This document shows, piece by piece, positions 1 through 64,000 of a DNA stretch of 64,000 bases. A model generated the notes under the pieces. It did not search any database, had not been told where the DNA came from, and was given only the letters and a program-made list of their open reading frames with translations. The stretch lies in the NCBI GenBank assembly GCA_024239075.1, contig JANBVI010000066.1:21600-85599 (forward strand), in the 5' to 3' direction. The translations under genes and the position numbers were made by a program. Origin of the DNA: Fischerella sp. CENA71. Lineage in GTDB: Bacteria; Cyanobacteriota; Cyanobacteriia; Cyanobacteriales; Nostocaceae. Each line of letters begins with the position of its first letter. The stretch's first letter is position 1.

Positions 1-41
1 ACAGAAAAAGGGCCAGATCGCTCACCACACCCAGCTGTACA

Positions 42-76
42 ATTTCTACACTTGGTACAGAAGCGAGTGTAGAAAT
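42..76. promoter_or_regulatory. 11-bp inverted repeat, possible operator or recombinase site
   Basis: Two perfect 11-bp arms, ATTTCTACACT (42-52) and AGTGTAGAAAT (66-76), are separated by 13 bp. The repeat lies about 70 bp before the gene at 149 and about 690 bp before a tyrosine recombinase. It could be an operator for the first gene or a binding pair for the recombinase; no T run follows, so a terminator is unlikely. The symmetry is seen directly and the role is inferred. Confidence 0.45.
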
Positions 77-148
77 GACCCCAACTGAGCGCGAATCAAT
101 ATCGCTTTTCATCTACAATCAGTTTATTGCTATCAAATTTGATATCGA

Positions 149-706
149 ATGCCTGACCAAAAATCCCCACCAAGCGAAATGATTCGCGTCCCTACTGCCT
201 TGATTGGTGTAGTCAGAGAACTATCGCGGCTACATCGGCAAGGGCATACAATTGCCTTGCTGCAAGCCTTAGAGGAATTAATTAAAGAATTTGATAGCAA
301 TATTGATATCAGTTTCACAGCAGGTAGTAAATCAGTTAAACAGCTAGAAGAGAAACTGGAGAAACTAGAATTTTATCTTGCTGATCAAGGCTCCTCAGTA
401 GAGACAAAACTAGAAGCTATCACCAAGAAGCTGGAACTAATTGAGCGAGCGATCGCCTCTGGAAGATTGGGCAACAGCAAAGGGCGAAGACAAACAGCGT
501 ACCCGTACCAACAAATACAAGTTGAACTACAACCCAGGACAAACTCTAGCCTTGCCGCAAGACTTGGTGTTACCCCGACTGGCCTGATTGTAGAAACAGA
601 GAAATTAAGCGCCAAAGAATTTATCAGTTGGTCGCGTAACCGTGACCCTATGAGTGTGGGGTGGGAATGGGATGCTAGAACTGAACTTTATCATCCAGTG
701 AAATAA
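149..706 (+). CDS. hypothetical coiled-coil plasmid protein, 185 aa
   Basis: I do not recognise a named family. Residues ~11-45 (IRVPTALIGVVRELSRLHRQ onward) look like a short helical, possibly DNA-binding segment. Residues ~62-112 are a charged coiled coil rich in Lys, Glu and Leu. The C-terminal part (SLAARLGVTPTGL, then FISWSRNRDP and GWEWD) resembles a small recognition domain. The overall design, a coiled coil followed by a compact Trp-rich C-terminal domain, recalls the protein at the right edge of the window. The gene ends 57 bp before the recombinase gene on the same strand, so the two may be co-transcribed. A plasmid maintenance role is a guess. Confidence 0.7.
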   Translation: MPDQKSPPSEMIRVPTALIGVVRELSRLHRQGHTIALLQALEELIKEFDSNIDISFTAGSKSVKQLEEKLEKLEFYLADQGSSVETKLEAITKKLELIERAIASGRLGNSKGRRQTAYPYQQIQVELQPRTNSSLAARLGVTPTGLIVETEKLSAKEFISWSRNRDPMSVGWEWDARTELYHPVK

Positions 707-763
707 TTTCAACTGTCCCCCCTGAGTGGTTTAATGAAAGAGCATTCAACATAAGAATCAGCA

Positions 764-1612
764 ATGTTGAATAGTCCCACTACCCTCAGCAACACTGAAC
801 TCGTTGATTTGTGGCTACACGGCAAAAGTGCCAACACTGTTGACGGGTATCGTCGCTATGCCGAAAGATTTTTTCGCCACATTGGCAACAAGCCTTTAAG
901 TGAATGCACCCTCATGGACATTCAAATGTGGTCAATTACCCTTGGGGGTAGCAATAACTCTAAGCGGGTAGCCGTGGGAGCCATCAAAAGCCTTTTTTCG
1001 TTTGCTAAACAGTTAGGTGTCATCTCATCCAATTTGGGAATACTAGTTAAGCCCCCAACAGCAAAAAACAGATTGGCAGAGCGAATTTTAACTGAATCGG
1101 AAGTACAACAGGTAATTAATAACACCACCAACGGACGCGATCGCGCGATTATCCGTTTACTTTATTTTGCAGGGTTACGGGTAAGTGAATTGTGTGGTTT
1201 GAAGTGGCGTGACCTCAAAGCCAGGGGTGACGGCGGACAAATCACAGTGTTTGGTAAAGGTGATAAAACCAGAACTGTGCTAGTGGGGAAAAGTATTTGG
1301 CGTGAGATACAAGAGTTAAAAGGCAACTCACGTAAAGATGACCCGGTGTTTGTTTCCGCGAAAGGCGGTCATCTGTGCCGGAGTATGATTTTTCATATAG
1401 TAAAAAATGCCGCGAAACGTTCTGGACTTGAAGGAAATGTTAGCCCCCACTGGCTTAGGCATAGCCACGCATCACATAGTCTTGATAGAGGTGCGCCGAT
1501 ACACCTATTACAGAAAACACTAGGGCATAGTTCGGTGGCAATTACTGAAATGTACCTCCACGCCAGACCGACTGATAGTAGTGGGTTGTATTTACCAGAT
1601 GATGATGAGTAG
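764..1612 (+). CDS. tyrosine recombinase/integrase (Xer-like), 282 aa
   Basis: This is a site-specific recombinase that would cut and rejoin DNA through a 3'-phosphotyrosine. Residues 10-90 form a SAM-like core-binding domain. The catalytic domain shows R139 (GLRVSEL), K165 (GKGDK), H229 and R232 in HWLRH, H255 (LGHSS) and the nucleophile Y264. The length matches compact XerC/XerD-type or integron-like enzymes, and all key residues are present, so it should be active. On a plasmid such enzymes resolve dimers or move cassettes. The 11-bp inverted repeat at 42-76 is the nearest candidate substrate, but this is untested. Confidence 0.92.
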   Translation: MLNSPTTLSNTELVDLWLHGKSANTVDGYRRYAERFFRHIGNKPLSECTLMDIQMWSITLGGSNNSKRVAVGAIKSLFSFAKQLGVISSNLGILVKPPTAKNRLAERILTESEVQQVINNTTNGRDRAIIRLLYFAGLRVSELCGLKWRDLKARGDGGQITVFGKGDKTRTVLVGKSIWREIQELKGNSRKDDPVFVSAKGGHLCRSMIFHIVKNAAKRSGLEGNVSPHWLRHSHASHSLDRGAPIHLLQKTLGHSSVAITEMYLHARPTDSSGLYLPDDDE

Positions 1613-1639
1613 CGTCCGATTTTACGCGTGAGGTTTTTG

Positions 1640-2890
1640 ATGAACCGCTTACTAACACCCTCAGAACATTTAATGTGGTTGCTAGCTTGTGATAGACCAA
1701 TCAATGTGGTGCTGTCTGCCACGATTAGAGGTGCAATAAGTGTTAATCAGATTACGGAGGCTCTGGGTTGGATACAGCATCGCCATCCAATACTTGGGAC
1801 AAGAATTATCATTAATCAGCAACAGCAGCCACAATTGGTGTCAGAGGGTGTACCGACGATCCCTTTACGGGTGATTGAACGTCAAGATGAAGAACACTGG
1901 TGTCAAGAGATATCTGCACAACTGCTGAGTCCTTTCTGTTGGAGTGAGGAGCCATTAGCACGGGTAGTCTTGTTGCACTCCCCTGATGTTTCTGAACTGC
2001 TAGTGACTTATCACCATATTGCAGACGGGTTATCTGGAGCTTACCTAATGCGAGATATTTGGTGCGAAATCACAAAATCAGGAAGTTACCGAGAGCCATT
2101 GCCAGAAATCCCCCCTATTGATCAACTATTGCCTCCTGTGATCGGGGACGGACAAAAAAATGCCGTTGATTTTGATTGGGGGGTTGAGGTTGATTCGACT
2201 ATCCAATTAGATGAAGCTTTCCATGAAAGATTTCACGTACTCCATTGGTATTTTTCTCCAGAAGAAACTAATAAATTAGTTGCTCGCTGTCGGCTTGAGC
2301 AAACTACTGTTCACGGGGCTTTGTGTGCTTGTTTCCTGTTGTCGCTCGCTGTTGAAACAAGTTCATCAAAGGAAACACATCTCAAATGTCTCTCTCCCTT
2401 TAATCTCCGTAATTATCTCACTATTGCTGTTGGTGAAAACTTTGGAGAATATATTGCTCGCGTGGTAACTTCTCACTCGTTAAATCAACAGACTCAATTT
2501 TGGGATTTAGCCCGTCAGGTGAAGCATCAAATTAATCAAGCAGTAGTGGATAAAACAATATATGAAGGCGGCTCAAAAGCGAAATCGTTTCTCAATACCA
2601 AACCTGACAAGATTAAGGTACGCCAGTATGCGAAGAATATTACAAGTTCAGATATCGCAATCACTAATTTAGGACGCTTAGAGATACCAGTTCATCAGGG
2701 AGGATTAGAATTAGAAAAACTTTATTTTACAGTCACAGGATTCAGGCATCAACCAATAATTGTTGCCATTGCAACAACTGCTGGAAAAATGTGTGTAACC
2801 TTTCGATATCAGGAGTCGTTAATACCTTCGGTGAGCGCACAAAGAATCAATCTTAAAGCTGTGGATAAACTACGTCAGGCAGTCGAATAA
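1640..2890 (+). CDS. condensation-domain-type acyltransferase (PapA5-like)
   Basis: The protein belongs to the CoA-dependent acyltransferase/NRPS condensation superfamily. It carries the catalytic HHxxxDG motif as HHIADG at residues ~125-130 and a late ITNLG segment, as in PapA5-type and alcohol acyltransferases. It probably transfers an acyl group from a thioester to an alcohol or amine, substrate unknown. An upstream GTG at 1628 is in frame, but GTGAGG at 1628-1633 sits 6 nt before the ATG at 1640 and reads as its ribosome binding site, so I choose 1640 (416 aa). The gene stands alone with no NRPS or PKS neighbour. Confidence 0.8.
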   Translation: MNRLLTPSEHLMWLLACDRPINVVLSATIRGAISVNQITEALGWIQHRHPILGTRIIINQQQQPQLVSEGVPTIPLRVIERQDEEHWCQEISAQLLSPFCWSEEPLARVVLLHSPDVSELLVTYHHIADGLSGAYLMRDIWCEITKSGSYREPLPEIPPIDQLLPPVIGDGQKNAVDFDWGVEVDSTIQLDEAFHERFHVLHWYFSPEETNKLVARCRLEQTTVHGALCACFLLSLAVETSSSKETHLKCLSPFNLRNYLTIAVGENFGEYIARVVTSHSLNQQTQFWDLARQVKHQINQAVVDKTIYEGGSKAKSFLNTKPDKIKVRQYAKNITSSDIAITNLGRLEIPVHQGGLELEKLYFTVTGFRHQPIIVAIATTAGKMCVTFRYQESLIPSVSAQRINLKAVDKLRQAVE

Positions 2891-3232
2891 TCTAAAAAGA
2901 TACCAACTGCGATCGCCTTTATGGTTTTGGGCTTGGGGAGTAGCGATGCTCCTACGGAGCCGCTAGGCGATCGCACAAGCGCATAAATGCACCAGTGCCG
3001 CAAACTGGATCAGGGGAGTTCCCGGAGCGATGCTCACTCTTGAGCCGCGGAAGCGATCGCTCCTCTTACCAGATAATTACTGAAAAGATTTTCCTTACAC
3101 GTTTGTGCTGCATTTTGTCATAGATGAAGCAAAATAGTTAGGAACAATTATCGTTGTTGGAACGATCCTGATTTGATAACTTGATTTTTGTGATAACCAA
3201 CAGCATCTGCCAATTTTATCAAAGGTTTTTCA
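2891..3232. other. intergenic stretch with HIP1-rich repeats
   Basis: There is no gene here. The first 170 bp hold several HIP1-type octamers and repeat filler common between Nostoc genes. On the minus strand, 2982-3011 spells the ten residues DPVCGTGAFM, the motif I signature of N6-adenine DNA methyltransferases, with no surrounding open frame. The last 150 bp are AT-rich and should hold the promoter of the gene at 3233. Confidence 0.6.
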
Positions 3233-4162
3233 ATGTGGTTAAAATTTGGTGTAAATTCCGACGGTAATTTAGTAAGTATTGAAGATGTTACCAGGGGAAA
3301 AACTTCACTAAAATGTCCCTATTGTGGTAGTGGACTAACTGCTAAAAAAGGTAAAGTCAAAGAGCATCATTTTGCTCATAACCACGAAACTTGCCGTCGG
3401 GTTGCTAAGGGTGAGTTTCCAGTTTTACCATTTTATGACAACTTTAATATCCATGTATCTAGTAAGGATTTAGAGCAATTAAAACTACTTTGGCAAGAGT
3501 ATGGCTCAAAAAATTACCCAATTGATGCTCACGTTTGTTTTCCTGGTTTATTAAAAGCAGGGATGTTGAGGAAAAATGTCTACACAGTTTCCAAAGCTTA
3601 TGAATTTACTAATTTAGGTAAAATTCCTGTTGGCGCATTAGAGCTAATGCACTTTAACGAAGTGCAAGAGCCATTATTGCAGAGTAAATTACTAAAACTA
3701 GAGCTATCTGTAGCACATGCGAAACACAAAAAATCTCCAGACTTATCATATAAGCTAACTGATTTACAACTGTATCGCGCCCAACTCAAACGCATTTTAT
3801 CTTGTACTCTGTATTTTTTAGAGATTCAAACTTCAAAGAATACTTTATACAAAATAGGAGTCACTACAAGACCGATTAAAGAGCGAATAGCAGAAATCAA
3901 ACAAGATTTGCTTGCCCATTATCAAACTGTTGCTCCTGTGGTGCTAGGAAGTTGGAATCACCGAGGAAATGTAGAAAAGTATTTTAAACACCGCTATCGG
4001 AAATTTAATCACCCCATTGGTAGTTTGACAGAATACTATAAATTCAATTGTGATGATATCAAAACCGTGTTGTCTGACCTACAACAGATGAAACCAAAAG
4101 TACTATCTCCACATGAAATAGATATTCTTGAAGACAAACCTAGCCTTGTCATTATGCAATAG
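3233..4162 (+). CDS. CoiA-like zinc-site protein fused to a GIY-YIG/T5orf172-type domain
   Basis: The N-terminus has a CoiA-like metal site: CPYC at residues 28-31, HHFAH at 45-49 and Cys54. The middle is helical. From residue ~190 the sequence LYFLEIQTSKNTLYKIGVTT followed by RPIKERIAEI matches the T5orf172/GIY-YIG nuclease fold, with a later NVEKYFKHRY segment. The combination suggests a DNA-processing enzyme, perhaps acting on incoming single-stranded or phage DNA. The gene is alone, 340 bp after the acyltransferase and 174 bp before an HNH nuclease gene on the same strand. Nuclease activity is inferred from the fold only. Confidence 0.72.
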   Translation: MWLKFGVNSDGNLVSIEDVTRGKTSLKCPYCGSGLTAKKGKVKEHHFAHNHETCRRVAKGEFPVLPFYDNFNIHVSSKDLEQLKLLWQEYGSKNYPIDAHVCFPGLLKAGMLRKNVYTVSKAYEFTNLGKIPVGALELMHFNEVQEPLLQSKLLKLELSVAHAKHKKSPDLSYKLTDLQLYRAQLKRILSCTLYFLEIQTSKNTLYKIGVTTRPIKERIAEIKQDLLAHYQTVAPVVLGSWNHRGNVEKYFKHRYRKFNHPIGSLTEYYKFNCDDIKTVLSDLQQMKPKVLSPHEIDILEDKPSLVIMQ

Positions 4163-4336
4163 TGAGGCTGGTAATGCTTTTGTCTGTGCTATTGCAACAA
4201 TCAATAGTTATTGAAAAGTAACTGTTTGAGGTCATGGAATTATGCAATCGCTCTTCCTGGTAATGTGTCTATTTTAGATAAAAAGACTATCACTACATAT
4301 TAAAATCCTAGAACTCCCGCAATAAGTAAGCTGACA

Positions 4337-4633
4337 ATGAAGTTTAACCCAACGCTTTACCCAGATAATTGGTCAGACCTTGCTCTAGCAGTTAAACAAG
4401 AGGCTAAGTGGTGCTGTCAAAAATGTGGGTTGAAGTGCATTTCCCCTGGTGAAGATACTTCTAAACTGACTCGCTCCGAAAGAATGAAACGCACACTACA
4501 AACCCATCATTGGGACAGAAACCCATCTAATAATTGTGCGGAAAACCTGATTGCGCTTTGTAGTGGGTGTCACCTTTTTTACCATAAAGGCGGTAAGTCT
4601 AATGTTTCGCCAGGGCAGTTGTCTTTGTGGTAG
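4337..4633 (+). CDS. HNH endonuclease, 98 aa
   Basis: A compact HNH nuclease. Two CxxC-type pairs (CCQKCGLKC near residue 32 and CSGCH near residue 77) would bind a structural zinc. The catalytic core is the THH with the downstream N in ENLIALC and the final H in CHLFYH. The length is typical for free-standing HNH proteins of cyanobacteria. It may be a homing-type or defence nuclease; the neighbouring GIY-YIG-type gene makes this a small nuclease pair, but there is no intein or intron around it. Confidence 0.85.
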   Translation: MKFNPTLYPDNWSDLALAVKQEAKWCCQKCGLKCISPGEDTSKLTRSERMKRTLQTHHWDRNPSNNCAENLIALCSGCHLFYHKGGKSNVSPGQLSLW

Positions 4634-4699
4634 GGGCTTTGGTAAGGTGCGATCGCTTCCGCGTACCGGAGGTTTATCGCTTCCACTCAAACCCAAAAA

Positions 4700-4738
4700 C
4701 CCAGTCTTGTGACTGGGCTTAAGTTGGGGTATATCCCC
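4700..4738 (+). terminator. two weak hairpins after the HNH gene
   Basis: CCCAGTC (4700-4706) pairs with GACTGGG (4711-4717) across a 4-nt loop. GGGG (4726-4729) then pairs with CCCC (4735-4738). No T tract follows, so these are weak terminator candidates for the HNH gene. Confidence 0.35.
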
Positions 4739-4856
4739 GTGCTTTATTTATAGAAGTTAGTTATAAGTTGCTTGTCTATTAATTACTACGACGGCGCGGT
4801 TGGTGATTTCGGAAAATTGGGAATGATGTTGAGAAGATTGATTGAGTGCGATCGCG

Positions 4857-5264
4857 TTAGGTAGTGGCTGCAAACAGGGGTGTTGTATCAGTGTAGAGCC
4901 TGATAGAAGTCACGCTGAGTGCTTGGTTGCGGTCGGTGATGGCTACTGCTGGAATTGTTACAACCTTTCCATCGTTACGTTTGTAATGATTTAAGGCTTC
5001 AAGGACAAAAGACGAATCACTACCATAAATGTTCAGTAAGTCGTGTTCCAAGCTATCAAAGGTAGTCCAGTAATCAGAAAGTCCCTGCAAAATGGCAGAT
5101 TTACCCCGAACAGGAGAATTATTGTTAGATTGCATGACACAATCATCTGCCAGAAAACTGCCGTATACTTCAATGTTTTTGGTATCAATAGCCTGCAAGT
5201 AGGCGAGATACCACTCATAGGTTTTGGGTGAAAGCTGATTGATTCTAAGCTTGTCGGTTTTCAC
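4857..5264 (-). CDS. NTF2-like/SnoaL-type protein, 135 aa
   Basis: The protein has the size and pattern of the NTF2-like superfamily. An N-terminal helix with WYLAYLQAIDTKN is followed by GSFLADDCVMQSN and PVRGKSAILQGL, then a curved beta sheet with a VTSIRLYTD end strand. Members are small cone-shaped enzymes or binding proteins of diverse function, so no reaction can be given. It is transcribed leftward, divergent from the Psb34-type gene at 5407. Confidence 0.72.
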   Translation of the reverse strand: MKTDKLRINQLSPKTYEWYLAYLQAIDTKNIEVYGSFLADDCVMQSNNNSPVRGKSAILQGLSDYWTTFDSLEHDLLNIYGSDSSFVLEALNHYKRNDGKVVTIPAVAITDRNQALSVTSIRLYTDTTPLFAATT

Positions 5265-5353
5265 TAATCACTTCTCCTTACCACCCAACGATTTTATAAG
5301 CACCTCTTGTTAACGCCATCAGCACTTTATTGTCAAGCCTTGTTGACCGATTG

Positions 5354-5367
5354 TAACAATATTGTTA
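5354..5367. promoter_or_regulatory. 14-bp perfect palindrome in a divergent promoter region
   Basis: TAACAATATTGTTA is a perfect palindrome 39 bp before the ATG of the small gene at 5407 and 90 bp before the divergent gene that starts at 5264. It resembles an operator. It does not meet the NtcA consensus GTA-N8-TAC exactly. An AAAGGAAA ribosome binding site follows at about 5393-5400. Confidence 0.4.
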
Positions 5368-5406
5368 TATTAGTTTACATAAGATAACAAATAAAGGAAA
5401 CGAGTT

Positions 5407-5577
5407 ATGTATACAACAGTTAATGAAGACGGCGTTTTAAATAACTACGCAACTGAACCCAAGATGTACTATGCTGAGTACCCTGCAATTTGGGAACAAC
5501 GCAAATACGTTATCCAAGCTGTTTTTGCATCTTTAATTGTTACTACTCTAGTTTTGGTTGGTTTTAGTGTTAGCTAA
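5407..5577 (+). CDS. psb34: Psb34-type photosystem II assembly protein, 56 aa
   Basis: The translated small gene begins MYTTVNEDGVLNNYATEPK, continues with YYAEYPAIWEQRKYV, and ends in one hydrophobic segment of about 20 residues (VFASLIVTTLVLVGFSVS). This matches the layout I know for the cyanobacterial Psb34/Ssl1498 family: a conserved acidic N-terminal tail and one transmembrane helix, distantly like HLIPs. Psb34 binds CP47-containing photosystem II assembly intermediates in the thylakoid membrane. A ribosome site (AAAGGAAA) precedes the ATG, and a good terminator follows 33 bp after the stop. Its presence on an accessory replicon suggests a second copy that could be stress-expressed, which is inference. 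Confidence 0.75.
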   Translation: MYTTVNEDGVLNNYATEPKMYYAEYPAIWEQRKYVIQAVFASLIVTTLVLVGFSVS

Positions 5578-5609
5578 GATTTTCAAATTATCGCTATATC
5601 TGTGCTTTA

Positions 5610-5636
5610 CCTCGGTAGTTAACACCGGGGTTTTTT
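5610..5636 (+). terminator. rho-independent terminator of psb34
   Basis: CCTCGGT (5610-5616) pairs with ACCGGGG (5624-5630), with one T-G pair and a 7-nt loop, and is followed directly by six T. It lies 33 bp after the stop codon of the small photosystem gene. Confidence 0.85.
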
Positions 5637-5658
5637 GTTGGGGTGCGATCGCTTCTAA

Positions 5659-5688
5659 CACAAATGCACCAGCACCGCAGGCTGGGTC
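5659..5688 (-). other. relic of a DNA methyltransferase motif I
   Basis: Read on the minus strand these 30 bases encode DPACGAGAFV, which is motif I of N6-adenine methyltransferases, preceded by LWPHFF. No larger methyltransferase frame survives. A similar footprint is at 2982-3011 (DPVCGTGAFM). Either both are remnants of decayed genes or a repeat family happens to carry this coding-like core. Confidence 0.4.
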
Positions 5689-5756
5689 AAAGAAGTGAGG
5701 CCAGAGATCAGTTCTTAGAGGAAAAGGCGGTCATAGTGCGATCGCCTAAATATTGA

Positions 5757-5820
5757 GTATCCACATATCCAAATACGCGGATACTCAAGTATGCAGATAC
5801 TCAGATATTTAGATATTCAC
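5757..5820 (+). repeat. 8-bp tandem repeat array (8 units, consensus ATACTCAG)
   Basis: Eight units follow without gaps: GTATCCAC, ATATCCAA, ATACGCGG, ATACTCAA, GTATGCAG, ATACTCAG, ATATTTAG and ATATTCAC. The unit is degenerate but the 8-bp period holds throughout. Short tandem repeats of 7-9 bp are a known feature of heterocystous cyanobacterial intergenic DNA. No coding role is visible. Confidence 0.75.
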
Positions 5821-5877
5821 TACTTACTTAATGGGCAAGACTCCTTTTTAATTTGAATATTGGGCAAAGGCGATCGC

Positions 5878-6084
5878 TCACCTAATCACCATCTTCAAAT
5901 GTTCCATCTGCGGATGTTGCCAGCCTGAGCTAATTGCCTTGGGCATTACGTGCCAACGCCCAAATGCTAAGTCAAAGGCTCGTTTATTCACCTTCTCCTG
6001 AGTTTGTGGTTGCTTGTACTGCTGAACAATCTCTTCAGTTTCCAGCAGTTGGTTGACTTCGACTATTTGTGAATATTTGGTCAT
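5878..6084 (-). CDS. small hypothetical protein, 68 aa (doubtful)
   Basis: A short leftward frame beginning MTKYSQIVEVNQLLETEEIV. It has no recognised domain; the first half is acidic and helical and the second half contains FGRWHV. It is divergent from parA, with 128 bp between the start codons. It could be a genuine small plasmid gene or the tail of a decayed one. Confidence 0.35.
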   Translation of the reverse strand: MTKYSQIVEVNQLLETEEIVQQYKQPQTQEKVNKRAFDLAFGRWHVMPKAISSGWQHPQMEHLKMVIR

Positions 6085-6212
6085 AGTGTGACGCTACTCG
6101 AAGTACTATCAATAAACAAGTCATCTCATTAAAAAACTGATACTATTGCAGCTATTGAAAAGTGAAAGTCAATCGTGACAGATACTAAGCGCAGTGAAAG
6201 CAGTGAAAAATT

Positions 6213-6854
6213 ATGATTATCGGGCTGACTAACCAAAAGGGGGGCGCGGGGAAAACCACTGTATCTGGGCATCTGGCATACTGGTTAAGCCAACGCGGGA
6301 CAGTGATTGTTGTAGATGCAGACGCACAGCAGAGCAGTACAAACTGGATGAAAGACCTGCAACTGCCGTGTAAAACAATGATAGACCCGGATGATTTGTT
6401 TGATGAACTTCCAGTGCTGGCAGAACAATATGATGCTGTAGTTGTGGACGGACCAGGTAGTTTGAGTGAAACGACAAAAGCAATTTTATCCAGATGTGAT
6501 CTAGCTCTAGTACCCTGTAAACCAGCAGGGTTAGATATGCACAGTACATCCAAGATGGTACGAATATTGCGACAAGCCAGAGAATTACGTTCAGGAATGC
6601 CCCATGTTGGTTTGTTCCTCAACCAAGCCAAAAAAGGAACTGTATTACTTAAGGATGCTCAACGCGCTCTCTCAGAAAAAAATACGGGGTTTCCTTTACT
6701 AAAAACAATGGTGTATGACCTTCAGGTAATTGCCGACGCACCAGGGCAAGGAACCACCGTTTGGGGACTACCCGGTGCAACAGCCAAACGCGCAGCCAAA
6801 GACTTTGAGGAACTTTTTACTGAAGCCTTGGGGGTAGCCAATGGCAAGAGATAG
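6213..6854 (+). CDS. parA: ParA-family partition ATPase, 213 aa
   Basis: A small (type Ib-like) ParA. It has the deviant Walker A KGGAGKTT at residues 9-16, a VVDADAQQS switch (residues 33-41) and a VVVDGPGS Walker B region. There is no N-terminal HTH, as expected for the short class in which repression is done by the partner. ParA would form a DNA-bound gradient that pulls ParB-parS complexes and so segregates the replicon. It starts a long rightward gene block, and the parB start overlaps its 3' end by 14 bp, so translation is likely coupled. Confidence 0.93.
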   Translation: MIIGLTNQKGGAGKTTVSGHLAYWLSQRGTVIVVDADAQQSSTNWMKDLQLPCKTMIDPDDLFDELPVLAEQYDAVVVDGPGSLSETTKAILSRCDLALVPCKPAGLDMHSTSKMVRILRQARELRSGMPHVGLFLNQAKKGTVLLKDAQRALSEKNTGFPLLKTMVYDLQVIADAPGQGTTVWGLPGATAKRAAKDFEELFTEALGVANGKR

Positions 6855-7746
6855 AAGAATGGTAGAAGAATTTATCTTTAGGGATGATGCTAACCAGACT
6901 AAGGCTACTATGCCCCTAAGTTTGATTGTGCTACCCCAGGAGGAACTGCGCTACTACATCGACCCAGAAGAAGTAGAAAAAATTGTTGCTTCTGCTAGAA
7001 AAAACGGCATTCTGGAACCGCTTTTAGTTCGTCCTATCCCTGGTAGTGAGCAACATGAAGTAGTAGCAGGGGCGAAACGCTACAGAGCAGCCCAGATTCT
7101 GGAACTTGCAGAAGTCCCTGTTGTTGTCCGCGAACTTAATGATGAAGATGCCCTAGAAATTGCCCTGATTGAAAACTTTGCTCGTTCGGCATTAACTGAC
7201 CTAGAAGAAACAGATGGAGTTGTGCGGCTGTTGGCTGTCAAGCTCAAAATCTCACCCCCAGAAGTACCACCACTGCTGCATCACATTCAAAACCAACAAC
7301 GAGGCAGAACTTCTGCCAATAACGTTATTGGCAATGATGTAATTGCTGTGGTGCAATCTTGTTTAACATCTTTAGGCAACATCAAACTAGATTCATTTAT
7401 CAGTAATCGCCTGCCCTTGCTCAATTTACCCAGCGACATTTTAGAAGTTTTACGCCAGGGGAAATTGGAGACAAGTAAAGCCAAAGCGATCGCACGAGTT
7501 AATGATGAAGAAACCAGAAAACAACTTCTTGAAGATGCTCTAGCCCACAATCTCTCGTTGAATGAAATTAAGCGCAAAATTAAAGAAATTGAGCAGCAGT
7601 CAAAAAGCGAGTCACCATCTTTAAAAGACCAAGTTGATGATACTTTCCAACGCTTCAAAAAAGCTAAAGTGTGGGATGACCCCAAGAAAAAAACCAAAGT
7701 AGAGAAGCTGTTGGCACAGTTAGAAGCATTGATGAAAGCAGATTAA
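6841..7746 (+). CDS. parB: ParB/RepB/Spo0J-family protein, 301 aa
   Basis: The N-terminal ParB/sulfiredoxin domain shows the CTP-binding-type boxes: EPLLVRPI at ~57-64, GAKRYRAAQ at ~76-84 (in place of the usual GERRYRA) and ENFARSAL at ~113-120. An HTH region and a Lys/Glu-rich C-terminus follow (KIKEIEQQ, then FKKAKVWDDPKKKTKVEK). It would bind parS sites and load ParA. The repeat cluster at 7953-8107, starting 207 bp after its stop, is a plausible binding region. It overlaps parA by 14 bp. Confidence 0.9.
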   Translation: MARDRRMVEEFIFRDDANQTKATMPLSLIVLPQEELRYYIDPEEVEKIVASARKNGILEPLLVRPIPGSEQHEVVAGAKRYRAAQILELAEVPVVVRELNDEDALEIALIENFARSALTDLEETDGVVRLLAVKLKISPPEVPPLLHHIQNQQRGRTSANNVIGNDVIAVVQSCLTSLGNIKLDSFISNRLPLLNLPSDILEVLRQGKLETSKAKAIARVNDEETRKQLLEDALAHNLSLNEIKRKIKEIEQQSKSESPSLKDQVDDTFQRFKKAKVWDDPKKKTKVEKLLAQLEALMKAD

Positions 7747-7952
7747 TTGAGAAATTGTAGTGGAAATTCAATTGGCTATTATTGGCATCAGCCTATGTGG
7801 AGTTTTTCGCGCTTTAGTGAAGGCGATCGCAAGGGGAACTAATTGTTTTTGTAAGAAAAAAGTTAAATATACTACATCTGTAATCAGTAAATACAGAAGA
7901 ATTATTGACCAGACAATTAAATAAATGGCAAAAACTTCACAAGACAACTGGT

Positions 7953-8107
7953 AATTGTCCGCTAGTGTCTGCCGGACTGTCGGCTCGACAATTTTAATAG
8001 TAGGGCAGACAACGAGATATTGTATGGCAGAAAACGCACCAGACAGCACACCAGACAGTACCAACAGTACGGCAGACAATGATATTTGTCCGGCAGACGA
8101 CAGACAA
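7953..8107. repeat. cluster of GTCTGGC/GCAGAC-type repeats (candidate parS or operator)
   Basis: Within 155 bp there are about nine variants of one short motif. Forward copies include ATTGTCCGCT (7954), GTGTCTGCCG (7965) and CTGTCGGCTC (7978). Reverse copies include GGGCAGACAAC (8003), CCAGACAG (twice, ~8039-8059), CGGCAGACAATG (8070) and CGGCAGACGACAGACAA (8091-8107). The cluster begins upstream of the HTH gene and runs into its first codons. A matching cluster is at 16503-16657. I infer binding sites for ParB or for the HTH protein. Confidence 0.65.
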
Positions 8108-8710
8108 AATAATGATATTTTTTCAAAAATTTCTATATTAGAATTACAAAAAAAATATGGCATTGGTCGTGACTCGTTGTATGGTCGGATGCGTTACCTC
8201 CAGATAGCGACCTACAAGATCAAGGGTAAGGCTTATCTGGATGCCGAGCAGGTAGCGCACATGGACGGACTACACGACCACATTCAGGCGACCGGAAAGA
8301 TGGAAGGTTATCCAATACCAGAACCATCAGGCCCCAGACAAGAGGAACAAGAAGCAGAACAGACAACTGCATTGGTAGAGATTTCTGAAGAAATTACAGT
8401 CTCTAACAATCAGCAAATTGAAAACTCACCGACTGCAACTTACCCAACTCCTGTAACTGCCACGATATCAAGAGCAGATGTTGAGCAAATTAAAGTAGAA
8501 GCACAGCAACGGGTGAAAGCAAAGCGGTTGGCTGTAATTCAAGTTGCTAAAGCTTATGAGGAAAACCCTGATTTACTGCCAGAAGATATTAAGGCTGAGA
8601 TAGAAGCGGCAGAAATGGCAGCAATCAGTACGCCACTAAATCACAAGCCCTACTATGAGGGAAACGCCCTAGCTCAGATGGTAATCCAAGATTTAATACT
8701 CAGCAGCTAA
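8024..8710 (+). CDS. HTH-containing plasmid protein, 228 aa
   Basis: An open frame extends upstream to 7955, but that part is made of the binding-type repeats, so I start at the ATG at 8024 (MAENAPDS). After a Thr/Asp-rich N-terminus of ~30 residues encoded by the repeats, residues ~38-90 form a MerR-like or excisionase-like HTH (ISILELQKKYGIGRDSLYGR, then KAYLDAEQVAHMDGL). A disordered Glu/Gln/Thr/Pro linker follows. The C-terminus is a helical domain (ADVEQIKVEAQQRVKAKRLA). It probably binds the repeats around its own start and may regulate this block or act in segregation. Confidence 0.72.
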   Translation: MAENAPDSTPDSTNSTADNDICPADDRQNNDIFSKISILELQKKYGIGRDSLYGRMRYLQIATYKIKGKAYLDAEQVAHMDGLHDHIQATGKMEGYPIPEPSGPRQEEQEAEQTTALVEISEEITVSNNQQIENSPTATYPTPVTATISRADVEQIKVEAQQRVKAKRLAVIQVAKAYEENPDLLPEDIKAEIEAAEMAAISTPLNHKPYYEGNALAQMVIQDLILSS

Positions 8711-8745
8711 CCATCTGGGGAATATCGCCAAAGTGGCTAACTTTT

Positions 8746-9771
8746 TTGGCAATATTTTTAGTAAGTAGCATTGTTACAGTTAGCGGAGTCTCTTTTATTT
8801 CGTTGGTGGCAACCTTGGTTGGAAGTGCGATCGCATTATTTCCTAAGCCGAGCTTATTCTCTAGGAATGACAAGGCAATAACTGAAAACTCAAGCTCTGT
8901 GGCTGTTGAGTTAGAACCACCAGATAGTTTTGCAACTGTCCAGTCTGCACAAGTTGGAAACTCTCGACTTTATCGACAATCTGAACTCAACCGGATCAAG
9001 GCTTCACTTTTGGCTAATGGTGCAATTTTGGTAGTGGGCGAAGAAGGAAGCGGGAAATCTACTTTGGCTAATGCTGTGGTGGAAAGCTTGCAGGAAGACG
9101 GCTTTACACTTGCCTTTATTGAACCTGCTACACCCAAGCAGATGTTAAAAGAAATAGCCGAACAGTTGGGGGTGGAGACTCAAAATTTGGAGGGTAAAAC
9201 TTTAACAGCTGACCAATTGAAACGAGCGATCGCCACCTATTTAAGTAACAACACGGCTTTTTTAGTCATAGACGATGCCCACGTTTGTGAAGCAAAATTT
9301 CGGTTGTGGTTAAAACAACTACGCCGGGAAAATATACCTATGTTGTTACTTGCCACCGACCCACCCCGTAGTGATGTGTTTATTTCTATCCCCCGGATTG
9401 AATTAAAACCACTACCAGAGTATGCAATTCGGGAAATCATGGTGCAAGCGGCCGCCGAGAGGCAAATTAACCTTAAACCCTCTGAGCTTGCCAAACTGCA
9501 AGAACGCGCCGGGGGCAATCCCATGCTGGCAATGCGAGCCGTAGACGAAGAATACTTAGGACTGGAGATGGAAGGAGCTGATCACAGGAGATATTTTGAC
9601 ATCACGCCTCTAATACTCTTAGTAGGCGTTGTATTTGTCGTTATGCGGTTTATAGGCTTAGGGACTTCGGATCAGGCATTGTACATTTTTGGAGGTATCG
9701 CCGCGGCCATTTTCCTCGGTCTTTCCCGCCTCTTGTATAATCTGCCACGCGAAAGTCAGAGGATACGGTAA
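8746..9771 (+). CDS. membrane-anchored AAA ATPase, 341 aa
   Basis: An N-terminal membrane segment (residues ~3-32) is followed by an ExeA/GspA- or TniB-like ATPase: Walker A GEEGSGKST at 98-106, Walker B LVIDDAH at 173-179 and a sensor LLLATDPPRSD. Two C-terminal transmembrane helices lie at ~285-333. The TTG at 8746 has no good ribosome site. The frame stays open upstream to 8659, through the end of the preceding gene, without ATG or GTG, so the start is uncertain and a non-standard start or coupling to the upstream gene is possible. It probably energises or gates the envelope machine encoded downstream. Confidence 0.78.
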   Translation: MAIFLVSSIVTVSGVSFISLVATLVGSAIALFPKPSLFSRNDKAITENSSSVAVELEPPDSFATVQSAQVGNSRLYRQSELNRIKASLLANGAILVVGEEGSGKSTLANAVVESLQEDGFTLAFIEPATPKQMLKEIAEQLGVETQNLEGKTLTADQLKRAIATYLSNNTAFLVIDDAHVCEAKFRLWLKQLRRENIPMLLLATDPPRSDVFISIPRIELKPLPEYAIREIMVQAAAERQINLKPSELAKLQERAGGNPMLAMRAVDEEYLGLEMEGADHRRYFDITPLILLVGVVFVVMRFIGLGTSDQALYIFGGIAAAIFLGLSRLLYNLPRESQRIR

Positions 9772-9800
9772 TCAGTGAACAGTTATCAGTTAGCATTTAC

Positions 9801-9848
9801 CTTACACCCCTACACCCCTACACCCTTCCTTATACCCCTACACACACT
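9801..9848 (+). repeat. C-rich tandem repeat (ACCCCTAC units)
   Basis: About 48 bp of degenerate tandem units based on CCCCTACA precede the next gene. The repeat matches the short-unit filler found between Nostoc genes, and no function is visible. Confidence 0.6.
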
Positions 9849-9857
9849 GTAAATATA

Positions 9858-10901
9858 ATGCTTGGGATTTCGCATCTGTTGATTAGTGGCACGGCTACAT
9901 CATTATTATTGGGAACTGCTAGCCCGACTATCATTGCTGTGGGGGCGATCGCTGGTCTTGTTCCTGATATTGATATTTCTACTTCTCCGGCGGGTCGTGT
10001 TCTTCCGTGGGTGAGTGCATTTTTTGAGTCAAAAATGCCTCACCGCAGTTGTACCCACAGTTTGGTTGCGAGTGGAGTTGTAGCAGCTGTTGGGTATGGA
10101 ATTGCCCTTTTCAATCCGCGAATAATCAACCTCATCCACGCTCTAAATATTGGCTATACCTTTGGCTGGTTTGCTGACGTGTTCACCCGTGGCGGCGTCG
10201 AGATGTTCTGGCCTTCCCCGGTGCGTTGTGTATGTCCTGGAAATCGTAATCTCCGCTTACGGACTGGGAGCAATGCTGAATATTTTGTGTTGGTGGTGTT
10301 AGTTGCGATCGCTCTGGGGGTTTTCAATATCAACAACTCAGGCGGTTTATTTACTCAGTTCAACAGACTAATTGCTTCCCCGTCCGGTGTACAGCATATC
10401 TACAACGAATCTGGCAGTACGCACTTGATTAAAGCCAATATTAAAGGAGTGCGGACAAGCGATCGCTCTAAGGTTGTTGGTCAATTCCTTATTATTCAAG
10501 CTCAAGGCACAGGCTTTTTAGTCCAAGCTGACGACGGCAGGATTTACAAGGCATCAACTGAACCAGATGCCCAAATTTTCTTAGAGGAAATCACCGCCGA
10601 TGTAGGAAAGCCAGCCATCACCAATATTGAAGCTGTGACACTAGAAGATGAACCAATCAACGCTGCACTAGAGAAATTTAAACGCACTGGTGCAATGGTC
10701 TTTGTCAGTGGTCAGTTATCAGTTGACAGTCTAGACGAAGTAACTTTGCCTCGTGACCCTTACCAATTCCCTTACATCAAAGCATCTGACACTACACTTA
10801 CCCTAGAAGCTGCACCGCTTGGAATTGTTCAAAGTCAGTTGGGTGAAGAATTCGCCATAGGACAGCTGCAAGTGAAGGTTATCAATACCAGCAGTCAATA
10901 G
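9858..10901 (+). CDS. YdjM-type membrane protein (DUF457, predicted metal-dependent hydrolase)
   Basis: The first half is a multi-pass membrane domain with the metal-binding pattern of the YdjM/DUF457 family: His6 in GISHLL, PDIDIS at 36-41 and HRSCTH at 62-67. Two or three hydrophobic segments follow up to ~residue 165. The second half (~170-347) is soluble, apparently beta-rich and not recognised. The family is annotated as LexA-regulated inner membrane hydrolases of unknown substrate. The C-terminal extension is unusual and may be the specific part for this block. It sits between the membrane ATPase and the HerA-like ATPase on the same strand. Confidence 0.82.
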   Translation: MLGISHLLISGTATSLLLGTASPTIIAVGAIAGLVPDIDISTSPAGRVLPWVSAFFESKMPHRSCTHSLVASGVVAAVGYGIALFNPRIINLIHALNIGYTFGWFADVFTRGGVEMFWPSPVRCVCPGNRNLRLRTGSNAEYFVLVVLVAIALGVFNINNSGGLFTQFNRLIASPSGVQHIYNESGSTHLIKANIKGVRTSDRSKVVGQFLIIQAQGTGFLVQADDGRIYKASTEPDAQIFLEEITADVGKPAITNIEAVTLEDEPINAALEKFKRTGAMVFVSGQLSVDSLDEVTLPRDPYQFPYIKASDTTLTLEAAPLGIVQSQLGEEFAIGQLQVKVINTSSQ

Positions 10902-10967
10902 TCATTAGTCACAAAGTCAAAAGTTGTTTTCCCTTGTTCCCTATTCCCTACTCCCCAATTTTTAACC

Positions 10968-12050
10968 ATGCCTAAACCACTACCAGCGCCAACACTAAAA
11001 CCGAATCAGACAAAGAAACCTGCGGCCGAATCAACATCTGATGGCATTTTATTAGGTGATAAAGTCTGGTGGAATCCTACCAAGCTACCTAATGGCCACA
11101 TTGCCATTATTGGTGCATCTGGCAGTGGAAAAACCCAGACATTAAAAGCCATAGCGTATGAACTAACTCGCTTTATACCGAGTGTACGCTGCATTGTAAT
11201 CGATTTTCACGGCGACCAAGAGCTTCCCGGCGAGGTTTGTTATCCACTCAACATGGAATCGCCTTATGGTATCAATCCCCTGGTGATTGACCTTGACACC
11301 AAAGGCGGGGGGCCATCACTACAAGCGATCGCAGTTGCAACCATCCTTAAAAAAGCTCTGGTGATGGGTGTTAACCAGGAAGGATTAATCATCGACATCC
11401 TGACCACCTGCTACAAGCAACGGGGAATTATTCAAGATGACCCCACGACCTGGAGGCGCGAACCTCCCACATTTGCTGATGTGCGAGAGGAAATAGACAG
11501 CAGGATTAAGAGTGGTTGCAAGGAATCCTCCAAACTTACGCTCAAATTGGCGGCGATGTTTGAGTATGGAATATTCACTCGGCCCCAGCCGTCGCTAGAT
11601 GCTCAGATTATCCGTTTTGATTTGTCAGCATTGGGTAAGGTTCCTGGTTTGGGTGCGATCGCAGCCGAAGCTCTGATTAAACAGGTTATGGATGCTCACA
11701 GAATCCTTGGTGAAATTGAGGGGAAAATTCCTAGAAGTTACATATTTATTGATGAGTGTAAGGAAGCAAAAGATTCAAAAACACTAAATTTAGTATTTGC
11801 AGATGGTAGGAAATATGGGCTAGGTGCTGCGGTAGGCTCTCAAAAAAGAAAAGATATGAGCGATGACGTAATTATGAATAGTTCAACAAAAATTATTTTG
11901 GCAGTTGATCAAACTGAGGTTAAAAGGATAGCTAAAGATTTTAGATTTGCCGAAGGCTTGGTTGGTCAGTTACAACCATTAGAAGCTCTAGTGAGAATGG
12001 GTAGCAACGGAGAGAAATGTAAAATCAAGCCTTTTTATGAAAGAATTTAG
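10968..12050 (+). CDS. HerA/VirB4-like ATPase, 360 aa
   Basis: After a Pro/Lys-rich N-terminus of ~25 residues, the protein has a HerA/FtsK-superfamily core: Walker A GASGSGKT at 49-56, VIDFHGDQE near 80 (the HerA-type region after strand 2), Walker B YIFIDECKEA near 259-268, and a C-terminal IILAVDQTE strand. Members pump DNA or drive protein export, for example VirB4, TraG or HerA. No transmembrane helix is present, so it would dock on a membrane partner. The next gene overlaps by 14 bp. In this block it is the likely motor of an envelope-spanning apparatus. Confidence 0.82.
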   Translation: MPKPLPAPTLKPNQTKKPAAESTSDGILLGDKVWWNPTKLPNGHIAIIGASGSGKTQTLKAIAYELTRFIPSVRCIVIDFHGDQELPGEVCYPLNMESPYGINPLVIDLDTKGGGPSLQAIAVATILKKALVMGVNQEGLIIDILTTCYKQRGIIQDDPTTWRREPPTFADVREEIDSRIKSGCKESSKLTLKLAAMFEYGIFTRPQPSLDAQIIRFDLSALGKVPGLGAIAAEALIKQVMDAHRILGEIEGKIPRSYIFIDECKEAKDSKTLNLVFADGRKYGLGAAVGSQKRKDMSDDVIMNSSTKIILAVDQTEVKRIAKDFRFAEGLVGQLQPLEALVRMGSNGEKCKIKPFYERI

Positions 12051-13251
12051 TAGTATTAATTTACCTATTTATTTATGTATTGGGCTGATTGGGTTAATTT
12101 TATTAGTAAAAAATAGCCCCCAAAATCAGCCTGTAATTGCTGCTAAATCAGAGAATACGAATACTGCAAAAGTAGAAACTCCCTCTAATATAGATGATAA
12201 CGAGGGAGATGATTCTGCGATCACAGTCCTTCAACAAAACCGTCCTCTAAGAATGACTCTATCCGTTGATAGCCCGTCATTTTTAAAGGTAAAAGTTGGT
12301 CAGGAAATCAAACAGGGTGACATTATTACTGATAACTCTATAGAACGAAACCGATTAAATAAACAGCGTCAAAGTTTACAACTACAAATTGATAATTTAA
12401 AATCGAAAAATATTCCTAAACCCTTTGAACCCAAAGCGCCGCCGCAACTAGCAGCACTGCCAAGTGCAAATTTCCTAGAGGAAGAAAGTGCGATCGCTCA
12501 AGCTAAACTCAAACTGCAACAAGCTCAAAGCATTTTAGAAAGTCGCACAAAGCTATTAAATAGTGATAATCCTGAAGTACGTGCCGAAGGAGAAAAATCA
12601 GAATCAGCGCTTAATATTGCAGCTGAAAAAGTACAGGAGCAAGAAGAATTACTACGCTCGATGCAGGATATGAAACTGGAAGCGTCTGTACTGCGGCACG
12701 AAGAAGCAAAATTAAAACAACTTAATAGTGAAATGGAACAGGCCCGCAGTGGATTAGACCAGGCACGGGCGAAACTCAACGCGAGTGCGATCGCATCCCA
12801 ACAAGAGTTACAAAATCTCCAAATAGCTGTACAGATTGCCCAATCTGATTTGCAAATGGCAATGAGCAGGCTGGAAACTGCTAAATCTAACAGAAAGCTT
12901 TTAGAATATAATGCCTCCATCAATGCCGCGCAACGTATAGAACAGCAAAATCAATCCAATCTGGCCTACACTCGCCAGATGCAAGACTACGAGCAGCAAA
13001 TTCGAGACAGAGATTATCAGCTAGCACAGCTGCAAATCAGCCTCGCCGCTATTGACGACAAAATCAGTCAAATTCCTGTGGTGAAATCGCCCAAAACTGG
13101 CTATATCAGGAGAATCAAGCCTTGGGTAGGGAATAATGGCAAATATTCAACGGTGGTTACAATTAGCTCTAATCCTAAATCTGATGGGAGCGATCGCTCC
13201 AGTAATGGCACAAACTCCAGCCCCACCCCCAACCCAAAAACCAAACCTTAA
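12037..13251 (+). CDS. HlyD-like periplasmic adaptor protein, 404 aa
   Basis: One N-terminal transmembrane helix (residues ~9-26) is followed by a half lipoyl-like motif (FLKVKVGQEIKQGDIIT, ~91-107), a long coiled-coil hairpin (~110-350) and the second half-motif (VVKSPKTGYIRRIKPWVG, ~350-368). This is the architecture of membrane fusion proteins that bridge an inner-membrane pump and an outer-membrane channel. No ABC transporter or RND pump is present; the neighbouring ATPase at 10968 takes that position. The last 116 bp overlap the next gene in another frame, and the C-terminal 35 residues are low-complexity Ser/Asn/Pro. Confidence 0.82.
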   Translation: MKEFSSINLPIYLCIGLIGLILLVKNSPQNQPVIAAKSENTNTAKVETPSNIDDNEGDDSAITVLQQNRPLRMTLSVDSPSFLKVKVGQEIKQGDIITDNSIERNRLNKQRQSLQLQIDNLKSKNIPKPFEPKAPPQLAALPSANFLEEESAIAQAKLKLQQAQSILESRTKLLNSDNPEVRAEGEKSESALNIAAEKVQEQEELLRSMQDMKLEASVLRHEEAKLKQLNSEMEQARSGLDQARAKLNASAIASQQELQNLQIAVQIAQSDLQMAMSRLETAKSNRKLLEYNASINAAQRIEQQNQSNLAYTRQMQDYEQQIRDRDYQLAQLQISLAAIDDKISQIPVVKSPKTGYIRRIKPWVGNNGKYSTVVTISSNPKSDGSDRSSNGTNSSPTPNPKTKP

Positions 13252-14176
13252 ACCAGTACAGCCACAACAAAATCAAGGGGAAGTGGAACAGACTCCAGAG
13301 GAGACAGAAGAACAGCCACAAGAGGAGCAAACCCAAGAAGAAGCGCAGCAAGCTGATACTGATGCTGACTCACAGCTTCCCAAGCCTGAACAAAACCCAT
13401 TTAAGAAGCCTTCTATTGATGCCATTATTCAAAAAGAATTCAACGAGGATATGTGGCGAATTCTCAAAGGGGGTTTACCGTGCCTAGAAACTAGTGCAGT
13501 GTGTTTGCAGCAGTTGCAAGAAAGAGCGATCGCTCAAAGTCCCTTACTCAAAGAAATTGATACCCGTATTCAAGAAGCCAACGATAGAATTGATGAGGCT
13601 AAATCACGAAATCAGAGAAGTATTAAGCTTTCTATCCTCACCCCAGCGCTGCAATATTTACTAGGGCCAGCTACACAGCCAGGGCAAAGACAACAACGAG
13701 GGATGGGACTAATTGATAATATTGCTGCTGTGTTGCGTGGTGATGTTGGGATTATCAATGGATTGTTACGAGTGATTGGAATTCCACTTTTTCAGGGAGT
13801 ACAGGGAGGAAATGACCAAGCCCAAACCAGAGCGATCGCAATATCTGATTTGCAGGTAAAAATTGCAGAACTGCAAAGAAGTAGAGCGCAACTGGCAGAA
13901 CAAACCCGCGAGAAAGTAGCCGAGGCGTTGATTCAATTTGATGAGGCTCGAACAGAATACCAAACTTCTCAGGTTGTAGCAAGTAGGTCAATTGACCAGT
14001 TCAAAGTATTTGAATTGAGATACGTTAGGGGAAATTCAGATACAGAAACTTATCTTGTCCGTCAAAATCAGTTAGATAATCAAAAAGCCCAAACTTACAG
14101 AGCTTGGGCAAAAATGAGGCGGAGTTTATTCACAATCAAGCTACTTGTTTTGTCTGTAAAAGATGCGGAAATTTAA
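13136..14176 (+). CDS. secreted TolC-like outer-membrane factor candidate, 346 aa
   Basis: A clear signal peptide with cleavage near MAPVMA/QTPA (residue ~25) is followed by a Pro/Gln/Glu-rich spacer to ~residue 85. Helical regions resembling the TolC/OEP fold come next, including DTRIQEANDRIDEAKSRNQ and the C-terminal FELRYVRGNSDTETYLVRQN with a following LDNQK, like the conserved equatorial part of TolC repeats. It is shorter than TolC (about 430-490 residues). It overlaps the HlyD-like gene by 116 bp, an unusually long overlap that implies tight coupling. It probably supplies the outer-membrane piece of the apparatus. Confidence 0.72.
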   Translation: MANIQRWLQLALILNLMGAIAPVMAQTPAPPPTQKPNLKPVQPQQNQGEVEQTPEETEEQPQEEQTQEEAQQADTDADSQLPKPEQNPFKKPSIDAIIQKEFNEDMWRILKGGLPCLETSAVCLQQLQERAIAQSPLLKEIDTRIQEANDRIDEAKSRNQRSIKLSILTPALQYLLGPATQPGQRQQRGMGLIDNIAAVLRGDVGIINGLLRVIGIPLFQGVQGGNDQAQTRAIAISDLQVKIAELQRSRAQLAEQTREKVAEALIQFDEARTEYQTSQVVASRSIDQFKVFELRYVRGNSDTETYLVRQNQLDNQKAQTYRAWAKMRRSLFTIKLLVLSVKDAEI

Positions 14177-14832
14177 TTTGATAGCCATTCTTTAGGCACA
14201 TATCCTATACCATTTTTGCAAATTGGAGAACTACTTACATATGGCGCTTCTTGCCCATTATAAGTTTTTCCGTTAATAGTTATTTCTGAAACATCTAGCC
14301 ACCAATAAGCACCTAAAATCTTAGGCTTTTTCAAGACTGCAAAGCTACATTCATTAAATGTCACTCGCTGACTACCCGGACTATAGTAAATTACTTTATA
14401 AGCTTTATTTGGCTCTTTTAATATATATATATTTCCTTTAGAGTCTTTAAAATCAGAGCCGACTTCTTCACTAAGAGTTCCATTATTACAAGTTGGTGGA
14501 TTCATAGTCTGCAAGTCACTGACTAAGTTTACACTTGCAGAGAAAGGAGGCCAAACTTCATCTGCGTTATATGATATGATTCCAGACCCTTTTATTACTA
14601 GTAGCCCACAACTATCAGATATTAGAGCCTTTACAGTCGGCTTTGCCTGCATCTGTCCTGTATAGCTTCCTGGTTGACCGCTTAAATAAAAAGTATTTTC
14701 CTCAGATTGATAAATATAATTTCCCTTATAAGGAATTCCATAGGCTTTTGCTGAGAAAATTAAAAGAAAACTTAATACTAAAAAAATTGATTTTATATTC
14801 ATGACGATTTTACTGTTCGTAGCCCATTCCAA
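14173..14832 (-). CDS. secreted Cys-containing protein, paralogue 1
   Basis: Translation most likely begins at the Met eleven codons in (14802), giving MNIKSIFLVLSFLLIFSAKA as signal peptide and a mature secreted protein. The mature part starts IPYKGNYIYQSEENTF, like paralogue 3. It has two modules, each with a PGS(Y)-type turn and a Cys strand: SDSCGLLVIKG and then NECSFAVLKK. Modules close with PPTCNNGTLSEE and SPICKNGIGYVPKEW. Four Cys suggest disulphides in the periplasm or outside. The family is not known to me. It converges with the TolC-like gene, overlapping it by 4 bp. Confidence 0.75.
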   Translation of the reverse strand: MEWATNSKIVMNIKSIFLVLSFLLIFSAKAYGIPYKGNYIYQSEENTFYLSGQPGSYTGQMQAKPTVKALISDSCGLLVIKGSGIISYNADEVWPPFSASVNLVSDLQTMNPPTCNNGTLSEEVGSDFKDSKGNIYILKEPNKAYKVIYYSPGSQRVTFNECSFAVLKKPKILGAYWWLDVSEITINGKTYNGQEAPYVSSSPICKNGIGYVPKEWLSN

Positions 14833-14867
14833 TTAATAGGAATTTCAGTTCTTATAGAGCCTGAATG

Positions 14868-15572
14868 CTATTGTACAAGTTTATAAAGAATTCCATTCTT
14901 GCAAAAGTCTGCTGGTCTACTTTGTAAGGAATTTAATGAATAGTCATCTGAGGGATATCCCTCACTATTGTAGTAGTAAAAATTTCCTAGATTAGAAACA
15001 GGCCACTTACCACTGTTTGTAATTTTCAAGATGCCACATTTGTTAGCTTTCATCATTCTTTTTGCAGGTCTTCCATCTTTTACTTCATATGAACCTTTGT
15101 TTAATCCAAATATGTAAAATGTATGAGAATAATCTCCATCTCTAATTCCTAATAATCCATATATACCAGAAGAAATTTGAGTCCATTTTAATGATGTATT
15201 TCTGTTTGTTCCGTTGCAAATTGTCTTCCCGTTCAAATATTCTTCATTAGAAAAGCCTCCTAGACTAGTGTTACTAAATGAAGCAGTATTTGAATAATCT
15301 ACAGGAGAGACAATTGTCATTGTTCCAGTAGTAGAAAACTTTTTTCCCCCTTCAAGCTGCTTAATTATAAGTACATTACACGTATCTGATGTAGAAAAAG
15401 AAGCTTTATTTGGTATATTTTCATAGGTAATATGAAGTATCTCTTCTGGTTTTAAACTTGATATATATGGAGTATTTTCAAAGTCTTTGTACACTTCTAC
15501 TGACAATGCAGGAGATGAAATGCCTGCTATAAGTGCAAGTGTCGTAATTAAAAGTAGTTTCATCTTAATCAT
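14868..15572 (-). CDS. secreted Cys-containing protein, paralogue 2
   Basis: A signal peptide (KMKLLLITTLALIAGISSPA, cleaved near ALS/VEVYK) is followed by a domain with the same Cys landmarks as its neighbours: SDTCNVLIIKQ, GKTICNGTNRN, ANKCGILKITNSG and ADFCKNGILYKL. It is the most diverged of the three. The tandem arrangement and shared pattern show local duplication. Base composition is AT-rich compared with the operon at 8-14 kb. A role at the cell surface, for example as a minor pilin-like or adhesive subunit, is speculation. Confidence 0.75.
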   Translation of the reverse strand: MIKMKLLLITTLALIAGISSPALSVEVYKDFENTPYISSLKPEEILHITYENIPNKASFSTSDTCNVLIIKQLEGGKKFSTTGTMTIVSPVDYSNTASFSNTSLGGFSNEEYLNGKTICNGTNRNTSLKWTQISSGIYGLLGIRDGDYSHTFYIFGLNKGSYEVKDGRPAKRMMKANKCGILKITNSGKWPVSNLGNFYYYNSEGYPSDDYSLNSLQSRPADFCKNGILYKLVQ

Positions 15573-15666
15573 CCTTTAGTCAATAGTCATTGCAAAAAAA
15601 TTAGCGATCGCATAAATTCTCTTGGGAAAATTGAGGAGCGATCGCTGCTGACCTCAAAACTGATTT

Positions 15667-16320
15667 TTATGGCATCCAAGCAGCAGGGACGTAGCCGTAG
15701 GGAGTCCCGCTGATTGTACGGCAGTAAGGGGGGCTACCTGCGTTGGGGAGAGAAGAGAGGGTATAGCTGGTTGAATCAACTGAAAATGATCCTGGTAGTG
15801 TCTGTCCAGTGCTTGGTTTCAATACCCCAAATCCGCAGCCATTAACAGTCACGCTCCGAGTTGTAGGAGCCGGAAGTGATACTGATACAGCTGCCCCTGG
15901 TGTTTTTCCAACAATTACCACCTGGTTATTAGGGGTTTTAAAGTTAGTAGTCCGGGGTTCTGAAAATGAGCCGTTTACACAGCTAGGTAGAGTTTGAGTC
16001 GGTAAGGTTGAGGCATCAACTGCTGTTCCATCTACCTTTAGCCCTGTGAAACTCCCTGATGAAGGAGGTGAGATTCTCACTTCACCGCAAGAACCAGCTA
16101 AACGCGCTGTTGGTTTATCAGAGCTACCCAAATTTACGCTGATTTTGCTTCCAGGAGTTGCAGAAAATACTACTACCTGATTACTACCATCCATCGCTTT
16201 ATAAACAGTTTGCCCATTGTAAGGAATAGCAAAAGCACTCAAAGGAGCGAATGATACACCAATTGCAGTAGTAGCGATTAATCCTGATTTAATTAGTTGA
16301 AGCTTTTTCATAATTACCAA
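15667..16320 (-). CDS. secreted Cys-containing protein, paralogue 3
   Basis: A signal peptide (MKKLQLIKSGLIATTAIGVS, cleavage near AFA/IPYNG) leads a mature protein of about 185 residues with visible two-fold repetition. QVVVFSATPGSKISVNL with AGSCGEVRI matches QVVIVGKTPGAAVSVSL with NGCGFGVLK. Modules end LPSCVNGSFSE and PPYCRT followed by YGYVP. Each module holds two Cys. The gene is the promoter-proximal member of the tandem set, with the repeat cluster 16503-16657 upstream. The function is unknown; extracellular location is well supported. Confidence 0.78.
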   Translation of the reverse strand: MVIMKKLQLIKSGLIATTAIGVSFAPLSAFAIPYNGQTVYKAMDGSNQVVVFSATPGSKISVNLGSSDKPTARLAGSCGEVRISPPSSGSFTGLKVDGTAVDASTLPTQTLPSCVNGSFSEPRTTNFKTPNNQVVIVGKTPGAAVSVSLPAPTTRSVTVNGCGFGVLKPSTGQTLPGSFSVDSTSYTLSSLPNAGSPPYCRTISGTPYGYVPAAWMP

Positions 16321-16502
16321 TATGAGAGTAAATATTTCTCTTTGTCTTTACAACATATTTGTCTATAATTGTATTTTTTAAAACAGTAAACGCACTGAAT
16401 AATAAGCTTTTTAATCAACAATATTCATATCGTTAAACTTAGAATTAATGCTGAGTTTATGTCAAAGAAATATGAATAATAGCTGTAAAAAATCAGTAAT
16501 TT

Positions 16503-16657
16503 ATTGTCTGGCATACAGATAGATTAATAAATTATTGTATGGCATATAGTTATTAAGAAATTAGGATTGTCTGCTCAATAAAATCTACTCCTCCGGTAGA
16601 CAATTGAATAGTATTAAAAAGTGTCTGGTAGAGATAAAATAACTGTCCGCCAGACAC
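16503..16657. repeat. second cluster of GTCTGGC-type repeats in a divergent promoter region
   Basis: Copies are ATTGTCTGGCATA (16503), ATTGTATGGCATA (16533), ATTGTCTGCTCA (16566), CGGTAGACAAT (reverse, ~16604), GTGTCTGGTAGA (16621) and CTGTCCGCCAGACAC (~16643). Spacings are 20-40 bp. The motif equals that at 7953-8107. The cluster lies between the leftward secreted genes (start 16320) and the rightward nuclease gene (16730), so one protein could control both and the partition block. Confidence 0.65.
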
Positions 16658-16729
16658 ATGAAAATAAGGAAAGTTAGAAAATCAAAATTACTGGGCAAAC
16701 TAATCAAAGTATCACAGCCCTGATATTCA

Positions 16730-17329
16730 ATGCTAAAAAAGCTCCTCAATAGCCCAGTGTTCTTACTTGCCTCTATAGCAATCATTGCTCTGGCTGCGGC
16801 ACATTCCCCCAAAACTAAATCAGTTGTAGAAGCGGCGGCGGATTCCACATCACCCCGCGCAATTTCTATGTCTGAACAGTGGTCAGTGGTATCGGTTGCT
16901 GATGGGGACACCATCACAGTTAAACGCGATGCTGAAACTAAAAAAATCCGGTTTTGTGGGATAGATACAGTCGAGAAGCAACAAAAGCTGGGGCCACAAG
17001 CCAAGTCTTATCTGCAATCTCTTATTGACAAAGGAAATGGCACTGTTATAGTTATTCCCATCGAACAAGATAGGTATGGGAGAACCGTTGCTGAGGTGTT
17101 TGTAAAGCCGCGACCGGGAACGCCAGGATATCAGAGCGAAGAAGAGATATTTTTAAACGGTGAAATGGTTAGGGCTGGATTTGCCCGACACTATACTCGC
17201 TACAGTGGTAACTGTCCAAATAAGGAAGTGATAGAACAGTCTGAGCTTCGGGCGATCAAAAACCGCGCTGGGTTTTGGAGCGACCCCAACGCAGTACCTC
17301 CTTGGGAATTTAGAAAGCGAGGGCGTTAA
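16730..17329 (+). CDS. secreted thermonuclease (SNase-like), 199 aa
   Basis: An N-terminal hydrophobic segment (LLNSPVFLLASIAIIALAAA) exports or anchors the protein. The SNase fold follows: VADGDTITV (metal-binding Asp), IRFCGIDTVE (Arg/Asp/Glu of the active site), GPQAKSYL and EQDRYGRTVAEVF with the second catalytic Arg. It would cleave extracellular DNA or RNA in a calcium-dependent way. On plasmids such nucleases occur with conjugation genes. Here it sits behind the repeat cluster shared with the HTH gene, suggesting co-regulation with the partition/envelope block. Confidence 0.9.
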   Translation: MLKKLLNSPVFLLASIAIIALAAAHSPKTKSVVEAAADSTSPRAISMSEQWSVVSVADGDTITVKRDAETKKIRFCGIDTVEKQQKLGPQAKSYLQSLIDKGNGTVIVIPIEQDRYGRTVAEVFVKPRPGTPGYQSEEEIFLNGEMVRAGFARHYTRYSGNCPNKEVIEQSELRAIKNRAGFWSDPNAVPPWEFRKRGR

Positions 17330-17534
17330 AACGGCTAGAGGGCTGAGGAGATAGCGATCGCATCTAAAGGTGTGGTCAAATCCGAATCTGGAAAAGCCTT
17401 GGAATTATCGCAAGCGTTATCGCTGACCCTTAATGAAGTGCGATCGCACCTGTTGAATTTACCAGCTGCTTTGAGGCAGTATTGGGGAAAGTAGTTTAGT
17501 TGGTTGTGGGGCGATCGCCCATCCTTAACAAAAC

Positions 17535-17741
17535 CTAACCATGCCGCATTGATTGCGGTTTAGAAACAGCAATTTCCTCAACTCGTAGCAGCAACCTATT
17601 CCCCTGCTCATCTCTGCACTCAAAGAACATGCCCAAGCTGCGGCTATCCGCAGTACCGCGAATTGTAACCCGCCTGCCATACTGCGGCATCCTATGTTCT
17701 ATTATGTAAACCTTCTGCCCAATTCTAAAGGTAGTTGCCAT
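17535..17741 (-). CDS. small hypothetical protein with KOW/SH3-like fold, 68 aa
   Basis: The sequence begins MATTFRIGQKVYIIEHRMP and continues RRVTIRGTADSRSLGMFFEC, then LLLRVEEIAV. This is a short all-beta protein of the kind seen as plasmid-borne modulators. No catalytic residues are seen. A 9-bp inverted repeat 15 bp before its start probably controls it. Confidence 0.6.
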   Translation of the reverse strand: MATTFRIGQKVYIIEHRMPQYGRRVTIRGTADSRSLGMFFECRDEQGNRLLLRVEEIAVSKPQSMRHG

Positions 17742-17755
17742 AGTGCAATTGTACT

Positions 17756-17780
17756 ATTGTACTAATTATAGTAGTACAAT
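17756..17780. promoter_or_regulatory. inverted repeat ATTGTACTA-N7-TAGTACAAT
   Basis: Two perfect 9-bp arms (17756-17764 and 17772-17780) lie just upstream of the leftward gene starting at 17741. The unit TTGTACTA also occurs once more next to it (GCAATTGTACTA, ~17746-17756). This looks like an operator for a dimeric repressor. Confidence 0.55.
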
Positions 17781-17874
17781 AGGCAGGAGAATGGGGGCGA
17801 TCGCCCAATCCAAAAAGCTAGGTGTATAAGCTGGTAACTACCACTTGAGACTACAGAAAAGTACACTGATAAGT

Positions 17875-18078
17875 TTAAGCTGTTTTGCTGTTAGGTAAAT
17901 TAGGAGATTCTGAATATGGTGGATCTACTAAACACTTTTGGGGAGTGCTTCCCATAGTTATGCGTAGTAAATGAGGAATTTCAAGAGTAATTGTGCCTTC
18001 AAACCCTACCAACATAGCAGCGAGAGTAGTTAGTATTACAAAGTACAAAAAATGGAATATTCGGCTTCTAGAATTCAT
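17875..18078 (-). CDS. small membrane protein, 67 aa
   Basis: I start at the ATG at 18078 because AAGGAC lies 8 bp before it; the frame is open 12 codons further. Residues ~7-27 (FHFLYFVILTTLAAMLVGFE) form one transmembrane helix. The remainder (LEIPHLLRITMGSTPQKCLVDPP) is soluble. The family is unknown. Confidence 0.5.
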   Translation of the reverse strand: MNSRSRIFHFLYFVILTTLAAMLVGFEGTITLEIPHLLRITMGSTPQKCLVDPPYSESPNLPNSKTA

Positions 18079-18732
18079 GTTGAAGTCCTTTAGTGTGTGT
18101 TGATAGAATCTCAAAATCCTATATTTTTCTTTGGAGATGAAGCCGATAAAAATAAATACTATCTTTTAGTAACCTTTTACTCCGTACTAGTACTATGTTT
18201 CGTGCTAAAGTTAGTATCTAAGCAAAAAAGTACGGCTTGAATCTCAAAGAGTTAAAATATAGGTTTAGGGTTTTTATTTTGATTTACCCATCTAGTTTTA
18301 GCTCTGATTGCGTTGTGTTTATCTACTTAAGTTGCTGATTTACAGAGTCGCGCCATTTTAACCAACTATTTAGCACTTCGCAACACGTCAATCAGAACTA
18401 TCTAGATCAGGTAATACATAGCAATAACTTAAGTCTTAGCCCGTTTACAATGTATTAGGAAAAAATCTGTTGTCAAGAATGTAGCTTGTGTGGTGGTATG
18501 CGATCGCATCAGTCCAAATCAAAGATTGAGATAACACTGCGTCTTCCAATGCCCCTAATGATTCGAGATCGCGTCTTTGTTTTATTCGGACTTTCTGCGC
18601 CAGAACTTTGTCTAATTGGTTAATGCATAGGTTCTGAGATTTTTAGATTAGAATTTTTTCCCTACAAATTAATTATTTAAAAAATGAAGAGGTAGAAAAT
18701 CAGGATACTTTCTTTTCATAGGCATTCTGTAG
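18079..18732. other. 650-bp stretch without recognised gene
   Basis: AT-rich DNA with one HIP1 site (~18499). It should hold the promoter of the gene starting at 18078. I see no convincing open frame, RNA or repeat in it. Confidence 0.5.
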
Positions 18733-19314
18733 CTACATACCTATAGGTCGGAAAAATGTTACTCGCAGAGCTTCTAGTGCGCGTTGACCTCGCTTGCGTA
18801 AAGTCTGCACCTGTACTAATTCACCTCTTGTGGCAAAAATTTGGGCAATTTCTTCCCAACTGAGGGATTGAAAATATCGCATTTTCAAAATTTCTTGGTA
18901 GCTAGGATTCAATAATTTCAATGCTTCATGTAACTCAGTGTAATTTTCCTCATATTCCGAACCGACTACAGTAACATCACCAGTGTACATAACCGGCTCT
19001 AAGGTAGTATTGTCACTAACCAGACTGTATCGCTTCTCAATCCGGCTAAGTTCATAGATAAAATTCAGCCCGGTTCTACGTACCCAGGCTTCTAAGTTGT
19101 AAATTTTCTTGCCTAGCTTAATTGCACAATCTAAGCGGCATATAACCTCCGCCATCACTTCCGCAGGCTGATAATATTTCAAAAGACCAAACTGGTGCAG
19201 GCGTATGAAAAAGTAATTGTGCATACGCTTGTAAAAAATCTTCTGTCTCAATTGTGGAAAATGACTCACTAGGATAGATGAGTATCCTAAATTTCTATTT
19301 ACAAAATCGGTCAT
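18733..19314 (-). CDS. sigma-70-family (ECF-like) RNA polymerase sigma factor, 193 aa
   Basis: The C-terminus is a clear sigma region 4: LKLLNPSYQEILKMRYFQSL followed by SWEEIAQIFATRGELVQVQT and LRKRGQRALEAL. The N-terminal 110 residues correspond to region 2 in a divergent form (MAEVICRLDCAIKLGKKIYN followed by LEAWVRRTGLNFIYEL). It would direct RNA polymerase to a small promoter set. No anti-sigma gene is adjacent. Cyanobacteria of this group carry similar sigma factors beside CHAT and DUF1822 genes, and such a group lies at 50-55.7 kb in this window. Confidence 0.8.
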   Translation of the reverse strand: MTDFVNRNLGYSSILVSHFPQLRQKIFYKRMHNYFFIRLHQFGLLKYYQPAEVMAEVICRLDCAIKLGKKIYNLEAWVRRTGLNFIYELSRIEKRYSLVSDNTTLEPVMYTGDVTVVGSEYEENYTELHEALKLLNPSYQEILKMRYFQSLSWEEIAQIFATRGELVQVQTLRKRGQRALEALRVTFFRPIGM

Positions 19315-20179
19315 GTTCAGAGTCCCCCAAAATACAATCTTGTATTAAGCTTGTAGTATAAAAAATAGAAACAAATAACCGAGCAAACATTGATTTTTGA
19401 ATTTGAAAATCTAATTTTGGCTGTATTTGTTGTAGCTGAACAGTCAAGCCAAGCTCCACTTCTTTTGCGCTTTCTGCCTCTTGAAAGTTACAGGAGCTTG
19501 AAAAACCAGCCCAATCTACAAAAAACTCTCAAAACTTCTGTGTATCCCCCTTTGCCGTCCCTACTATAAAGAAATGATGTTTTGTCTATTGATGTGACTG
19601 CTATTTAGCTGACAGTATTTACATAAAAATACGAGTGTTTTTAAATACTAAAACCTTCTAAGTTAGGTCACTTAGAAGGTTTTTGACAAAGTATTGTAGT
19701 TAATTTTTAGCAGATGATTGTTTTTAAGTTATTACGATGTATTCCCAAGCAATGACTGTGGTCGCGAATTTCTCACAAGCGGTGCGATCGCTATTACCCA
19801 AACCTTTATCGAGCTTAGATTTTGAGTGTTTTAGACACTACACCAATCATAACAGTATGTGAACGGGGTATTTTATCTCAAGTCTAAGTGGCATAAGCGT
19901 TTTGGGCTGGTCGTTTAAATTTTTGTGATAAATCCGGGTGGTGAGTATTGCAAATCTAAGATATGAATTACTGATAGTCTTGGTGTTATCGAAACAGGAA
20001 AGTAAGAAGTGTGAGAAAGCGATATATTGCGTTTTAATGGTGGATTTGCAATCGATTGTTTATACATCTCCTCCTTTACATTTGTATAAAAAATTTAGGT
20101 GATTTACTATTTTTTTGAAACTCTTTACATTGTTCAGGTAGGGCGATAGTGTTTGAGAGATTCATCTTGCATATTAAGG
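19315..20179. other. 865-bp intergenic stretch with a strong terminator hairpin
   Basis: No gene is seen. The notable element is the perfect hairpin at 19653-19680. The promoter-like pair TTGATG (~19590) and CAGTAT (~19612) lies upstream of it, so a very short transcript is possible. The rest is AT-rich with one HIP1-like site near 19783. Confidence 0.45.
19653..19684 (+). terminator. rho-independent terminator (10-bp perfect stem)
   Basis: ACCTTCTAAG (19653-19662) pairs perfectly with CTTAGAAGGT (19671-19680) over an 8-nt loop and is followed by TTTT. Preceding As make it weakly bidirectional. No gene on either strand ends here, so it may end a small RNA. Confidence 0.7.
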
Positions 20180-20683
20180 CTATATTAGATTTTTTATAGA
20201 CTCAAGAGTTTGAAAGTGTTTCCATGTGTCCTCCTCAAACTGCAAAATAGTTTTTTCATCAATTTGAAAATTTTGATTAACAATTTTTAATTCACTAAGG
20301 GTACGCTCATCAACCTCATTTATCCAATAATTGAGAGCATCATCAAATTCAGCTAATTCTAAAATTTTCAACATACATTTTGCTTGACTATCGTTTAGTC
20401 TTGGCAAGGATGATAGTTGAAGATATAAACGGGCTATCTCTATAAGCCAATAGTCATCATAGCTTTTTCTTTCTTCTGCTATATCATCCCATTTATTCTC
20501 GTTAATTAAATCTTCTTTTATCTCTGCATAAACTTTTTGATTCAAATCTTTGCGTAAGTATTGACGTGATATAGGTGAAAGCACGCGGATAATTTCTGTT
20601 TCCTTGAAATCTTGTTTAGCGTGCAAGTCCATAGACTTCTTATTCATAGTAAACGCCTGCTCCAAAATAGGACATAGTTTCAC
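20180..20683 (-). CDS. hypothetical helical protein, 167 aa
   Basis: The sequence is rich in Glu, Lys, Asn and Ile and nearly all helical (KIYAE-type and DDYWLIEIARLYLQLSSL segments). No family is recognised. A second Met at codon 13 is an alternative start. It stands alone between long AT-rich stretches, and the base composition fits its AT-rich surroundings. Confidence 0.6.
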   Translation of the reverse strand: MKLCPILEQAFTMNKKSMDLHAKQDFKETEIIRVLSPISRQYLRKDLNQKVYAEIKEDLINENKWDDIAEERKSYDDYWLIEIARLYLQLSSLPRLNDSQAKCMLKILELAEFDDALNYWINEVDERTLSELKIVNQNFQIDEKTILQFEEDTWKHFQTLESIKNLI

Positions 20684-21188
20684 ATAAGACTTTTTGCAAT
20701 AGTCATATTCAGAAGAACAAAACTAGAGACAAGAAAAAATAGACGAAATACTCAACTCCTCTGTCCACAATCTTCATATTTTGGGCTATGTGTCCTTGCT
20801 AGTTGCCTCTTGTTTTATGTACTAAAAGATAATGAAATTAATAAATAAAGTGTGACGTGATCTAAATTACAACTTTAATTTTTTATAACAAAATGTATTT
20901 TTTTATACTTTTATATATAAAGTGACTATTTCATGGTTCTCTAGAGCTAGGCTATACAGGGTGATAGACAATGCACTACTTACTTTTAAGGAACAATTCT
21001 ACGTAATTTACCTGCATTAATAGCTACATATAAACGTATTTATGTATTAATTTTACTTGTCAAAAAATAATGGTTCTTCAGTAGTTATTAGATATAGCTT
21101 TTAGTTAATTTTTAAGGAAAAGGTGCTCGCTTGTAGTGTCAGCATTAACTGGACTTTTGGGAGCGATCGCCCAATTAATTTTTTTGTT
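20684..21188. other. 505-bp AT-rich intergenic stretch
   Basis: Very AT-rich DNA without a convincing open frame, between the leftward gene at 20180-20683 and the end of the leftward operon at 21189. Apart from an HIP1 site near 21164 I see no structure. Confidence 0.5.
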
Positions 21189-21776
21189 CTACGCCGAGCT
21201 TCCGCTTTCTCCTTGAATTACAGCAGCTGTAATTAAATGTGCCAAACGTAAAGCCTCTGGTACTTTGCCGCAGTCAGTTAAGCGTTGAAGCACCTTGGCT
21301 ACCACTGTAGGTTCTTCACCACTGACTTGGAAGAAAAAAGGTGAATAATCATAAATCGTACCCGCAAGCTGCAAAAGTTTCTGTCGCCGTTGAAAGTCTG
21401 GTAGACGACTCATAGCTTCATGGACAGCAACTAAATCAGGTTGGCGGCGCATCAAGGCAACGCAGGGTAATTGCAGGCGATCAGCTAATTCTGGAAGATT
21501 GACCAAATTAAACCCACCAAACCCAATTCCATCTAGTAACAAGATATGTAATTGTGGTAGAAATTTTCTTCCAATCAACAACTTGCAGATTACTTCTGTT
21601 GCATCTAATCCATCTTGTTGTACATGTCCCCACACCATACCTTCAAATCGTGTTCCTGCACACACCACCCCAGCGATGGATACATTGCCGCCAGCACCCC
21701 GAATGAAAGGGGCATCATCGAAACCGATCACACGAATAGTACGATTGAGTTTAAGTAAAGATTCGAGTTTCATCAA
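21189..21776 (-). CDS. DUF99-family protein (endonuclease dU type), 195 aa
   Basis: The family signature is clear: IRVIGFDDAPF at the N-terminus, AGVVCAGTRFEGMVWG, a DG(L)DATEVI segment, and LLLDGIGFGGFNLV near residue 85. DUF99 is related to endonuclease V-like folds and is named endonuclease dU in domain databases, though activity is unproven. The acidic residues D20, D21, D55 and D81 could bind metal. It is the last gene of a leftward operon headed by unknown genes and the Sak4-like ATPase, pointing to a DNA-processing role. Confidence 0.82.
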   Translation of the reverse strand: MMKLESLLKLNRTIRVIGFDDAPFIRGAGGNVSIAGVVCAGTRFEGMVWGHVQQDGLDATEVICKLLIGRKFLPQLHILLLDGIGFGGFNLVNLPELADRLQLPCVALMRRQPDLVAVHEAMSRLPDFQRRQKLLQLAGTIYDYSPFFFQVSGEEPTVVAKVLQRLTDCGKVPEALRLAHLITAAVIQGESGSSA

Positions 21777-21791
21777 GCTGTTGTTTGGTGG

Positions 21792-22076
21792 TTAAAGCGG
21801 CATTTCGTCAATGCGCTTGACCCTAATAATTAGCTCACCTCCAAGGAGTTCAACTAGCTTTTTTACGGTTTCAAACCTTGCTTGCTCAGGATTGCGGACA
21901 GCTCTTCTGATGTTAGTGCTGAATTTTTTGGCAAGTTCAGCTGGGCTGAGGTCTGGATATTCAAGCTTGCCATATTCAACAGCTAGCTGGTAGTATGACC
22001 AGCCCTTTTTTTCCATCAATTGTTCAAGTGCGTTTTTTTGCTCTGTTGGTGGCTCAGACACGAGAATAGTTAACAT
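21792..22076 (-). CDS. HTH-type (XRE-like) regulator, 94 aa
   Basis: An N-terminal tail is followed by a helical region NALEQLMEKKGWSYYQLAVE then LSPAELAKKFSTNIRRAVRN. The C-terminal segment KKLVELLGGELIIRVKR is typical of XRE/HipB-like antitoxins and phage regulators. No toxin partner is adjacent. It lies 15 bp before the DUF99 gene, in one transcript. Confidence 0.65.
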   Translation of the reverse strand: MLTILVSEPPTEQKNALEQLMEKKGWSYYQLAVEYGKLEYPDLSPAELAKKFSTNIRRAVRNPEQARFETVKKLVELLGGELIIRVKRIDEMPL

Positions 22077-22140
22077 ATAGTTTAAAAATAAGCTTTTCTA
22101 TTTTAGATGAGCAGCTGCTCACAACAGCTGCTCGTGTGAT

Positions 22141-22956
22141 TTAAAAGGGTTCTTTAAGTTGCATGACTCGCTCTACCCAGGCGGGTGCTTTTTTGCCATT
22201 ACTAGGGGATAACTTGTTAAATTCCTCCTGCAATTGTTGTGGTGTAATGTCTGGTAATTGAGTTACAGCCCAAGCGATCGCATCCTCTTCTGATTTCCAC
22301 AACATCCACACTTCGCCCATCCAAGCACGTAGCTGGTAAGCAAAATCTTTACCTGGTTTGTGCCATGAGGTATCTTGCAGAGAAGGACAACGAGACTTAG
22401 AGATATAAAGAATGTGGTCGGCCGAAAGTTCACCAGCAATATCAAATTCATACTCGATACCGCTTGTTTGAATGGGGGCTGTACCAATTTTTTTGGGCTG
22501 CATTTTGCCGTTTACTGGTGTCGTGTCCCATTCAGTTTTGCTCCGCATAGTGGCGATGATGTGGGCGTTACTCTTAACGATGGTGTCGATTAACTTTCGC
22601 TCTAGTGGTCGTACATCTTTCCAAGCAGAGAAACTGTTTTTGGCTTGGTCAACTAATTCAAGTTCGGCATACCAGGCATGAGTTAGAGAATCAATGATGA
22701 TAACTTCATAGCCTTCATACTCTGCTGTTTCAATTGCTTCGATATATTTGCTGGGGTGGTGTTGGTCAAGTTCGCAGACATCGAAGTTAAATAAATCAGC
22801 GTAACGAGATGCTGAACCGCGTTCGGTGTCTATTACAGCAATTCTCTTGCCTAGATGGGATGCCAGGGCAAGGGATGAGAAAGTTTTGCCACTACCAGCA
22901 GCACCACTAAGGGATAAGCGGACTCTGATTTGAGATTTAGTTGCTTTTTTAAACAT
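22141..22956 (-). CDS. Sak4-like recombination/AAA ATPase, 271 aa
   Basis: A RecA-fold protein with Walker A GAAGSGKT at 18-25, the IDTERGSASRY segment at ~43-53 and Walker B VIIIDSLTHAW at ~85-95. It continues with IIATMRSKTEW, as in phage nucleotide-binding/AAA_24 (Sak4-type) proteins that promote single-strand annealing. The C-terminus has a LRAWMGEVWMLWKSEEDAIA helix. Such proteins repair or recombine phage and plasmid DNA. It lies in a leftward operon with an XRE-like regulator and a DUF99 protein. Confidence 0.82.
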   Translation of the reverse strand: MFKKATKSQIRVRLSLSGAAGSGKTFSSLALASHLGKRIAVIDTERGSASRYADLFNFDVCELDQHHPSKYIEAIETAEYEGYEVIIIDSLTHAWYAELELVDQAKNSFSAWKDVRPLERKLIDTIVKSNAHIIATMRSKTEWDTTPVNGKMQPKKIGTAPIQTSGIEYEFDIAGELSADHILYISKSRCPSLQDTSWHKPGKDFAYQLRAWMGEVWMLWKSEEDAIAWAVTQLPDITPQQLQEEFNKLSPSNGKKAPAWVERVMQLKEPF

Positions 22957-23002
22957 GGTTTTTCATTACCCCAGCGTAATTAGGCTGGGGTGCTACTGGT
23001 TT

Positions 23003-23221
23003 TTAGAAGTGGTCAAAAGTTACGGGTGCTGGACTAAAGCCAATCTCTAGCTGATAGTCGCGGTCATGCCAGCCAAGGGAGTACCAGAAGTTATCAAGGT
23101 ACTGCGGTGGTAGCCCATAGCTGCGATCGCTCTCTCCTATATCAAACCAGTAGATAATTTCGTAGTCTCGCTGTTCTTGCAGTTCTGCAATCTCTCGGTC
23201 AATGTCTGCAATATTGTACAT
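23003..23221 (-). CDS. small acidic aromatic-rich protein, 72 aa
   Basis: The sequence has an N-terminal coiled segment (IDREIAELQEQRDYEI) and a Tyr/Trp/Asp-rich remainder (YWFDIGESDRSYGLPP, FWYSLGWHDRDY). The family is not known. Small acidic aromatic proteins of plasmids and phages can mimic DNA, but that is conjecture. It is part of the leftward operon. Confidence 0.55.
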   Translation of the reverse strand: MYNIADIDREIAELQEQRDYEIIYWFDIGESDRSYGLPPQYLDNFWYSLGWHDRDYQLEIGFSPAPVTFDHF

Positions 23222-23343
23222 TTGATTTACCTCATGTTGTTTTTGGGGTAGCCGAGGGGGAAATCTTTGGTCGGATGGCTCCCCTCGGTTTTTGATAATG
23301 CCCTCGCTTAATGGCTGTGGGTTGGCAGCCAGTAATTAGTAAG

Positions 23344-23796
23344 TTAGTATTTTGTATTCATGGTTAAATTTAAGGTTAATTGTTTGCAGTGAATTTCTTT
23401 GCGATGTTCGCGCTCTATCAAATCAAAAGCGTAATGAAGATGATGTGTAAAAATCCTCCAATCTCTTGGAACATTTACATTAAGTGAATCTTGGATATCT
23501 GCGTAATTATCAAGTAATTTACCCAGTTCAATCATGTGTGAATAGGTATCAAAAGCTAGTTCGTTAAGTTGCTGTTTAATTCTGCGTTTGGTACTGGCTT
23601 TTGCTTCTATCCAAAAAATGCTATTTCTCACTTCTAGATATTGTTGAGATAATGCGATCGCTATTTCTAAATGCTCCTTTGCAACTGCTAATTGTGAATA
23701 TTTGGGAAAATAATTGAGGGATACTGATAAAGCACAATAAGCTGCTTGCATATTTGTTTTAGTGCCGATTAAAAATGTAGGTTTCTTTATATCCAA
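23344..23796 (-). CDS. hypothetical helical protein, 150 aa
   Basis: Almost entirely helical with conserved-looking KEHLEIAIALSQQYLEVRNS and HLHYAFDLIEREHRKEIH stretches. No domain is recognised. Its start overlaps the 3' end of the upstream gene by 38 bp, so translational coupling is likely. Confidence 0.6.
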   Translation of the reverse strand: MDIKKPTFLIGTKTNMQAAYCALSVSLNYFPKYSQLAVAKEHLEIAIALSQQYLEVRNSIFWIEAKASTKRRIKQQLNELAFDTYSHMIELGKLLDNYADIQDSLNVNVPRDWRIFTHHLHYAFDLIEREHRKEIHCKQLTLNLTMNTKY

Positions 23797-24511
23797 CTCC
23801 TACCGAATGGTACGAATCGATAAACCAATCACGAGCGATCGCACTCCAATCAATGTAAGATTCATTAATTCCGATTTCTTCCAACTTTTTTAGAGTGCCG
23901 CACTCATCCCACATTTGATAAACAAAATCTTCTTCATCTTCATACTTGCCCAAATAACGCTCTTGGAAATCTTCTAAACTAGCATCACTGCTGTAATATT
24001 GATAGTAAACAGCAAACGCTTTACCCTGTTCTTTTAATAAATTTGCTAGTTCTGAAACACGCTCTATATCTTCGCATTCATTAAGTTGAATACCTTGCCA
24101 ATTTTCATAATCATGTATCGCCCATTCTTCACACGATTCATCGTCTGCCACAGGCGACCAAGAAAGCATCCAATTAATATCTTCTTGAATTTTGTTACTG
24201 TCTTGGGTGGCATCAATCCAAAGTCCGTGTAAATGCCCGTTATTGTAAGCTGCCAAGCAAGCTACATATATTTTGGGTATATTTTCATCTGTGCATTCTC
24301 GTTCGTGTCTAGGGAATGGTAAACGGCATTTTAAACTGCTAACAATGGGAAAGCTGAAAGCAGGAAAACTTACCTGAGCTAATCCCACAGCTAATTCTAA
24401 GGCTCTAAAATCGATATTTCCAGAAATTAAAATGTTACCTAATCGCTCAACATTGTAAAGTTGTTCTGCCACGGCTAAGGCTTCTGTTTCTGATTGAAAA
24501 ATTAATTGCAT
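23759..24511 (-). CDS. hypothetical antirestriction-ArdA-like protein, 250 aa
   Basis: The sequence is strongly acidic. KIYVACLAAYNNGHLHGLWI near residue 83 resembles the start of ArdA antirestriction proteins (IYVADLAAYNNGILHG-type), and INWMLSWSPVADDESCEEWA with IHDYENW continues that pattern. FQERYLGKYEDEEDFV followed by YSVG(V)-type motifs near the end also fit ArdA. ArdA proteins mimic B-form DNA and block type I restriction enzymes when a plasmid enters a cell. The N-terminal ~80 residues are an extra region. It is found in the leftward operon on this accessory replicon. Confidence 0.72.
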   Translation of the reverse strand: MQLIFQSETEALAVAEQLYNVERLGNILISGNIDFRALELAVGLAQVSFPAFSFPIVSSLKCRLPFPRHERECTDENIPKIYVACLAAYNNGHLHGLWIDATQDSNKIQEDINWMLSWSPVADDESCEEWAIHDYENWQGIQLNECEDIERVSELANLLKEQGKAFAVYYQYYSSDASLEDFQERYLGKYEDEEDFVYQMWDECGTLKKLEEIGINESYIDWSAIARDWFIDSYHSVGVGYKETYIFNRH

Positions 24512-24620
24512 TGGTCGGATGCCTTTAAATTCTGAGAGAATGAATGAAGGGAAAGGAGCGATAATCTACTTTTGTTGGGGCGATCGCTCTGGTTGAAGAG
24601 AAAGCGACCGCAGTTTTGTT

Positions 24621-25325
24621 TTACCAATCTTCAGGGATTTCTTCTAAAAACTCTTTTTCATAGAAAGATTGTTTTGTTTCTTCTAAAAATCTTTCTCTGC
24701 GTTCTGTGAATTGATATTCATACTGCCGCTGTGTCTCTGCTCCGAGATACTTCCACGCTGCAAAGATATGTTTATCTGGTATTTGTCCCTGGGTAATGGG
24801 GTTTAACATCAGATGCTTTGTTGCAACCACATCCTGGTCAAATGCCTTTTGCAATCCACTGTAGGCATGACAAGTACAGGTGATTTCATATTGATATAGT
24901 TTTACTTCGTAAAAATCCCCAGTGTTGCCCATTGCAATTAATTCGTCCCAGTTGTCCCCCGGCTGCAACTTGTAGGGATCGGCTTTTTCCCAAGTTCTTT
25001 TAATTAAGGTATCAACGTAATCAACCTTAGAAATAAAGCGAGAAATACCACGAATTTTAATAGTTTCTCCGCGCTTCTCAATCTTGTTGGGAATGTGGAG
25101 ATAAACAAAGTGTTTATAAACATCAATGGTGGCGTAATCAATTCCCATTTTTATTTGCTCTGGCAACCATCCCCACTTTTGCAGTAAAGCTTTGGTATTT
25201 TCTAGACTGTAAATATGTCGCAGTGCGTAATTTTCGCGGCTGTTTTCGTGCAATAAAGACTTGTGAAAATTAGAATAACTGTAGTTAGTCCGAGTATGTG
25301 CTTTTGCTGAAAAATTGTTTGTCAT
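24621..25325 (-). CDS. hypothetical protein with SWIM-like CxCH element, 234 aa
   Basis: The protein contains ITCTCHAYSGLQKAFDQDVV then ATKHLM, a spacing reminiscent of a SWIM zinc-binding site (CxC followed by H), though the third Cys is missing. The C-terminus is a basic/acidic helix (YQFTERRERFLEETKQ). The family is unknown. It starts with a fair ribosome site (AGAGGATAATAACC) before the ATG. Confidence 0.55.
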   Translation of the reverse strand: MTNNFSAKAHTRTNYSYSNFHKSLLHENSRENYALRHIYSLENTKALLQKWGWLPEQIKMGIDYATIDVYKHFVYLHIPNKIEKRGETIKIRGISRFISKVDYVDTLIKRTWEKADPYKLQPGDNWDELIAMGNTGDFYEVKLYQYEITCTCHAYSGLQKAFDQDVVATKHLMLNPITQGQIPDKHIFAAWKYLGAETQRQYEYQFTERRERFLEETKQSFYEKEFLEEIPEDW

Positions 25326-25384
25326 GGTTATTATCCTCTTTTAAACTGTTTTTTTAGTCCCGGATAAACCGGGGAACTAATTAT

Positions 25385-25573
25385 TTAGAAGGGAACGTGA
25401 AAACAGTTAAAGAGCATTTGCACTGTATCTGGACTTAAAAGCAATTCACCGTTATCATCAGTTTTACAAATTAACCGCAAACTACCATCTTCTATACAAG
25501 CCCCAGTAACAGAAGCCCAAGCTTGAAGATGAGGAATGTAAATAGATACTGGTGAAACATTTGCTGTTTTCAT
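25385..25573 (-). CDS. small hypothetical protein, 62 aa
   Basis: Short beta-rich protein (VSIYIPHLQAWASVTGACIE, LRLICKTDDNGELLLSPDTV). It is probably the first gene of the leftward operon; AAAAGGATTTT precedes its ATG. The palindrome at 25641-25660 lies in its promoter region. Confidence 0.55.
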   Translation of the reverse strand: MKTANVSPVSIYIPHLQAWASVTGACIEDGSLRLICKTDDNGELLLSPDTVQMLFNCFHVPF

Positions 25574-25640
25574 TGTTAAAATCCTTTTAGTTATTTAATC
25601 AGTTGCCGGGGTTGCTGCCTCGGTTTTTTCATATCTCTAT

Positions 25641-25660
25641 TATAGCTATTTTTAGCTATA
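25641..25660. promoter_or_regulatory. palindrome TATAGCTA-N4-TAGCTATA, copy 1
   Basis: A perfect 8-bp inverted repeat in the divergent region between the leftward operon (start 25573) and the rightward SLOG gene (25708). Further half-sites (AAGCTATTTAAGGCTATAA) follow. An identical copy with the same flank (CTCTATT) is at 26232-26251. It is a probable operator. Confidence 0.65.
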
Positions 25661-25707
25661 AAACAAGCTATTTAAGGCTATAATTATATAAAGATTAGGA
25701 TAAGAAA

Positions 25708-26166
25708 ATGCAGATAGCTTTCACAGGCCCCAGGCAGCTAACCAAAGCCCAGGAACACGATATACATGAGGATTTTGCTTACTTTATTAGCAACCACACC
25801 GCAGATTGGCATGTAGGAGACGCACCAGGGCTGGATAACTTTGTGCGGCAGGCTGCGGGCTACTACAACAAGCATCTGACGGTGTATGAGGTAGAAGGCA
25901 AGCAAAAGTGGCATTTTGCAGCACGTAGCAAGCGGATGATTGATGCGATTTCAACCCTGCCTGACACTTGGCTGTATGCCTTTCCAAATAAACCTTGCCC
26001 AGATCAGTGCAAACCTTGCAAAAGCCCCAAGGGCGGCGGCTCAGGCACTTGGCTAACGATTGCTTACGCCAAATACCGGGGCGTGCAAATCAGAATATTT
26101 CCTTTGGATGCGATCGCCCTTCCCAGCTGGTTGGAGCCAGAATGCAAGCAACTAAATTTGTTATAG
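25708..26166 (+). CDS. SLOG/DprA-like Rossmann-fold protein (YspA-type), 152 aa
   Basis: The motifs are those of the SLOG superfamily: MQIAFTGPRQL at the N-terminus, HVGDAPGLDNFVRQAAG, and KGGGSGTWLTIAYAKYRG near residue 108 forming the phosphate-binding loop, with RSKRMIDA before it. SLOG proteins bind nucleotide ligands and in prophages and plasmids can be sensors in defence systems. A Cys-rich insert (CPDQCKPCKS) could hold a metal. It is flanked on both sides by the same palindromic operator. Confidence 0.75.
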   Translation: MQIAFTGPRQLTKAQEHDIHEDFAYFISNHTADWHVGDAPGLDNFVRQAAGYYNKHLTVYEVEGKQKWHFAARSKRMIDAISTLPDTWLYAFPNKPCPDQCKPCKSPKGGGSGTWLTIAYAKYRGVQIRIFPLDAIALPSWLEPECKQLNLL

Positions 26167-26231
26167 CGAGTGACAAGCTATAGAAAGCTTTAACAAAGCT
26201 TTACAATATAGCTAAAAACATCTCTATTTAT

Positions 26232-26251
26232 TATAGCTATTTTTAGCTATA
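26232..26251. promoter_or_regulatory. palindrome TATAGCTA-N4-TAGCTATA, copy 2
   Basis: Identical to the copy at 25641-25660 including the adjoining CTCTATT. It precedes the GC-rich region rather than a recognised gene, which hints that the region from 26270 is transcribed. Confidence 0.6.
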
Positions 26252-26645
26252 ATAGAAGAGTGGAAGGTTAAACGACGTGACACCGGAGGCAATGAACCCA
26301 GGCACGGGATGGGGGAAACGACAGGGAGCGAGTGAAGCCAACCACCGACAACTGACCCGTGACAGTTGTTGGCCAAAACCAGAGAACCAGTTTTCTAAGA
26401 CACTCAGGCGGCGACACAACCAAACCTGGTGGCGATCGCCTCATAGTGTGGATCTAAAGCCTTTGAACGCACAGGTAGAAACTGATAAGTCGTGATGTTG
26501 TGCCTAAGCCACTGCCCCGCCACTACCAGGAACTGGCTGGCCAACCGCCAAAACCCACGCCACCAACCCGACGGCCCAGCCACAAGCCCACGAGACAACC
26601 CTTACCCCTTCCTTCTTCTTTTCTCTTCTTTTTCCTCCCGTGCGG

Positions 26646-26692
26646 TGCGGAGTGAAGCGGAACGCAGTGTAACGGAGTGGAGCGTAACGCAG
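26646..26692 (+). repeat. degenerate GC-rich tandem repeat (~11-12-bp units)
   Basis: Units GCGGAGTGAAGC, GGAACGCAGTGT, AACGGAGTGGA and GCGTAACGCAGC follow each other. Related units recur at 26798-26866 (GGAACGAAGTGGAGCG twice). Sequence similarity between units is visible by eye. Confidence 0.5.
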
Positions 26693-26709
26693 CACGGCAC
26701 CATTGCGGA

Positions 26710-26781
26710 GCAAAGACCCCAAGAAAAAGGTATTGCACACGGAGTTTACGGAGTGTGCTAAAATACCTTTTTGGTCTTTGC
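26710..26781. repeat. imperfect 72-bp hairpin (cruciform)
   Basis: The left arm 26710-26740 and right arm 26753-26781 share three paired blocks: GCAAAGACC/GGTCTTTGC, AAAAAGGTATT/AATACCTTTTT and GCACAC/GTGTGC. Small bulges separate the blocks and the loop is 12 nt. The arms are 26 paired bases in total. It has no T run, so it is a structured RNA or a small palindromic element rather than a terminator. Confidence 0.6.
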
Positions 26782-27112
26782 GTAGCACTCCTGCGGCGTG
26801 GAACGAAGTGGAGCGCGGCAGGGCAAACGAAATGCGGAGCGCGGAACGAAGTGGAGCGCGTAGCAACAGCTTATAGAGAAAAGATATGAAAATGCGGAGC
26901 GCCACGCCAGGACTATAACACCCAACGAGTAACCAAAATGGCGCGGAGCAACAGCTAAAGACAGCGAAACAACAGAACGGAGCGGAGGGCTGGATGGCTG
27001 CGATCGCAAAATCCATAATTCCCACAAATGGCCTTTGTGTGAGCAACCATCGCCTGGAGTGGAGTAGCGCCAAGTGGAGCGATCGCATTCATTTGTATAT
27101 CTGCAAAATCCC

Positions 27113-27133
27113 AAAAAAAGGGCCCGCAGGCCC
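27113..27133 (-). terminator. rho-independent terminator for the leftward gene at 27140
   Basis: On the minus strand GGGCC (from 27133) pairs with GGCCC (to 27120) over a 4-nt loop and is followed by seven T (27119-27113). It lies 7 bp after the stop codon of the frame at 27140-27439, supporting a real leftward transcript there. Confidence 0.7.
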
Positions 27134-27139
27134 AACGAA

Positions 27140-27439
27140 CTAGCTCACCAACCGCACACGCGACCCACGAGAAGCCCAACCAAGCTGCACCTCACCAACT
27201 GGAACCACAACAGGAACCGAAACCGCGAACCGACCAGGGCCAGCCGAGACACAACGCACCCGCACAGAACGACCAACAACACTGGCCCAGCGAGAAGCAA
27301 ACTCACTCGGCAGCGAATCAAACCACACCTCAGCCACAAAGCCAGTGAAAGCCACATCAGACTCACGCCAGCAGCACTCAACCGCGCCGAACTCAGCAGC
27401 CAACGAAGCAACGAAAGAAAAAGGAACAGAACAAGACAC
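27140..27439 (-). CDS. hypothetical GC-rich plasmid protein, ~99 aa
   Basis: Of the overlapping frames here this one reads most like a protein: FVASLAAEFGAVECCWRESD, FTGFVAEVWFDSLPSEFASR, VVGRSVRVRCVSAGPGRFAV and VGEVQLGWASRGSRVRLV. I choose the GTG at 27439, which has GGGAG 9-10 bp upstream; the frame is open to 27562. A terminator sits 7 bp after the stop. The family is unknown; alternating hydrophobic/basic strands suggest a small beta-barrel. High GC compared with its neighbours suggests a different origin. Confidence 0.42.
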   Translation of the reverse strand: MSCSVPFSFVASLAAEFGAVECCWRESDVAFTGFVAEVWFDSLPSEFASRWASVVGRSVRVRCVSAGPGRFAVSVPVVVPVGEVQLGWASRGSRVRLVS

Positions 27440-27803
27440 GAGACAAACTCCCAACGAAAGAACCAACCAGGAAACACCCCGGCTATTTTTTACAAAGCGG
27501 AGGGGCGCAAGGGCGGCGGTTGGGGGTTTGGGGGTTTCCCCCAAAAAATCAAAGCGTAGCAACCATTATTCCGCCGCTTGTGAAACCCTTGCGCCCCGTA
27601 GCCATAATGGAAAAGCCGGGGTAGCCTCAGTGGCGACTGAGCGCTCCTTGGGGCGGGGGGGACATCCTGACGCAGAGCCTGCGGCGCGGCAGGGTAAACA
27701 ATGCGAAGCAACCTTATAAAAAAAGCGATCGCCGTCCAACGAGTTAACTATCTGCAACGACAAGTTATGTTTTACCCTAGAAATATAGCTCGGTAAAACA
27801 ACT
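27440..27803. other. continuation of GC-rich repeat DNA, then promoter of the next gene
   Basis: This stretch has a G run (27650-27661) and a small hairpin CTCAGT/ACTGAG (27626-27641). It also has a stretch CTGCGGCGCGGCAGGGTAAA (27678-27697) resembling that at ~26791-26830. From 27720 the composition returns to AT-rich, and the promoter of the gene at 27804 should lie there. Confidence 0.4.
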
Positions 27804-28229
27804 ATGAAAGTCTTAGAGCTAGTCCTAACTGCTGCTGCTGCCTTGTTTGTGTTAGTCACACCCGTTAAGGCAGCCGAGTATCAAGGAAAAAACATAGATG
27901 GTAAAAAGCTAGCTGCCGAAGCTTACTACTATGCAACTGGTGGGGTTTACGACGTTCAAGTCAGCTTCAAGGATAATCGAGCCACAATTTACTTTAATGG
28001 TGGATACCAAACAACTATCCAGTTAAATCAGCCTAAAATAAGCGATCCAAACAAAATTGAAGGCTATGGGAAACTAGGGCAGATTCCTCTGAGTGACACA
28101 TTTAGTATCGGCTTGGAGTTTGACAATAATGAAGTAGGCAATTCTCAACTGCTGCCATCTTCGCCTGGTGAAGGCTTCTGGAGAATTAGCTTAGACTCAA
28201 CAGAGTTCAACAACTTCATCAAAAAGTGA
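27804..28229 (+). CDS. secreted hypothetical protein, 141 aa
   Basis: A signal peptide (KVLELVLTAAAALFVLVTPV, cleavage near VKA/AEYQG) is followed by a beta-rich domain (YDVQVSFKDNRATIYFNGGY, FSIGLEFDNNEVGN, GFWRISLDSTEFNNFIKK). The family is unknown. It is the only gene on the plus strand here and appears monocistronic. Confidence 0.68.
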   Translation: MKVLELVLTAAAALFVLVTPVKAAEYQGKNIDGKKLAAEAYYYATGGVYDVQVSFKDNRATIYFNGGYQTTIQLNQPKISDPNKIEGYGKLGQIPLSDTFSIGLEFDNNEVGNSQLLPSSPGEGFWRISLDSTEFNNFIKK

Positions 28230-28289
28230 TGTATATGCTTTAGTATTTGGGCGATCGCGCATTGTGTCTTTCCAAAAAAGTTTCGCCCC

Positions 28290-28781
28290 CTATTCTTGCA
28301 CCATCACTACCAGTTCTTGGAGCAGCGCATTGTTTATTCGCAGCGCCTCCTCACTCGTGGCTTCAGTTACCTCATAAGCTTGCTGCACTAGCTTTTGAAC
28401 TTCTGTTGGTAGTGCTTCAAACTTTTCCGTATTCAATATGACCAACCGGCAACCAGGGTAGGGAGCAAAGTCACCAAAAGGCAGCATCCCATGTTTGATA
28501 AGAAGTTTGGACAGTAGCGTGATGGGATGGTAGGGTTTATCGTTGTCCTCACTACGATTGATAGCCGATGCCATGTAACCGCAGAACCAAGCTAGGGCAT
28601 CGGTATCAGCAGATAATGCTGCTACAGTACCTGCCACCAATTGCTTGTTTAAATTCACAGGCAACGTGTCAAAAATTTTATCTAAAGCTTCTGGGTGGCG
28701 CTTGTGGCAATAGCGTACTACTTGCTCAACAAGTTTATCGATTTTGGTAGGTTGGGGTTGCCCAAATCCTCTGGTAGGCAT
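28290..28781 (-). CDS. hypothetical helical protein, 163 aa
   Basis: Helical protein with IDKLVEQVVRYCHKRHPEAL, TDALAWFCGYMASAINRSED and QKLVQQAYEVTEATSEEALR. No family is recognised. The start MPTRGFGQPQP is preceded only by weak ribosome signals. Confidence 0.55.
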   Translation of the reverse strand: MPTRGFGQPQPTKIDKLVEQVVRYCHKRHPEALDKIFDTLPVNLNKQLVAGTVAALSADTDALAWFCGYMASAINRSEDNDKPYHPITLLSKLLIKHGMLPFGDFAPYPGCRLVILNTEKFEALPTEVQKLVQQAYEVTEATSEEALRINNALLQELVVMVQE

Positions 28782-28918
28782 GGTAGGATTGTGCGATTGG
28801 ATACGTGGATTTTAGCTATGAATGTGGAATTAGAGGAGCGATCGCTTAAAGTATAGATAATGAAATCAACAATTTCTGAAACCGTTAGTCTATTTTGATA
28901 AACATCTTTATCAATTAG

Positions 28919-30166
28919 TTATTTATCCATATCCCTAGTCATTTGGTAATCAACTCGTCTTTGTCTTAACCAATATCTAATACGCTCTGCTGCTTTATTA
29001 ATATCAGAGACATAATTTAACTTTTTATTAGAATTTATTTTTTGTTTTCTATCATCAGGCATCTTAAAATAAACAATTTTACCGTCCATAGTTGTTAGAG
29101 ATAATAAATCTCTATACTTTCTTTTTTCATCAGGATTTTGTTGATTTAATGAAGAACGTTCTTGAGTTTTTACAGAAACTATACTGTCAAAAAGATATTC
29201 ACAAGTTTCTTCATCTACATAATCGCCTTTAATAAAATTCCAATAGCATTTATAGTAAGAAAGAAAATTTTCACATAAAAGAATTACAAAACATTCGTAA
29301 ACTCCGTATCTATATCTTTCATCTAGACCTTTCTCTTCATAGAAATCATTTTCATCTATCAATAATTCTTTATACCTATTTTTAATTTTTTCTATTTCTC
29401 TATCTGTGATGAGAATGTGGCTGTCTGAAGCTTCACGGGAATTAATACCAATAAATGAAATAATAGGGTTTTTATCAATTAATTCCTGTTCAATTCTTAA
29501 CCTATCTTTCGCTTGCTGAATTAGTCTTGATTTATCGTTTTCTAAGTATTCGTCTACTTGTCTTTCTAAATCAGATATATCGTAAATACCTGCATTTATC
29601 ATTTGTTCTTCCAATGATTCTATTTCATTTTGAGTTTGCTGACATAGCACTTCTAGCATGGGTATTTTTTTATCACACCAATACCGAACATTTTGCAATT
29701 TTTTGTATACATAAATTGAAATAATAATTGTTGTAATTATGATAAATATAACAGGGCTTTTTTTGATAAAAAAAGTCAAAATAGCTGCTAGTAATAATAA
29801 GATTATAAATACTAATACAGATAAGAAAATAGCTAACCAGGTCTTATTTGTACGTATATAAATTAAAATAGTTTTTTCAAGTGCATTTAAAATAAATGTA
29901 AGTTTTGAAATTATTTGTTTTAAATCTATATATATCTCATTTAAAAAAGTGGAAAGTAATTCTTTTGTTAGAAAAGGAGGTATTGGAATTGGACGTGATA
30001 AAAAACGATCAATATCAAGTATAAGTAGTCTTGCACTGAGTAATTGTTTTTCGTAGTAATGTAATTTTTCTTTTAAATTATTTTTTACAACTTCTAGTTG
30101 GGGATAAGACTGATTTTCACGATATTTTTTGAGAAGATCGAAATATATTTTAATTAAAAATCTCAT
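28919..30166 (-). CDS. membrane protein with coiled coil, 415 aa (last gene of a three-gene operon)
   Basis: Residues 1-100 are helical. Two transmembrane helices follow (LAIFLSVLVFIILLLLAAIL and SPVIFIIITTIIISIYVY, ~108-150), then a coiled coil and a soluble C-terminal domain rich in Arg, Lys and Tyr that ends in RIRYWLRQRRVDYQMTRD. No enzyme motif is recognised. It lies 3 bp after the zinc-ribbon gene on the same strand. As the membrane member of the set it could be the effector, which is a guess. Confidence 0.65.
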   Translation of the reverse strand: MRFLIKIYFDLLKKYRENQSYPQLEVVKNNLKEKLHYYEKQLLSARLLILDIDRFLSRPIPIPPFLTKELLSTFLNEIYIDLKQIISKLTFILNALEKTILIYIRTNKTWLAIFLSVLVFIILLLLAAILTFFIKKSPVIFIIITTIIISIYVYKKLQNVRYWCDKKIPMLEVLCQQTQNEIESLEEQMINAGIYDISDLERQVDEYLENDKSRLIQQAKDRLRIEQELIDKNPIISFIGINSREASDSHILITDREIEKIKNRYKELLIDENDFYEEKGLDERYRYGVYECFVILLCENFLSYYKCYWNFIKGDYVDEETCEYLFDSIVSVKTQERSSLNQQNPDEKRKYRDLLSLTTMDGKIVYFKMPDDRKQKINSNKKLNYVSDINKAAERIRYWLRQRRVDYQMTRDMDK

Positions 30167-30169
30167 AAA

Positions 30170-30769
30170 TCATCTATTTTTTTCTAGTGCTTTTACCAGT
30201 TCAGACATATTTTTATCATAAATAAGTGAGCTTAAATTGACATTTTTTACTCTGATTTTTTCACCAGGATTTATTAATTTATTGAGATATAAATAATAAT
30301 CAGACTCTGTGAAATTGGTAAATTCCATGCAACGAGGTGTAGCACCATTAAGATAGTAAAAACAAAAATTCATAACTAATTCTAAAACCTTAATTTCCAA
30401 AGGAGTATAGTCTAAAGATTTTGAGTTACTCTGACTACAATTTTTTCCTCGTCTGATAGCTTCAAATATTACACGAGCATGACCAGGATGTAATTTTTTT
30501 AAATCATCTGATTTTTCAGAAATCCATTCTACAAGACTACAGAAACTGTCTTTATAGTTATCTAGTTTAGCTTGGGGGTTGATGATGAATTTGTCAGCAT
30601 TTATCGTCTTAACATCTATTCCAATTGCTTCACTATTGTGAAGTGTTTGTAAAATTTGTATTTGCACATCAGGTGGTTTGTTGGAAACTTCTGTGATATT
30701 TGCACCACACTCAATGCAAAATTTGCCTGATAATGACAAATTTTTGTAACCGCATACTGGACAGTCCAT
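30170..30769 (-). CDS. zinc-ribbon protein, 199 aa
   Basis: The N-terminus is a zinc ribbon: CPVCGYKNLSLSGKFCIECG at residues 3-22. The remaining ~175 residues are helical and unrecognised. The ribbon would serve protein or nucleic-acid contact. Positioned between the small helical protein gene and the membrane protein gene, with 3- and 12-bp gaps, it belongs to one transcript. Confidence 0.68.
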   Translation of the reverse strand: MDCPVCGYKNLSLSGKFCIECGANITEVSNKPPDVQIQILQTLHNSEAIGIDVKTINADKFIINPQAKLDNYKDSFCSLVEWISEKSDDLKKLHPGHARVIFEAIRRGKNCSQSNSKSLDYTPLEIKVLELVMNFCFYYLNGATPRCMEFTNFTESDYYLYLNKLINPGEKIRVKNVNLSSLIYDKNMSELVKALEKNR

Positions 30770-30781
30770 ATTCTTTTCTTA

Positions 30782-31231
30782 TCAACCGATGCTATCTATG
30801 TCTGCGCCTACAATATTCTTGCCTTGGTTGATGTCCTGTGTTACTTTTGCAGTTCCCTGATTTATTTTTTTAGCTTTCAATCCAGTAACATCCTCGACTT
30901 CAGCCATCTTTTGAATTATTTCTAACTTGGGACTCATTTCTTGAAACAATCTGGACAACTGGTCAAATAGTTCTTTATCCTGAGCTAACTTCTCTTGTAA
31001 AATATCCTCCATAATTAATTGATAACGTTCTGGTTTCTTTTCAAAGTTTTTTAAGACATCCAAAGCCTCTTGATCTTCATCACTACTCCATCTCTCCTTG
31101 AGCTTCACAAAAATCGTTTTAGCTTTTTCATAACCATCTTGACCTGCGGCACCAATAAATTCTTCAGCGCCTTTTTTTACAAATGGCGTTAGAACTGCCA
31201 TGACGGCAGTTATGAGACTCATTAGTTCCAT
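30782..31231 (-). CDS. helical adaptor-like protein with Gly-rich C-terminal repeat tag, 149 aa
   Basis: The N-terminal hydrophobic helix (MSLITAVMAVLTPFVKKGAE) and following YEKAKTIFVKLKERW region resemble the first domain of many cyanobacterial conflict proteins. The C-terminus has a repeat-like beta tag (GTAKVTQDINQGKNIVGADI). A similar tag (GGMQAAIGDDNIQIQGDRNT) occurs near the N-terminus of the STAND protein at 41104. It is the first gene of the leftward operon. Confidence 0.6.
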   Translation of the reverse strand: MELMSLITAVMAVLTPFVKKGAEEFIGAAGQDGYEKAKTIFVKLKERWSSDEDQEALDVLKNFEKKPERYQLIMEDILQEKLAQDKELFDQLSRLFQEMSPKLEIIQKMAEVEDVTGLKAKKINQGTAKVTQDINQGKNIVGADIDSIG

Positions 31232-31516
31232 TCTTATACTGTCACTAGCTAGCTAATACAATAATATACTCTAAATAGCTTGATTTCTAACAATGAAATG
31301 ACAACATTAAAGTTGCAGAAATGGGACTTACACCGGGAATTTACGAGGTCTTCTGTAAAAATAATAGCTAGTTGATTTCAGATTAATATCCTGTTATTCC
31401 ACCGCATCCAACATCGCCAAAATTTCCGCACTGGTGCTTTTTGTTGCTCTAACTCCTGAACTCGATTTAGTAACCGCTTGGGAATGTATTTTGATGACTT
31501 CACCAGGCGATCGCCC

Positions 31517-31783
31517 CTACTTTTCCTCTAAGAATCTTCCGTTGACTGCGCCCCGCTTTTCGAGCGAGGAAATCTTATCAGCGATCGCATTCAGTATCGC
31601 CGGGATTTGATCTGGTGAAGCGAGGTTAATTTGATATACTGTATCTGCGTTAAAATGACTAGTTCCAATTGTTACGTTTAGCGACGGTTCGCCCAGCAGG
31701 TGCTTTACCAGCTTTGGCTTATCTTCTGCGTTCAGGCGATCGCATTTTTCCATTATTTCCTTTAGATCGTCTGAGACAACCAC
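31517..31783 (-). CDS. small hypothetical protein, 88 aa
   Basis: A short protein (LKEIMEKCDRLNAEDKPKLV, NADTVYQINLASPDQIPAIL). It follows the XRE regulator by 28 bp on the same strand, so it may be its partner in a small regulatory operon. No family is recognised. Confidence 0.58.
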   Translation of the reverse strand: MVVSDDLKEIMEKCDRLNAEDKPKLVKHLLGEPSLNVTIGTSHFNADTVYQINLASPDQIPAILNAIADKISSLEKRGAVNGRFLEEK

Positions 31784-31811
31784 ACCCTTAAATTTATCTT
31801 AACGTTCTAAT

Positions 31812-32153
31812 TTATACTGCCATAGGTAAGTCTTTGTTGTCAGTCTTTATGCTTGCTGAACTTAAAGAAGCTGCCATAATTCGCAGTATCTCTGCTTTTT
31901 CATCATTGCTGGCGCGGAGAATTAGCGATTTTAAATCCCGATTTACTGGGTTCAATTGTTGAAAAAAATAATCACGCGCATCTGGTGGTAATGCGCTTAT
32001 AAGCTTTTCTAGGCTGTCGCTTTTGATCTGGTTTCGCCCCACCCTGAAATTAGAGATAGTTTGCTCTGTCAGTCCAGTTTTCTCCGCTAACCATGCGCCT
32101 TTAATTCCATATGCGGTCATGGTTTCGTTCAGAGCTTTACAAAATGTAACCAT
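31812..32153 (-). CDS. XRE-family repressor, 113 aa
   Basis: A Cro/CI-type HTH is evident: YGIKGAWLAEKTGLTEQTIS followed by NFRVGRNQIKSDSLEKLISA. The C-terminal half is helical. Transcribed away from the replication-type genes at 32320-34172, it probably represses them from the shared 166-bp intergenic region, like a phage or ICE master repressor. Confidence 0.85.
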   Translation of the reverse strand: MVTFCKALNETMTAYGIKGAWLAEKTGLTEQTISNFRVGRNQIKSDSLEKLISALPPDARDYFFQQLNPVNRDLKSLILRASNDEKAEILRIMAASLSSASIKTDNKDLPMAV

Positions 32154-32319
32154 TATCTTGATGCTTATTTATACTAACATGCTATTTTTATAAGCGAGGT
32201 TATACTTTCTTCTAAGAATATTAGATTGAGTATTCCTCAGCTTTAATATTAGCACGAAAACAAAATAGCCCCGGCAACTAGAGATTACCAGGGCGAATTT
32301 TCAAACCTGTGGAAATAGT

Positions 32320-32412
32320 ATGACAAATCAAAAGTTTTCTCAAACGTCTAAGGACGGATCTTTAGGCGGTTATGATGTGCTAGCTGCAACCAGTAAGGGG
32401 GTGCAGCTGTGA
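32320..32412 (+). CDS. 30-residue leader ORF coupled to the winged-helix gene
   Basis: ATG at 32320, preceded by GGAAAT, opens 30 codons (MTNQKFSQTSKDGSLGGYDV onward) and stops with TGA at 32410-32412. That stop overlaps the GTG start of the next gene (GTGA). This overlap is a standard coupling arrangement, so the leader is likely translated. It may regulate initiator output. Confidence 0.5.
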   Translation: MTNQKFSQTSKDGSLGGYDVLAATSKGVQL

Positions 32413-33200
32413 CAGAGCAGTATTATCGATTGACACTCAACGATGCGATCGCTCTCTATAAATCTAATGACCTCACGGCCAAAGGTGCATTAAAGATTTG
32501 GGTTCGCATTCGCTTTAAAACTGGCTGGGAAGGATTTATTGATACAAAAGAGCTGCGTGAACTATTTGATATGCGCCGTTCTACATTCTGGGAAGCGTTG
32601 GGAAAATTGGAAGAAGAGGGAGAAATAGAGCTATCTGAACCTCACAAAATACACATCAAACGTTTAAGTGATTCGTCCGGAATTCCGGACGATGTCCAAA
32701 ATTCCGGACAGGTGTCCGGAAAACCGGATGAGTGTCCGGAAAACCGGACAGGTGTCCAGAATTCCGGACAGGTGTCCGGAATTCCGGACGATGAATCTTT
32801 AAAACCCTCACAACAAGCGGAAAGTAGCGAACCCCCAGATTTAATTCAAGATTTATATCAATCTTTCATTAACTCTCTCTCAGAGAGCGAGAGAGAGAGT
32901 TTTTTAAAATTTGGGTCAGAAAAAGCAGCCAAGTTACCATCACCCCCACAGCTGCCGCGAAAATGGATTGAGAAGAACTGGGAAGACATACAACGGGAGT
33001 GGTACAAATCTAGAGGTCAAAATATTCCTAAAGCTTCAAGTTGGGAAGCTGACCCCCGTACAACCAAATGGCTTGAAATATGTGAGCTGACACAAAACCC
33101 ATTACAATTTGCAGAAGGTGACAAAGAAAAACTGGATTTTGTGAAATGGGCGCTCAAAACTTGCCAATTTAGCTGGCTGAAAAAGGAAGGTGAATCATGA
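32409..33200 (+). CDS. winged-helix replication-initiator-like protein with in-gene iterons, 263 aa
   Basis: Start is GTG at 32409 with AAGGGGGTG 6 bp upstream. Residues ~12-90 form a winged helix (YKSNDLTAKGALKIWVRIRF, LRELFDMRRSTFWEALGKLE, GEIELSEPHKIHIKRL). Residues ~89-128 are a low-complexity SSGIPDD/QNSGQVSG linker because six iterons lie in this part of the gene. The C-terminal domain (~155-263) has a PPQLPRKWIEKNWEDIQREW motif common in cyanobacterial plasmid proteins. The arrangement resembles lambda O, which binds iterons inside its own gene. I infer the initiator of this replicon or of an integrated element. Confidence 0.75.
   Translation: MTEQYYRLTLNDAIALYKSNDLTAKGALKIWVRIRFKTGWEGFIDTKELRELFDMRRSTFWEALGKLEEEGEIELSEPHKIHIKRLSDSSGIPDDVQNSGQVSGKPDECPENRTGVQNSGQVSGIPDDESLKPSQQAESSEPPDLIQDLYQSFINSLSESERESFLKFGSEKAAKLPSPPQLPRKWIEKNWEDIQREWYKSRGQNIPKASSWEADPRTTKWLEICELTQNPLQFAEGDKEKLDFVKWALKTCQFSWLKKEGES
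32675..32789 (+). repeat. six 16-bp palindromic iterons, candidate replication origin
   Basis: Units with consensus GTCCGGAATTCCGGAC start at 32675, 32694, 32714, 32734, 32754 and 32774. The first and last are perfect palindromes; the others differ by 1-4 bases (for example GTCCGGAAAACCGGAC). Spacing is 19 bp once and then exactly 20 bp four times. A 20-bp period does not keep the codon phase, so selection acts on DNA and not on the encoded residues. An AT-rich stretch follows (32795-32920). This is the classic layout of an iteron origin. Confidence 0.85.
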
Positions 33201-33703
33201 GTATTGATGATCTGCCTATCATTGAGCCGCTACCAATTCGCCCTGAAGAATTGAAGAAAGATAAAGAAATTTGGCAGCCCAAATGGCAATGCTTCTGCTG
33301 CCAAGACACAGGGAAAGTGCGATCGCACCTCGTACGCCTAGTAATGCCCAATTACAACTCAGAGCGTGACAGATTCCCTATCTGTCAAAACTGTAATTTG
33401 GGGCATGACTGGATACACCTTGAGGGCAATTACGATAATCGACTCACACCAGATATTTGCCGCAAGCTTGACTCTTATGCCCGTGAAGATTGGCACAAGA
33501 CTGTGCAGCTCCAGTTTGAGGTGAGAAGAAAGCAAATTGAACTAGTTACTAAAGAAATTTCCCAATCCCACAGCTTGAGAAAGAGCGATCGCACCGACAA
33601 TGACAACCGCGAGGTGCAACAGCAAAAAGCTGAAATAGAGGCCACTAGCCCGCAATCGTGGACAGCTATGAGGAAAGCTTACTTGGGAGGAGATGATGAG
33701 TAA
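33197..33703 (+). CDS. zinc-finger protein of the replication module, 168 aa
   Basis: Two CxxC pairs, CFCCQDTGKVR near residue 32 and CQNCNLGHDW near 63, would bind zinc. A charged coiled C-terminal region follows. It overlaps the initiator-like gene by 4 bp (ATGA) and so is translationally coupled. A role as a helicase loader or primase-like partner is possible but nothing catalytic is seen. Confidence 0.68.
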   Translation: MSIDDLPIIEPLPIRPEELKKDKEIWQPKWQCFCCQDTGKVRSHLVRLVMPNYNSERDRFPICQNCNLGHDWIHLEGNYDNRLTPDICRKLDSYAREDWHKTVQLQFEVRRKQIELVTKEISQSHSLRKSDRTDNDNREVQQQKAEIEATSPQSWTAMRKAYLGGDDE

Positions 33704-34172
33704 ATTTCAAGTAGGCGATAAAATCATTACCCCTGGTGGCAAAGTTGGTGAGATATGTCCCAGTTGCAAGCAACCACTACTGAATTTAAATGATGGTTGC
33801 GGCGTGTGCGGCTGGACACTCGAAAATTTCTTAGAGGAAAAGAAGGAGAGTAGAAAGCGATCACCCTCTTCAAAACGCAGACAGCGCAAGGGTTGTCTGT
33901 ATAAATACCTTGAAAATAAGAGGTTAAAAGATGGTCGTATTGTTTCTTACCCACGTGTAATAGGTGACAAACGCGACCCGGATAATCCGAAGCATTGGCG
34001 CTGGGGCTTTAACTGGGAGGAAAAAGTAGACGGGGAATGGAAGGGGCGGAGTATTGGATCGGTGCCGATAGGAGCGATCGCCATGATTCAATCAATGCAA
34101 AAACAAGGAGTTCCTTTAGAGGAAATAATTGAATTTATTAAGAAGTCAAAAAGCAAGTCGAGCAAATCTTAA
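33693..34172 (+). CDS. zinc-ribbon basic protein, 159 aa
   Basis: An N-terminal ribbon (CPSCKQPLLNLNDGCGVCGW) is followed by a very basic stretch (KKESRKRSPSSKRRQRKGCL) and a Trp-rich domain (PDNPKHWRWGFNWEEK, GEWKGRSIGSVPIGAIAMI). It looks like a nucleic-acid binding protein. It overlaps the previous gene by 11 bp; two adjacent ATG codons (33693 and 33696) follow GGAG. It probably closes the replication operon. Confidence 0.68.
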   Translation: MMSKFQVGDKIITPGGKVGEICPSCKQPLLNLNDGCGVCGWTLENFLEEKKESRKRSPSSKRRQRKGCLYKYLENKRLKDGRIVSYPRVIGDKRDPDNPKHWRWGFNWEEKVDGEWKGRSIGSVPIGAIAMIQSMQKQGVPLEEIIEFIKKSKSKSSKS

Positions 34173-34632
34173 ATAAATTCCAGTTCATCTATAAAAACAA
34201 ATTCGCACTCAATTGGTGAGAGCCAAACAATAGCTGTTTTTTTAAGATACTTGCCTTGGCTCGTAGCGGAACTTCTACTATGAGATATAGTGGGGATTTT
34301 CCGAAAAATTTTTGTCTTTCCACCAACACTGCAAACTCTGCTATCGGGTACTCTGCTATCAGGTAGAGTCATGAGTTTTAACCACATTTTTTGGAAAAAA
34401 CCTGAAAGCTAACTGAACAAAACTTTTCTAAAGAAATTACCAGATTGGAAGCGTATTTGTCTCAAGGCTAAATTTTATAACAAAACTGATATAAGTTGCT
34501 GCACAAATATATCCTAATCAATAGGCTTGATGATAATTACTACTACATTTTCATCTGTAAATAATACTTATGATCATCTGATTCAATGGGTTTGAAGACA
34601 TAAATTGAAGAATAATTTATCAGCGAGTAATT
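34173..34632. other. 460-bp intergenic stretch
   Basis: It contains one tandem duplication of CTCTGCTATCNGGTA (~34337-34366). A leftward 72-codon frame at 34169-34387 is doubtful. The remainder is AT-rich and should hold the promoter of the gene at 34633. Confidence 0.45.
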
Positions 34633-34875
34633 ATGGATAATATCAAAGAAATTATCTTAGAAAACCTGCGTCATAGGGATAAAAATGCTGGAGAATTAAA
34701 GGATGTGTCTGATTGTAGTTACAGCATCCTTGATCAAGCCTTACAAACGCTTATTGATACAGAAGAGATTGAGCCAGGATGGAGTAATGACGATTTCCCT
34801 GTGAGAATTTACAAACTCAAGCGCCAAAAAGAATCTGTCCCCTTTTGGAGAAAGGAGCAATTTATTAACAAATAG
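34633..34875 (+). CDS. small winged-helix-like protein, 80 aa
   Basis: The pattern IKEIILENLRHRDKNAGELK, YSILDQALQTLIDTEEIEPG and FPVRIYKLKRQ is a compact winged helix. It may be a transcription regulator of the accessory region. It stands alone. Confidence 0.62.
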   Translation: MDNIKEIILENLRHRDKNAGELKDVSDCSYSILDQALQTLIDTEEIEPGWSNDDFPVRIYKLKRQKESVPFWRKEQFINK

Positions 34876-35042
34876 GTGGCAATTATAGATAAATCTGGGC
34901 TTTGGAGCTTTAAATTCATATAAATTCAGGAAAGGTCTTACCTCTAATTACAAACTCTTAACTTCCAAGATGCTGCTCACCTATTAATGCAGTTCATTAC
35001 TTTACTAGCCAAATTGAAATCTGCTCAAACCCCCAAATAATT

Positions 35043-35237
35043 ATGATTGAAGTAAATCACATACAACTAGAAAAAAATTTAAATAATGTTAACTACCCAC
35101 TCAGCAAACACGACTTAATTAAGTATGCTGAAGAAAAAGGTATTGATGAGAAAATTCTCCGAGCTTTGAAGAGGTTGCCTTCAAAACAGTATGAAACACT
35201 TGATGATATAAGCCATTCTCTAGTCACAAGTGAATAA
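35043..35237 (+). CDS. DUF2795-type protein, 64 aa
   Basis: YPLSKHDLIKYAEEKGIDEK followed by ILRALKRLPSKQYETLDDIS matches the short helical DUF2795 domain found in small bacterial proteins of unknown function. It lies 90 bp before the next gene on the same strand. Confidence 0.7.
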   Translation: MIEVNHIQLEKNLNNVNYPLSKHDLIKYAEEKGIDEKILRALKRLPSKQYETLDDISHSLVTSE

Positions 35238-35327
35238 CTACTTGAAAAGGCGAATTTAACTTACAAAAAAGCTGGTGGTTAGGGGGACTCCTTAATAGCA
35301 ATTGCTCATTCCCACCTGACAAGACCC

Positions 35328-35759
35328 ATGACAGATGAACTACATGAAACCCTCATTGATATTATTCAGCGCTGGCTAGAACAAGATAGTGATCCACCAA
35401 GCTGCCGACTATTAACCCGCACTGTTTTTGTCACCGAGTTGGTCAGGCTCAAAAGCATTCTCAAACAAGAACAAACGACTTATCAAGATGCTAGCTTTCA
35501 AGCAGGCAATCGCTGGCAGCAATCCCTCCAACTTCGGGCAAGTCATAGTGAAGAATTAGTCAGCGTACCATTCCTCGCACAAATTAAGATCAAGTACGGT
35601 CTAGAACGCCTAAAAAAGCTAATTGATAGTGATGCTTTAGCAATTTATGTCAACTGGTGTAACCAGCGTGGATGGACAGATTTATTTGTGTATGAAGGGC
35701 GTTTCTGGGCTTTTCCTCCTTGCGCCGTACTGCCGCTCCCAATCTTTGAGGCTCCTTAG
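35328..35759 (+). CDS. hypothetical protein, 143 aa
   Basis: Mostly helical (LHETLIDIIQRWLEQDSDPP, FLAQIKIKYGLERLKKLIDS) with a C-terminal WTDLFVYEGRFWAFPP. The family is unknown. It is preceded by AATTGCTCATTCCCACC rather than a strong ribosome site. Confidence 0.55.
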   Translation: MTDELHETLIDIIQRWLEQDSDPPSCRLLTRTVFVTELVRLKSILKQEQTTYQDASFQAGNRWQQSLQLRASHSEELVSVPFLAQIKIKYGLERLKKLIDSDALAIYVNWCNQRGWTDLFVYEGRFWAFPPCAVLPLPIFEAP

Positions 35760-36507
35760 CCGGAATTGAAACAGATTACTGACGATGATGGCGTACCTGA
35801 GTGCCCTATTCTAGCCAGTCCATCACAGCTTTGTAATGTGATCGCACTCCTGGGTATCTTTAATTATTGGGCTAAGTAGAACAGCGTAAATAATTAAAGG
35901 TTTGTAGTGACGCCTAAAGCTAGAGAAACTGTCACTGGTTTTGCGACTGTATTTGAACATGAAGGCGGACTTGATAACTGAGGTCGTGACCAGACGCGAA
36001 AAACAGTAGTGCGATCGCGCTAACAAAAACCTCCTGCTCGCACAGGAGGGAAGGAGTCTAGATTTGAAACATCTACTTTCACAAGTCTATTGAGCAAAAA
36101 TAAAAGCAATCTAAGCGCTTTGTCTGGTTTTTATTGCATATGGCCTTTCCAATTAATAAAATATCGGTGCCCTCGCGTTCCCACTCCTTTTTATTTCTTG
36201 GAAAGGTCTAAAACGAAAGCTAGACAGTACCTCCCGAAGAAGCTATAGCCTTGATTCTTTCGTTAAAATTGCACAAAACCACTGCGAAATTGATAAACAG
36301 AAGTAATAGTTATATTTAATTTCAAATTAACCAATTTTTTCTGGGGATATAAAATTAACGCCCAAGTTGTTTGGTGGGTGATGGGTGATTGGGCGCGATC
36401 GCTGTGTCCCATTCACCACAGAATTTCTTACTAATGGTTGTTAAGTCTAGCAATATCAATGGTTTTGAGAGCCATTATCGCGCACTGTTCTTGCGCGACA
36501 TTGGGAA
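35760..36507. other. 750-bp stretch with remnants and one hairpin
   Basis: No gene is supported. The terminator-like hairpin at 36030-36049 and HIP1 sites are the only structure. Short ORFs here show no protein-like sequence. Confidence 0.5.
36030..36049 (-). terminator. hairpin CCTCCTG/CAGGAGG with T run on the minus strand
   Basis: A 7-bp perfect stem over a 6-nt loop; the AAAAA before it (36025-36029) is a T run in the leftward direction. It would stop leftward transcripts from the 36.5-kb side. Confidence 0.5.
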
Positions 36508-36864
36508 CTACTGAGATAGATCCGGTTCGGTAACTTCTGGAAAACTCTGAAAATTGCGCCGTACCCAATCCATTCCCACTTCATTGTTCAACTTGATTCG
36601 TTGTGGTGTATTGGCATAAATCTTACTTAAAATTCTTGCGTCTTGATCTACGACTACATCAATCAACTTCAAAAGATTACCTTTAATTAAATGTGCAATC
36701 GGAGAATGTGCTTTCATGTACATCAATACAAACACACGAGATTGATGCTCTGTTTCTGGAAGATAGAAGTGGCATTCTTTCAGACTCAACAGCTTATTCT
36801 CGCCGTGCATCAATCCCATGAATGGGAAGAAGTTTTCTAAATGCGCTTCTAATACTTTTGGCAT
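36508..36864 (-). pseudogene. C-terminal remnant, possibly of a Rieske-type oxygenase
   Basis: The frame starts only 9 bp from the end of the MITE-like element at 36873 and has no ribosome site of its own, so I regard it as a truncated gene. VVVDQDARILSKIYANTPQR followed by VGMDWVRRNFQ resembles the end of Rieske non-haem oxygenase alpha subunits (the 'xDxxILxxQ...DxxVRR' region). HLIKGNLLKLIDV precedes it. No iron-sulphur motif remains. The family assignment is tentative. Confidence 0.4.
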
Positions 36865-36872
36865 TGCTAGTT

Positions 36873-37105
36873 GGCGTAGATATAGCCAAGCTGTTACGAG
36901 GGGTAAGTAGTATAAAATCTCCGTTTGTAGTATGCAGTAACATAGCTAAAATCCTTATTCTTTCCTGACAAAATTGTGGTAACTTTGGTTAATTGAAAAC
37001 GATAATGGTTGAAATAATTTTAGGTCTACCCATAGCTGAAAAGGATATACAGCAATGATTCCAGACTTACTTTGCCCCTTATAACAGCTTGGCTATATCT
37101 ACGCC
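36873..37105. mobile_element. 233-bp MITE-like element with 24-bp perfect terminal inverted repeats
   Basis: GGCGTAGATATAGCCAAGCT (first 20 bp of the 24-bp arm) at 36873 is repeated inverted at 37082-37105. The next bases (CGAGGGG inside the left end, CCCCTTA inside the right end) also nearly match. The interior of ~185 bp has no ORF. Both flanks read TAGTT or TATTAGTT, a possible target duplication. It abuts the truncated frame at 36508-36864. Confidence 0.75.
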
Positions 37106-37265
37106 TATTAGTTTAGAGGTACAACGAAACAGTGCAATTGTACTTCTAGAAATAGTGTTTAGCAGTACATAACTAATGGGTGATTCCCGAAGTTGTATTT
37201 CAACACTAACAGAAAACTAAAAAGAACATACCCCACTGATAATCTAGCAAGCTAACGAAAAAAAA

Positions 37266-38936
37266 CTAGAGCGGTAAAACTTGCTAGAAAAGACCAAAAA
37301 TCTTGTAATGTAAGGATTACAGATAAAACAGCTGCATCAATGGCAAGAAAAAATTTGAAACCAGAAGCGACATCCTCTGAGGTAGTTGAATGCGTACATA
37401 AGTACTGCCCAGAATGTGGTCAGAGAATGTGGAACGAGTACAACAATCTCAGGCACGTAAGAACTCTAAAAGGAGTAGTACAACTGAGACTAAAAATTCA
37501 TCGTTGCCAAAATATGTCGTGTCAGAGGTATCGAATTGCATATCGACCAGAGCAAGAAGGTTCATGGATACTACCCCATCATGAGTTTGGCTTAGATGTA
37601 ATCGCGTTGGTAGGAGCATTACGTTATCAAGAGCATAGAAGTGTTCCACAAATTCATGCTCATCTCAAGTCCAAAGGTGTATGTATCAGTGAACGCAGTG
37701 TGACTCACCTTCTAGCAAGATACGACGAATTAGTTTCGTTATGGCTGAGGGATGTTTCAAGATTAAAAGCAATAGTCAAAGAACAAGGGCGGTTGATATT
37801 GGCAATTGATGGGATGCAGCCAGAAGTTGGGCACGAAGTATTATGGGTAATTCGTGATTGTTTATCTGGAGAAATATTACTTGCAAAAACATTACTATCT
37901 TCAAAAACAGAGGATTTAGCAACATTGTTACTAGAAGTAAAAAATATACTAGATGTGCCAATAGACGGAGTTGTCAGTGATGGGCAACAATCAATACGTA
38001 AAGCTGTTGAGGTGGCATTGCCCGAAATCGCTCATGGCTTATGCCATTTTCATTACTTAAAAGAAGCAAGCAAAATAATATATGAGGCGGATAGACACGC
38101 AAAGAAAGAATTAAAAAAGCATGTGCGAGGTATACGAAAAATTGAAAATAGTATACCGGATAATGATCAAAAAATGGCAGCAGTTGTAAGCAAGTATTGC
38201 TCGGCAGTTCGCGGGTCATTAACAAGTGATGGTCGTCCGCCTTTAGATGCATCCGGTTTAAAATTACAAGAACGTTTGACACTAATAGAACAAAGTCTCC
38301 ATTCATTGGAGAAAAAAAAAGCTGCCACAACAATTAATCAAGCTCAAACAGATTATTTCTAAGGGTCTTGAACAAACTTCAGCATTATTTACTCCAATCA
38401 AATCGGCTTATGAGTTGGTTCATAAACCCGCAGATATTCTTGATCATGAAGATGATTTATTTGCTGATGAGGTAAAAGAAAACTATCAAGATTTAATTCA
38501 AAAAATGTCGGAGACAAAACACTTATTAGGTAGTTTCTCACAAGGTATAGAGCATTTTATCAAAGTCACAAAAAGTTATTGGTCTGGGCTTTTTCATTGC
38601 TATGAAATTGAGGATTTACCTAGAACCAAGAATGATTTAGAGCAGACTTTTGGAGTTTTACGTCATCACCAACGTCGTTGTACTGGTCGTAAAGTTGCAC
38701 CCTCATCACTCGTAATTCGCGGGTCAGTCCAATTAGCTTCTGCTGTTGCGACTAAATTTCGTTCTTTTACAGCAGAAGATTTATCACAAGTTTCTTTTTC
38801 TGATTTATCTGACCTACGTCATGATTTAAAAAAACATCATGAGGCGAGAATTGAGCAGTTTCAATTTCGGCGTAATCCCTCGCAATACTTGGCTAATCTT
38901 GAGAGTCTGCTTCTCTAGCAAGTTTTACCGCTCTAG
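37266..38936. mobile_element. insertion sequence with 27-bp inverted repeats (ISL3-like)
   Basis: The left end CTAGAGCGGTAAAACTTGC (27 bp, 37266-37292) is matched inverted at 38910-38936, with one mismatch. The element is 1671 bp. It is flanked by A-runs (8 A before, 7 A after) that may be a target duplication. A single transposase, broken in two frames, fills it. Family assignment is tentative: the zinc ribbon and the DDE pattern fit ISL3-like elements. Confidence 0.85.
37340..38918 (+). pseudogene. DDE transposase interrupted by a frameshift at an A9 run
   Basis: The first part (37340-38362) has a zinc ribbon (CPECGQRM), LAIDGMQ with the first Asp, and VVSDGQQSIRKAV with the second Asp. 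Reading then leaves the frame at GAG-A9-GCT (~38312-38321). The second part continues in the +1 frame with LPQQLIKLKQII, GLEQTSALFTPIKSAY and KNDLEQTFGVLRHH carrying the likely catalytic Glu, to the stop at 38918. With eight As instead of nine, one continuous protein of about 525 residues would result. It is either inactivated or expressed through slippage on the A run. Confidence 0.8.
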
Positions 38937-39815
38937 AAAAAAACCAGCAGCGGCAGATAATCTTGGCAACCTCACCAGCAGCTTTCGACCATCCGCTGCC
39001 GTAACGTGTGATTATTAGTACTATCTATAAAGTGTTCATGCTTAGAAAATAGGAACACAATATAAGAGAAGATTAGATTACAAAAATTTAATTGTCTTTT
39101 CAAAAAATTTTTTGAACGTGAGAATAGTGATTACGACAACAGTGAGTGGTTCCATTTTTTACTTCATAAGCGCGGTATCCTATTCAGTATCGGCTCACTT
39201 TTTCAGTTTTACCAACTTTCGATGATCGAGCATCGGGTAAAGTCTCTAGTGCAGACATACGAGAAACTCGACAGAACAAGAGTTAGCGATGCAGCCAGTA
39301 TGCCAGATTTTTTTGTTTTTACCAATTTTCGGTTAAAAGTTGGGATTTACAAAATATGGCGTTACTGAATTGAGGTATGAAATTGAAAAATCAGGCATTT
39401 AAAACTCTTATTCTCTGCGACTTAGTGACTCTGCGTGAGGCAAATTCATACTTTGAATCAGTAACGCCCAAAATATCTTTAAGGGCGTTTATTTTAAGTG
39501 CCTTCATAGTTGCGGGTTATTTTCGACGGCAAGCGAGCGAGCTTGTCAAAAATAACCCGCTATGAGTGTGCAGTATAACAAAATGCTCAAAAGTGTAATG
39601 CCGAATTACTTATAAGTTGAAACAATAACTATAATCTTTTTACTTTGATTGCGGAATTTAGAACAGAAACTGCGTAGTAACATACATTAGTCAATTTTGG
39701 TTTCACCTATAAGGATATGTAGAAAAGGTCAAAAGAACTTTAATACTGCATACTCTATTATCTTTGTCAATGCGTTAATACTAAATAATATATTTTCCAC
39801 GAGTCAATCAACACC
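38937..39815. other. 880-bp intergenic stretch with a long hairpin
   Basis: No gene is supported; a 62-codon frame at 39377 is likely chance. GCGGGTTATTTT (39512-39523) is inverted at 39549-39560, with inner pairing of GAC/GTC and CAAGC/GCTTG, giving a ~49-nt cruciform. The promoter of the CHAT gene should lie in 39700-39815. Confidence 0.5.
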
Positions 39816-40835
39816 GTGAAAAAAATCCTTATATTATCAGCTAATCCAAAGAACACAGACAAGCTCCGCCTAGACCAAGAGGTGCGGGAAATCCAAGCAG
39901 CGCTCAAACTCGCTAAAAATCGAGAGCAATTTGAAATCGTCACTGCTTGGGCGATACGAGTTGAAGACTTGCGCCGTGCGCTGTTGGAACACCAACCGAC
40001 TATCGTTCACTTTTCTGGGCATGGTAATGGTAGTACTGGCTTAGCCTTAGAGAATAATTCTGGGCAGATGCAACTTGTGAGTACAGAATCCTTGGCAAAG
40101 TTATTTGGGTTGTTTCAGGACAAAATACAGTGTGTTTTACTCAATGCCTGCTATTCACAAGTCCAAGCAGAGGCTATTCACCAACACATTGATTATGTTG
40201 TGGGCATGAATCAGGCGATTGGGGATGTAGCTGCCATTGAGTTTGCTGTTGGATTCTACGACGCGCTGGGTGCGGGCAGACCTTATGAGGATTGTTTTAA
40301 AGTTGGTTGTGCTTCTATCGACCTACAGGGAATTCCAGAGTCAGAAACACCGATACTCAAAGCAAGGCAGCGTTTGCATTCTTTTTCTGCGATTGAAGAA
40401 ACAGAGAACAAAACCAAATTAGAGAAGAACAGCACTATGTCCGAACGAAAATCACAGCTTCCTTATAGTGGAATTTCTCAAAGTGTTAGTGGTGGTCGAA
40501 TGTACGGCGGAATGATTGCTACACAGGGGAACAATAACCAACAAACGATGACCAACTATACAACGCCTGAACAAAAGCATAATCTGGTACAAGCCGCCCA
40601 AGAAATTCAACAACTTTTGCAACACCTGGAGCAGATTTATCCTACTAAAAGTAGTGCTGAAAAAATGATGGTTGTTACTAAAGCTGTGGATGAAATTGAA
40701 AATAATCCACCTTTGAAAGCCTGCGTGATAGGAGCTTTGAAAGCTGGTGGAACTGAAGCTTTCAAAGAACTAATTAACCATCCCTTAGTTAATATTATGA
40801 TGGCATCTATAGAAGGTTGGCAGGAGGCTGAATAA
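39816..40835 (+). CDS. CHAT-domain (caspase-like) protein, 339 aa
   Basis: A CHAT peptidase domain fills residues 1-190: KKILILSANPKNTDKLRLDQ at the start, the catalytic His in IVHFSGHGNGS (~72-82) and the catalytic Cys in CVLLNACYSQ (~108-117). A Gly/Asn-rich linker (YGGMIATQGNNNQQTM) follows, then a helical C-terminal domain (HNLVQAAQEIQQLLQHLEQI, ACVIGALKAGGTEAFKELIN) seen on cyanobacterial conflict proteins. It precedes the STAND-WD40 gene by 268 bp on the same strand. I infer a protease effector that the STAND protein activates or scaffolds. Confidence 0.88.
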   Translation: MKKILILSANPKNTDKLRLDQEVREIQAALKLAKNREQFEIVTAWAIRVEDLRRALLEHQPTIVHFSGHGNGSTGLALENNSGQMQLVSTESLAKLFGLFQDKIQCVLLNACYSQVQAEAIHQHIDYVVGMNQAIGDVAAIEFAVGFYDALGAGRPYEDCFKVGCASIDLQGIPESETPILKARQRLHSFSAIEETENKTKLEKNSTMSERKSQLPYSGISQSVSGGRMYGGMIATQGNNNQQTMTNYTTPEQKHNLVQAAQEIQQLLQHLEQIYPTKSSAEKMMVVTKAVDEIENNPPLKACVIGALKAGGTEAFKELINHPLVNIMMASIEGWQEAE

Positions 40836-41103
40836 GCTATTTGTAAGGCATTACTGCTAACAGTCAATAGAAAAATGAAAAAAGCTGATTAACTACTAAA
40901 TTGGCTGATTCTTACTAAGAATTTCGGCTCTTCAGTTCATTTTATGGAGCAGAATAATAAATAAAACCTAAACATAACCTGTATTCCTTATCGTGACTTG
41001 GTTGTAGGATTTTGAAACTTTCTATCAAACTGTGATTTTAATGTTCCACCATAAAACCAACGCAAGAATTAGAATTTCTTGACTTTTTAATAGTAAAAAT
41101 CCC

Positions 41104-44100
41104 ATGAACAAACCTGAGTATCCTGAAGAAAATTTACCTCCTAACCCTCAGCCTAGTATTCAGCAAGACGCTGATAATGCCACATTAGCTGGTGGAATGC
41201 AAGCTGCAATTGGAGATGATAATATTCAGATTCAAGGTGATAGAAACACTATCACGCAAACTAAGATTCTGCAAATCTCTGTTGACGAGATTAAAACCCG
41301 TCAATTTATACAAACTTCTCCCTACAAAGGTTTAAAGAAATTTGAACTAGAAGATAAAGACTTGTTTTTTGGGCGTGACCAATTGATTACACAATTGGTA
41401 AAGAAGCTAGAACACAGAAACCTAATTTTACTCTTAGGAGCTAGTGGTAGCGGTAAATCATCAGTAGTACGTGCAGGATTAATTCCTTGGCTCTCACGAA
41501 AATGGGGGTCACACTTTGTTCATCTGACGTTTACCCCTGACCAAGACCCTTTTGAATCTTTATATGCTAGCTTGCTCAGTAAATTTCCGCAAAAAGAAGC
41601 TCAAATTGCCCGTGAGGCGAAAGCTGATACTGTAACTCAGGTGGTGACAAAGCTAAAGCAATCAGAGTCTTTTTGGTTGATTTTTATTGACCAATTTGAA
41701 GAACTATTTACTACTACAACAGTTCTAGAGAAGCGTAACCAATTTATTAATGGGCTGGTGAAATTAAGCCAAAGAAAGAATAATTCCGTCAAAATCATGG
41801 GGACGATGCGGGCTGATTTTCTTGACAAGTTAAGCCCTTATCCTCAACTAATCAAAACGACTGATGATAGTCGTCCACTAATAGCAGAGATGCAACTTGA
41901 TGAGTTACGGTTGGCGATTGAACAACCTGCTGCTCATTATGGGGTAGTATTTGAAACTGGGCTGGTAGAGGAAATCATCAAAAATGTCCAGGGACAGGCT
42001 GGGTATTTACCTTTATTGCAGTACACTCTGAATCTACTATGGGAGACAGAAGTACAAACTGGCAGTATTCGTGACCGCACATTAAATACTAGTACTTACC
42101 GACAGTTAGGCGGTGTCAGAGGTGCGCTTCAACAACGTGTAGATGGTATCTATAACGAATTACCAGAGGCTGAGAAGCGAGCAGCTCAGAGAGTTTTTCT
42201 TAAACTGGTTGGTATTAATGAGAATTCTGAAGCTGATACTGAAGGTCAGCCAGTTCTTAGAAGAGCTTTACGGTCTGAATTTAGCGATGAACTTGAGCAA
42301 AGTATGCTGGTAAAGTTGATCGATGAAAATTTATTAGTTAGTGACCGCCAGCCACAATCTCAAGAATCTACTGTAGAAATAGCCCATGAAATGCTGCTGA
42401 CTTCTTGGACAACTCTTAATAACTGGATTAAGGAAAATCGTCAGGTAATTGTACTCCGCAACCGTCTTTATGATGATGTGGCACGTTGGCAAGGCGAGAA
42501 AGCGGAAGATGAACTATGGGCTGGGTCGAAGTTAGAGAAAGTCGTAGAACTCAGAAATGATGCAACCTTTAATAAGGTCTTGGGTGGTTTTAATGAAACA
42601 GCTTCTCAGTTTATTGATACCAGTGTGGGGTTGCGCGATCGCCAACGTCGCAGAGCCATTACTGGACTTGCTAGTTTTTCTACAGTTGCGTTATTAGTAG
42701 CTGGGTTTGCAGTTTTGCAGTGGCAAAGTGCAGAACGACAGCGGATAGAACAAGCTGCTTTAGTAACAAAAGGTTTGTTATCGAGCGATCCCCTACAAGG
42801 TTTAGTCAATACATTGAGTCTTGTGCAACAAAGTCGCTCACCAATAGTTAATTTCCCAAATCAACCAATTCCCTCATCAGTAAAAGATAACCTATTTAGT
42901 GCAGTCCAGAGCAGTTGGGAAAAAAATGTCTTTAAAGGTAGTGGAAATGCAGTCATTTCAGCAATTAGCGCAGATGGGCGGACAATTGTCGGTGGGGGAC
43001 AGGATGGCACAGTGCTGTGGGATAGCAGCGGAAAGCAATTGGCTAAACTTAAAGGTTCTCAATTTCAAATAAGTTCAGTAGCAATTAGCGCAGACGGACA
43101 AAGAATTGTCAGTTGGGGTTTCGATCACACAGTGCGGTTGTGGTCTAGGAACGGGAAGCAATTAGCTGAATTTAGAAGTGATCAAGAACCTCTCAATTCA
43201 CTAGCAATTAGCGCAGATGGGCGGACAATTGTCACTGGTGGTCATGATGGCACAGTGCGCTTGTGGGACAGCAACGGAAAGCTATTAAATGAACTTAAAG
43301 GTCATAAAGGTAAAATCAATTCAGTAGCGATTAGCACAGATGGGCGGACAATTGTCAGTGGGGGAGAGGATGGTACAGTGCGGTTGTGGTCAAGCAATGG
43401 AAAGCAATTGGAGAATTTTGATCGTCTTTATAAAAGTGGCGTAATTTCAGTAGCAATTAGCGCAGACGGACAGAGCATTGTCAGTGGGGGTCATGATGGC
43501 ATGTTGTGGTTTCTGGACATAAACAGAAAGGAACTGACTGGAATGAAAACTGATCAAGGTGACATAATTTCAGTAGCAATTAGCGCAGATGGACAGAGCA
43601 TTGTCAGTGGGGGTTATAACGGCACAGCGCGGTTGTGGGGCAGTAACAGAAAGCGATTGGCTGAATTTAGAGGTAATAAAAGTTTTGTCACTTCAGTAGC
43701 AATTAGCGCAGACGGACAGAGCATTGTCAGTGGGGGTGGTGACGGCACAGTGCGGTTGTGGGACAGCAGCGTAAATCAATTTTCTGAACTTATAGGCCAT
43801 CAAGGCTCAGAATCAAAAGAATCAAAAGTAGCAATTAGTACAAATAAAGGCACAATTGTCAGTGGGGGTTCAGATGGCACAGTACGGTTGTGGTCAAGCA
43901 ACGGAAAGCAATTCGCTGAATTTAGAAGTCGTCAAAGTTTTGTCACTTCAGTAGCAATTAGTGCAGACGGACAGAGCATTGTCACTGGTGGTTATAATGG
44001 CAAAGTGCTGCTTGACAGCAGCGGAATGAGAACTTTCAGTCTGGAAGGGGTTGGCTCCGTGCGGTTGTGGGACAGCAACGGAAAGCAATTAGCTGAACTT

Positions 44101-44709
44101 AAAGGTGATAGGCAAATCGTCGAATCAGTAGCAATTAGCACAGACGGACAGCTAATTGTCAGCGGGGGACTAGATGGCACAGTACGGTTGTGGTCCAGTA
44201 AGGGAGAGCAATTAGCTAAACTTGAAGGTGATTCATTTATGGTCAATTCAGTAGCAATTAGCACAGATAAACGCATAATTGTCAGTGGTGGAGAGGATGG
44301 CACAGTGCGCTTGTGGTCTAGTAAGGGAGAGCGATTGGCTGAACTTAGAGGACATCAAGGTAGCGTCAAATCAGTAGCAATTAGCACAAATGGACGCATA
44401 ATTGTCAGTGGGGGTTCAGATGGCACGGTGCGCTTGTGGTCTAGCAACGGAAAGCAATTTGCTGAACTTAGAAGTGTTCAAAGATACGTAGATAGAAATT
44501 TCGTCGAATCAGTAGCAATTAGCACAGATGGACGCACAATTGTCAGTGGGAGTTCAGATGGCACAGTGCGGTTGTGGGATATTCAATTCGAGTCTTGGTT
44601 GAAAGTTGCTTGTGAGCGATTACAATATCATCCTGTTTTCAAAGAACCTAAAACTCCTGAAGAGAGAGGAGCTAAGGCAACCTGTGAGCCATATTTAAAG
44701 GCTCTGTAA
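41104..44709 (+). CDS. STAND NTPase (nSTAND1-type) with WD40 propellers, 1201 aa
   Basis: The N-terminus has a Gly/Asn-rich tag (GGMQAAIGDDNIQIQGD). An nSTAND1 ATPase follows: SPYKGLKKFELEDKDLFFGR, Walker A GASGSGKSS at 112-120, Walker B LIFIDQFEEL at 192-201. A transmembrane-like segment (ITGLASFSTVALLVAGFAVL) lies near 520-540. The C-terminal ~590 residues are 13 WD40 repeats, most reading VAISADGxxIVSGGxDGTVR-LW, enough for nearly two seven-bladed propellers. Such proteins are oligomerising sensors, the propeller detecting a trigger. With the upstream CHAT gene it probably forms a cell-death or regulated-proteolysis pair. Confidence 0.9.
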   Translation: MNKPEYPEENLPPNPQPSIQQDADNATLAGGMQAAIGDDNIQIQGDRNTITQTKILQISVDEIKTRQFIQTSPYKGLKKFELEDKDLFFGRDQLITQLVKKLEHRNLILLLGASGSGKSSVVRAGLIPWLSRKWGSHFVHLTFTPDQDPFESLYASLLSKFPQKEAQIAREAKADTVTQVVTKLKQSESFWLIFIDQFEELFTTTTVLEKRNQFINGLVKLSQRKNNSVKIMGTMRADFLDKLSPYPQLIKTTDDSRPLIAEMQLDELRLAIEQPAAHYGVVFETGLVEEIIKNVQGQAGYLPLLQYTLNLLWETEVQTGSIRDRTLNTSTYRQLGGVRGALQQRVDGIYNELPEAEKRAAQRVFLKLVGINENSEADTEGQPVLRRALRSEFSDELEQSMLVKLIDENLLVSDRQPQSQESTVEIAHEMLLTSWTTLNNWIKENRQVIVLRNRLYDDVARWQGEKAEDELWAGSKLEKVVELRNDATFNKVLGGFNETASQFIDTSVGLRDRQRRRAITGLASFSTVALLVAGFAVLQWQSAERQRIEQAALVTKGLLSSDPLQGLVNTLSLVQQSRSPIVNFPNQPIPSSVKDNLFSAVQSSWEKNVFKGSGNAVISAISADGRTIVGGGQDGTVLWDSSGKQLAKLKGSQFQISSVAISADGQRIVSWGFDHTVRLWSRNGKQLAEFRSDQEPLNSLAISADGRTIVTGGHDGTVRLWDSNGKLLNELKGHKGKINSVAISTDGRTIVSGGEDGTVRLWSSNGKQLENFDRLYKSGVISVAISADGQSIVSGGHDGMLWFLDINRKELTGMKTDQGDIISVAISADGQSIVSGGYNGTARLWGSNRKRLAEFRGNKSFVTSVAISADGQSIVSGGGDGTVRLWDSSVNQFSELIGHQGSESKESKVAISTNKGTIVSGGSDGTVRLWSSNGKQFAEFRSRQSFVTSVAISADGQSIVTGGYNGKVLLDSSGMRTFSLEGVGSVRLWDSNGKQLAELKGDRQIVESVAISTDGQLIVSGGLDGTVRLWSSKGEQLAKLEGDSFMVNSVAISTDKRIIVSGGEDGTVRLWSSKGERLAELRGHQGSVKSVAISTNGRIIVSGGSDGTVRLWSSNGKQFAELRSVQRYVDRNFVESVAISTDGRTIVSGSSDGTVRLWDIQFESWLKVACERLQYHPVFKEPKTPEERGAKATCEPYLKAL
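42950..44580 (+). repeat. tandem WD40-coding repeats with high DNA identity
   Basis: About thirteen units of ~120-125 bp, each opening with TCAGTAGCAATTAGC(A/G)CAGA, then ATTGTCAGTGGGGG, and then GG(C/T)ACAGTGCGGTTGTGG. The bases are conserved between units well beyond what the protein requires, including third codon positions. One unit (near 44010-44070) is a rearranged partial blade. The pattern indicates recent duplication or gene conversion. Confidence 0.85.
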
Positions 44710-44925
44710 CAAGTTAATGTCAATGACTACAAAATCCACAACAGAGGAGGATGTTTAAAAACTTTTGCTACGTATTGAAGTTATTCGCTATTTAGTATGA
44801 AGTATATTTCTTATAATACCAACCTTGGGTCATAAGTTGGTAAAAAGGTTTCAGCTTCTTTGGTATTAGAGAAGCAGTTTCATTACGCAAAAATAGTATG
44901 GATTTGTTGAGCATGGCGAAATCTT

Positions 44926-45219
44926 GTGATACAACGTCCTAGTAACATTTTGGAGCGTATTGATAGTAACAGCATGACGGAACCTGAAAACAACGTTCCT
45001 GCAAACTACGACGAATCATGGAAAGCCGCGATTGAGCAATATTTCGAGAAATTTGTCTCATTCTTCTTCCCAGCAGCACATCAGGCGATCGCTTTATCAA
45101 AACTAACTAGTGCAGCAGATTCAGGCTATGAGGAACTGGGTAACTCTATAAACACAGTAGTGACAAAAATGCTGACAACAGTCTTGGACAGTCATCACCA
45201 TTTTGGGCATCTTTGTTAA
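44926..45219 (+). pseudogene. N-terminal fragment of a DUF4351/Rpn-like (PD-(D/E)XK) protein
   Basis: ANYDESWKAAIEQYFEKFVS followed by FFFPAAHQAIA is the N-terminus of a large cyanobacterial family of putative recombination-promoting nucleases ('YDSPWKEAlExYFpeFmaFFFP'). After residue ~55 the sequence loses similarity and the frame ends, so only a remnant is left. The real start is probably the Met at codon 17 (TEPENN). Confidence 0.6.
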
Positions 45220-45799
45220 TGTTGTCTAATCTTATATGGGTGCTACTAACTCTTATATGGGTGCTACTAACTGTATATTATGCAGTTGCTGAGAAATTAG
45301 TTTCTGGTGTTTTGGGTAAGTGTCGAATCAATTCTCTGATAATATCTGTTACTGTTGTGGCTCTAGTCGTCCCTGACAGTTTTTTATTTTCACCGAGACC
45401 CCTTAGTAGTTGATCTGCTGACTAAAAAAATTCCCTCCTGAAACTACAGAGGGATAAAACTGTACAGGATAAGCGTTAGACACGCCTTAATCAAAATTAT
45501 GGTCATTGCAAATTATTTTCACCAGCGAAAATCAATATTTTAACGGCTAACTTAATATCATCTGTTATCCAACAAAACCCAATTACAGAAAAGGAGCTTT
45601 GTGAAGACAATACACAAAGCTCCAAGTCTGGCTGAAGAATCAACTTGCTCAAGCAGTAAGGTGAAAATAGAAGAACCAACTTTCCTTGATTCCCTAAAAT
45701 AAACTACCAATGTAAGCAAACAAACGACAATGAAAATACAACATTGGTACAACAGCATAACTTAACTGCTAATCCCTAGAAACCCTTTCTGTATCAGGT
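45220..45799. other. 580-bp stretch with small repeats and a strong hairpin
   Basis: It holds a perfect tandem duplication of TCTTATATGGGTGCTACTAA (21-bp unit, ~45229-45270) and a TTCCCTC/GAGGGA hairpin (45431-45454). A perfect 11-bp hairpin GGAGCTTTGTG/CACAAAGCTCC (45593-45603 with 45613-45623) follows. The short ORFs are not protein-like. Confidence 0.5.
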
Positions 45800-46925
45800 A
45801 TATAGCAATCCTGAATCAGTTGTGAGAAAATACGTAAATAGGGTAGAAGTAATGTTTGTAACTAAACGGCACAAGTAGCTATGTGGATGCAATTGCTAGA
45901 TAATTTTATCAAAAATAGTAAAGATAAGCGTGAAATCCAGCGAGCTACAGCAGTGAAAATGCTGTTGCGTGGTTACAAGCATCAAGAAATTATGCCGATA
46001 CTAGGTGTTTCCAGTGGCTTCATCAGTAAATGGAAAAAAGCTTTTTTTCAAAAAGGAGTGGATGGTTTAAAGCTAGGATATCAAGGCTCTGTGGGAATGC
46101 TGAATGCAGTTCAAACAGCAGAGGTAATGGAATGGTTAAATTCCAAAGATACCTGGACATTAAATTAATTAGAATACCACATTGCTACTGTTTATGGAGT
46201 GACATTCGCCTCCAAGCAAAGCTACTACGAATTGTTTGAAGCAGCGCGTATCAGATGGAAAAAAGCGCAAGCAAACAATCCAAAACGAGATGCAGAATTA
46301 GTAGAGGTAAAAAAAAAGAAATTTGTGCATTGTTGGCAGCGCGAAAAGCCGAAATTACAATGGGAGAATTAGTAGTATTGATAGTGGATGAATGCCATCT
46401 ACTGTGGGAAGATATCTGTGGATATGTTTGGGGTAAAAGTAGTGAGCGTGTGACCATTCCAGTAGTGAATGCCCGTGAGAAACAAACATATTATGGAGCA
46501 TGAGACTACAAAACTAAAAAATTTCTTCTTTACCAGGCTACAAAAGGTAATTCAGAAAACACAATTCAGTTTTTAGAATATCTTCGTTCACACAATCCGG
46601 GAGCAAAACTATTAATAATCTGGGATGGTGCTTCTTACCATCGTTCCCAACCCATCAAAGATTATTTAGAATCCTTAAACGGTGGGATGCAACCAGAACA
46701 ATGGCTCATCACTTGTGAGAGATTTGCTCCCAATGCACCACAACAAAACCCTGTAGAAGACATTTGGTTGCAAGCCAAAAGATTAATTCGAGAGTTTTAT
46801 TTTTTCTGTCAAGATTTCTCTGTCGTCAAGAGTTTATTTGAGTTATCAGTAGATTGTCAAATATTTGACTTTTCTAAGCTTCATGAATATGGTGTTTTCT
46901 CATAAATCATTTAGGATTGCTATAT
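45800..46925. mobile_element. decayed IS630-type element
   Basis: The left end ATATAGCAATCCTGAATCAG (45800) is matched inverted at the right end (to 46925) over ~34 bp with five mismatches. The ends carry TA, as expected for IS630/Tc1 insertion. The transposase inside is disrupted three times. Confidence 0.82.
45881..46905 (+). pseudogene. IS630-family transposase, disrupted
   Basis: The HTH part begins MWMQLLDNFIKNSKDKREIQ and includes HQEIMPILGVSSGFISKWKK. An in-frame TAA occurs at 46166-46168, after which the frame continues with LEYHIATVYGVTF. A frameshift at an A9 run (~46310) moves to the frame with ALLAARKAEITMGELVVLIV and the catalytic DECHLLWEDICGYVWG. A TGA stops it at ~46501-46503. 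The last part has LLIIWDGASYHRS and ERFAPNAPQQNPVEDIW with the final DDE residues. It cannot make an intact enzyme. Confidence 0.85.
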
Positions 46926-46926
46926 C

Positions 46927-47241
46927 ATGCCAAAAGAGGATTCTACTGGTGATTCTCAATTACCGCTAGAGGCTAATATTGCCCAGTTAGCAACAGAAGA
47001 TAGTACATCTAATTCTCAAGGCGGAATATTTATGACTGCAACATTTACTGAAGATAAACGTTTAGAGGTAGAAATAGTAATCGAGCATCTACGAAAATTA
47101 CTTATCGGTGGTAAAGTTAAATTTCACGACGACAAAGGAGTTGTCAGGGTCAGCGGCAACTTTTCTGAAGATAAGAAATTACATATTGAAGCTACTCTTG
47201 ATGAACTTGGAGAGCGATGTACTTCGCTCGAACTAACTTAG
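46927..47241 (+). CDS. hypothetical protein beginning at the IS630 border, 104 aa
   Basis: Sequence includes TFTEDKRLEVEIVIEHLRKL, GGKVKFHDDKGVVRVSGNFS and EDKKLHIEATLDELGERC, with two related EDK-LHIEA-type strands. The start codon lies directly at the end of the IS630 element, so the original N-terminus may have been removed. The family is unknown. Confidence 0.5.
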   Translation: MPKEDSTGDSQLPLEANIAQLATEDSTSNSQGGIFMTATFTEDKRLEVEIVIEHLRKLLIGGKVKFHDDKGVVRVSGNFSEDKKLHIEATLDELGERCTSLELT

Positions 47242-48317
47242 TAAACCTAAATATCCACATTTGGCTTAACCTCTTGTGTAGACATGGCTTGGCAGGCGAT
47301 CACGTTCCCTGTTCTTGCCCTCTTGTATAGTGATACTAGGGCTAACATTTAACATCTGTGTACTTTCCCACTAGTTTAGGGATAATAGGGCAGGCGATCA
47401 CTCTCTATTTTCATTACCCTCTTGTATACCTATTGCAAAGTAATAATTAGAACTATACATAAATTTGTACAGAGATAGCGTGTCAGGCGATCGCCGAAAA
47501 AGTCGCCGTGAATATTTCATCAATGCTCGCAAGCTTGCCTAAATTTTTAAACCTTCCAGTGGTCACGCTGGAAAGTGACTTTTTGGGCGATCGCCGCCGA
47601 ATGAGCTTGAGGGAGTTGACCCTACTTTGTAGTGTTTGTAGTTTTGTAAGCTATCTCGACCCGCCGCCGAATGCCTTTTTTGCCTTGGTAATTTTGAACT
47701 TTTTTGAGCTTTTGGGCATTTTTTTTACTTACATGGGAGTTGACCCTGTTTGAGAGTTGACCCTGTTTTGAGAGCAACTATTATTCTCAACCGCTTTAAA
47801 CAGTTCAACGTCATGTTTAAGCCTTACATAACTTCTGAATGCGTTTGTAGCTTTCCAGTACTGCCCTGAACTTACAAAAGCTTTTAAAACGATGTATCTA
47901 TCATTAGACATTAATAAGCCCCTGCAATGCCCATTACAGGCAAGTTGCAGGGTTATGAGCTTTTATGGATTATTAGTGTTTATGGAAGTTTACAAGGTTT
48001 ATGAGCATTTGGAAATGATGCGAAGATTATGGGTGTTTATGAGTGTTTAGAAGGGTTTGTTAGTGTTTGGGAAGGTTTAGAGGGTTTATTTAGCCTCTCT
48101 ACTTATTTTCTTTTATTGGAGATATGCAAGCTTCTTTTCTCAACTGTAATTCTGCGCCAGAACGCGAAAGCTTATAGCTTAATGAGCTACCGCACTTGCT
48201 ACCAGTTACAACAAATTACCGCGCTCCAGCGAGGCACTGGGCGCGGGGACAATAGGGATTAGGAGTACAAATCCCTCTAAGCATCTGCATTACAAAGTTT
48301 AGAAGCTATTTTTATAG
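47242..48317. other. 1.1-kb repeat-rich intergenic region
   Basis: It contains two units with GGCAGGCGATCAC followed ~25 bp later by CCCTCTTGTATA (47291-47325 and 47390-47428) and a third partial unit (47479). It has three copies of GAGTTGACCCT (47612, 47738, 47752) and CGCCGCCGAATG twice (47591, 47669). There is a CCCTGCAA/TTGCAGGG hairpin (47920-47952) and degenerate GTGTTTATG repeats (47960-48080). No protein-like frame is convincing; a leftward 60-codon frame at 47729-47911 is possible but weak. Confidence 0.55.
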
Positions 48318-48575
48318 CTACCTCCTGCCCCTTCCGCCTCTTCTTCTTCCTCCAGTGTCTCTAGCTTGAGTTACCTGTCTAAAGGGTTCGTCATCTTGCT
48401 GAATTACAGTGTTAGTGAGATCGTCAGTCTGAGTAATGCTCGTGGTAGCATCATTGGCAGTTTGAGCAGAGCTTCCTTGAGCGTTTCCGTTTTGCCCAAA
48501 AGCTGTTATCGGAGAACCGATTACTAAAGTAGATGTTGCTAAAAGGGCAACTACACTAAATAAACTTCGCTTCAT
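48318..48575 (-). CDS. small secreted protein with Arg/Gly-rich tail, 85 aa
   Basis: A signal peptide (MKRSLFSVVALLATSTLVIG, cleavage near AFG/QNGNA) is followed by a Thr/Asn/Gln-rich mature part (SSAQTANDATTSITQTDDLT) and the tail GGRRRGGRGRR. Similar short exported proteins are frequent in filamentous cyanobacteria, with no assigned function. It stands alone. Confidence 0.68.
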   Translation of the reverse strand: MKRSLFSVVALLATSTLVIGSPITAFGQNGNAQGSSAQTANDATTSITQTDDLTNTVIQQDDEPFRQVTQARDTGGRRRGGRGRR

Positions 48576-48653
48576 GGTTTTTTCTCTAAGCGGACAAAAA
48601 TGTTCTACATCTTCAAATAACCAGATTTCGGATACAATCCCGTAATTTTTTCA

Positions 48654-48840
48654 GAGGATGTTTGAAAGAAGCTGTCAGCTACGCATTAGCTATGCATTAG
48701 TCACATCTTTCTTAGAGGATGTTTGAAAAGTCGGAAAGGATGTAAAAAAGCTCTCTCAGTATAAGCTGTGAATAGATAATAAACAGCACCGAGAGAGTGA
48801 CATGAGTAAAGCATACCCCAGCAACCTGACACGCGCCCTT
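48654..48840 (+). pseudogene. N-terminal scrap of an IS5-type transposase with element end
   Basis: GAGGATGTTTGAAA occurs at 48654 and again at 48715, resembling an element terminus. At 48802 the reading MSKAYPSNLTRA is the characteristic start of Nostoc IS5-family transposases; the frame ends two codons later. Nothing else of the gene remains. Confidence 0.6.
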
Positions 48841-48996
48841 TAAGGGGCGACAATCGCCTCTAAACCAAGCTAGATAAAGGTTTTAGAGGTACAGACCCCC
48901 TGAAAAAATTGGCTGCTTATTGAGAATGAACTGTATGAGTGTAGTAGCCCAGTCTATGGAGATCAGTTTCGTGGTAAAAAAGAACGGTCTCGTAAT

Positions 48997-49490
48997 TTGA
49001 CTAAGACCGTCATAATAATGCTGGCATCATTCTACCAAAAATTCTTAGAGAAATACCTAAATAAAGCACAGTTAATTACCCTAAAAATGTTAGTGTGGGT
49101 GCTACAAAATCAGAAGCAAGTCAAGTTAGAAAGGCTAGCGGCAACGCTACCATTACCAATACAACAAAATAGTCGGAGAAGGCATTTACAAAGATTTCTA
49201 ACTTTGAATGCTTTAAGTGTAGTACTGCTATGGTTTCCTATAATTGAAGAGATGATTGGCAGGCAAATCAAAGCTGGCTCACAGGTAATTATTGCCCTAG
49301 ATAGAACGCAATGGAAAGAAAAGAACGTGTTGATGGCGAGTGTGATTTACCAGAAAAGGGCATGGCCAATATATTGGTGCTTGTTAGAGAAAGATGGTAG
49401 TAGTAACCTCAGTGAACAGCAAAAAGTATTACGCCCAGTAATTCGACTATAAAAAAAATATAAATTAGTGATTATTGGGGACAGAGAATT
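48997..49490 (+). pseudogene. truncated IS4-type transposase
   Basis: The open part runs from 48997 to a TAA at 49452. It has ITLKMLVWVLQNQKQVKLER, PLPIQQNSRRRHLQRFL and VIIALDRTQWKEKNVLMASV with the first catalytic Asp. Just after the stop, another stretch reads LVIIGDREFGA with the second Asp, and similarity then breaks off where IS1 sequence begins at about 49498. The C-terminal half is missing. Confidence 0.75.
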
Positions 49491-49497
49491 CGGAGCA

Positions 49498-49942
49498 TCA
49501 CGCAATTGATGTCCAGCTTCTCTAAGAAAGTGGATCACGGTTGTATGGTGGATCTCGGTGACTCGTTCAATACCCCGTAGTCCCATACCATTGAGATACA
49601 TCTTGATGCACAACTGCTTGACCACATTTGAATCACGCCAAGGACGGTAGACTTCGAGGAACTGGCGACCACACTGCTTGCACTTGTAGCATTGCCTGTT
49701 TCGACGATGCCCATTTTTAGTAGTTTGATTTGAGTTGTATTGAGGACACTTCATTCTTCTATTGTGCCAAATCAAGCATTACTCTTTCAGCAACGCCGAA
49801 AATTGAAAGAAATCATTTGACACTGCGAACAAGAATAAAACGATTACAGCACCAAACTATTTGCTTTTCCAAATCAATTTTTATGCATGATTTACTGATT
49901 GGGTTATTCATTAGCAAGTATGAATTTGGAGTAGAAATCTAA
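49498..49942. pseudogene. rearranged IS1-type transposase, halves in opposite orientation
   Basis: On the minus strand (49754 leftward) the InsA-like part reads MKCPQYNSNQTTKNGHRRNR, CYKCKQCGRQFLEVYRPW and GIERVTEIHHTTVIHFLREA. Beyond 49776 on the plus strand the typical InsB C-terminus appears, ERNHLTLRTRIKRLQHQTIC followed by FSKSIFMHDLLIGLFISKYE. The middle with the DDE core is missing and the halves face opposite ways, so an inversion or two insertions must be assumed. Confidence 0.7.
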
Positions 49943-50096
49943 AGCTCAAACCACTCATCTACAACACTACCAGGTACTAACCTTTATTGGTGTTCAATTT
50001 CAAGTTTTTTATAACTATTGCTCAACTACTACCGCTAGGCGGAAGTCAAAAGTCCAAAGTCTACAGTTAAAATAACTGTATTTCTAGGAGCTTCAG

Positions 50097-51560
50097 ATGA
50101 ATCGTATAGTGACTATGAATGCTTCATCAAGATATTGGAAAATTTGGCTGATTAATCCTGCTGCCGAAAAACTAGGGTATAAACAAGTTCCAGTTCCAAT
50201 TGCTCAAAAGTTTGCAAATAGTCGAATCTCCCATCTAGAAAATAGTAACGCGCAAAATATTTTATTATCGTGTTTTTACGCACAAGAATCTCAAGCGGAT
50301 GTGATTAACCGCGCTAAGGCAGGTCTTTGTGTGAGATGTTATATTTCAGAGTCAATACTGAAAGAATGTAAAAAAATAGACTTTTTATTTGGTAAAACAA
50401 AGCAATTTACTTATCGGGATTTATTACCGTTTGTTCTCAATGATGATGGCCAAAAACTAATTGTTTTAGGTCGAGACGGTAAAACTCAACTAATGATAGA
50501 TGACAATTGTCAAATTGGAGTATTAAGTTATAAGTTCTTTTCTGTCACGGTGTTGCAAACATTTAATCCTGATTTACAATCTCGGATGAGCTTGGATAAT
50601 TGGACATGTTTGCAAACAAAACAAAATCCTGAATTGAAGAGTTTTTTATCTGAGTTTGGTTTTAAGCATCTGAGTGACTGGGCACTGTTAAATAGAGCTA
50701 GAACGACACAACTTGAACGTTTATTAGTGCAAGAACGCTATGTTGTCGAAGCTTTTCATGCTGTTTATCGTCGAGACAGACAGCAACAAAAAACTAAAGG
50801 AGCCAAAAGATGTCCAGATCCAACTAATGCTCAATTGCAGGAAATGTTAGTTTATTTGCAGCAGCGTCATGTTTTAATTAATACTTCTGTACAGTTGGTG
50901 AAAGAACTCAAGCAAGTTGCTCTACAGCTAAGAAAATATGATATTTGGGGCTCTAGAGAATCTTTAGATATATATGATGCTGAGAATGATACGTATATAT
51001 CAAGACGCGATTTAACTGCTGATTCCCTTAATGAAGTAGATGTAGAACAACAAGAGTTTTTACAGTTTTTATACAAGCATCTTTATTCAATTTTGACTGA
51101 AGCAATTAAGCAAGAAGTAGAAGCTAATATTAAAAAATTAGAAAAAAGTAATAAATATGCACCTTTCGCAGACAAATACATTCAAGGATTGCAAATGTAT
51201 TATTGTCAGGCAATAACTTTAAAAGAAATTGTTCCTGAGTTGGGGATGACAAGTTGGGATCAAGCAAGACGAGTTTTGAATCCAGGAGAACTTTTATCAA
51301 AAGTGCGTGCAAAAACGGTAGAGCAGATGTTAGAAAGTATTTTAAAAAAAGCCGCAGAAAAAGGTTTAACTAAAATTCCACCATCAGCAAATTACCTCAA
51401 AACTCTGACTGAACAAATTGAATCTTATGTAGATGGAGAAATTTTTCAAGAAGCTGCCGAAGAAATCAGAGCGACAAAAAATCGGACGATGAAGAGTGTA
51501 TATGCTGAACAACTTCGTTGTTATCTTCAAGAAAATATAGGAATCGTATTTGATTTCTGA
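50097..51560 (+). CDS. large protein with sigma-region-4-like HTH, 487 aa
   Basis: Most of the protein is unrecognised and helical. Around residues 345-410 it shows YIQGLQMYYCQAITLKEIVP then ELGMTSWDQARRVLNPGELL and SKVRAKTVEQML. This looks like a divergent sigma region 4 in which a length/stop pattern is followed by an HTH and an RV-type recognition helix. Cyanobacterial CHAT genes are often preceded by sigma-type regulators. It lies 95 bp before the second CHAT gene, on the same strand. Confidence 0.6.
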   Translation: MNRIVTMNASSRYWKIWLINPAAEKLGYKQVPVPIAQKFANSRISHLENSNAQNILLSCFYAQESQADVINRAKAGLCVRCYISESILKECKKIDFLFGKTKQFTYRDLLPFVLNDDGQKLIVLGRDGKTQLMIDDNCQIGVLSYKFFSVTVLQTFNPDLQSRMSLDNWTCLQTKQNPELKSFLSEFGFKHLSDWALLNRARTTQLERLLVQERYVVEAFHAVYRRDRQQQKTKGAKRCPDPTNAQLQEMLVYLQQRHVLINTSVQLVKELKQVALQLRKYDIWGSRESLDIYDAENDTYISRRDLTADSLNEVDVEQQEFLQFLYKHLYSILTEAIKQEVEANIKKLEKSNKYAPFADKYIQGLQMYYCQAITLKEIVPELGMTSWDQARRVLNPGELLSKVRAKTVEQMLESILKKAAEKGLTKIPPSANYLKTLTEQIESYVDGEIFQEAAEEIRATKNRTMKSVYAEQLRCYLQENIGIVFDF

Positions 51561-51611
51561 AAAAGGCTAGCAGATAATACGAGAGAGCTATATCTGTCTA
51601 ATAGCAAACTA

Positions 51612-51662
51612 ATGATAAAGCAGTATCTACAAGCTGCGATCGCACAAAAAATGAATGAATAA
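51612..51662 (+). CDS. 16-residue upstream ORF overlapping the CHAT start
   Basis: ATG at 51612 opens MIKQYLQAAIAQKMNE and stops at 51660-51662, a few bases after the CHAT ATG at 51655. The sequence ATGAATGAATAA contains the CHAT start codon and the stop of this ORF. It may couple translation or be a remnant. Confidence 0.3.
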   Translation: MIKQYLQAAIAQKMNE

Positions 51663-53280
51663 AGCAGTTCTGATTAATCTTGGCAGTGGTGATTTAAACA
51701 GTGGCTTTCCTAGAGTTACGGTTCAGTTATGGGTGAGTGGGTATTCCCGACCCCAGCAATTTGTCGGTAGCTTACCTGCTGCTCCAATTTTGGTGGAACT
51801 ATACAGACGTTGGCAATCAATTTATACACATCTTTGCAGTCGGTTAGTAGACGCGAAAGAATTCCGTAAACAACCGATTGCTAAATATGTAGATGACGAT
51901 GAAGATGACGAATTGGAAATAGCAACCGAAGGGGTTACTAATATTTCGCAAGTTAGTTTTGATGAAGTTTGTCAGCTTTTAGAAGAAAATCTAAATATAT
52001 GGCTAAATACACCAAAATTTTCCTCTATTGAACGCCAAGTGCGATCACAACTCGATGTAGAATCAGAGATTCAGGTAACGCTAGAAACTAATGATGACTT
52101 ACTGCGTCGCTTACCTTGGCATTGTTGGCAGTTTCTTAAAGATTATCCAAAAGCTGAATTGGCACTTTCTCAACCTGAATATATCCGTCAGGTACAAAAA
52201 CAGCGAGAAATTCAAAAGGTAAGAATATTAGCAATTTTAGGTAGTACAAGTGGGATTGATTTAGCAGCAGAACAAAGATTTCTAGAACATTTACAGGACG
52301 CACAAATAAACTTTTTAGTCAATCCTTCGCAACAAGAATTAAACGAGCAATTGCTTCACCCTCAAGGTTGGGAAATCCTATTTTTTGCTGGTCATAGTCA
52401 AACTGAAGGGGAAACAGGGAGAATTTATGTTAATGAAAATAGTACGAAAAATAGTTTGACTATTGAAGAATTGCAAGCAGATTTGAAAATTGCGATCACT
52501 AATGGTTTAAAGTTAGCAATTTTTAATTCCTGCAATGGATTAGGATTGGCAAATAGTTTAGAAAAGTTATATATTCCAACGATAATTGTTATGCGCGAAC
52601 AGATACCCAATCGAGTCGCGCAAGAATTTTTTAAACATTTTTTGAGTGCTTTTGCTCTTTCTTATTTACCGTTATATGTATCTGTACGACAAGCACGGGA
52701 ACAATTGAAAACACTAGAAACTGAATTTCCTGGCGCTTCTTGGTTACCTGTAATTTGTCAAAATCCTGCTGTTGAACCACCAACTTGGTTAAACATTGCT
52801 GAATCGGTTCGTTTAATTCTTTCTTCTGAACAGATATACGCCCTACAAAAGATTTTACTCAATTTGATAGGACCAATTGCCCCAACTTTACTGCAACAAA
52901 AGTTAACACAAGTGGGTAACTCTGAGGATTTGGTAGAACGATTATTACCGCATTTATCTTCTAGTCAACAAGTTGAGTTCCAACAACAGGTTAACTTATT
53001 CTTAGCACAATCAGAAGTTACCTTGGAAGACTTTGAAGATTTAGTTGGTGAGCAAGATAAGATAGTTGATGAAGAATTTATTCGCAAAAGCGAACAAATT
53101 TTAGCTGAGGTAATCGGACCGATTGCTCCGATTTTGATTCAACAAGCCTTAAGTTCAGGCAATCAAAATCCTATAACATTTGTTGAAACTTTAGCCGCAA
53201 AAATTTCCGATCCCCAACTGCGTTTGAAATTTCAACAGCGCGTTATAATAATTCATAAAATTAACGTTGCATCTGATTAA
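51655..53280 (+). CDS. CHAT-domain protein, 541 aa
   Basis: The N-terminus (MNKAVLINLGSGDLNSGFPR) and the acidic linker (KYVDDDEDDELEIATEG) precede a CHAT domain at ~165-385. Its pieces are LRRLPWHCWQFL, VRILAILGSTSGIDLAAEQ, the catalytic His in EILFFAGHSQTEG (~244-256) and Cys in LAIFNSCNGLGLAN (~292-305). A C-terminal helical tail contains two similar units, LIGPIAPTLLQQKLTQ and VIGPIAPILIQQALSS. Together with the DUF1822 and sigma-type genes it forms a module recurrent in filamentous cyanobacteria. The function is presumably proteolytic and stress-linked. Confidence 0.88.
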   Translation: MNKAVLINLGSGDLNSGFPRVTVQLWVSGYSRPQQFVGSLPAAPILVELYRRWQSIYTHLCSRLVDAKEFRKQPIAKYVDDDEDDELEIATEGVTNISQVSFDEVCQLLEENLNIWLNTPKFSSIERQVRSQLDVESEIQVTLETNDDLLRRLPWHCWQFLKDYPKAELALSQPEYIRQVQKQREIQKVRILAILGSTSGIDLAAEQRFLEHLQDAQINFLVNPSQQELNEQLLHPQGWEILFFAGHSQTEGETGRIYVNENSTKNSLTIEELQADLKIAITNGLKLAIFNSCNGLGLANSLEKLYIPTIIVMREQIPNRVAQEFFKHFLSAFALSYLPLYVSVRQAREQLKTLETEFPGASWLPVICQNPAVEPPTWLNIAESVRLILSSEQIYALQKILLNLIGPIAPTLLQQKLTQVGNSEDLVERLLPHLSSSQQVEFQQQVNLFLAQSEVTLEDFEDLVGEQDKIVDEEFIRKSEQILAEVIGPIAPILIQQALSSGNQNPITFVETLAAKISDPQLRLKFQQRVIIIHKINVASD

Positions 53281-54178
53281 GCAAATCCATCGCAATCAAC
53301 AAACTCGTTCTCATCCTCTCAAAGGCGATCGCTAATAAACCAATTTCATCTTTGGAGTCTTCTTGAAAGTTGCTACTCATATCACCCGTACTAATAGCAT
53401 TGGCGGTGTTGGCAATGTTTTTAATTCGTACAATCACGACTTTTTTCAACAAGAAATTAATCAGTAATATCACTGCAATAAAGATACCAATTACTACGCT
53501 CATAATCTTAAAAAAAGCGCGTCTAGTGTTGTAAAACACTTCCTCATAAGGTACATAGACAATTTGAGTCGCTACAATATCGTTCAACTTCCAGCCAAAA
53601 CCCCGTTCACCGTAAGTAGCTAACAAACTTTTTGGTGCAACGTCTGGACTGGAATGACACTCAAGACATTGTTTTTGTTTGATTACAAACGGACGAGCAG
53701 TGTAAAACTTTGTCCCATTTGGAGTTGAACGAAAACCAGTGATTTCCTGGCGTTGAGGTTGTGATTTAAAATCCTCAACTAATCTGGTTTCAAAATCGTC
53801 TGCTTGGTCTTTTGGATTGGTTGGATTCAGAGTCGCATCCTTATAATGGAAGTCTTTATATTCAGCGTTTTTACTGAGATAATGGGAGACTTCTCTTACC
53901 GAAAAAGTCGGAATTGCTTCGGGAATAAATTCTGAAGCAGTTTCAAGCTTGGGTTTTAACAATGGGTTCACATGGTCTTGAGTATAAAATCTTAATGAAT
54001 TCATCGTTTGCATGAGTAGTTCTGCCTGAATTGAAATCTCATACTGCGCTCTTTGATAAAGTATGTTAGAGAGCGTTAAACCGCTCAAGATAATACCAAC
54101 TAGAAAAGCAAGAATTAAAAGAGTATTAAATTTGGCGTTAATCTTGATATTTTGAAAGCGAGTATTTAATTTAACCAT
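53261..54178 (-). CDS. DUF3365 (Tll0287-type) haem sensor with HAMP domain, 305 aa
   Basis: An N-terminal transmembrane helix (TLLILAFLVGIILSGLTLSN) and a second one near 220-245 flank a periplasmic DUF3365/Tll0287-like domain with the c-type haem motif CLECH (~173-177). A HAMP domain (IKNIANTANAISTGDMSSNF) ends the protein with no output kinase. It would sense redox state or a small ligand at the membrane. Its 3' end overlaps that of the CHAT gene by 20 bp, tail to tail. A separate output protein is needed. Confidence 0.85.
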   Translation of the reverse strand: MVKLNTRFQNIKINAKFNTLLILAFLVGIILSGLTLSNILYQRAQYEISIQAELLMQTMNSLRFYTQDHVNPLLKPKLETASEFIPEAIPTFSVREVSHYLSKNAEYKDFHYKDATLNPTNPKDQADDFETRLVEDFKSQPQRQEITGFRSTPNGTKFYTARPFVIKQKQCLECHSSPDVAPKSLLATYGERGFGWKLNDIVATQIVYVPYEEVFYNTRRAFFKIMSVVIGIFIAVILLINFLLKKVVIVRIKNIANTANAISTGDMSSNFQEDSKDEIGLLAIAFERMRTSLLIAMDLLNQMQR

Positions 54179-54611
54179 GTTAATGTTTAAAACTCCCGCT
54201 CATGATTCATATTTGGCTAGGCAAAAATATCAGCCTCAATTATTTTAACGATTTCGGTAACTATCCTACTGAATAGGGAGTGGGGAGAGATGGGGGAGTC
54301 AATAATAAATTAATCACTAACTACTAATGTACAAACGCGTAGACCAAGGTAAGAGCGGCTTCTCGTAAGAGTATCGCGCTCTACCCACTAACAACCAACA
54401 ACTATCACGGGAAATATATTTTTCATACCAATCCACTGCTCGTGATAGCGCATATGCTAGATTACTTCGCATTTATATTAAACAGTGGGGCCTTATCCCT
54501 AATTTTAGTACGCTTGGTGCTTACTACGAACTCCTGACAGTCTGTCAAAATTTTTGTGACAAACTACTAGTAGTTTAGTTTCTTACATCCATTTACCTTC
54601 ACACAAAAGGT
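54179..54611. other. 433-bp divergent intergenic region
   Basis: It holds the promoters of the haem-sensor gene (leftward) and the DUF1822 gene (rightward). G-rich filler at ~54283-54297 is typical of Nostoc intergenic DNA. No other structure was seen. Confidence 0.5.
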
Positions 54612-55676
54612 ATGCCCAATTTAACTTCTTCTCAGGACTTGAGACTTTTGCTACCAGAAACTGTCTGGTTAGAACCCGAACATTTTTTATTTGCAAACCA
54701 AACCAGTTCTCAAAAGATGACTAATGCCAGTGATTCTTGGCAAGTCTATCTTAATACCTTAGCACTACTTGCTTTTGAGGTATGGTTACGTGATCGCTTA
54801 CCGGATCAAGTAATTTCTCTTGATATCAGTGCGAACGCAACTGCTGGTAATCTCAAAGTTGGTGAGTACAAGTTTTGTGCGATCGCCACTGAACATTTAC
54901 TCGATGAGATTGTCAATATACCGCAAGAGTTAATCGAACAACCACAATTAGTAGCCCATTTTTTTGTACTGCTTGAGGTATTAGAAGAAGAAGAAGAAGT
55001 TGTAATTAGAGGGTTTTTACCTTACAAGCAATTAATCGAGATTAAAAGTAATTTAGAATTGCCTGTAAGTGACGGTTTTTATCAACTACCACTGTCAATA
55101 TTTGATCTTGAACCAAACCATCTATTATTTTATCATCATTATGTGCAAACATCAGAATTTGCGGTAACCGTTACGGATAGTCAAGTTAATCAAGTTAATG
55201 AAAATTTATCAAAAAATTTACACTCAACTACCATTAAGTTAAGTCAATGGTTGCAAGGAGTAATTGATGAAGGTTGGCAAATCATAGATTCTCTTGCAAA
55301 CCCAGAATTAAGTTTAGATTTTAGTACCAGAAATGTTGAGCAAGGTATTAAAAGAGCAAAAATTATTGATTTAGGAATAGATTTAGGGGATAAAAAATTT
55401 GCGCTGCTGATCAACATATTTCCTGAGATAGATGCTGAAAATCAGGATAAATTTAGCGTTTTAGCTCAACTATATCCAATGAATGGAGAAAGATTCCTAC
55501 CGCAAGATCTCAAATTAACTCTACTATCTAAAGCTGGTAAAATCCTCCAAGAAGTTACTGCCAGAATTCAAGATAACTACATTCAACTGAAACTTTTTAA
55601 GGGCGAACAGGGGAAAAAGTTTAGTATCCAAATAAGTTTGAGAGATATAAGTGTTAAAGAAAATTTTGAATTGTAA
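54612..55676 (+). CDS. DUF1822-family protein, 354 aa
   Basis: The sequence starts LLLPETVWLEPEHFLFANQT and continues SDSWQVYLNTLALLAFEVWL, the standard opening of cyanobacterial DUF1822 proteins. LIEQPQLVAHFFVLLEVLEE, GFLPYKQL and LSQWLQGVIDEGWQ follow, all family landmarks. Biochemistry is unknown, but the family is regularly encoded beside CHAT proteins and sigma factors in filamentous cyanobacteria, matching the context here. Confidence 0.85.
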   Translation: MPNLTSSQDLRLLLPETVWLEPEHFLFANQTSSQKMTNASDSWQVYLNTLALLAFEVWLRDRLPDQVISLDISANATAGNLKVGEYKFCAIATEHLLDEIVNIPQELIEQPQLVAHFFVLLEVLEEEEEVVIRGFLPYKQLIEIKSNLELPVSDGFYQLPLSIFDLEPNHLLFYHHYVQTSEFAVTVTDSQVNQVNENLSKNLHSTTIKLSQWLQGVIDEGWQIIDSLANPELSLDFSTRNVEQGIKRAKIIDLGIDLGDKKFALLINIFPEIDAENQDKFSVLAQLYPMNGERFLPQDLKLTLLSKAGKILQEVTARIQDNYIQLKLFKGEQGKKFSIQISLRDISVKENFEL

Positions 55677-55833
55677 AAAATCATCTTGAGCGATTGGAGA
55701 TTTATAAACTCAGTAGACCGAACAGGGCGAACGCATCTTAATTGCTAATAGAAATCGGAAAGGAAATTCAAATATCTAAAATAAAGCCAGTTAACTTAAA
55801 TAAATAGGGGAGCATCTCACTTTTTAAGGAGGG

Positions 55834-56718
55834 TTAAACAGACAATAATCCATTAAGGTAAGCACAACGATGGGCCAGAACCTGAGGTACATTTTCCCGC
55901 TTCCACTGCGCTCCAGAAATCTTAGTTCGACGGTCAACCTGTTTAACGGCAGATTCAACTGAGCCAGATCCAATCGAACAGATTTGTTCTGCTTGATGGT
56001 ACTCGTAATTGATAATGCGATCGCTATGTTTATCAAGATAATGGCAGAAATTTTGTGCTTGTTTATCCTGACAATCAGTAAATAAGGCTTTAGCTGCCTC
56101 AACCTGACCTTTCCATAGTAGAGTGCTTGCTTGTTTCAAGGGTTTGAGCGAACCCCCGACTTTATAGAGGTTTTCCATTAAATGGAACCAATCAAGTACT
56201 TCTCGACGTTGTGTATCAGGTGCTAGTTGGTTAATGATATTCCAAATGCCATCATGTCCATCGCCAATACAAGTAATTGTGCTAGCAAGTGGCTGGTCAT
56301 TAACCCAATCAATCACAACCTGATTATCCTGAAATGAAGTTCCAACTATTCCCAGATGATGCAAGCTAATTGCTTTATAGCCGAGCCACGCACACATTTC
56401 ACCAGGTTGAGTCCGAATGCGGATGTTTCCACCATCAACACTTAATTCTTCTACTGTCTGTTGTGATGTTGGTAATTCAAAGTTCTGACGATGCACTAAT
56501 CTCTGTTGACTGCTGCGGGAAACTTCTACACCTGTAAAAAATTTCACATCTGATGCTGCATCTTCATAGCTGACATTCGCACTTACCCGCAAACAGCAAG
56601 TTTCTAAATATGGGCTTAGTTGACTGCTCGGTGCGACTTCTAACTCAATAGCTTGCTTGCTTGTTATTGGCAATTCTCCAAGGATGCTTTTGATTCGCCG
56701 TTGGTACGGGATCTCCAA
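55834..56718 (-). CDS. ISKra4-type transposase, 294 aa
   Basis: Key segments are EELSVDGGNIRIRTQPGEMC with the first catalytic Asp, ITCIGDGHDGIWNIINQLAP with the second, EVLDWFHLMENLYKVGGSLK and the CSIGSGSVESAVKQVDRRTK and KISGAQWKRENVPQVL end, which carries the conserved Glu. This is the ISKra4 pattern known from cyanobacteria. The protein seems complete from MEIPYQRR. Flanking element ends are not clear; a 10-bp hairpin at 56739-56763 (CGCTTTCGCC/GGCGAAAGCG) lies on the 5' side and may be subterminal. Confidence 0.82.
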   Translation of the reverse strand: MEIPYQRRIKSILGELPITSKQAIELEVAPSSQLSPYLETCCLRVSANVSYEDAASDVKFFTGVEVSRSSQQRLVHRQNFELPTSQQTVEELSVDGGNIRIRTQPGEMCAWLGYKAISLHHLGIVGTSFQDNQVVIDWVNDQPLASTITCIGDGHDGIWNIINQLAPDTQRREVLDWFHLMENLYKVGGSLKPLKQASTLLWKGQVEAAKALFTDCQDKQAQNFCHYLDKHSDRIINYEYHQAEQICSIGSGSVESAVKQVDRRTKISGAQWKRENVPQVLAHRCAYLNGLLSV

Positions 56719-56815
56719 ATAATAAAATGCCCAGCCGTCGCTTTCGCCTGAAGGGCGAAAGCGCGCTCTACTTTGGGCTTGGCCAAAATATATTTAATAA
56801 CGCTCTTCCATCACT

Positions 56816-57204
56816 CTAAGCAGAGGAAAATAAGAAATCCTCAGAATATAAGGTGTCTGGAATAGCACCTCGCATTCGATTCATCAATGCAATTAATGTC
56901 AGAAACCCAATCGATAAATAGGAAACTGGAAATACTCTGAGCCAAGGTTTTAGTAAATTAAAGAATATCCAGGGTTGAATGACTAAGCGTAAATTGTTGA
57001 GTAAATTCTTCCACCCTTTACCAAAGTCCCACAAATCATGTTCGAGGAACTTTGCTACAACTGGATCTGTGGGTTTGTTTCCCCCAAGTTCGGGTTGATT
57101 GTTCAAAACTTGAGAGTGAAGACTTACCATGAGATAAGCACTCATGATGATTTCCCACCATTTCTGTATTTGGGAATAGTCTGTTACTCGAAAATCAGCC
57201 CAAC
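56816..57204 (-). pseudogene. C-terminal fragment of an IS4/IS701-type transposase
   Basis: Minus-strand reading gives GWADFRVTDYSQIQKWWEII, MSAYLMVSLHSQVLNN and GKGWKNLLNNLRLVIQPWIF. This is the C-terminus common to a group of cyanobacterial transposases. It is cut off at 57204 by the IS701 element. Without that element it would join tnsB sequence in frame, so two partial genes had already been fused there. Confidence 0.72.
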
Positions 57205-57208
57205 CTAA

Positions 57209-58567
57209 CGGTACTTAAACAAAACAGAAGGATAAAAAAGGCTATAATGCTTAATTAGCATAGCTTTCACGTTAAAAAAAGTTCATGAAAGAAACCACCC
57301 CCGCAGCCATGCCACCATGCTTTGAAAGATGGTGTCAAAAGTTTGATGATGTGTTTACTCATAAAGCTCAAAAAAGAGAGTTTAGACATTATTTAGGGGG
57401 ATTATTGGGAGAAAGTGAGAGAAAAAACTTATTTCAAATTGCTTCTAATGCCGTAGGTGTGACTTACCATCGATTACACCACTTTTTAACTGAAGCACCT
57501 TGGTCTAGTTCACAGGTGAATGAGCGTCGATTAGAAGTGATGAACAAGTGTAGTCAGACAAGAATCAGTAGAGGCTTTAGTTTAATAATTGATGATTCTG
57601 GTCATAGGAAGAGTGGTAATTTTACTACAGGAGTGGGAAGACAATATATCGGAGAAATTGGCAAAACAGACAATGGAATAGTAGTAGTAACAACACATTT
57701 ATATGATGGAAGAAAAAGCTTACCGTTAGATATAGAGTTATATCAGCACGCTGATTCCTTAGCTCAAGGGAAACAAGCTCCGGAATTTGAGAAGAAGCCA
57801 GAACTAGCAATCAAGTTAATAGATAAAACTCTAAATAGAAAATATCAACCTGGGATAGTAATTGTAGATTCTGGATATGGCAATAATACATCCTTCTTAT
57901 TAGAGCTAGAAAAGCGGGGATTGAAGTATTTAGGAGGATTAGCTAAAAATCGAAAGGTAAGTATTACTCTTCAAGATGAAATTCAACAAACAATTCGGCT
58001 GGATGAAGTAGCCAAGACTTTACCCAAAGAGGCTTTTAAGGAAATTAAACTAACCTTAGATAAGCCAAGAACAGTATGGGTGGTAACTAGAGAAGTAGAG
58101 ATATCACAACTCGTGGGAAAGCGAAATATTGCCATCGTCATGAACGCTGAAACTTTCTCTGAAGCTACTGATATTGATTATTTTATTACTAATGTTGGCT
58201 CATCAATTGTTACACCACAATGGATAGTTGATACTTATTCTCAACGGAATTGGGTAGAAGTTTTTTATAGGGAAGCCAAGGGATGGTTAGGAATCAAAGA
58301 ATATCAAGTTCGAGATAAAAAGAGTTTACTGCGCCATTTTATTTTGGTCTTTTGTGCCTACACTTTTGTTCTTTGGCATCAGTTGACTGGGGGTTTAAGA
58401 CGACGGTGGGCTAACAAACCTTTGAATACTTTTACTCAAGCTTTAGAAGCGTTTAGAACAGCCATGTCTTATCGATTTATTGATTGGTTGAACTTGAATC
58501 GTGACGTGTTTACTACTTACAAAGCTAGTTTGGGCTACATTTGGGCTTGATTTTTGTTTAAGTACCG
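57209..58567. mobile_element. IS701-family insertion sequence, intact
   Basis: 16-bp inverted repeats CGGTACTTAAACAAAA (57209-57224) and its inverse (58552-58567) bound a 1359-bp element. CTAA occurs directly before (57205-57208) and after (58568-58571), a 4-bp target duplication as expected for IS701. It is a recent, clean insertion. Confidence 0.92.
57285..58550 (+). CDS. IS701-family transposase, 421 aa
   Basis: A complete DDE transposase: FSLIIDDSGHRKSG (~97-110) gives the first catalytic Asp, GIVIVDSGYGNNT (~190-202) the second and NWVEVFYREAKGWLGIKEYQ (~324-343) the Glu. LRHFILVFCAYTFVLWHQL near the C-terminus is the family signature. It fills its element and should be functional. Confidence 0.92.
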   Translation: MKETTPAAMPPCFERWCQKFDDVFTHKAQKREFRHYLGGLLGESERKNLFQIASNAVGVTYHRLHHFLTEAPWSSSQVNERRLEVMNKCSQTRISRGFSLIIDDSGHRKSGNFTTGVGRQYIGEIGKTDNGIVVVTTHLYDGRKSLPLDIELYQHADSLAQGKQAPEFEKKPELAIKLIDKTLNRKYQPGIVIVDSGYGNNTSFLLELEKRGLKYLGGLAKNRKVSITLQDEIQQTIRLDEVAKTLPKEAFKEIKLTLDKPRTVWVVTREVEISQLVGKRNIAIVMNAETFSEATDIDYFITNVGSSIVTPQWIVDTYSQRNWVEVFYREAKGWLGIKEYQVRDKKSLLRHFILVFCAYTFVLWHQLTGGLRRRWANKPLNTFTQALEAFRTAMSYRFIDWLNLNRDVFTTYKASLGYIWA

Positions 58568-58571
58568 CTAA

Positions 58572-60090
58572 TCCAACTGCATGGGCACGAGTCAAAAATA
58601 CTTCTAATGATCCTTGTAGTTGGTAAATCAAAATCGTGGTGATGTCTCGTGGATTGTAGCGTATGACCATCCATTCAGAAGCATAGCCAGCCAGATGTTC
58701 TCCTTGGTAAGTTAGGTTAGCAAATTGGATATACCCACCTCGGTACACTACTCGTCGCGCTCGTCGCATCAGACAAATATCTAGTTCTCGCTCTCCAACT
58801 AGATCTGGCTGGGTCTTCATTAAAAGTCTGTAAAACTGGGCAGGCTTGTATTGGTATTATCCGATGGGCCAACGAGTCATCTTTGTTGAAGCCTGCCCAG
58901 TTTTACATGGATTTAACCAACGCTATACATCCAGCTTCCCAACGTCCAATCCGGGTTTGACCACCCATACGTGCATCTATGCTTTGGTTATAGCGATCCA
59001 CGATATAGCGAACAAGTAATTTTTCTAGTTGCAGTAGAGTCATACACGCTTGTTGTTCGGCTTTAGGCGGTCGTTTGCTTACATCACTACCTGTGTATCC
59101 TGGCAATGTTGAGAATAACTCACTATTGAATGTCCCAAATGGGCGTTCCACAATCCCACCATCTGATGGTTTACGACGTAAGCAGCAAACTATTCCTAAC
59201 GAAGTTGCTACTTGTTCTAGGTGCTGCGATTTGAAATCTTTTCCGGCATCGGTATACAAGTACTGTGGTATACCATATGTACCCCAACTTTGCTGCAATT
59301 CATAGGCTCCACTGTATTGCTTGGGTAGAATCGCATGGCGTAAGGCAAGACACACTACTTCTGCACTGGGGGCATCAAAGCCTAAATGCAGACCAACTAC
59401 ACAGCGTGAATAGCTATCAATTACAGTAGTTAACCAAGGTCTACCCAGTATTTCTCCTGATTGGTCTACAACTAAGACATCTACTTTGGTATGGTCACAT
59501 TGCCAAACTTGATTGCTCCATTCAACGCCAATTTCCATTCCTTCACGAGTTTTTATACTCAGTCGTGAACCTTTCCATCCAAGTGAACGCTTCTGTTGCC
59601 TTCGCTCGCCCTTCTCTATCTCTGGTTGCAACAACCGATACACGGTCATATGACTTGGATAATCATCTGTGCCAAGTTCTTGCGCTTGTACTTTCACTCG
59701 TACAAAGACCTGTGCTCGGCTCATGCGCCGCCCACCCCGATTTCCCTCACGATATGTTTTAAGAATAAAATCCTGCCAAAAGCCACTTATTTGCATTTGA
59801 CCATAATCGTCTCTTCGTTGACGATACAGTCCTGCCACACCATGCTCACGCCAAGCTTGCACTAGTCTTTGTAAACTACGAACACTAATACCTAATTTCA
59901 AAGCTGCTTGTTTTTGTACATGCCCATAATTTTCTGAGCCTTGGGCTGCCAACAAGTGTTGAATCACTTCGATTCGCTGCTGTACTTCAAAGGGCAACAC
60001 CTGTTTATCCTTACTCTCTTTCGCGTAAACAGCAGCCAAATCTTTTTTAATCTTGGCTTTTCCTCGCTTGATCTGCTTAGACATTTTCAT
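58572..60090 (-). pseudogene. tnsB: broken TnsB transposase of the type V-K CRISPR-associated transposon kind
   Basis: The first open frame (58903-60090, 395 aa) has an N-terminal HTH region, VWQCDHTKVDVLVVDQSGE (D199), YLYTDAGKDFKSQHLEQV (D281) and GGIVERPFGTFNSELFSTLP (E315). It ends IGRWEAGCIALVKSM. A 79-bp hairpin element then interrupts it. The sequence resumes as GERELDICLMRR, YRGGYIQFANLTYQGEHLAG and FLTRAHAVGL before the IS701. This is the order of V-K TnsB (for example ShCAST). The rest of the C-terminus, tnsC, tniQ and cas12k are absent. The catalytic core is intact but the C-terminal TnsC-binding part is lost. Confidence 0.88.
58829..58907. mobile_element. 79-bp palindromic hairpin element, copy 1 (in tnsB)
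   Basis: TGTAAAACTGGGCAGGCTT (58829-58847) is perfectly inverted at 58889-58907, 19 bp per arm, around a 41-bp centre that contains GATGGGCCAA. It supplies the TAA that ends the first tnsB frame. A second element of similar size, arms and centre is at 60140-60219. Confidence 0.8.
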
Positions 60091-60139
60091 CGTTTCATGG
60101 GCGATCGCGACTTGCAGATCATCTTACGAGGCGAACCTT

Positions 60140-60219
60140 AGAAAAAGGGGGAGGCTTTGATTGGGAGATCCAATTGGCCCATAGATAAATTAGGGGGGTT
60201 TAAGCCTCCCCCTTTTTCT
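60140..60219. mobile_element. 80-bp palindromic hairpin element, copy 2 (upstream of tnsB)
   Basis: AGAAAAAGGGGGAGGCTT (60140-60157) is perfectly inverted at 60202-60219, 18 bp per arm. The centre contains TTGGCCCAT, the inverse of ATGGGCCAA found in copy 1. The arms end in AGGCTT/AAGCCT in both copies, whereas the outer bases differ in a complementary manner. Confidence 0.75.
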
Positions 60220-60249
60220 TTAGCCAATATGCGTTACCATCAACTCTCA

Positions 60250-60523
60250 CCCTCACGACAAATATCATGTGATTTTTTGTAGTACTTTAATACCCAAACA
60301 TTAAGCCCTGTCTTGTTTTACTTTCTTTCTCTTTTGCTTGCTATTTTCTTTATTGACGACAAATACCTTGTTAATCTTCTTCCCAAAACTTACGACAATT
60401 AGCTTGTTAATCTTTCCCAAACCGTACTACATCGCTTTTAAGCCTTATCAATCCCCGCTTCTAGCTCTGTTTCTCTCACGACAATTACCTTGTTAACGAC
60501 GACAACTATCCTGTTAATCGACA
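60250..60523 (-). mobile_element. Tn7-like/CAST transposon end with repeated TnsB-type sites
   Basis: Repeats of a ~20-bp motif lie at ~60256 (ACGACAAATATCATGTGAT), ~60354 (GACGACAAATACCTTGTTAA), ~60391 (TACGACAATTAGCTTGTTAA), ~60477 (CACGACAATTACCTTGTTAA) and ~60498 (GACGACAACTATCCTGTTAA). On the minus strand the outermost repeat begins TGTCGATTAACAGG at 60523, giving the TGT terminus of this transposon class. tnsB starts inside, pointing away from the end, exactly as at the left end of V-K CASTs. The partner end is not in the window. Confidence 0.78.
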
Positions 60524-60994
60524 TCTGGTTATATCGCATCAACGACCACACCAACGACTTTTTACCGCCCCCGGTAATCTGGCGCGAAAATGCCTTACAA
60601 CAACTTGCAGGTAGTTTCACAGTCGTAAGAAAAAACAAACCCCTCCAAAAAAGGAAGGATTTGTGAATTTAACAGAGAAAGAAGATTTTTATGCCATACC
60701 TCTGTTTGTTTCCTTCGTGTAGCTTTCACCTACGCTTTTATTCTTGCAGTCCCAGAATACAGAAGCTTCCTCCTCTTGATTTTAAAAAGTTAATTCAAAC
60801 TGTAAACGCAAACACACAAATCACTCCATCTCCCATCACCCGCCACAATGCCCTACATCAAAATCCAGGTACATTCCACACTCCTTAATAGCGGTCAGAT
60901 AATTCCGGATCGAGGTCAGATAATGTGAAACTCGACAAGACAGGACGAACATTGGCAACTGTTTACAATAAGTAGCAATACAATACTCAAAGAT
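60524..60994. other. 470-bp stretch between transposon end and kinase gene
   Basis: No gene is seen; a 65-codon frame at 60691 looks spurious. A direct repeat GGTCAGATAAT occurs twice at ~60893 and ~60915. CTCCAAAAAAGGAAGG at ~60645 is a weak hairpin. Confidence 0.45.
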
Positions 60995-62908
60995 TCATGG
61001 TATCCGCCAAATTTTAATAGCTTTATCGCTACTTCCACTTACTATAGTCTTGCCATTTGGGCTAATAGCTACAGAATGAACCCAATCACTATGACCACTA
61101 AGGGTTGATTTCAATGTACCCGTCTGTAAATCCCAAATTTTAATGTTATTATCATTACTCGCACTCACTAACGTTTTGCCGTTCTGGCTGATAGCAACGA
61201 AATTAACCTTCTCAGAATGTCCAGTCAACGTAAACTCTAGCTTACCTGTTTGTAGATTCCATATTTTAATATAGTTCCCTATTGCACTCACTAGATGTTG
61301 AGAATCTGGGCTAATAGCAATGGATGTAGATTCAAAAGACTTTTCATTAAAAGTACTTTTGACTGTTCCGGTTTGCAAATCCCAAACCTTGATTATTCCA
61401 TCATGGTTTCCACTTGCAAACGTCTTTCCATCCGGACTCATTGCTACAGCGCTCACTAGTTCAGTATTGGGAAACGTTGATTTTAACTCACCAGTTTGCA
61501 AATTCCAAATCCTAATTTTATAGCGCCAACTTCCAGTCAAAAAAGTATTTCCATCAGGGCTAATTGACACAGAATTAACCGCTTCTTGGGAAAGCGTTGA
61601 CTTTAATTTATTAGTTTGTAAATTCCAAATTTTAATAGTACCGTCATTACTTCCACTTACTAATATTTTACCATCCAAACTAAGTGCTAGACAGCTAATT
61701 GAGTCATTATGCCCATTAAGAGTTGATTTTAACTCACCCGTTTGCAGATTCCAAGTCTTAATTTTGCTTCCGACTCCAGTAACAAAACTTTGTCCATCAG
61801 GGTTAATTGCCACGGAATTAACTATATTTTCTTGTTCTATAGTTTTAAATAAATATGGTTGAGATGACCTATATAGATTCCAAGTTCCTAAAACAATCAC
61901 GCTCAGGCAAAAACCAGTGAGCGCTAATGCCTTTTTTGGTTTCTTTTTGTTTTTTAATAAGGGTATAGGTAATAAGGTTGTTGCTGGATCAGAAGCTATT
62001 GTAAGAGGTTCACTTAAGGATAACAATGGCGGATTTAAATACTGTAAAAGTTCCCCTGCTGACTGATAACGCTGCTGATAATCCTCTTTTAGTAAATTAT
62101 CAATAATCAGCTCTAATTGCTGAGTCAGTGGCTGCGGTAAATGCTGTTTCCAACTGCCAATCCAGCCATAACCTTGACTTTTCCATAATTCCCAAGGGTG
62201 AATTCCACTGAGTAAATGAAAACAAGTGACACCTAAGCTAAATAAATCACTTGCTGGATAAGCTTCTCCTTGCTGGATCTGTTCCAATGGTGCATACCCA
62301 AAAGAACCTATCATCGTTCCTTGTCCAGTGATCACCGTTTGTGTCAGTTGCTTAGATGCTCCAAAATCAATTAAAACAACTTTGCCATCATTACGCAGAA
62401 TAATATTCTCTGGCTTGAGATCACGGTGAATCACCTTATGTTGATGTACAACCTGAAGAATATTTAATAAATCAACTAATAACTCCCGTATCATTTCCTC
62501 ATTGAAAGTTCCCCGCTGTTGCAATCGCTTTAATAGATTTTGCCCATCAATAAACTGCTGCACTAAATACAAGCGACCATCTTCTTGAAAATATGCTAAC
62601 AGCGTTGGAATTTGTGGATGTTCTCCTAACTGTTGCAGTCTTTTCGCTTCCTCCTCAAATAATTCTGTAGCCTTTTGTAGTCCTGCTGTTCCTTGAGTTT
62701 GTGGTGCAAACTGCTTAATCACACACTTCTCGTCTAATTTGTCCCTATCTTCTGCCAAATAAGTTTTACCAAATCCCCCACCACCCAATGGTTGTATAGG
62801 GCGATAGCGGTTTCTCAGCATTAACAAGGGAACACCACAGTTGGGACAAAATTTTGTATCATCGGTGGCAGGTGGGTTGTGACAGACTGAGCTAAGGCAA
62901 CAGAGCAT
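60995..62908 (-). CDS. eukaryotic-type Ser/Thr kinase with zinc ribbon and WD40 repeats, 637 aa
   Basis: The N-terminus carries a zinc-ribbon-like CCLSSVCHNPPATDDTKFCP then NCG. A Hanks-type kinase follows: GGGGFGKTYLA (P-loop), CVIKQF (ATP-binding Lys), VIHRDLKPENI (catalytic Asp), LIDFGASKQL (DFG) and SFGYAPLEQIQQGEAYPASD (activation loop). A transmembrane helix lies at ~330-350 (LTGFCLSVIVLGTWNLYRS). Seven WD40 blades form the C-terminus (~365-637), reading NPDGQSFVTG and ending SSDKAIKIWRIP. This is a common cyanobacterial sensor-kinase type. It stands outside the transposon end. Confidence 0.93.
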   Translation of the reverse strand: MLCCLSSVCHNPPATDDTKFCPNCGVPLLMLRNRYRPIQPLGGGGFGKTYLAEDRDKLDEKCVIKQFAPQTQGTAGLQKATELFEEEAKRLQQLGEHPQIPTLLAYFQEDGRLYLVQQFIDGQNLLKRLQQRGTFNEEMIRELLVDLLNILQVVHQHKVIHRDLKPENIILRNDGKVVLIDFGASKQLTQTVITGQGTMIGSFGYAPLEQIQQGEAYPASDLFSLGVTCFHLLSGIHPWELWKSQGYGWIGSWKQHLPQPLTQQLELIIDNLLKEDYQQRYQSAGELLQYLNPPLLSLSEPLTIASDPATTLLPIPLLKNKKKPKKALALTGFCLSVIVLGTWNLYRSSQPYLFKTIEQENIVNSVAINPDGQSFVTGVGSKIKTWNLQTGELKSTLNGHNDSISCLALSLDGKILVSGSNDGTIKIWNLQTNKLKSTLSQEAVNSVSISPDGNTFLTGSWRYKIRIWNLQTGELKSTFPNTELVSAVAMSPDGKTFASGNHDGIIKVWDLQTGTVKSTFNEKSFESTSIAISPDSQHLVSAIGNYIKIWNLQTGKLEFTLTGHSEKVNFVAISQNGKTLVSASNDNNIKIWDLQTGTLKSTLSGHSDWVHSVAISPNGKTIVSGSSDKAIKIWRIP

Positions 62909-63446
62909 GACTGTACATTAAGAAGTAGATGGACTTGTTATCAATCAATAGGTTTAGGATCTCTAGCAGTAGGAAAATGCCCACTCACCTGACGTGACAA
63001 AAAACGAGAAAGCACTGTGAATTATCTGAGGATTGGCATCGTGTTGTCCCCCCAACGAAGAAGCAGGATTCCAAAGTATATTGGCTCGGAAAATAGAGCC
63101 AGGGTTTATCACCAAGCGTATTGCATTATTAGGGAATGGATATGGTGCAAGAGGCGTGAGAAGAGCACAGTGGTCTCATACGAGCACAAGAGGAACCAAA
63201 ATACTCATAAGGCTATTTAAGCATTTACGGTTGCAAACAAAATGAATCTCATCGAACAGTTGCAACAACTTCTAGATGATCGAGACATCTAGTGTTTCAA
63301 AGGAGGAGTACGGGATTATCACCGACAACGCGGGAAGGGGAGCATCCCAGTTTTTTGCAAAGAGGGCGAAAATCATTCAGGATAAGTAAGGCGAAGCAAT
63401 CACTCATGATTACGCAACAGCAAGCTACAATAGTACTTTTTAAAAA
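62909..63446. other. 540-bp stretch with decayed gene scraps
   Basis: Frames at 63017-63245 and a short MNLIEQLQQLLDDRD at 63241 look like scraps of genes, not intact proteins. GGGGAGCATCCCAGTTTTTT (~63337) resembles GGGGAGCATCTCACTTTTT at 55807 near the ISKra4-type gene, so it may be a leftover element end. Confidence 0.4.
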
Positions 63447-64000
63447 CTACCAACTAATCACATTAGTCACGTCCCCACGTCCCTTATTGTGGTACTGCCC
63501 TAACCCATACTTATTGTTATGGTCATCTACTAAGGTTTGATGCCGTTTAATCCAATCGCCTACTACTTGACCATTAGAGCCTGACAACTGCCTTAGCGTT
63601 ACGTTGCCGATGTACCAACGCTCCGAGTTTGATGGGGCAACATTATCGTTGTAGTCGGCAACTGCCCGGAATGCTCTATAAATTCGTTCTTCAATTGCAC
63701 CCCTAGCCTTACTCCCCTTCAATTCCTCGCTTGGCACTTGTGACCAATCCTTATCACTTTCAACTGTTACCCGTGGCACTGGTGCTGGTCGTGGCGTGGG
63801 TGCAAGTGCTAGGGCCGCAGTCGCACCACTATCAATTTTTTCTACCAACTTATAAACCAGTTGCTCTAATTTCTCCAGGCGTTCGGTTAGGTTGGTTGAT
63901 TCTGGGGGGATAACTTCTTGCTGTGGCATTTGTTCAATCTCCTTGGCTTGTTGCTGGTTGGTTGCTTCTAACTGTGCAATTTGGTTTTGTGCTTCTATTA
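63447..64000 (-). CDS. coiled-coil plasmid protein, 5' end beyond the window
   Basis: From the stop at 63447 the frame is open past the Met at 63929 to the window edge, reading IEAQNQIAQLEATNQQQAKE before it, so the gene begins to the right of 64000. The N-terminal visible part is a coiled coil. A Pro/Ala linker (ALAPTPRPAPVPRV) follows, then a C-terminal domain with GAIEERIYRAFRAVADYND, SERWYIGNVTLRQLSGSNGQ and VVGDWIKRHQTLVDDHNNKY. The C-terminal domain looks nucleic-acid-directed. The family is not named by me; the layout recalls the gene at 149-706. Confidence 0.75.
   Translation of the reverse strand, partial: IEAQNQIAQLEATNQQQAKEIEQMPQQEVIPPESTNLTERLEKLEQLVYKLVEKIDSGATAALALAPTPRPAPVPRVTVESDKDWSQVPSEELKGSKARGAIEERIYRAFRAVADYNDNVAPSNSERWYIGNVTLRQLSGSNGQVVGDWIKRHQTLVDDHNNKYGLGQYHNKGRGDVTNVISW

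Follow-up and report, generated by a model that had tools for sequence, protein, structure and literature searches.

A probable family of cyanobacterial plasmid replication initiators with palindromic iterons inside the gene and exchangeable cassettes

The window analysed here, a stretch of 64,000 nucleotides from Fischerella sp. CENA71 (G000:C66:21600-85599 of an 85,599-base contig), carries a gene which, with a probability that we put at about 0.83, is the replication initiator of a cyanobacterial plasmid with its origin inside the gene, the winged helix and its array on the one hand and the core, tail and partner gene on the other being exchangeable cassettes. The N-terminal winged helix would bind six palindromic iterons directly downstream in its own gene, the array-encoded stretch of the protein would serve mainly as a linker, and the core and tail would bring in the replicative helicase, in the window by way of an overlapping zinc-finger gene. 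The window module would probably use the host DnaB and other members a plasmid-encoded DnaB, while the product of a divergent XRE gene probably sets the copy number. The first cassette (winged helix and array) would thus be the one that confers specificity, the second would comprise core, tail and partner gene, and the two appear often to be joined at a CT/GA hairpin. The best reading is that of a new cyanobacterial initiator family, built like lambda O and RepA_N without detectable homology to them; initiators of the in-gene-origin kind are themselves already known. An iteron origin inside a winged-helix initiator gene had been proposed in the initial annotation of this DNA, and the sequence evidence supports that proposal. 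The features concerned are the following, in window coordinates.

6213..7746, plus strand: partition genes for ParA and ParB, located on the contig of the initiator
31517..31783, minus strand: small gene beside the XRE gene, 62% identical over 77 residues in pANSO36C
31812..32153, minus strand: divergent XRE-type gene, candidate repressor
32409..33200, plus strand: candidate initiator gene, GTG start, 263 aa, without named family
32409..32672, plus strand: N-terminal winged-helix coding part, residues 1-88, putatively origin-binding
32675..32690, plus strand: iteron 1, GTCCGGAATTCCGGAC
32694..32709, plus strand: iteron 2, GTCCAAAATTCCGGAC
32714..32729, plus strand: iteron 3, GTCCGGAAAACCGGAT
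32734..32749, plus strand: iteron 4, GTCCGGAAAACCGGAC
32754..32769, plus strand: iteron 5, GTCCAGAATTCCGGAC
32774..32789, plus strand: iteron 6, GTCCGGAATTCCGGAC, with the same letters as iteron 1
32870..33197, plus strand: conserved core and C-terminal tail (tail class 0)
32871..32905, plus strand: inverted repeat of CT/GA type (arms at 32871-32881 and 32891-32901) with six T, where the exchangeable modules meet
33197..33703, plus strand: zinc-finger partner gene, 168 aa, overlapping the initiator gene by 4 nt and occupying the place that a DnaB-type gene has in other members
33693..34172, plus strand: third module gene, 159 aa, whose relatives include much longer genes elsewhere

Six 16-bp palindromes are indeed present in frame just after the winged-helix part, at steps of 19, 20, 20, 20 and 20 nt. 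They are read in three phases of the ORF (2, 0, 2, 1, 0 and 2 for iterons 1-6) and encode differing peptides (SSGIPD, VQNSGQ, VSGKPD, CPENRT, VQNSGQ and VSGIPD), which bears out the earlier remark that the residues shift in phase while the DNA motif persists. If up to three mismatches are allowed, the pattern GTCCGGAANNCCGGAC is matched 14 times in the window, both strands counted, where 1.31 matches are expected and 100 shuffles reach 5 at most; the six units, each matched on both strands, account for 12 of these, and because the remaining two are isolated three-mismatch sites, a second array is absent from the window. Codon-preserving shuffles of the ORF produced at most 3 copies (10 shuffles) or 2 (5 shuffles), against the real 6. 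As to the protein, its winged helix gives weak GntR and CvfB_WH Pfam matches below the cut-off; a MarR_2 match above the cut-off is found in one relative (L063), and in the PDB the profile of the family hits winged-helix regulators, at a best E of 0.002. The absence of a named family for this initiator, likewise noted before, holds in our scans, in which PHROG yielded no family for the window protein and Pfam and NCBIfam none above cut-off.

Relatives were collected as the 84 distinct ORFs of the fetched loci that match a profile of the C-terminal core, a 414-aa ORF of L088 being a doubtful member and a Flavobacterium locus (L012, 43% over 42 residues) being excluded. Clustering on the last 58 residues of 78 ORFs, the six of fewer than 200 aa having been excluded, separates four main tail classes (0-3) and a class 4; tails of 95 residues are unsuited to this purpose, since the shared core merges the classes. 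Tail class is coupled to the gene that follows. A zinc-finger gene lies within 1 kb downstream in all 40 members of class 0, mostly as the overlapping next gene, and a DnaB-type gene within the same distance in 35 of the 36 members of classes 1-3; the one member without it is the doubtful L088 ORF, which lies at the end of its locus. Class 4 consists of two Picosynechococcus members with neither a zinc-finger nor a DnaB-type gene downstream. The next gene in Trichormus variabilis plasmid B is DnaB (TIGR00665, E 4.5e-164), and the other DnaB-type genes were assigned by BLAST clustering with it. The initial annotation described the module as lambda O-like; across the family the partner position is filled by DnaB in 35 members and by the zinc-finger gene in 40, roughly equal numbers, and in the window the gene found there is the zinc-finger gene.

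The zinc-finger protein is cysteine-rich and conserved, with 12 invariant columns in 35 sequences; it has no named family, and a PDB profile search gave a best E of 2.2. From the position of its gene we infer that it may be an adaptor or loader of the host helicase. Two zinc-finger genes had been thought to complete the module, and of these the first stands (33197-33703), but the second (33693-34172) has longer genes for relatives and no named family, five of these longer relatives having no Pfam match at E 0.1.

The question then arises whether the array could be an operator and the winged-helix protein a regulator of the downstream genes, the true initiator lying elsewhere on the plasmid. 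The winged-helix domains do resemble MarR and GntR regulators and the array does lie upstream of the partner gene. However, up to six evenly spaced palindromes in a coding frame are unusual for an operator, the coupling of three tail classes to DnaB-type genes tells against a mere regulator, and so does the distribution of CyRepA, a known replication protein of cyanobacterial plasmids: it is present in all 12 genomes tested, and in 9 of them, that of the window included, the contig with the best family match is without it, with the proviso that in draft genomes a contig need not equal a whole replicon. In the other three, CyRepA and the best family match share one plasmid-sized contig (G053:C1, G074:C4 and G127:C1), and CyRepA also occurs on the chromosome alongside chromosomal members of the family (e.g. 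in G004, G059 and G074). In the window's own genome CyRepA was located at four places, on contigs C55, C40, C16 and C74. We consider the operator explanation unlikely.

The surroundings of the gene in the window are those of a plasmid. When 25 proteins encoded in the window were compared with two complete plasmids, 16 had a match in pANSO36C (69.9 kb) and 17 in pNLP3 (58.7 kb). The gene order is largely that of the window, save that ParA and one other gene are inverted and that a T5orf172 gene is displaced in pNLP3; the contig itself showed no overlapping ends. Identity with pANSO36C and pNLP3 is 76-85% for the integrase, TrwB-like, TolC-like and 9858 genes, whereas the initiator is 49% identical over 177 residues to that of the former and 41% to that of the latter, and therefore related backbones carry different putative origin cassettes. 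The divergent gene of the initial annotation is present, but its designation as an XRE repressor rests in Pfam on a match below the cut-off (HTH_26, 20.2 bits against 22), along with a PHROG transcription regulator match at E 5.4e-6. Of 80 loci, 59, among them the window, have a divergent homologue upstream, and no match was found in pANSO36C or pNLP3 at E 1e-5. A cluster of 15 loci, to which the window belongs, falls at about the place of the small gene at 31517..31783.

Several other genes of the window deserve mention in their own right. An Endonuclease dU family gene (PF01949, E 1.4e-50) lies at 21189-21776, and a CoiA_N and T5orf172/MUG113 protein, 74% identical in pNLP3, is encoded at 3233-4162. 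Transposase-like ORFs were recognised by eye at 37340-38918, 49347-49775, 55834-56718, 57285-58550 and 58903-60090, and this part of the contig seems to have gathered insertion sequences.

In a tblastn search the initiator matches 15 plasmid records, every one from a cyanobacterial genus, and none of 50,697 phage records; the zinc-finger protein likewise has matches in 20 plasmid records and in none of the same phage records. The initiator has a match at E <=0.001 in 63 of 193 genomes of the window's taxonomic family, its own included, and in a sample of the phylum the profile matches at E <=1e-5 in at least 33 of 386 genomes, a lower bound because at most six candidates were scored per genome. 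Chromosome-sized contigs carry some of the members (e.g. L053, L078, L088, L105, L108, L111, L116 and L121-L123), of which L122 is close to a transposase gene. Such members, together with an order of initiator followed by partner or DnaB that is like lambda O-P (where P has a loader role) and P22 18-12, could suggest a phage or prophage replication module of that kind and not a plasmid one; against this stand the counts of phage and plasmid records just given, the lack of any PHROG family for the initiator and the backbone common to complete plasmids, and we hold this explanation to be very improbable. As side observations, TnsA-like and Mu-type transposase domains occur near initiators at L113:8339-11092 and L122:1104-2945, possibly representing Tn7-like insertions, and at L065:4280-4450 (pAQ5) PLSDB names a 171-bp gene 'ACT-82 beta-lactamase' at 100% identity; since it measures only 171 bp, a resistance gene is unlikely there and the entry is probably a database artefact.

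The array recurs throughout the family. Calling an array where at least three copies of a 13-mer occur with up to two mismatches, on either strand and at steps of 16-45 nt, we find one after the N-terminal domain in 72 of the 84 ORFs, with at least five copies in 53, and starting at a median of residue 117 (range 85-224). These counts are not independent, because the ORFs are related, the 72 reducing to 25 clusters at 60% identity of the N-terminal domain (NTD). The other 12 ORFs were dropped for having fewer than three copies, fewer than 150 aa or an array in the first 200 nt; one of them, L019, has three copies yet is truncated, six are full-length members without a three-copy array (L010, L032, L033, L035, L097 and L123), and the rest are fragments or the doubtful L088 ORF. 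The initial annotation had asked whether each homologue carries repeats at the same place, and this is so for the 72, but the six full-length members speak against it in its strict form. The phylum search supplied 19 loci in which three or more copies occur in 16 of 22 matched ORFs, a count that carries no shuffle control; L165, from another family of organisms, has eight copies and a DnaB-type gene next to it.

The commonest array steps are 20 nt (143 intervals) and 21 nt (79). Arrays exceed all five synonymous shuffles in 67 of the 72 cases, and the five exceptions (L059, L008, L104, L100 and L121) are all among the 28 whose median step is a codon multiple. In the other 44 the median step does not correspond to a whole number of codons, and every one of them beats all five shuffles. 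These 44 arrays speak for the contention that the DNA is the selected object; in the 28 with codon-multiple steps peptide repeats could contribute. It is on these 28 arrays, and on the five not above shuffles, that one could build the notion that the repeats arose by recent tandem duplication or form a low-complexity linker, have no function as DNA and persist by chance or through selection on the peptide. We find this explanation barely credible given the 44 arrays out of register with the codons, the dyad symmetry of the motifs and the recurrence of position and period with unrelated motifs.

Other signatures that might accompany an origin were also sought. The A+T content of the 100 nt after the array exceeds the ORF mean by 0.013 (p 0.03) and that of the next 100 nt by 0.028, an excess too weak and unspecific for a specific AT-rich element after the array. 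GC skew in six replicons does not point to the array, its amplitude being clearly above block shuffles in only one of the six. Similarly, the differences between the window and its close relative L006 (units 4/96, spacers 2/19, NTD 11/264, following positions 4/99) do not demonstrate that the units are better conserved than their surroundings.

The motif follows the N-terminal domain. It differs by winged-helix type and is largely private to it, examples being GTCCGGAATTCCGGAC in the window and GGACAAAGTTGTCC, GTCTCAAAAATGAGAC, TTCTGGAANTCCAGAA and GTTTCCTATAGGAAAC in other types, and the consensus motifs of 25 representatives are dyad-symmetric (2.64 against 0.58, sd 0.18, for shuffled letters). 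Where the NTDs are at least 50% identical and the C-terminal domains (CTDs) less than 40%, the motif is common to 56 of 111 pairs, as opposed to 1 of 211 pairs with NTD identity below 35% and CTD identity of at least 50%, and 8 of 1583 pairs in which both domains are dissimilar. The Mantel correlation is 0.63 between NTD and motif and 0.22 between CTD and motif; at NTD identity above 80% the motif is common to 57 of 62 pairs, and it is kept in 41 of 58 pairs of the same NTD type with a different partner gene. The rule is not strict, because two or more motifs occur within one NTD cluster of 15 members (similarity 0.74 on average and 0.33 at the lowest). Nor is the correlation proof of binding, because physical linkage alone co-inherits the NTD and the array adjoining it and would yield part of the covariation.

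Some of the genes are mosaics, and their joints lie beyond the array. A scan not conditioned on the hairpin, in which breakpoints less than 150 nt from either ORF end were left out, gave 50 triples with 13 distinct recipients, not all of them independent. The breakpoint falls after the array in 13 of 13 recipients and, in 7 of the 11 with a recognised CT/GA repeat, within 11 nt of the start of that repeat. The window gene is itself a mosaic, being 96% identical to L006 through ORF nt 463 and then 88% identical to L007, both from Westiellopsis prolifica. The stretch 32871-32905 resembles an intrinsic terminator and yet stands in mid-gene.

In most of the relatives scored, the hairpin is kept beyond protein constraint. 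Among the 55 of 78 ORFs that have the corresponding protein motif, the other 23 being left out, the stability of the predicted RNA hairpin exceeds that in synonymous shuffles by a mean of 2.48 s.d., and 40 of 55 lie below -2; a stricter protein motif leaves 33 ORFs with a mean z of -3.03. Leucine at the hairpin is encoded by CTC in 49 of 55 ORFs, against 15% CTC among the leucine codons of the family. These hairpin and codon statistics ignore kinship. The stability holds in tail classes 0, 2 and 3, is weak in class 4 (mean -1.15), and in class 1 was scored in a single ORF (z 0). The hairpin may be a recombination joint, a part of the origin or an attenuator.

How, then, might such an initiator work? 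The likeliest mechanism is lambda O- or RepA_N-like, with the NTD on in-gene iterons and a C-terminal module that recruits the helicase. The parts of PMC5703833 that treat RepA_N of pSK41 describe a winged-helix NTD that binds repeats in the centre of its own gene, an origin-encoded central linker that is dispensable, and a CTD that forms a separate, host-facing module and binds DnaG primase; pPR9 has swapped NTD and origin and kept the CTD. The likeness is that here too the repeats sit inside the rep gene after the NTD, which would bind them. Unlike RepA_N, the present family shows a diversity of palindrome types and a hairpin where the modules join, and its tail classes go with one or the other of two partner genes; RepA_N (PF06970) gave no match at E <=1 in the window protein and seven relatives, although HMMER filters may hide weak matches. 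Lambda O, in the sections of PMC7466680 that concern it, has four iterons in mid-gene (six in O of Stx phages) and is followed by gene P. Neither PHROG nor Pfam gave a phage-O match for the window protein, and the family differs from lambda O in being plasmid-borne; no specific AT-rich tract was found after the array. By sequence, the family is to be placed outside both RepA_N and lambda O. Of the traits of iteron-regulated theta initiators in general, namely direct repeats bound by the initiator and autonomous replication driven by it, the repeats are the one observed here.

Among cyanobacterial plasmids, CyRepA and CyRepX are the replication proteins named in the relevant parts of PMC10899382 and PMC10079941. 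The DUF3854 of CyRepA (PF12965) has no match in the window protein; CyRepX, exemplified by Slr6031 and Slr6090, is described as helicase-like, which would set it apart from the window protein. Searches of open-licence literature turned up neither the family nor its sets of palindromes, the rule linking tail and partner, the joint at the hairpin or the foreign-NTD ORFs upstream of initiators that are described below.

One further feature of the loci may bear on why cassettes are exchanged. Counting ORFs in the same direction as the initiator with at least 30 bits to an initiator NTD, and leaving out the ORF of L073, which is itself a broken initiator, we find 18 ORFs directly upstream of initiators that match an initiator NTD. 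In 18 of 18 the best match is the NTD of another initiator and not that of the neighbour, the neighbour's following close behind in L089 (73 against 85 bits). Five are intact fusions (L078:6735-7409, L059:1910-2488, L084:5304-5870, L089:5315-5860 and L086:6795-7352), and the other 13 are shorter or interrupted, several being short remnants. The C-terminal domain of the five fusions carries GRIDLLTxTExIExK, a conserved pattern that we take to be PD-(D/E)XK-like and on which the label 'nuclease-like' is based; the Pfam, NCBIfam, PADLOC and PDB scans gave no family for this domain. It occurs in 36 of 193 genomes, also behind other N-termini, and had no match in the window's genome at E 1e-6, nor was a foreign-NTD ORF seen between the XRE gene and the initiator of the window. 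In 12 such loci, covered as stretches of 6-13 kb and not as whole replicons, the iteron type of the foreign NTD is absent from 10 and has a single match in each of the other two. Separately, a GIY-YIG-like domain is seen inside the initiators of L010, L018 and L009, after a leader resembling the MTEQHYR NTD type, the match passing the Pfam cut-off in L010 but not in the other two.

In the parts of PMC8263062 that deal with them, the replicons of PLE RepA are modular, NTD and origin co-varying, and ICP1 Odn is a nuclease with an initiator-like NTD whose cutting needs the iterons; Odn is phage-encoded, has a T5orf172 domain and targets a satellite. The putative nuclease-like ORFs differ from Odn in lying directly upstream of a different initiator and in having another, unnamed domain. 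By analogy, Odn-like upstream ORFs may be a cause of cassette exchange. An upstream ORF that combines the origin-binding domain of another plasmid with a nuclease-like domain would cut rival origins, and its own plasmid would be spared because its own iterons are of a different type. That plasmids swap winged-helix and iteron cassettes at the hairpin joint, driven by plasmid-encoded, origin-directed nucleases that cut rival origins, is a tentative proposal to which we would give somewhat less than even odds; if true, it would constitute a resident, inter-plasmid counterpart of ICP1 Odn.

For the replication proteins of large cyanobacterial plasmids, on which information is limited according to PMC10899382, the family would add one that comes in many natural types of specificity and probably in many compatibility groups of use for vectors. 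Since domain and iteron co-vary independently of tail and partner, the rules of recognition, of palindrome by winged helix and of helicase partner by tail, would be readable from natural variation, and the nuclease-like ORFs upstream make the cause of origin turnover testable.
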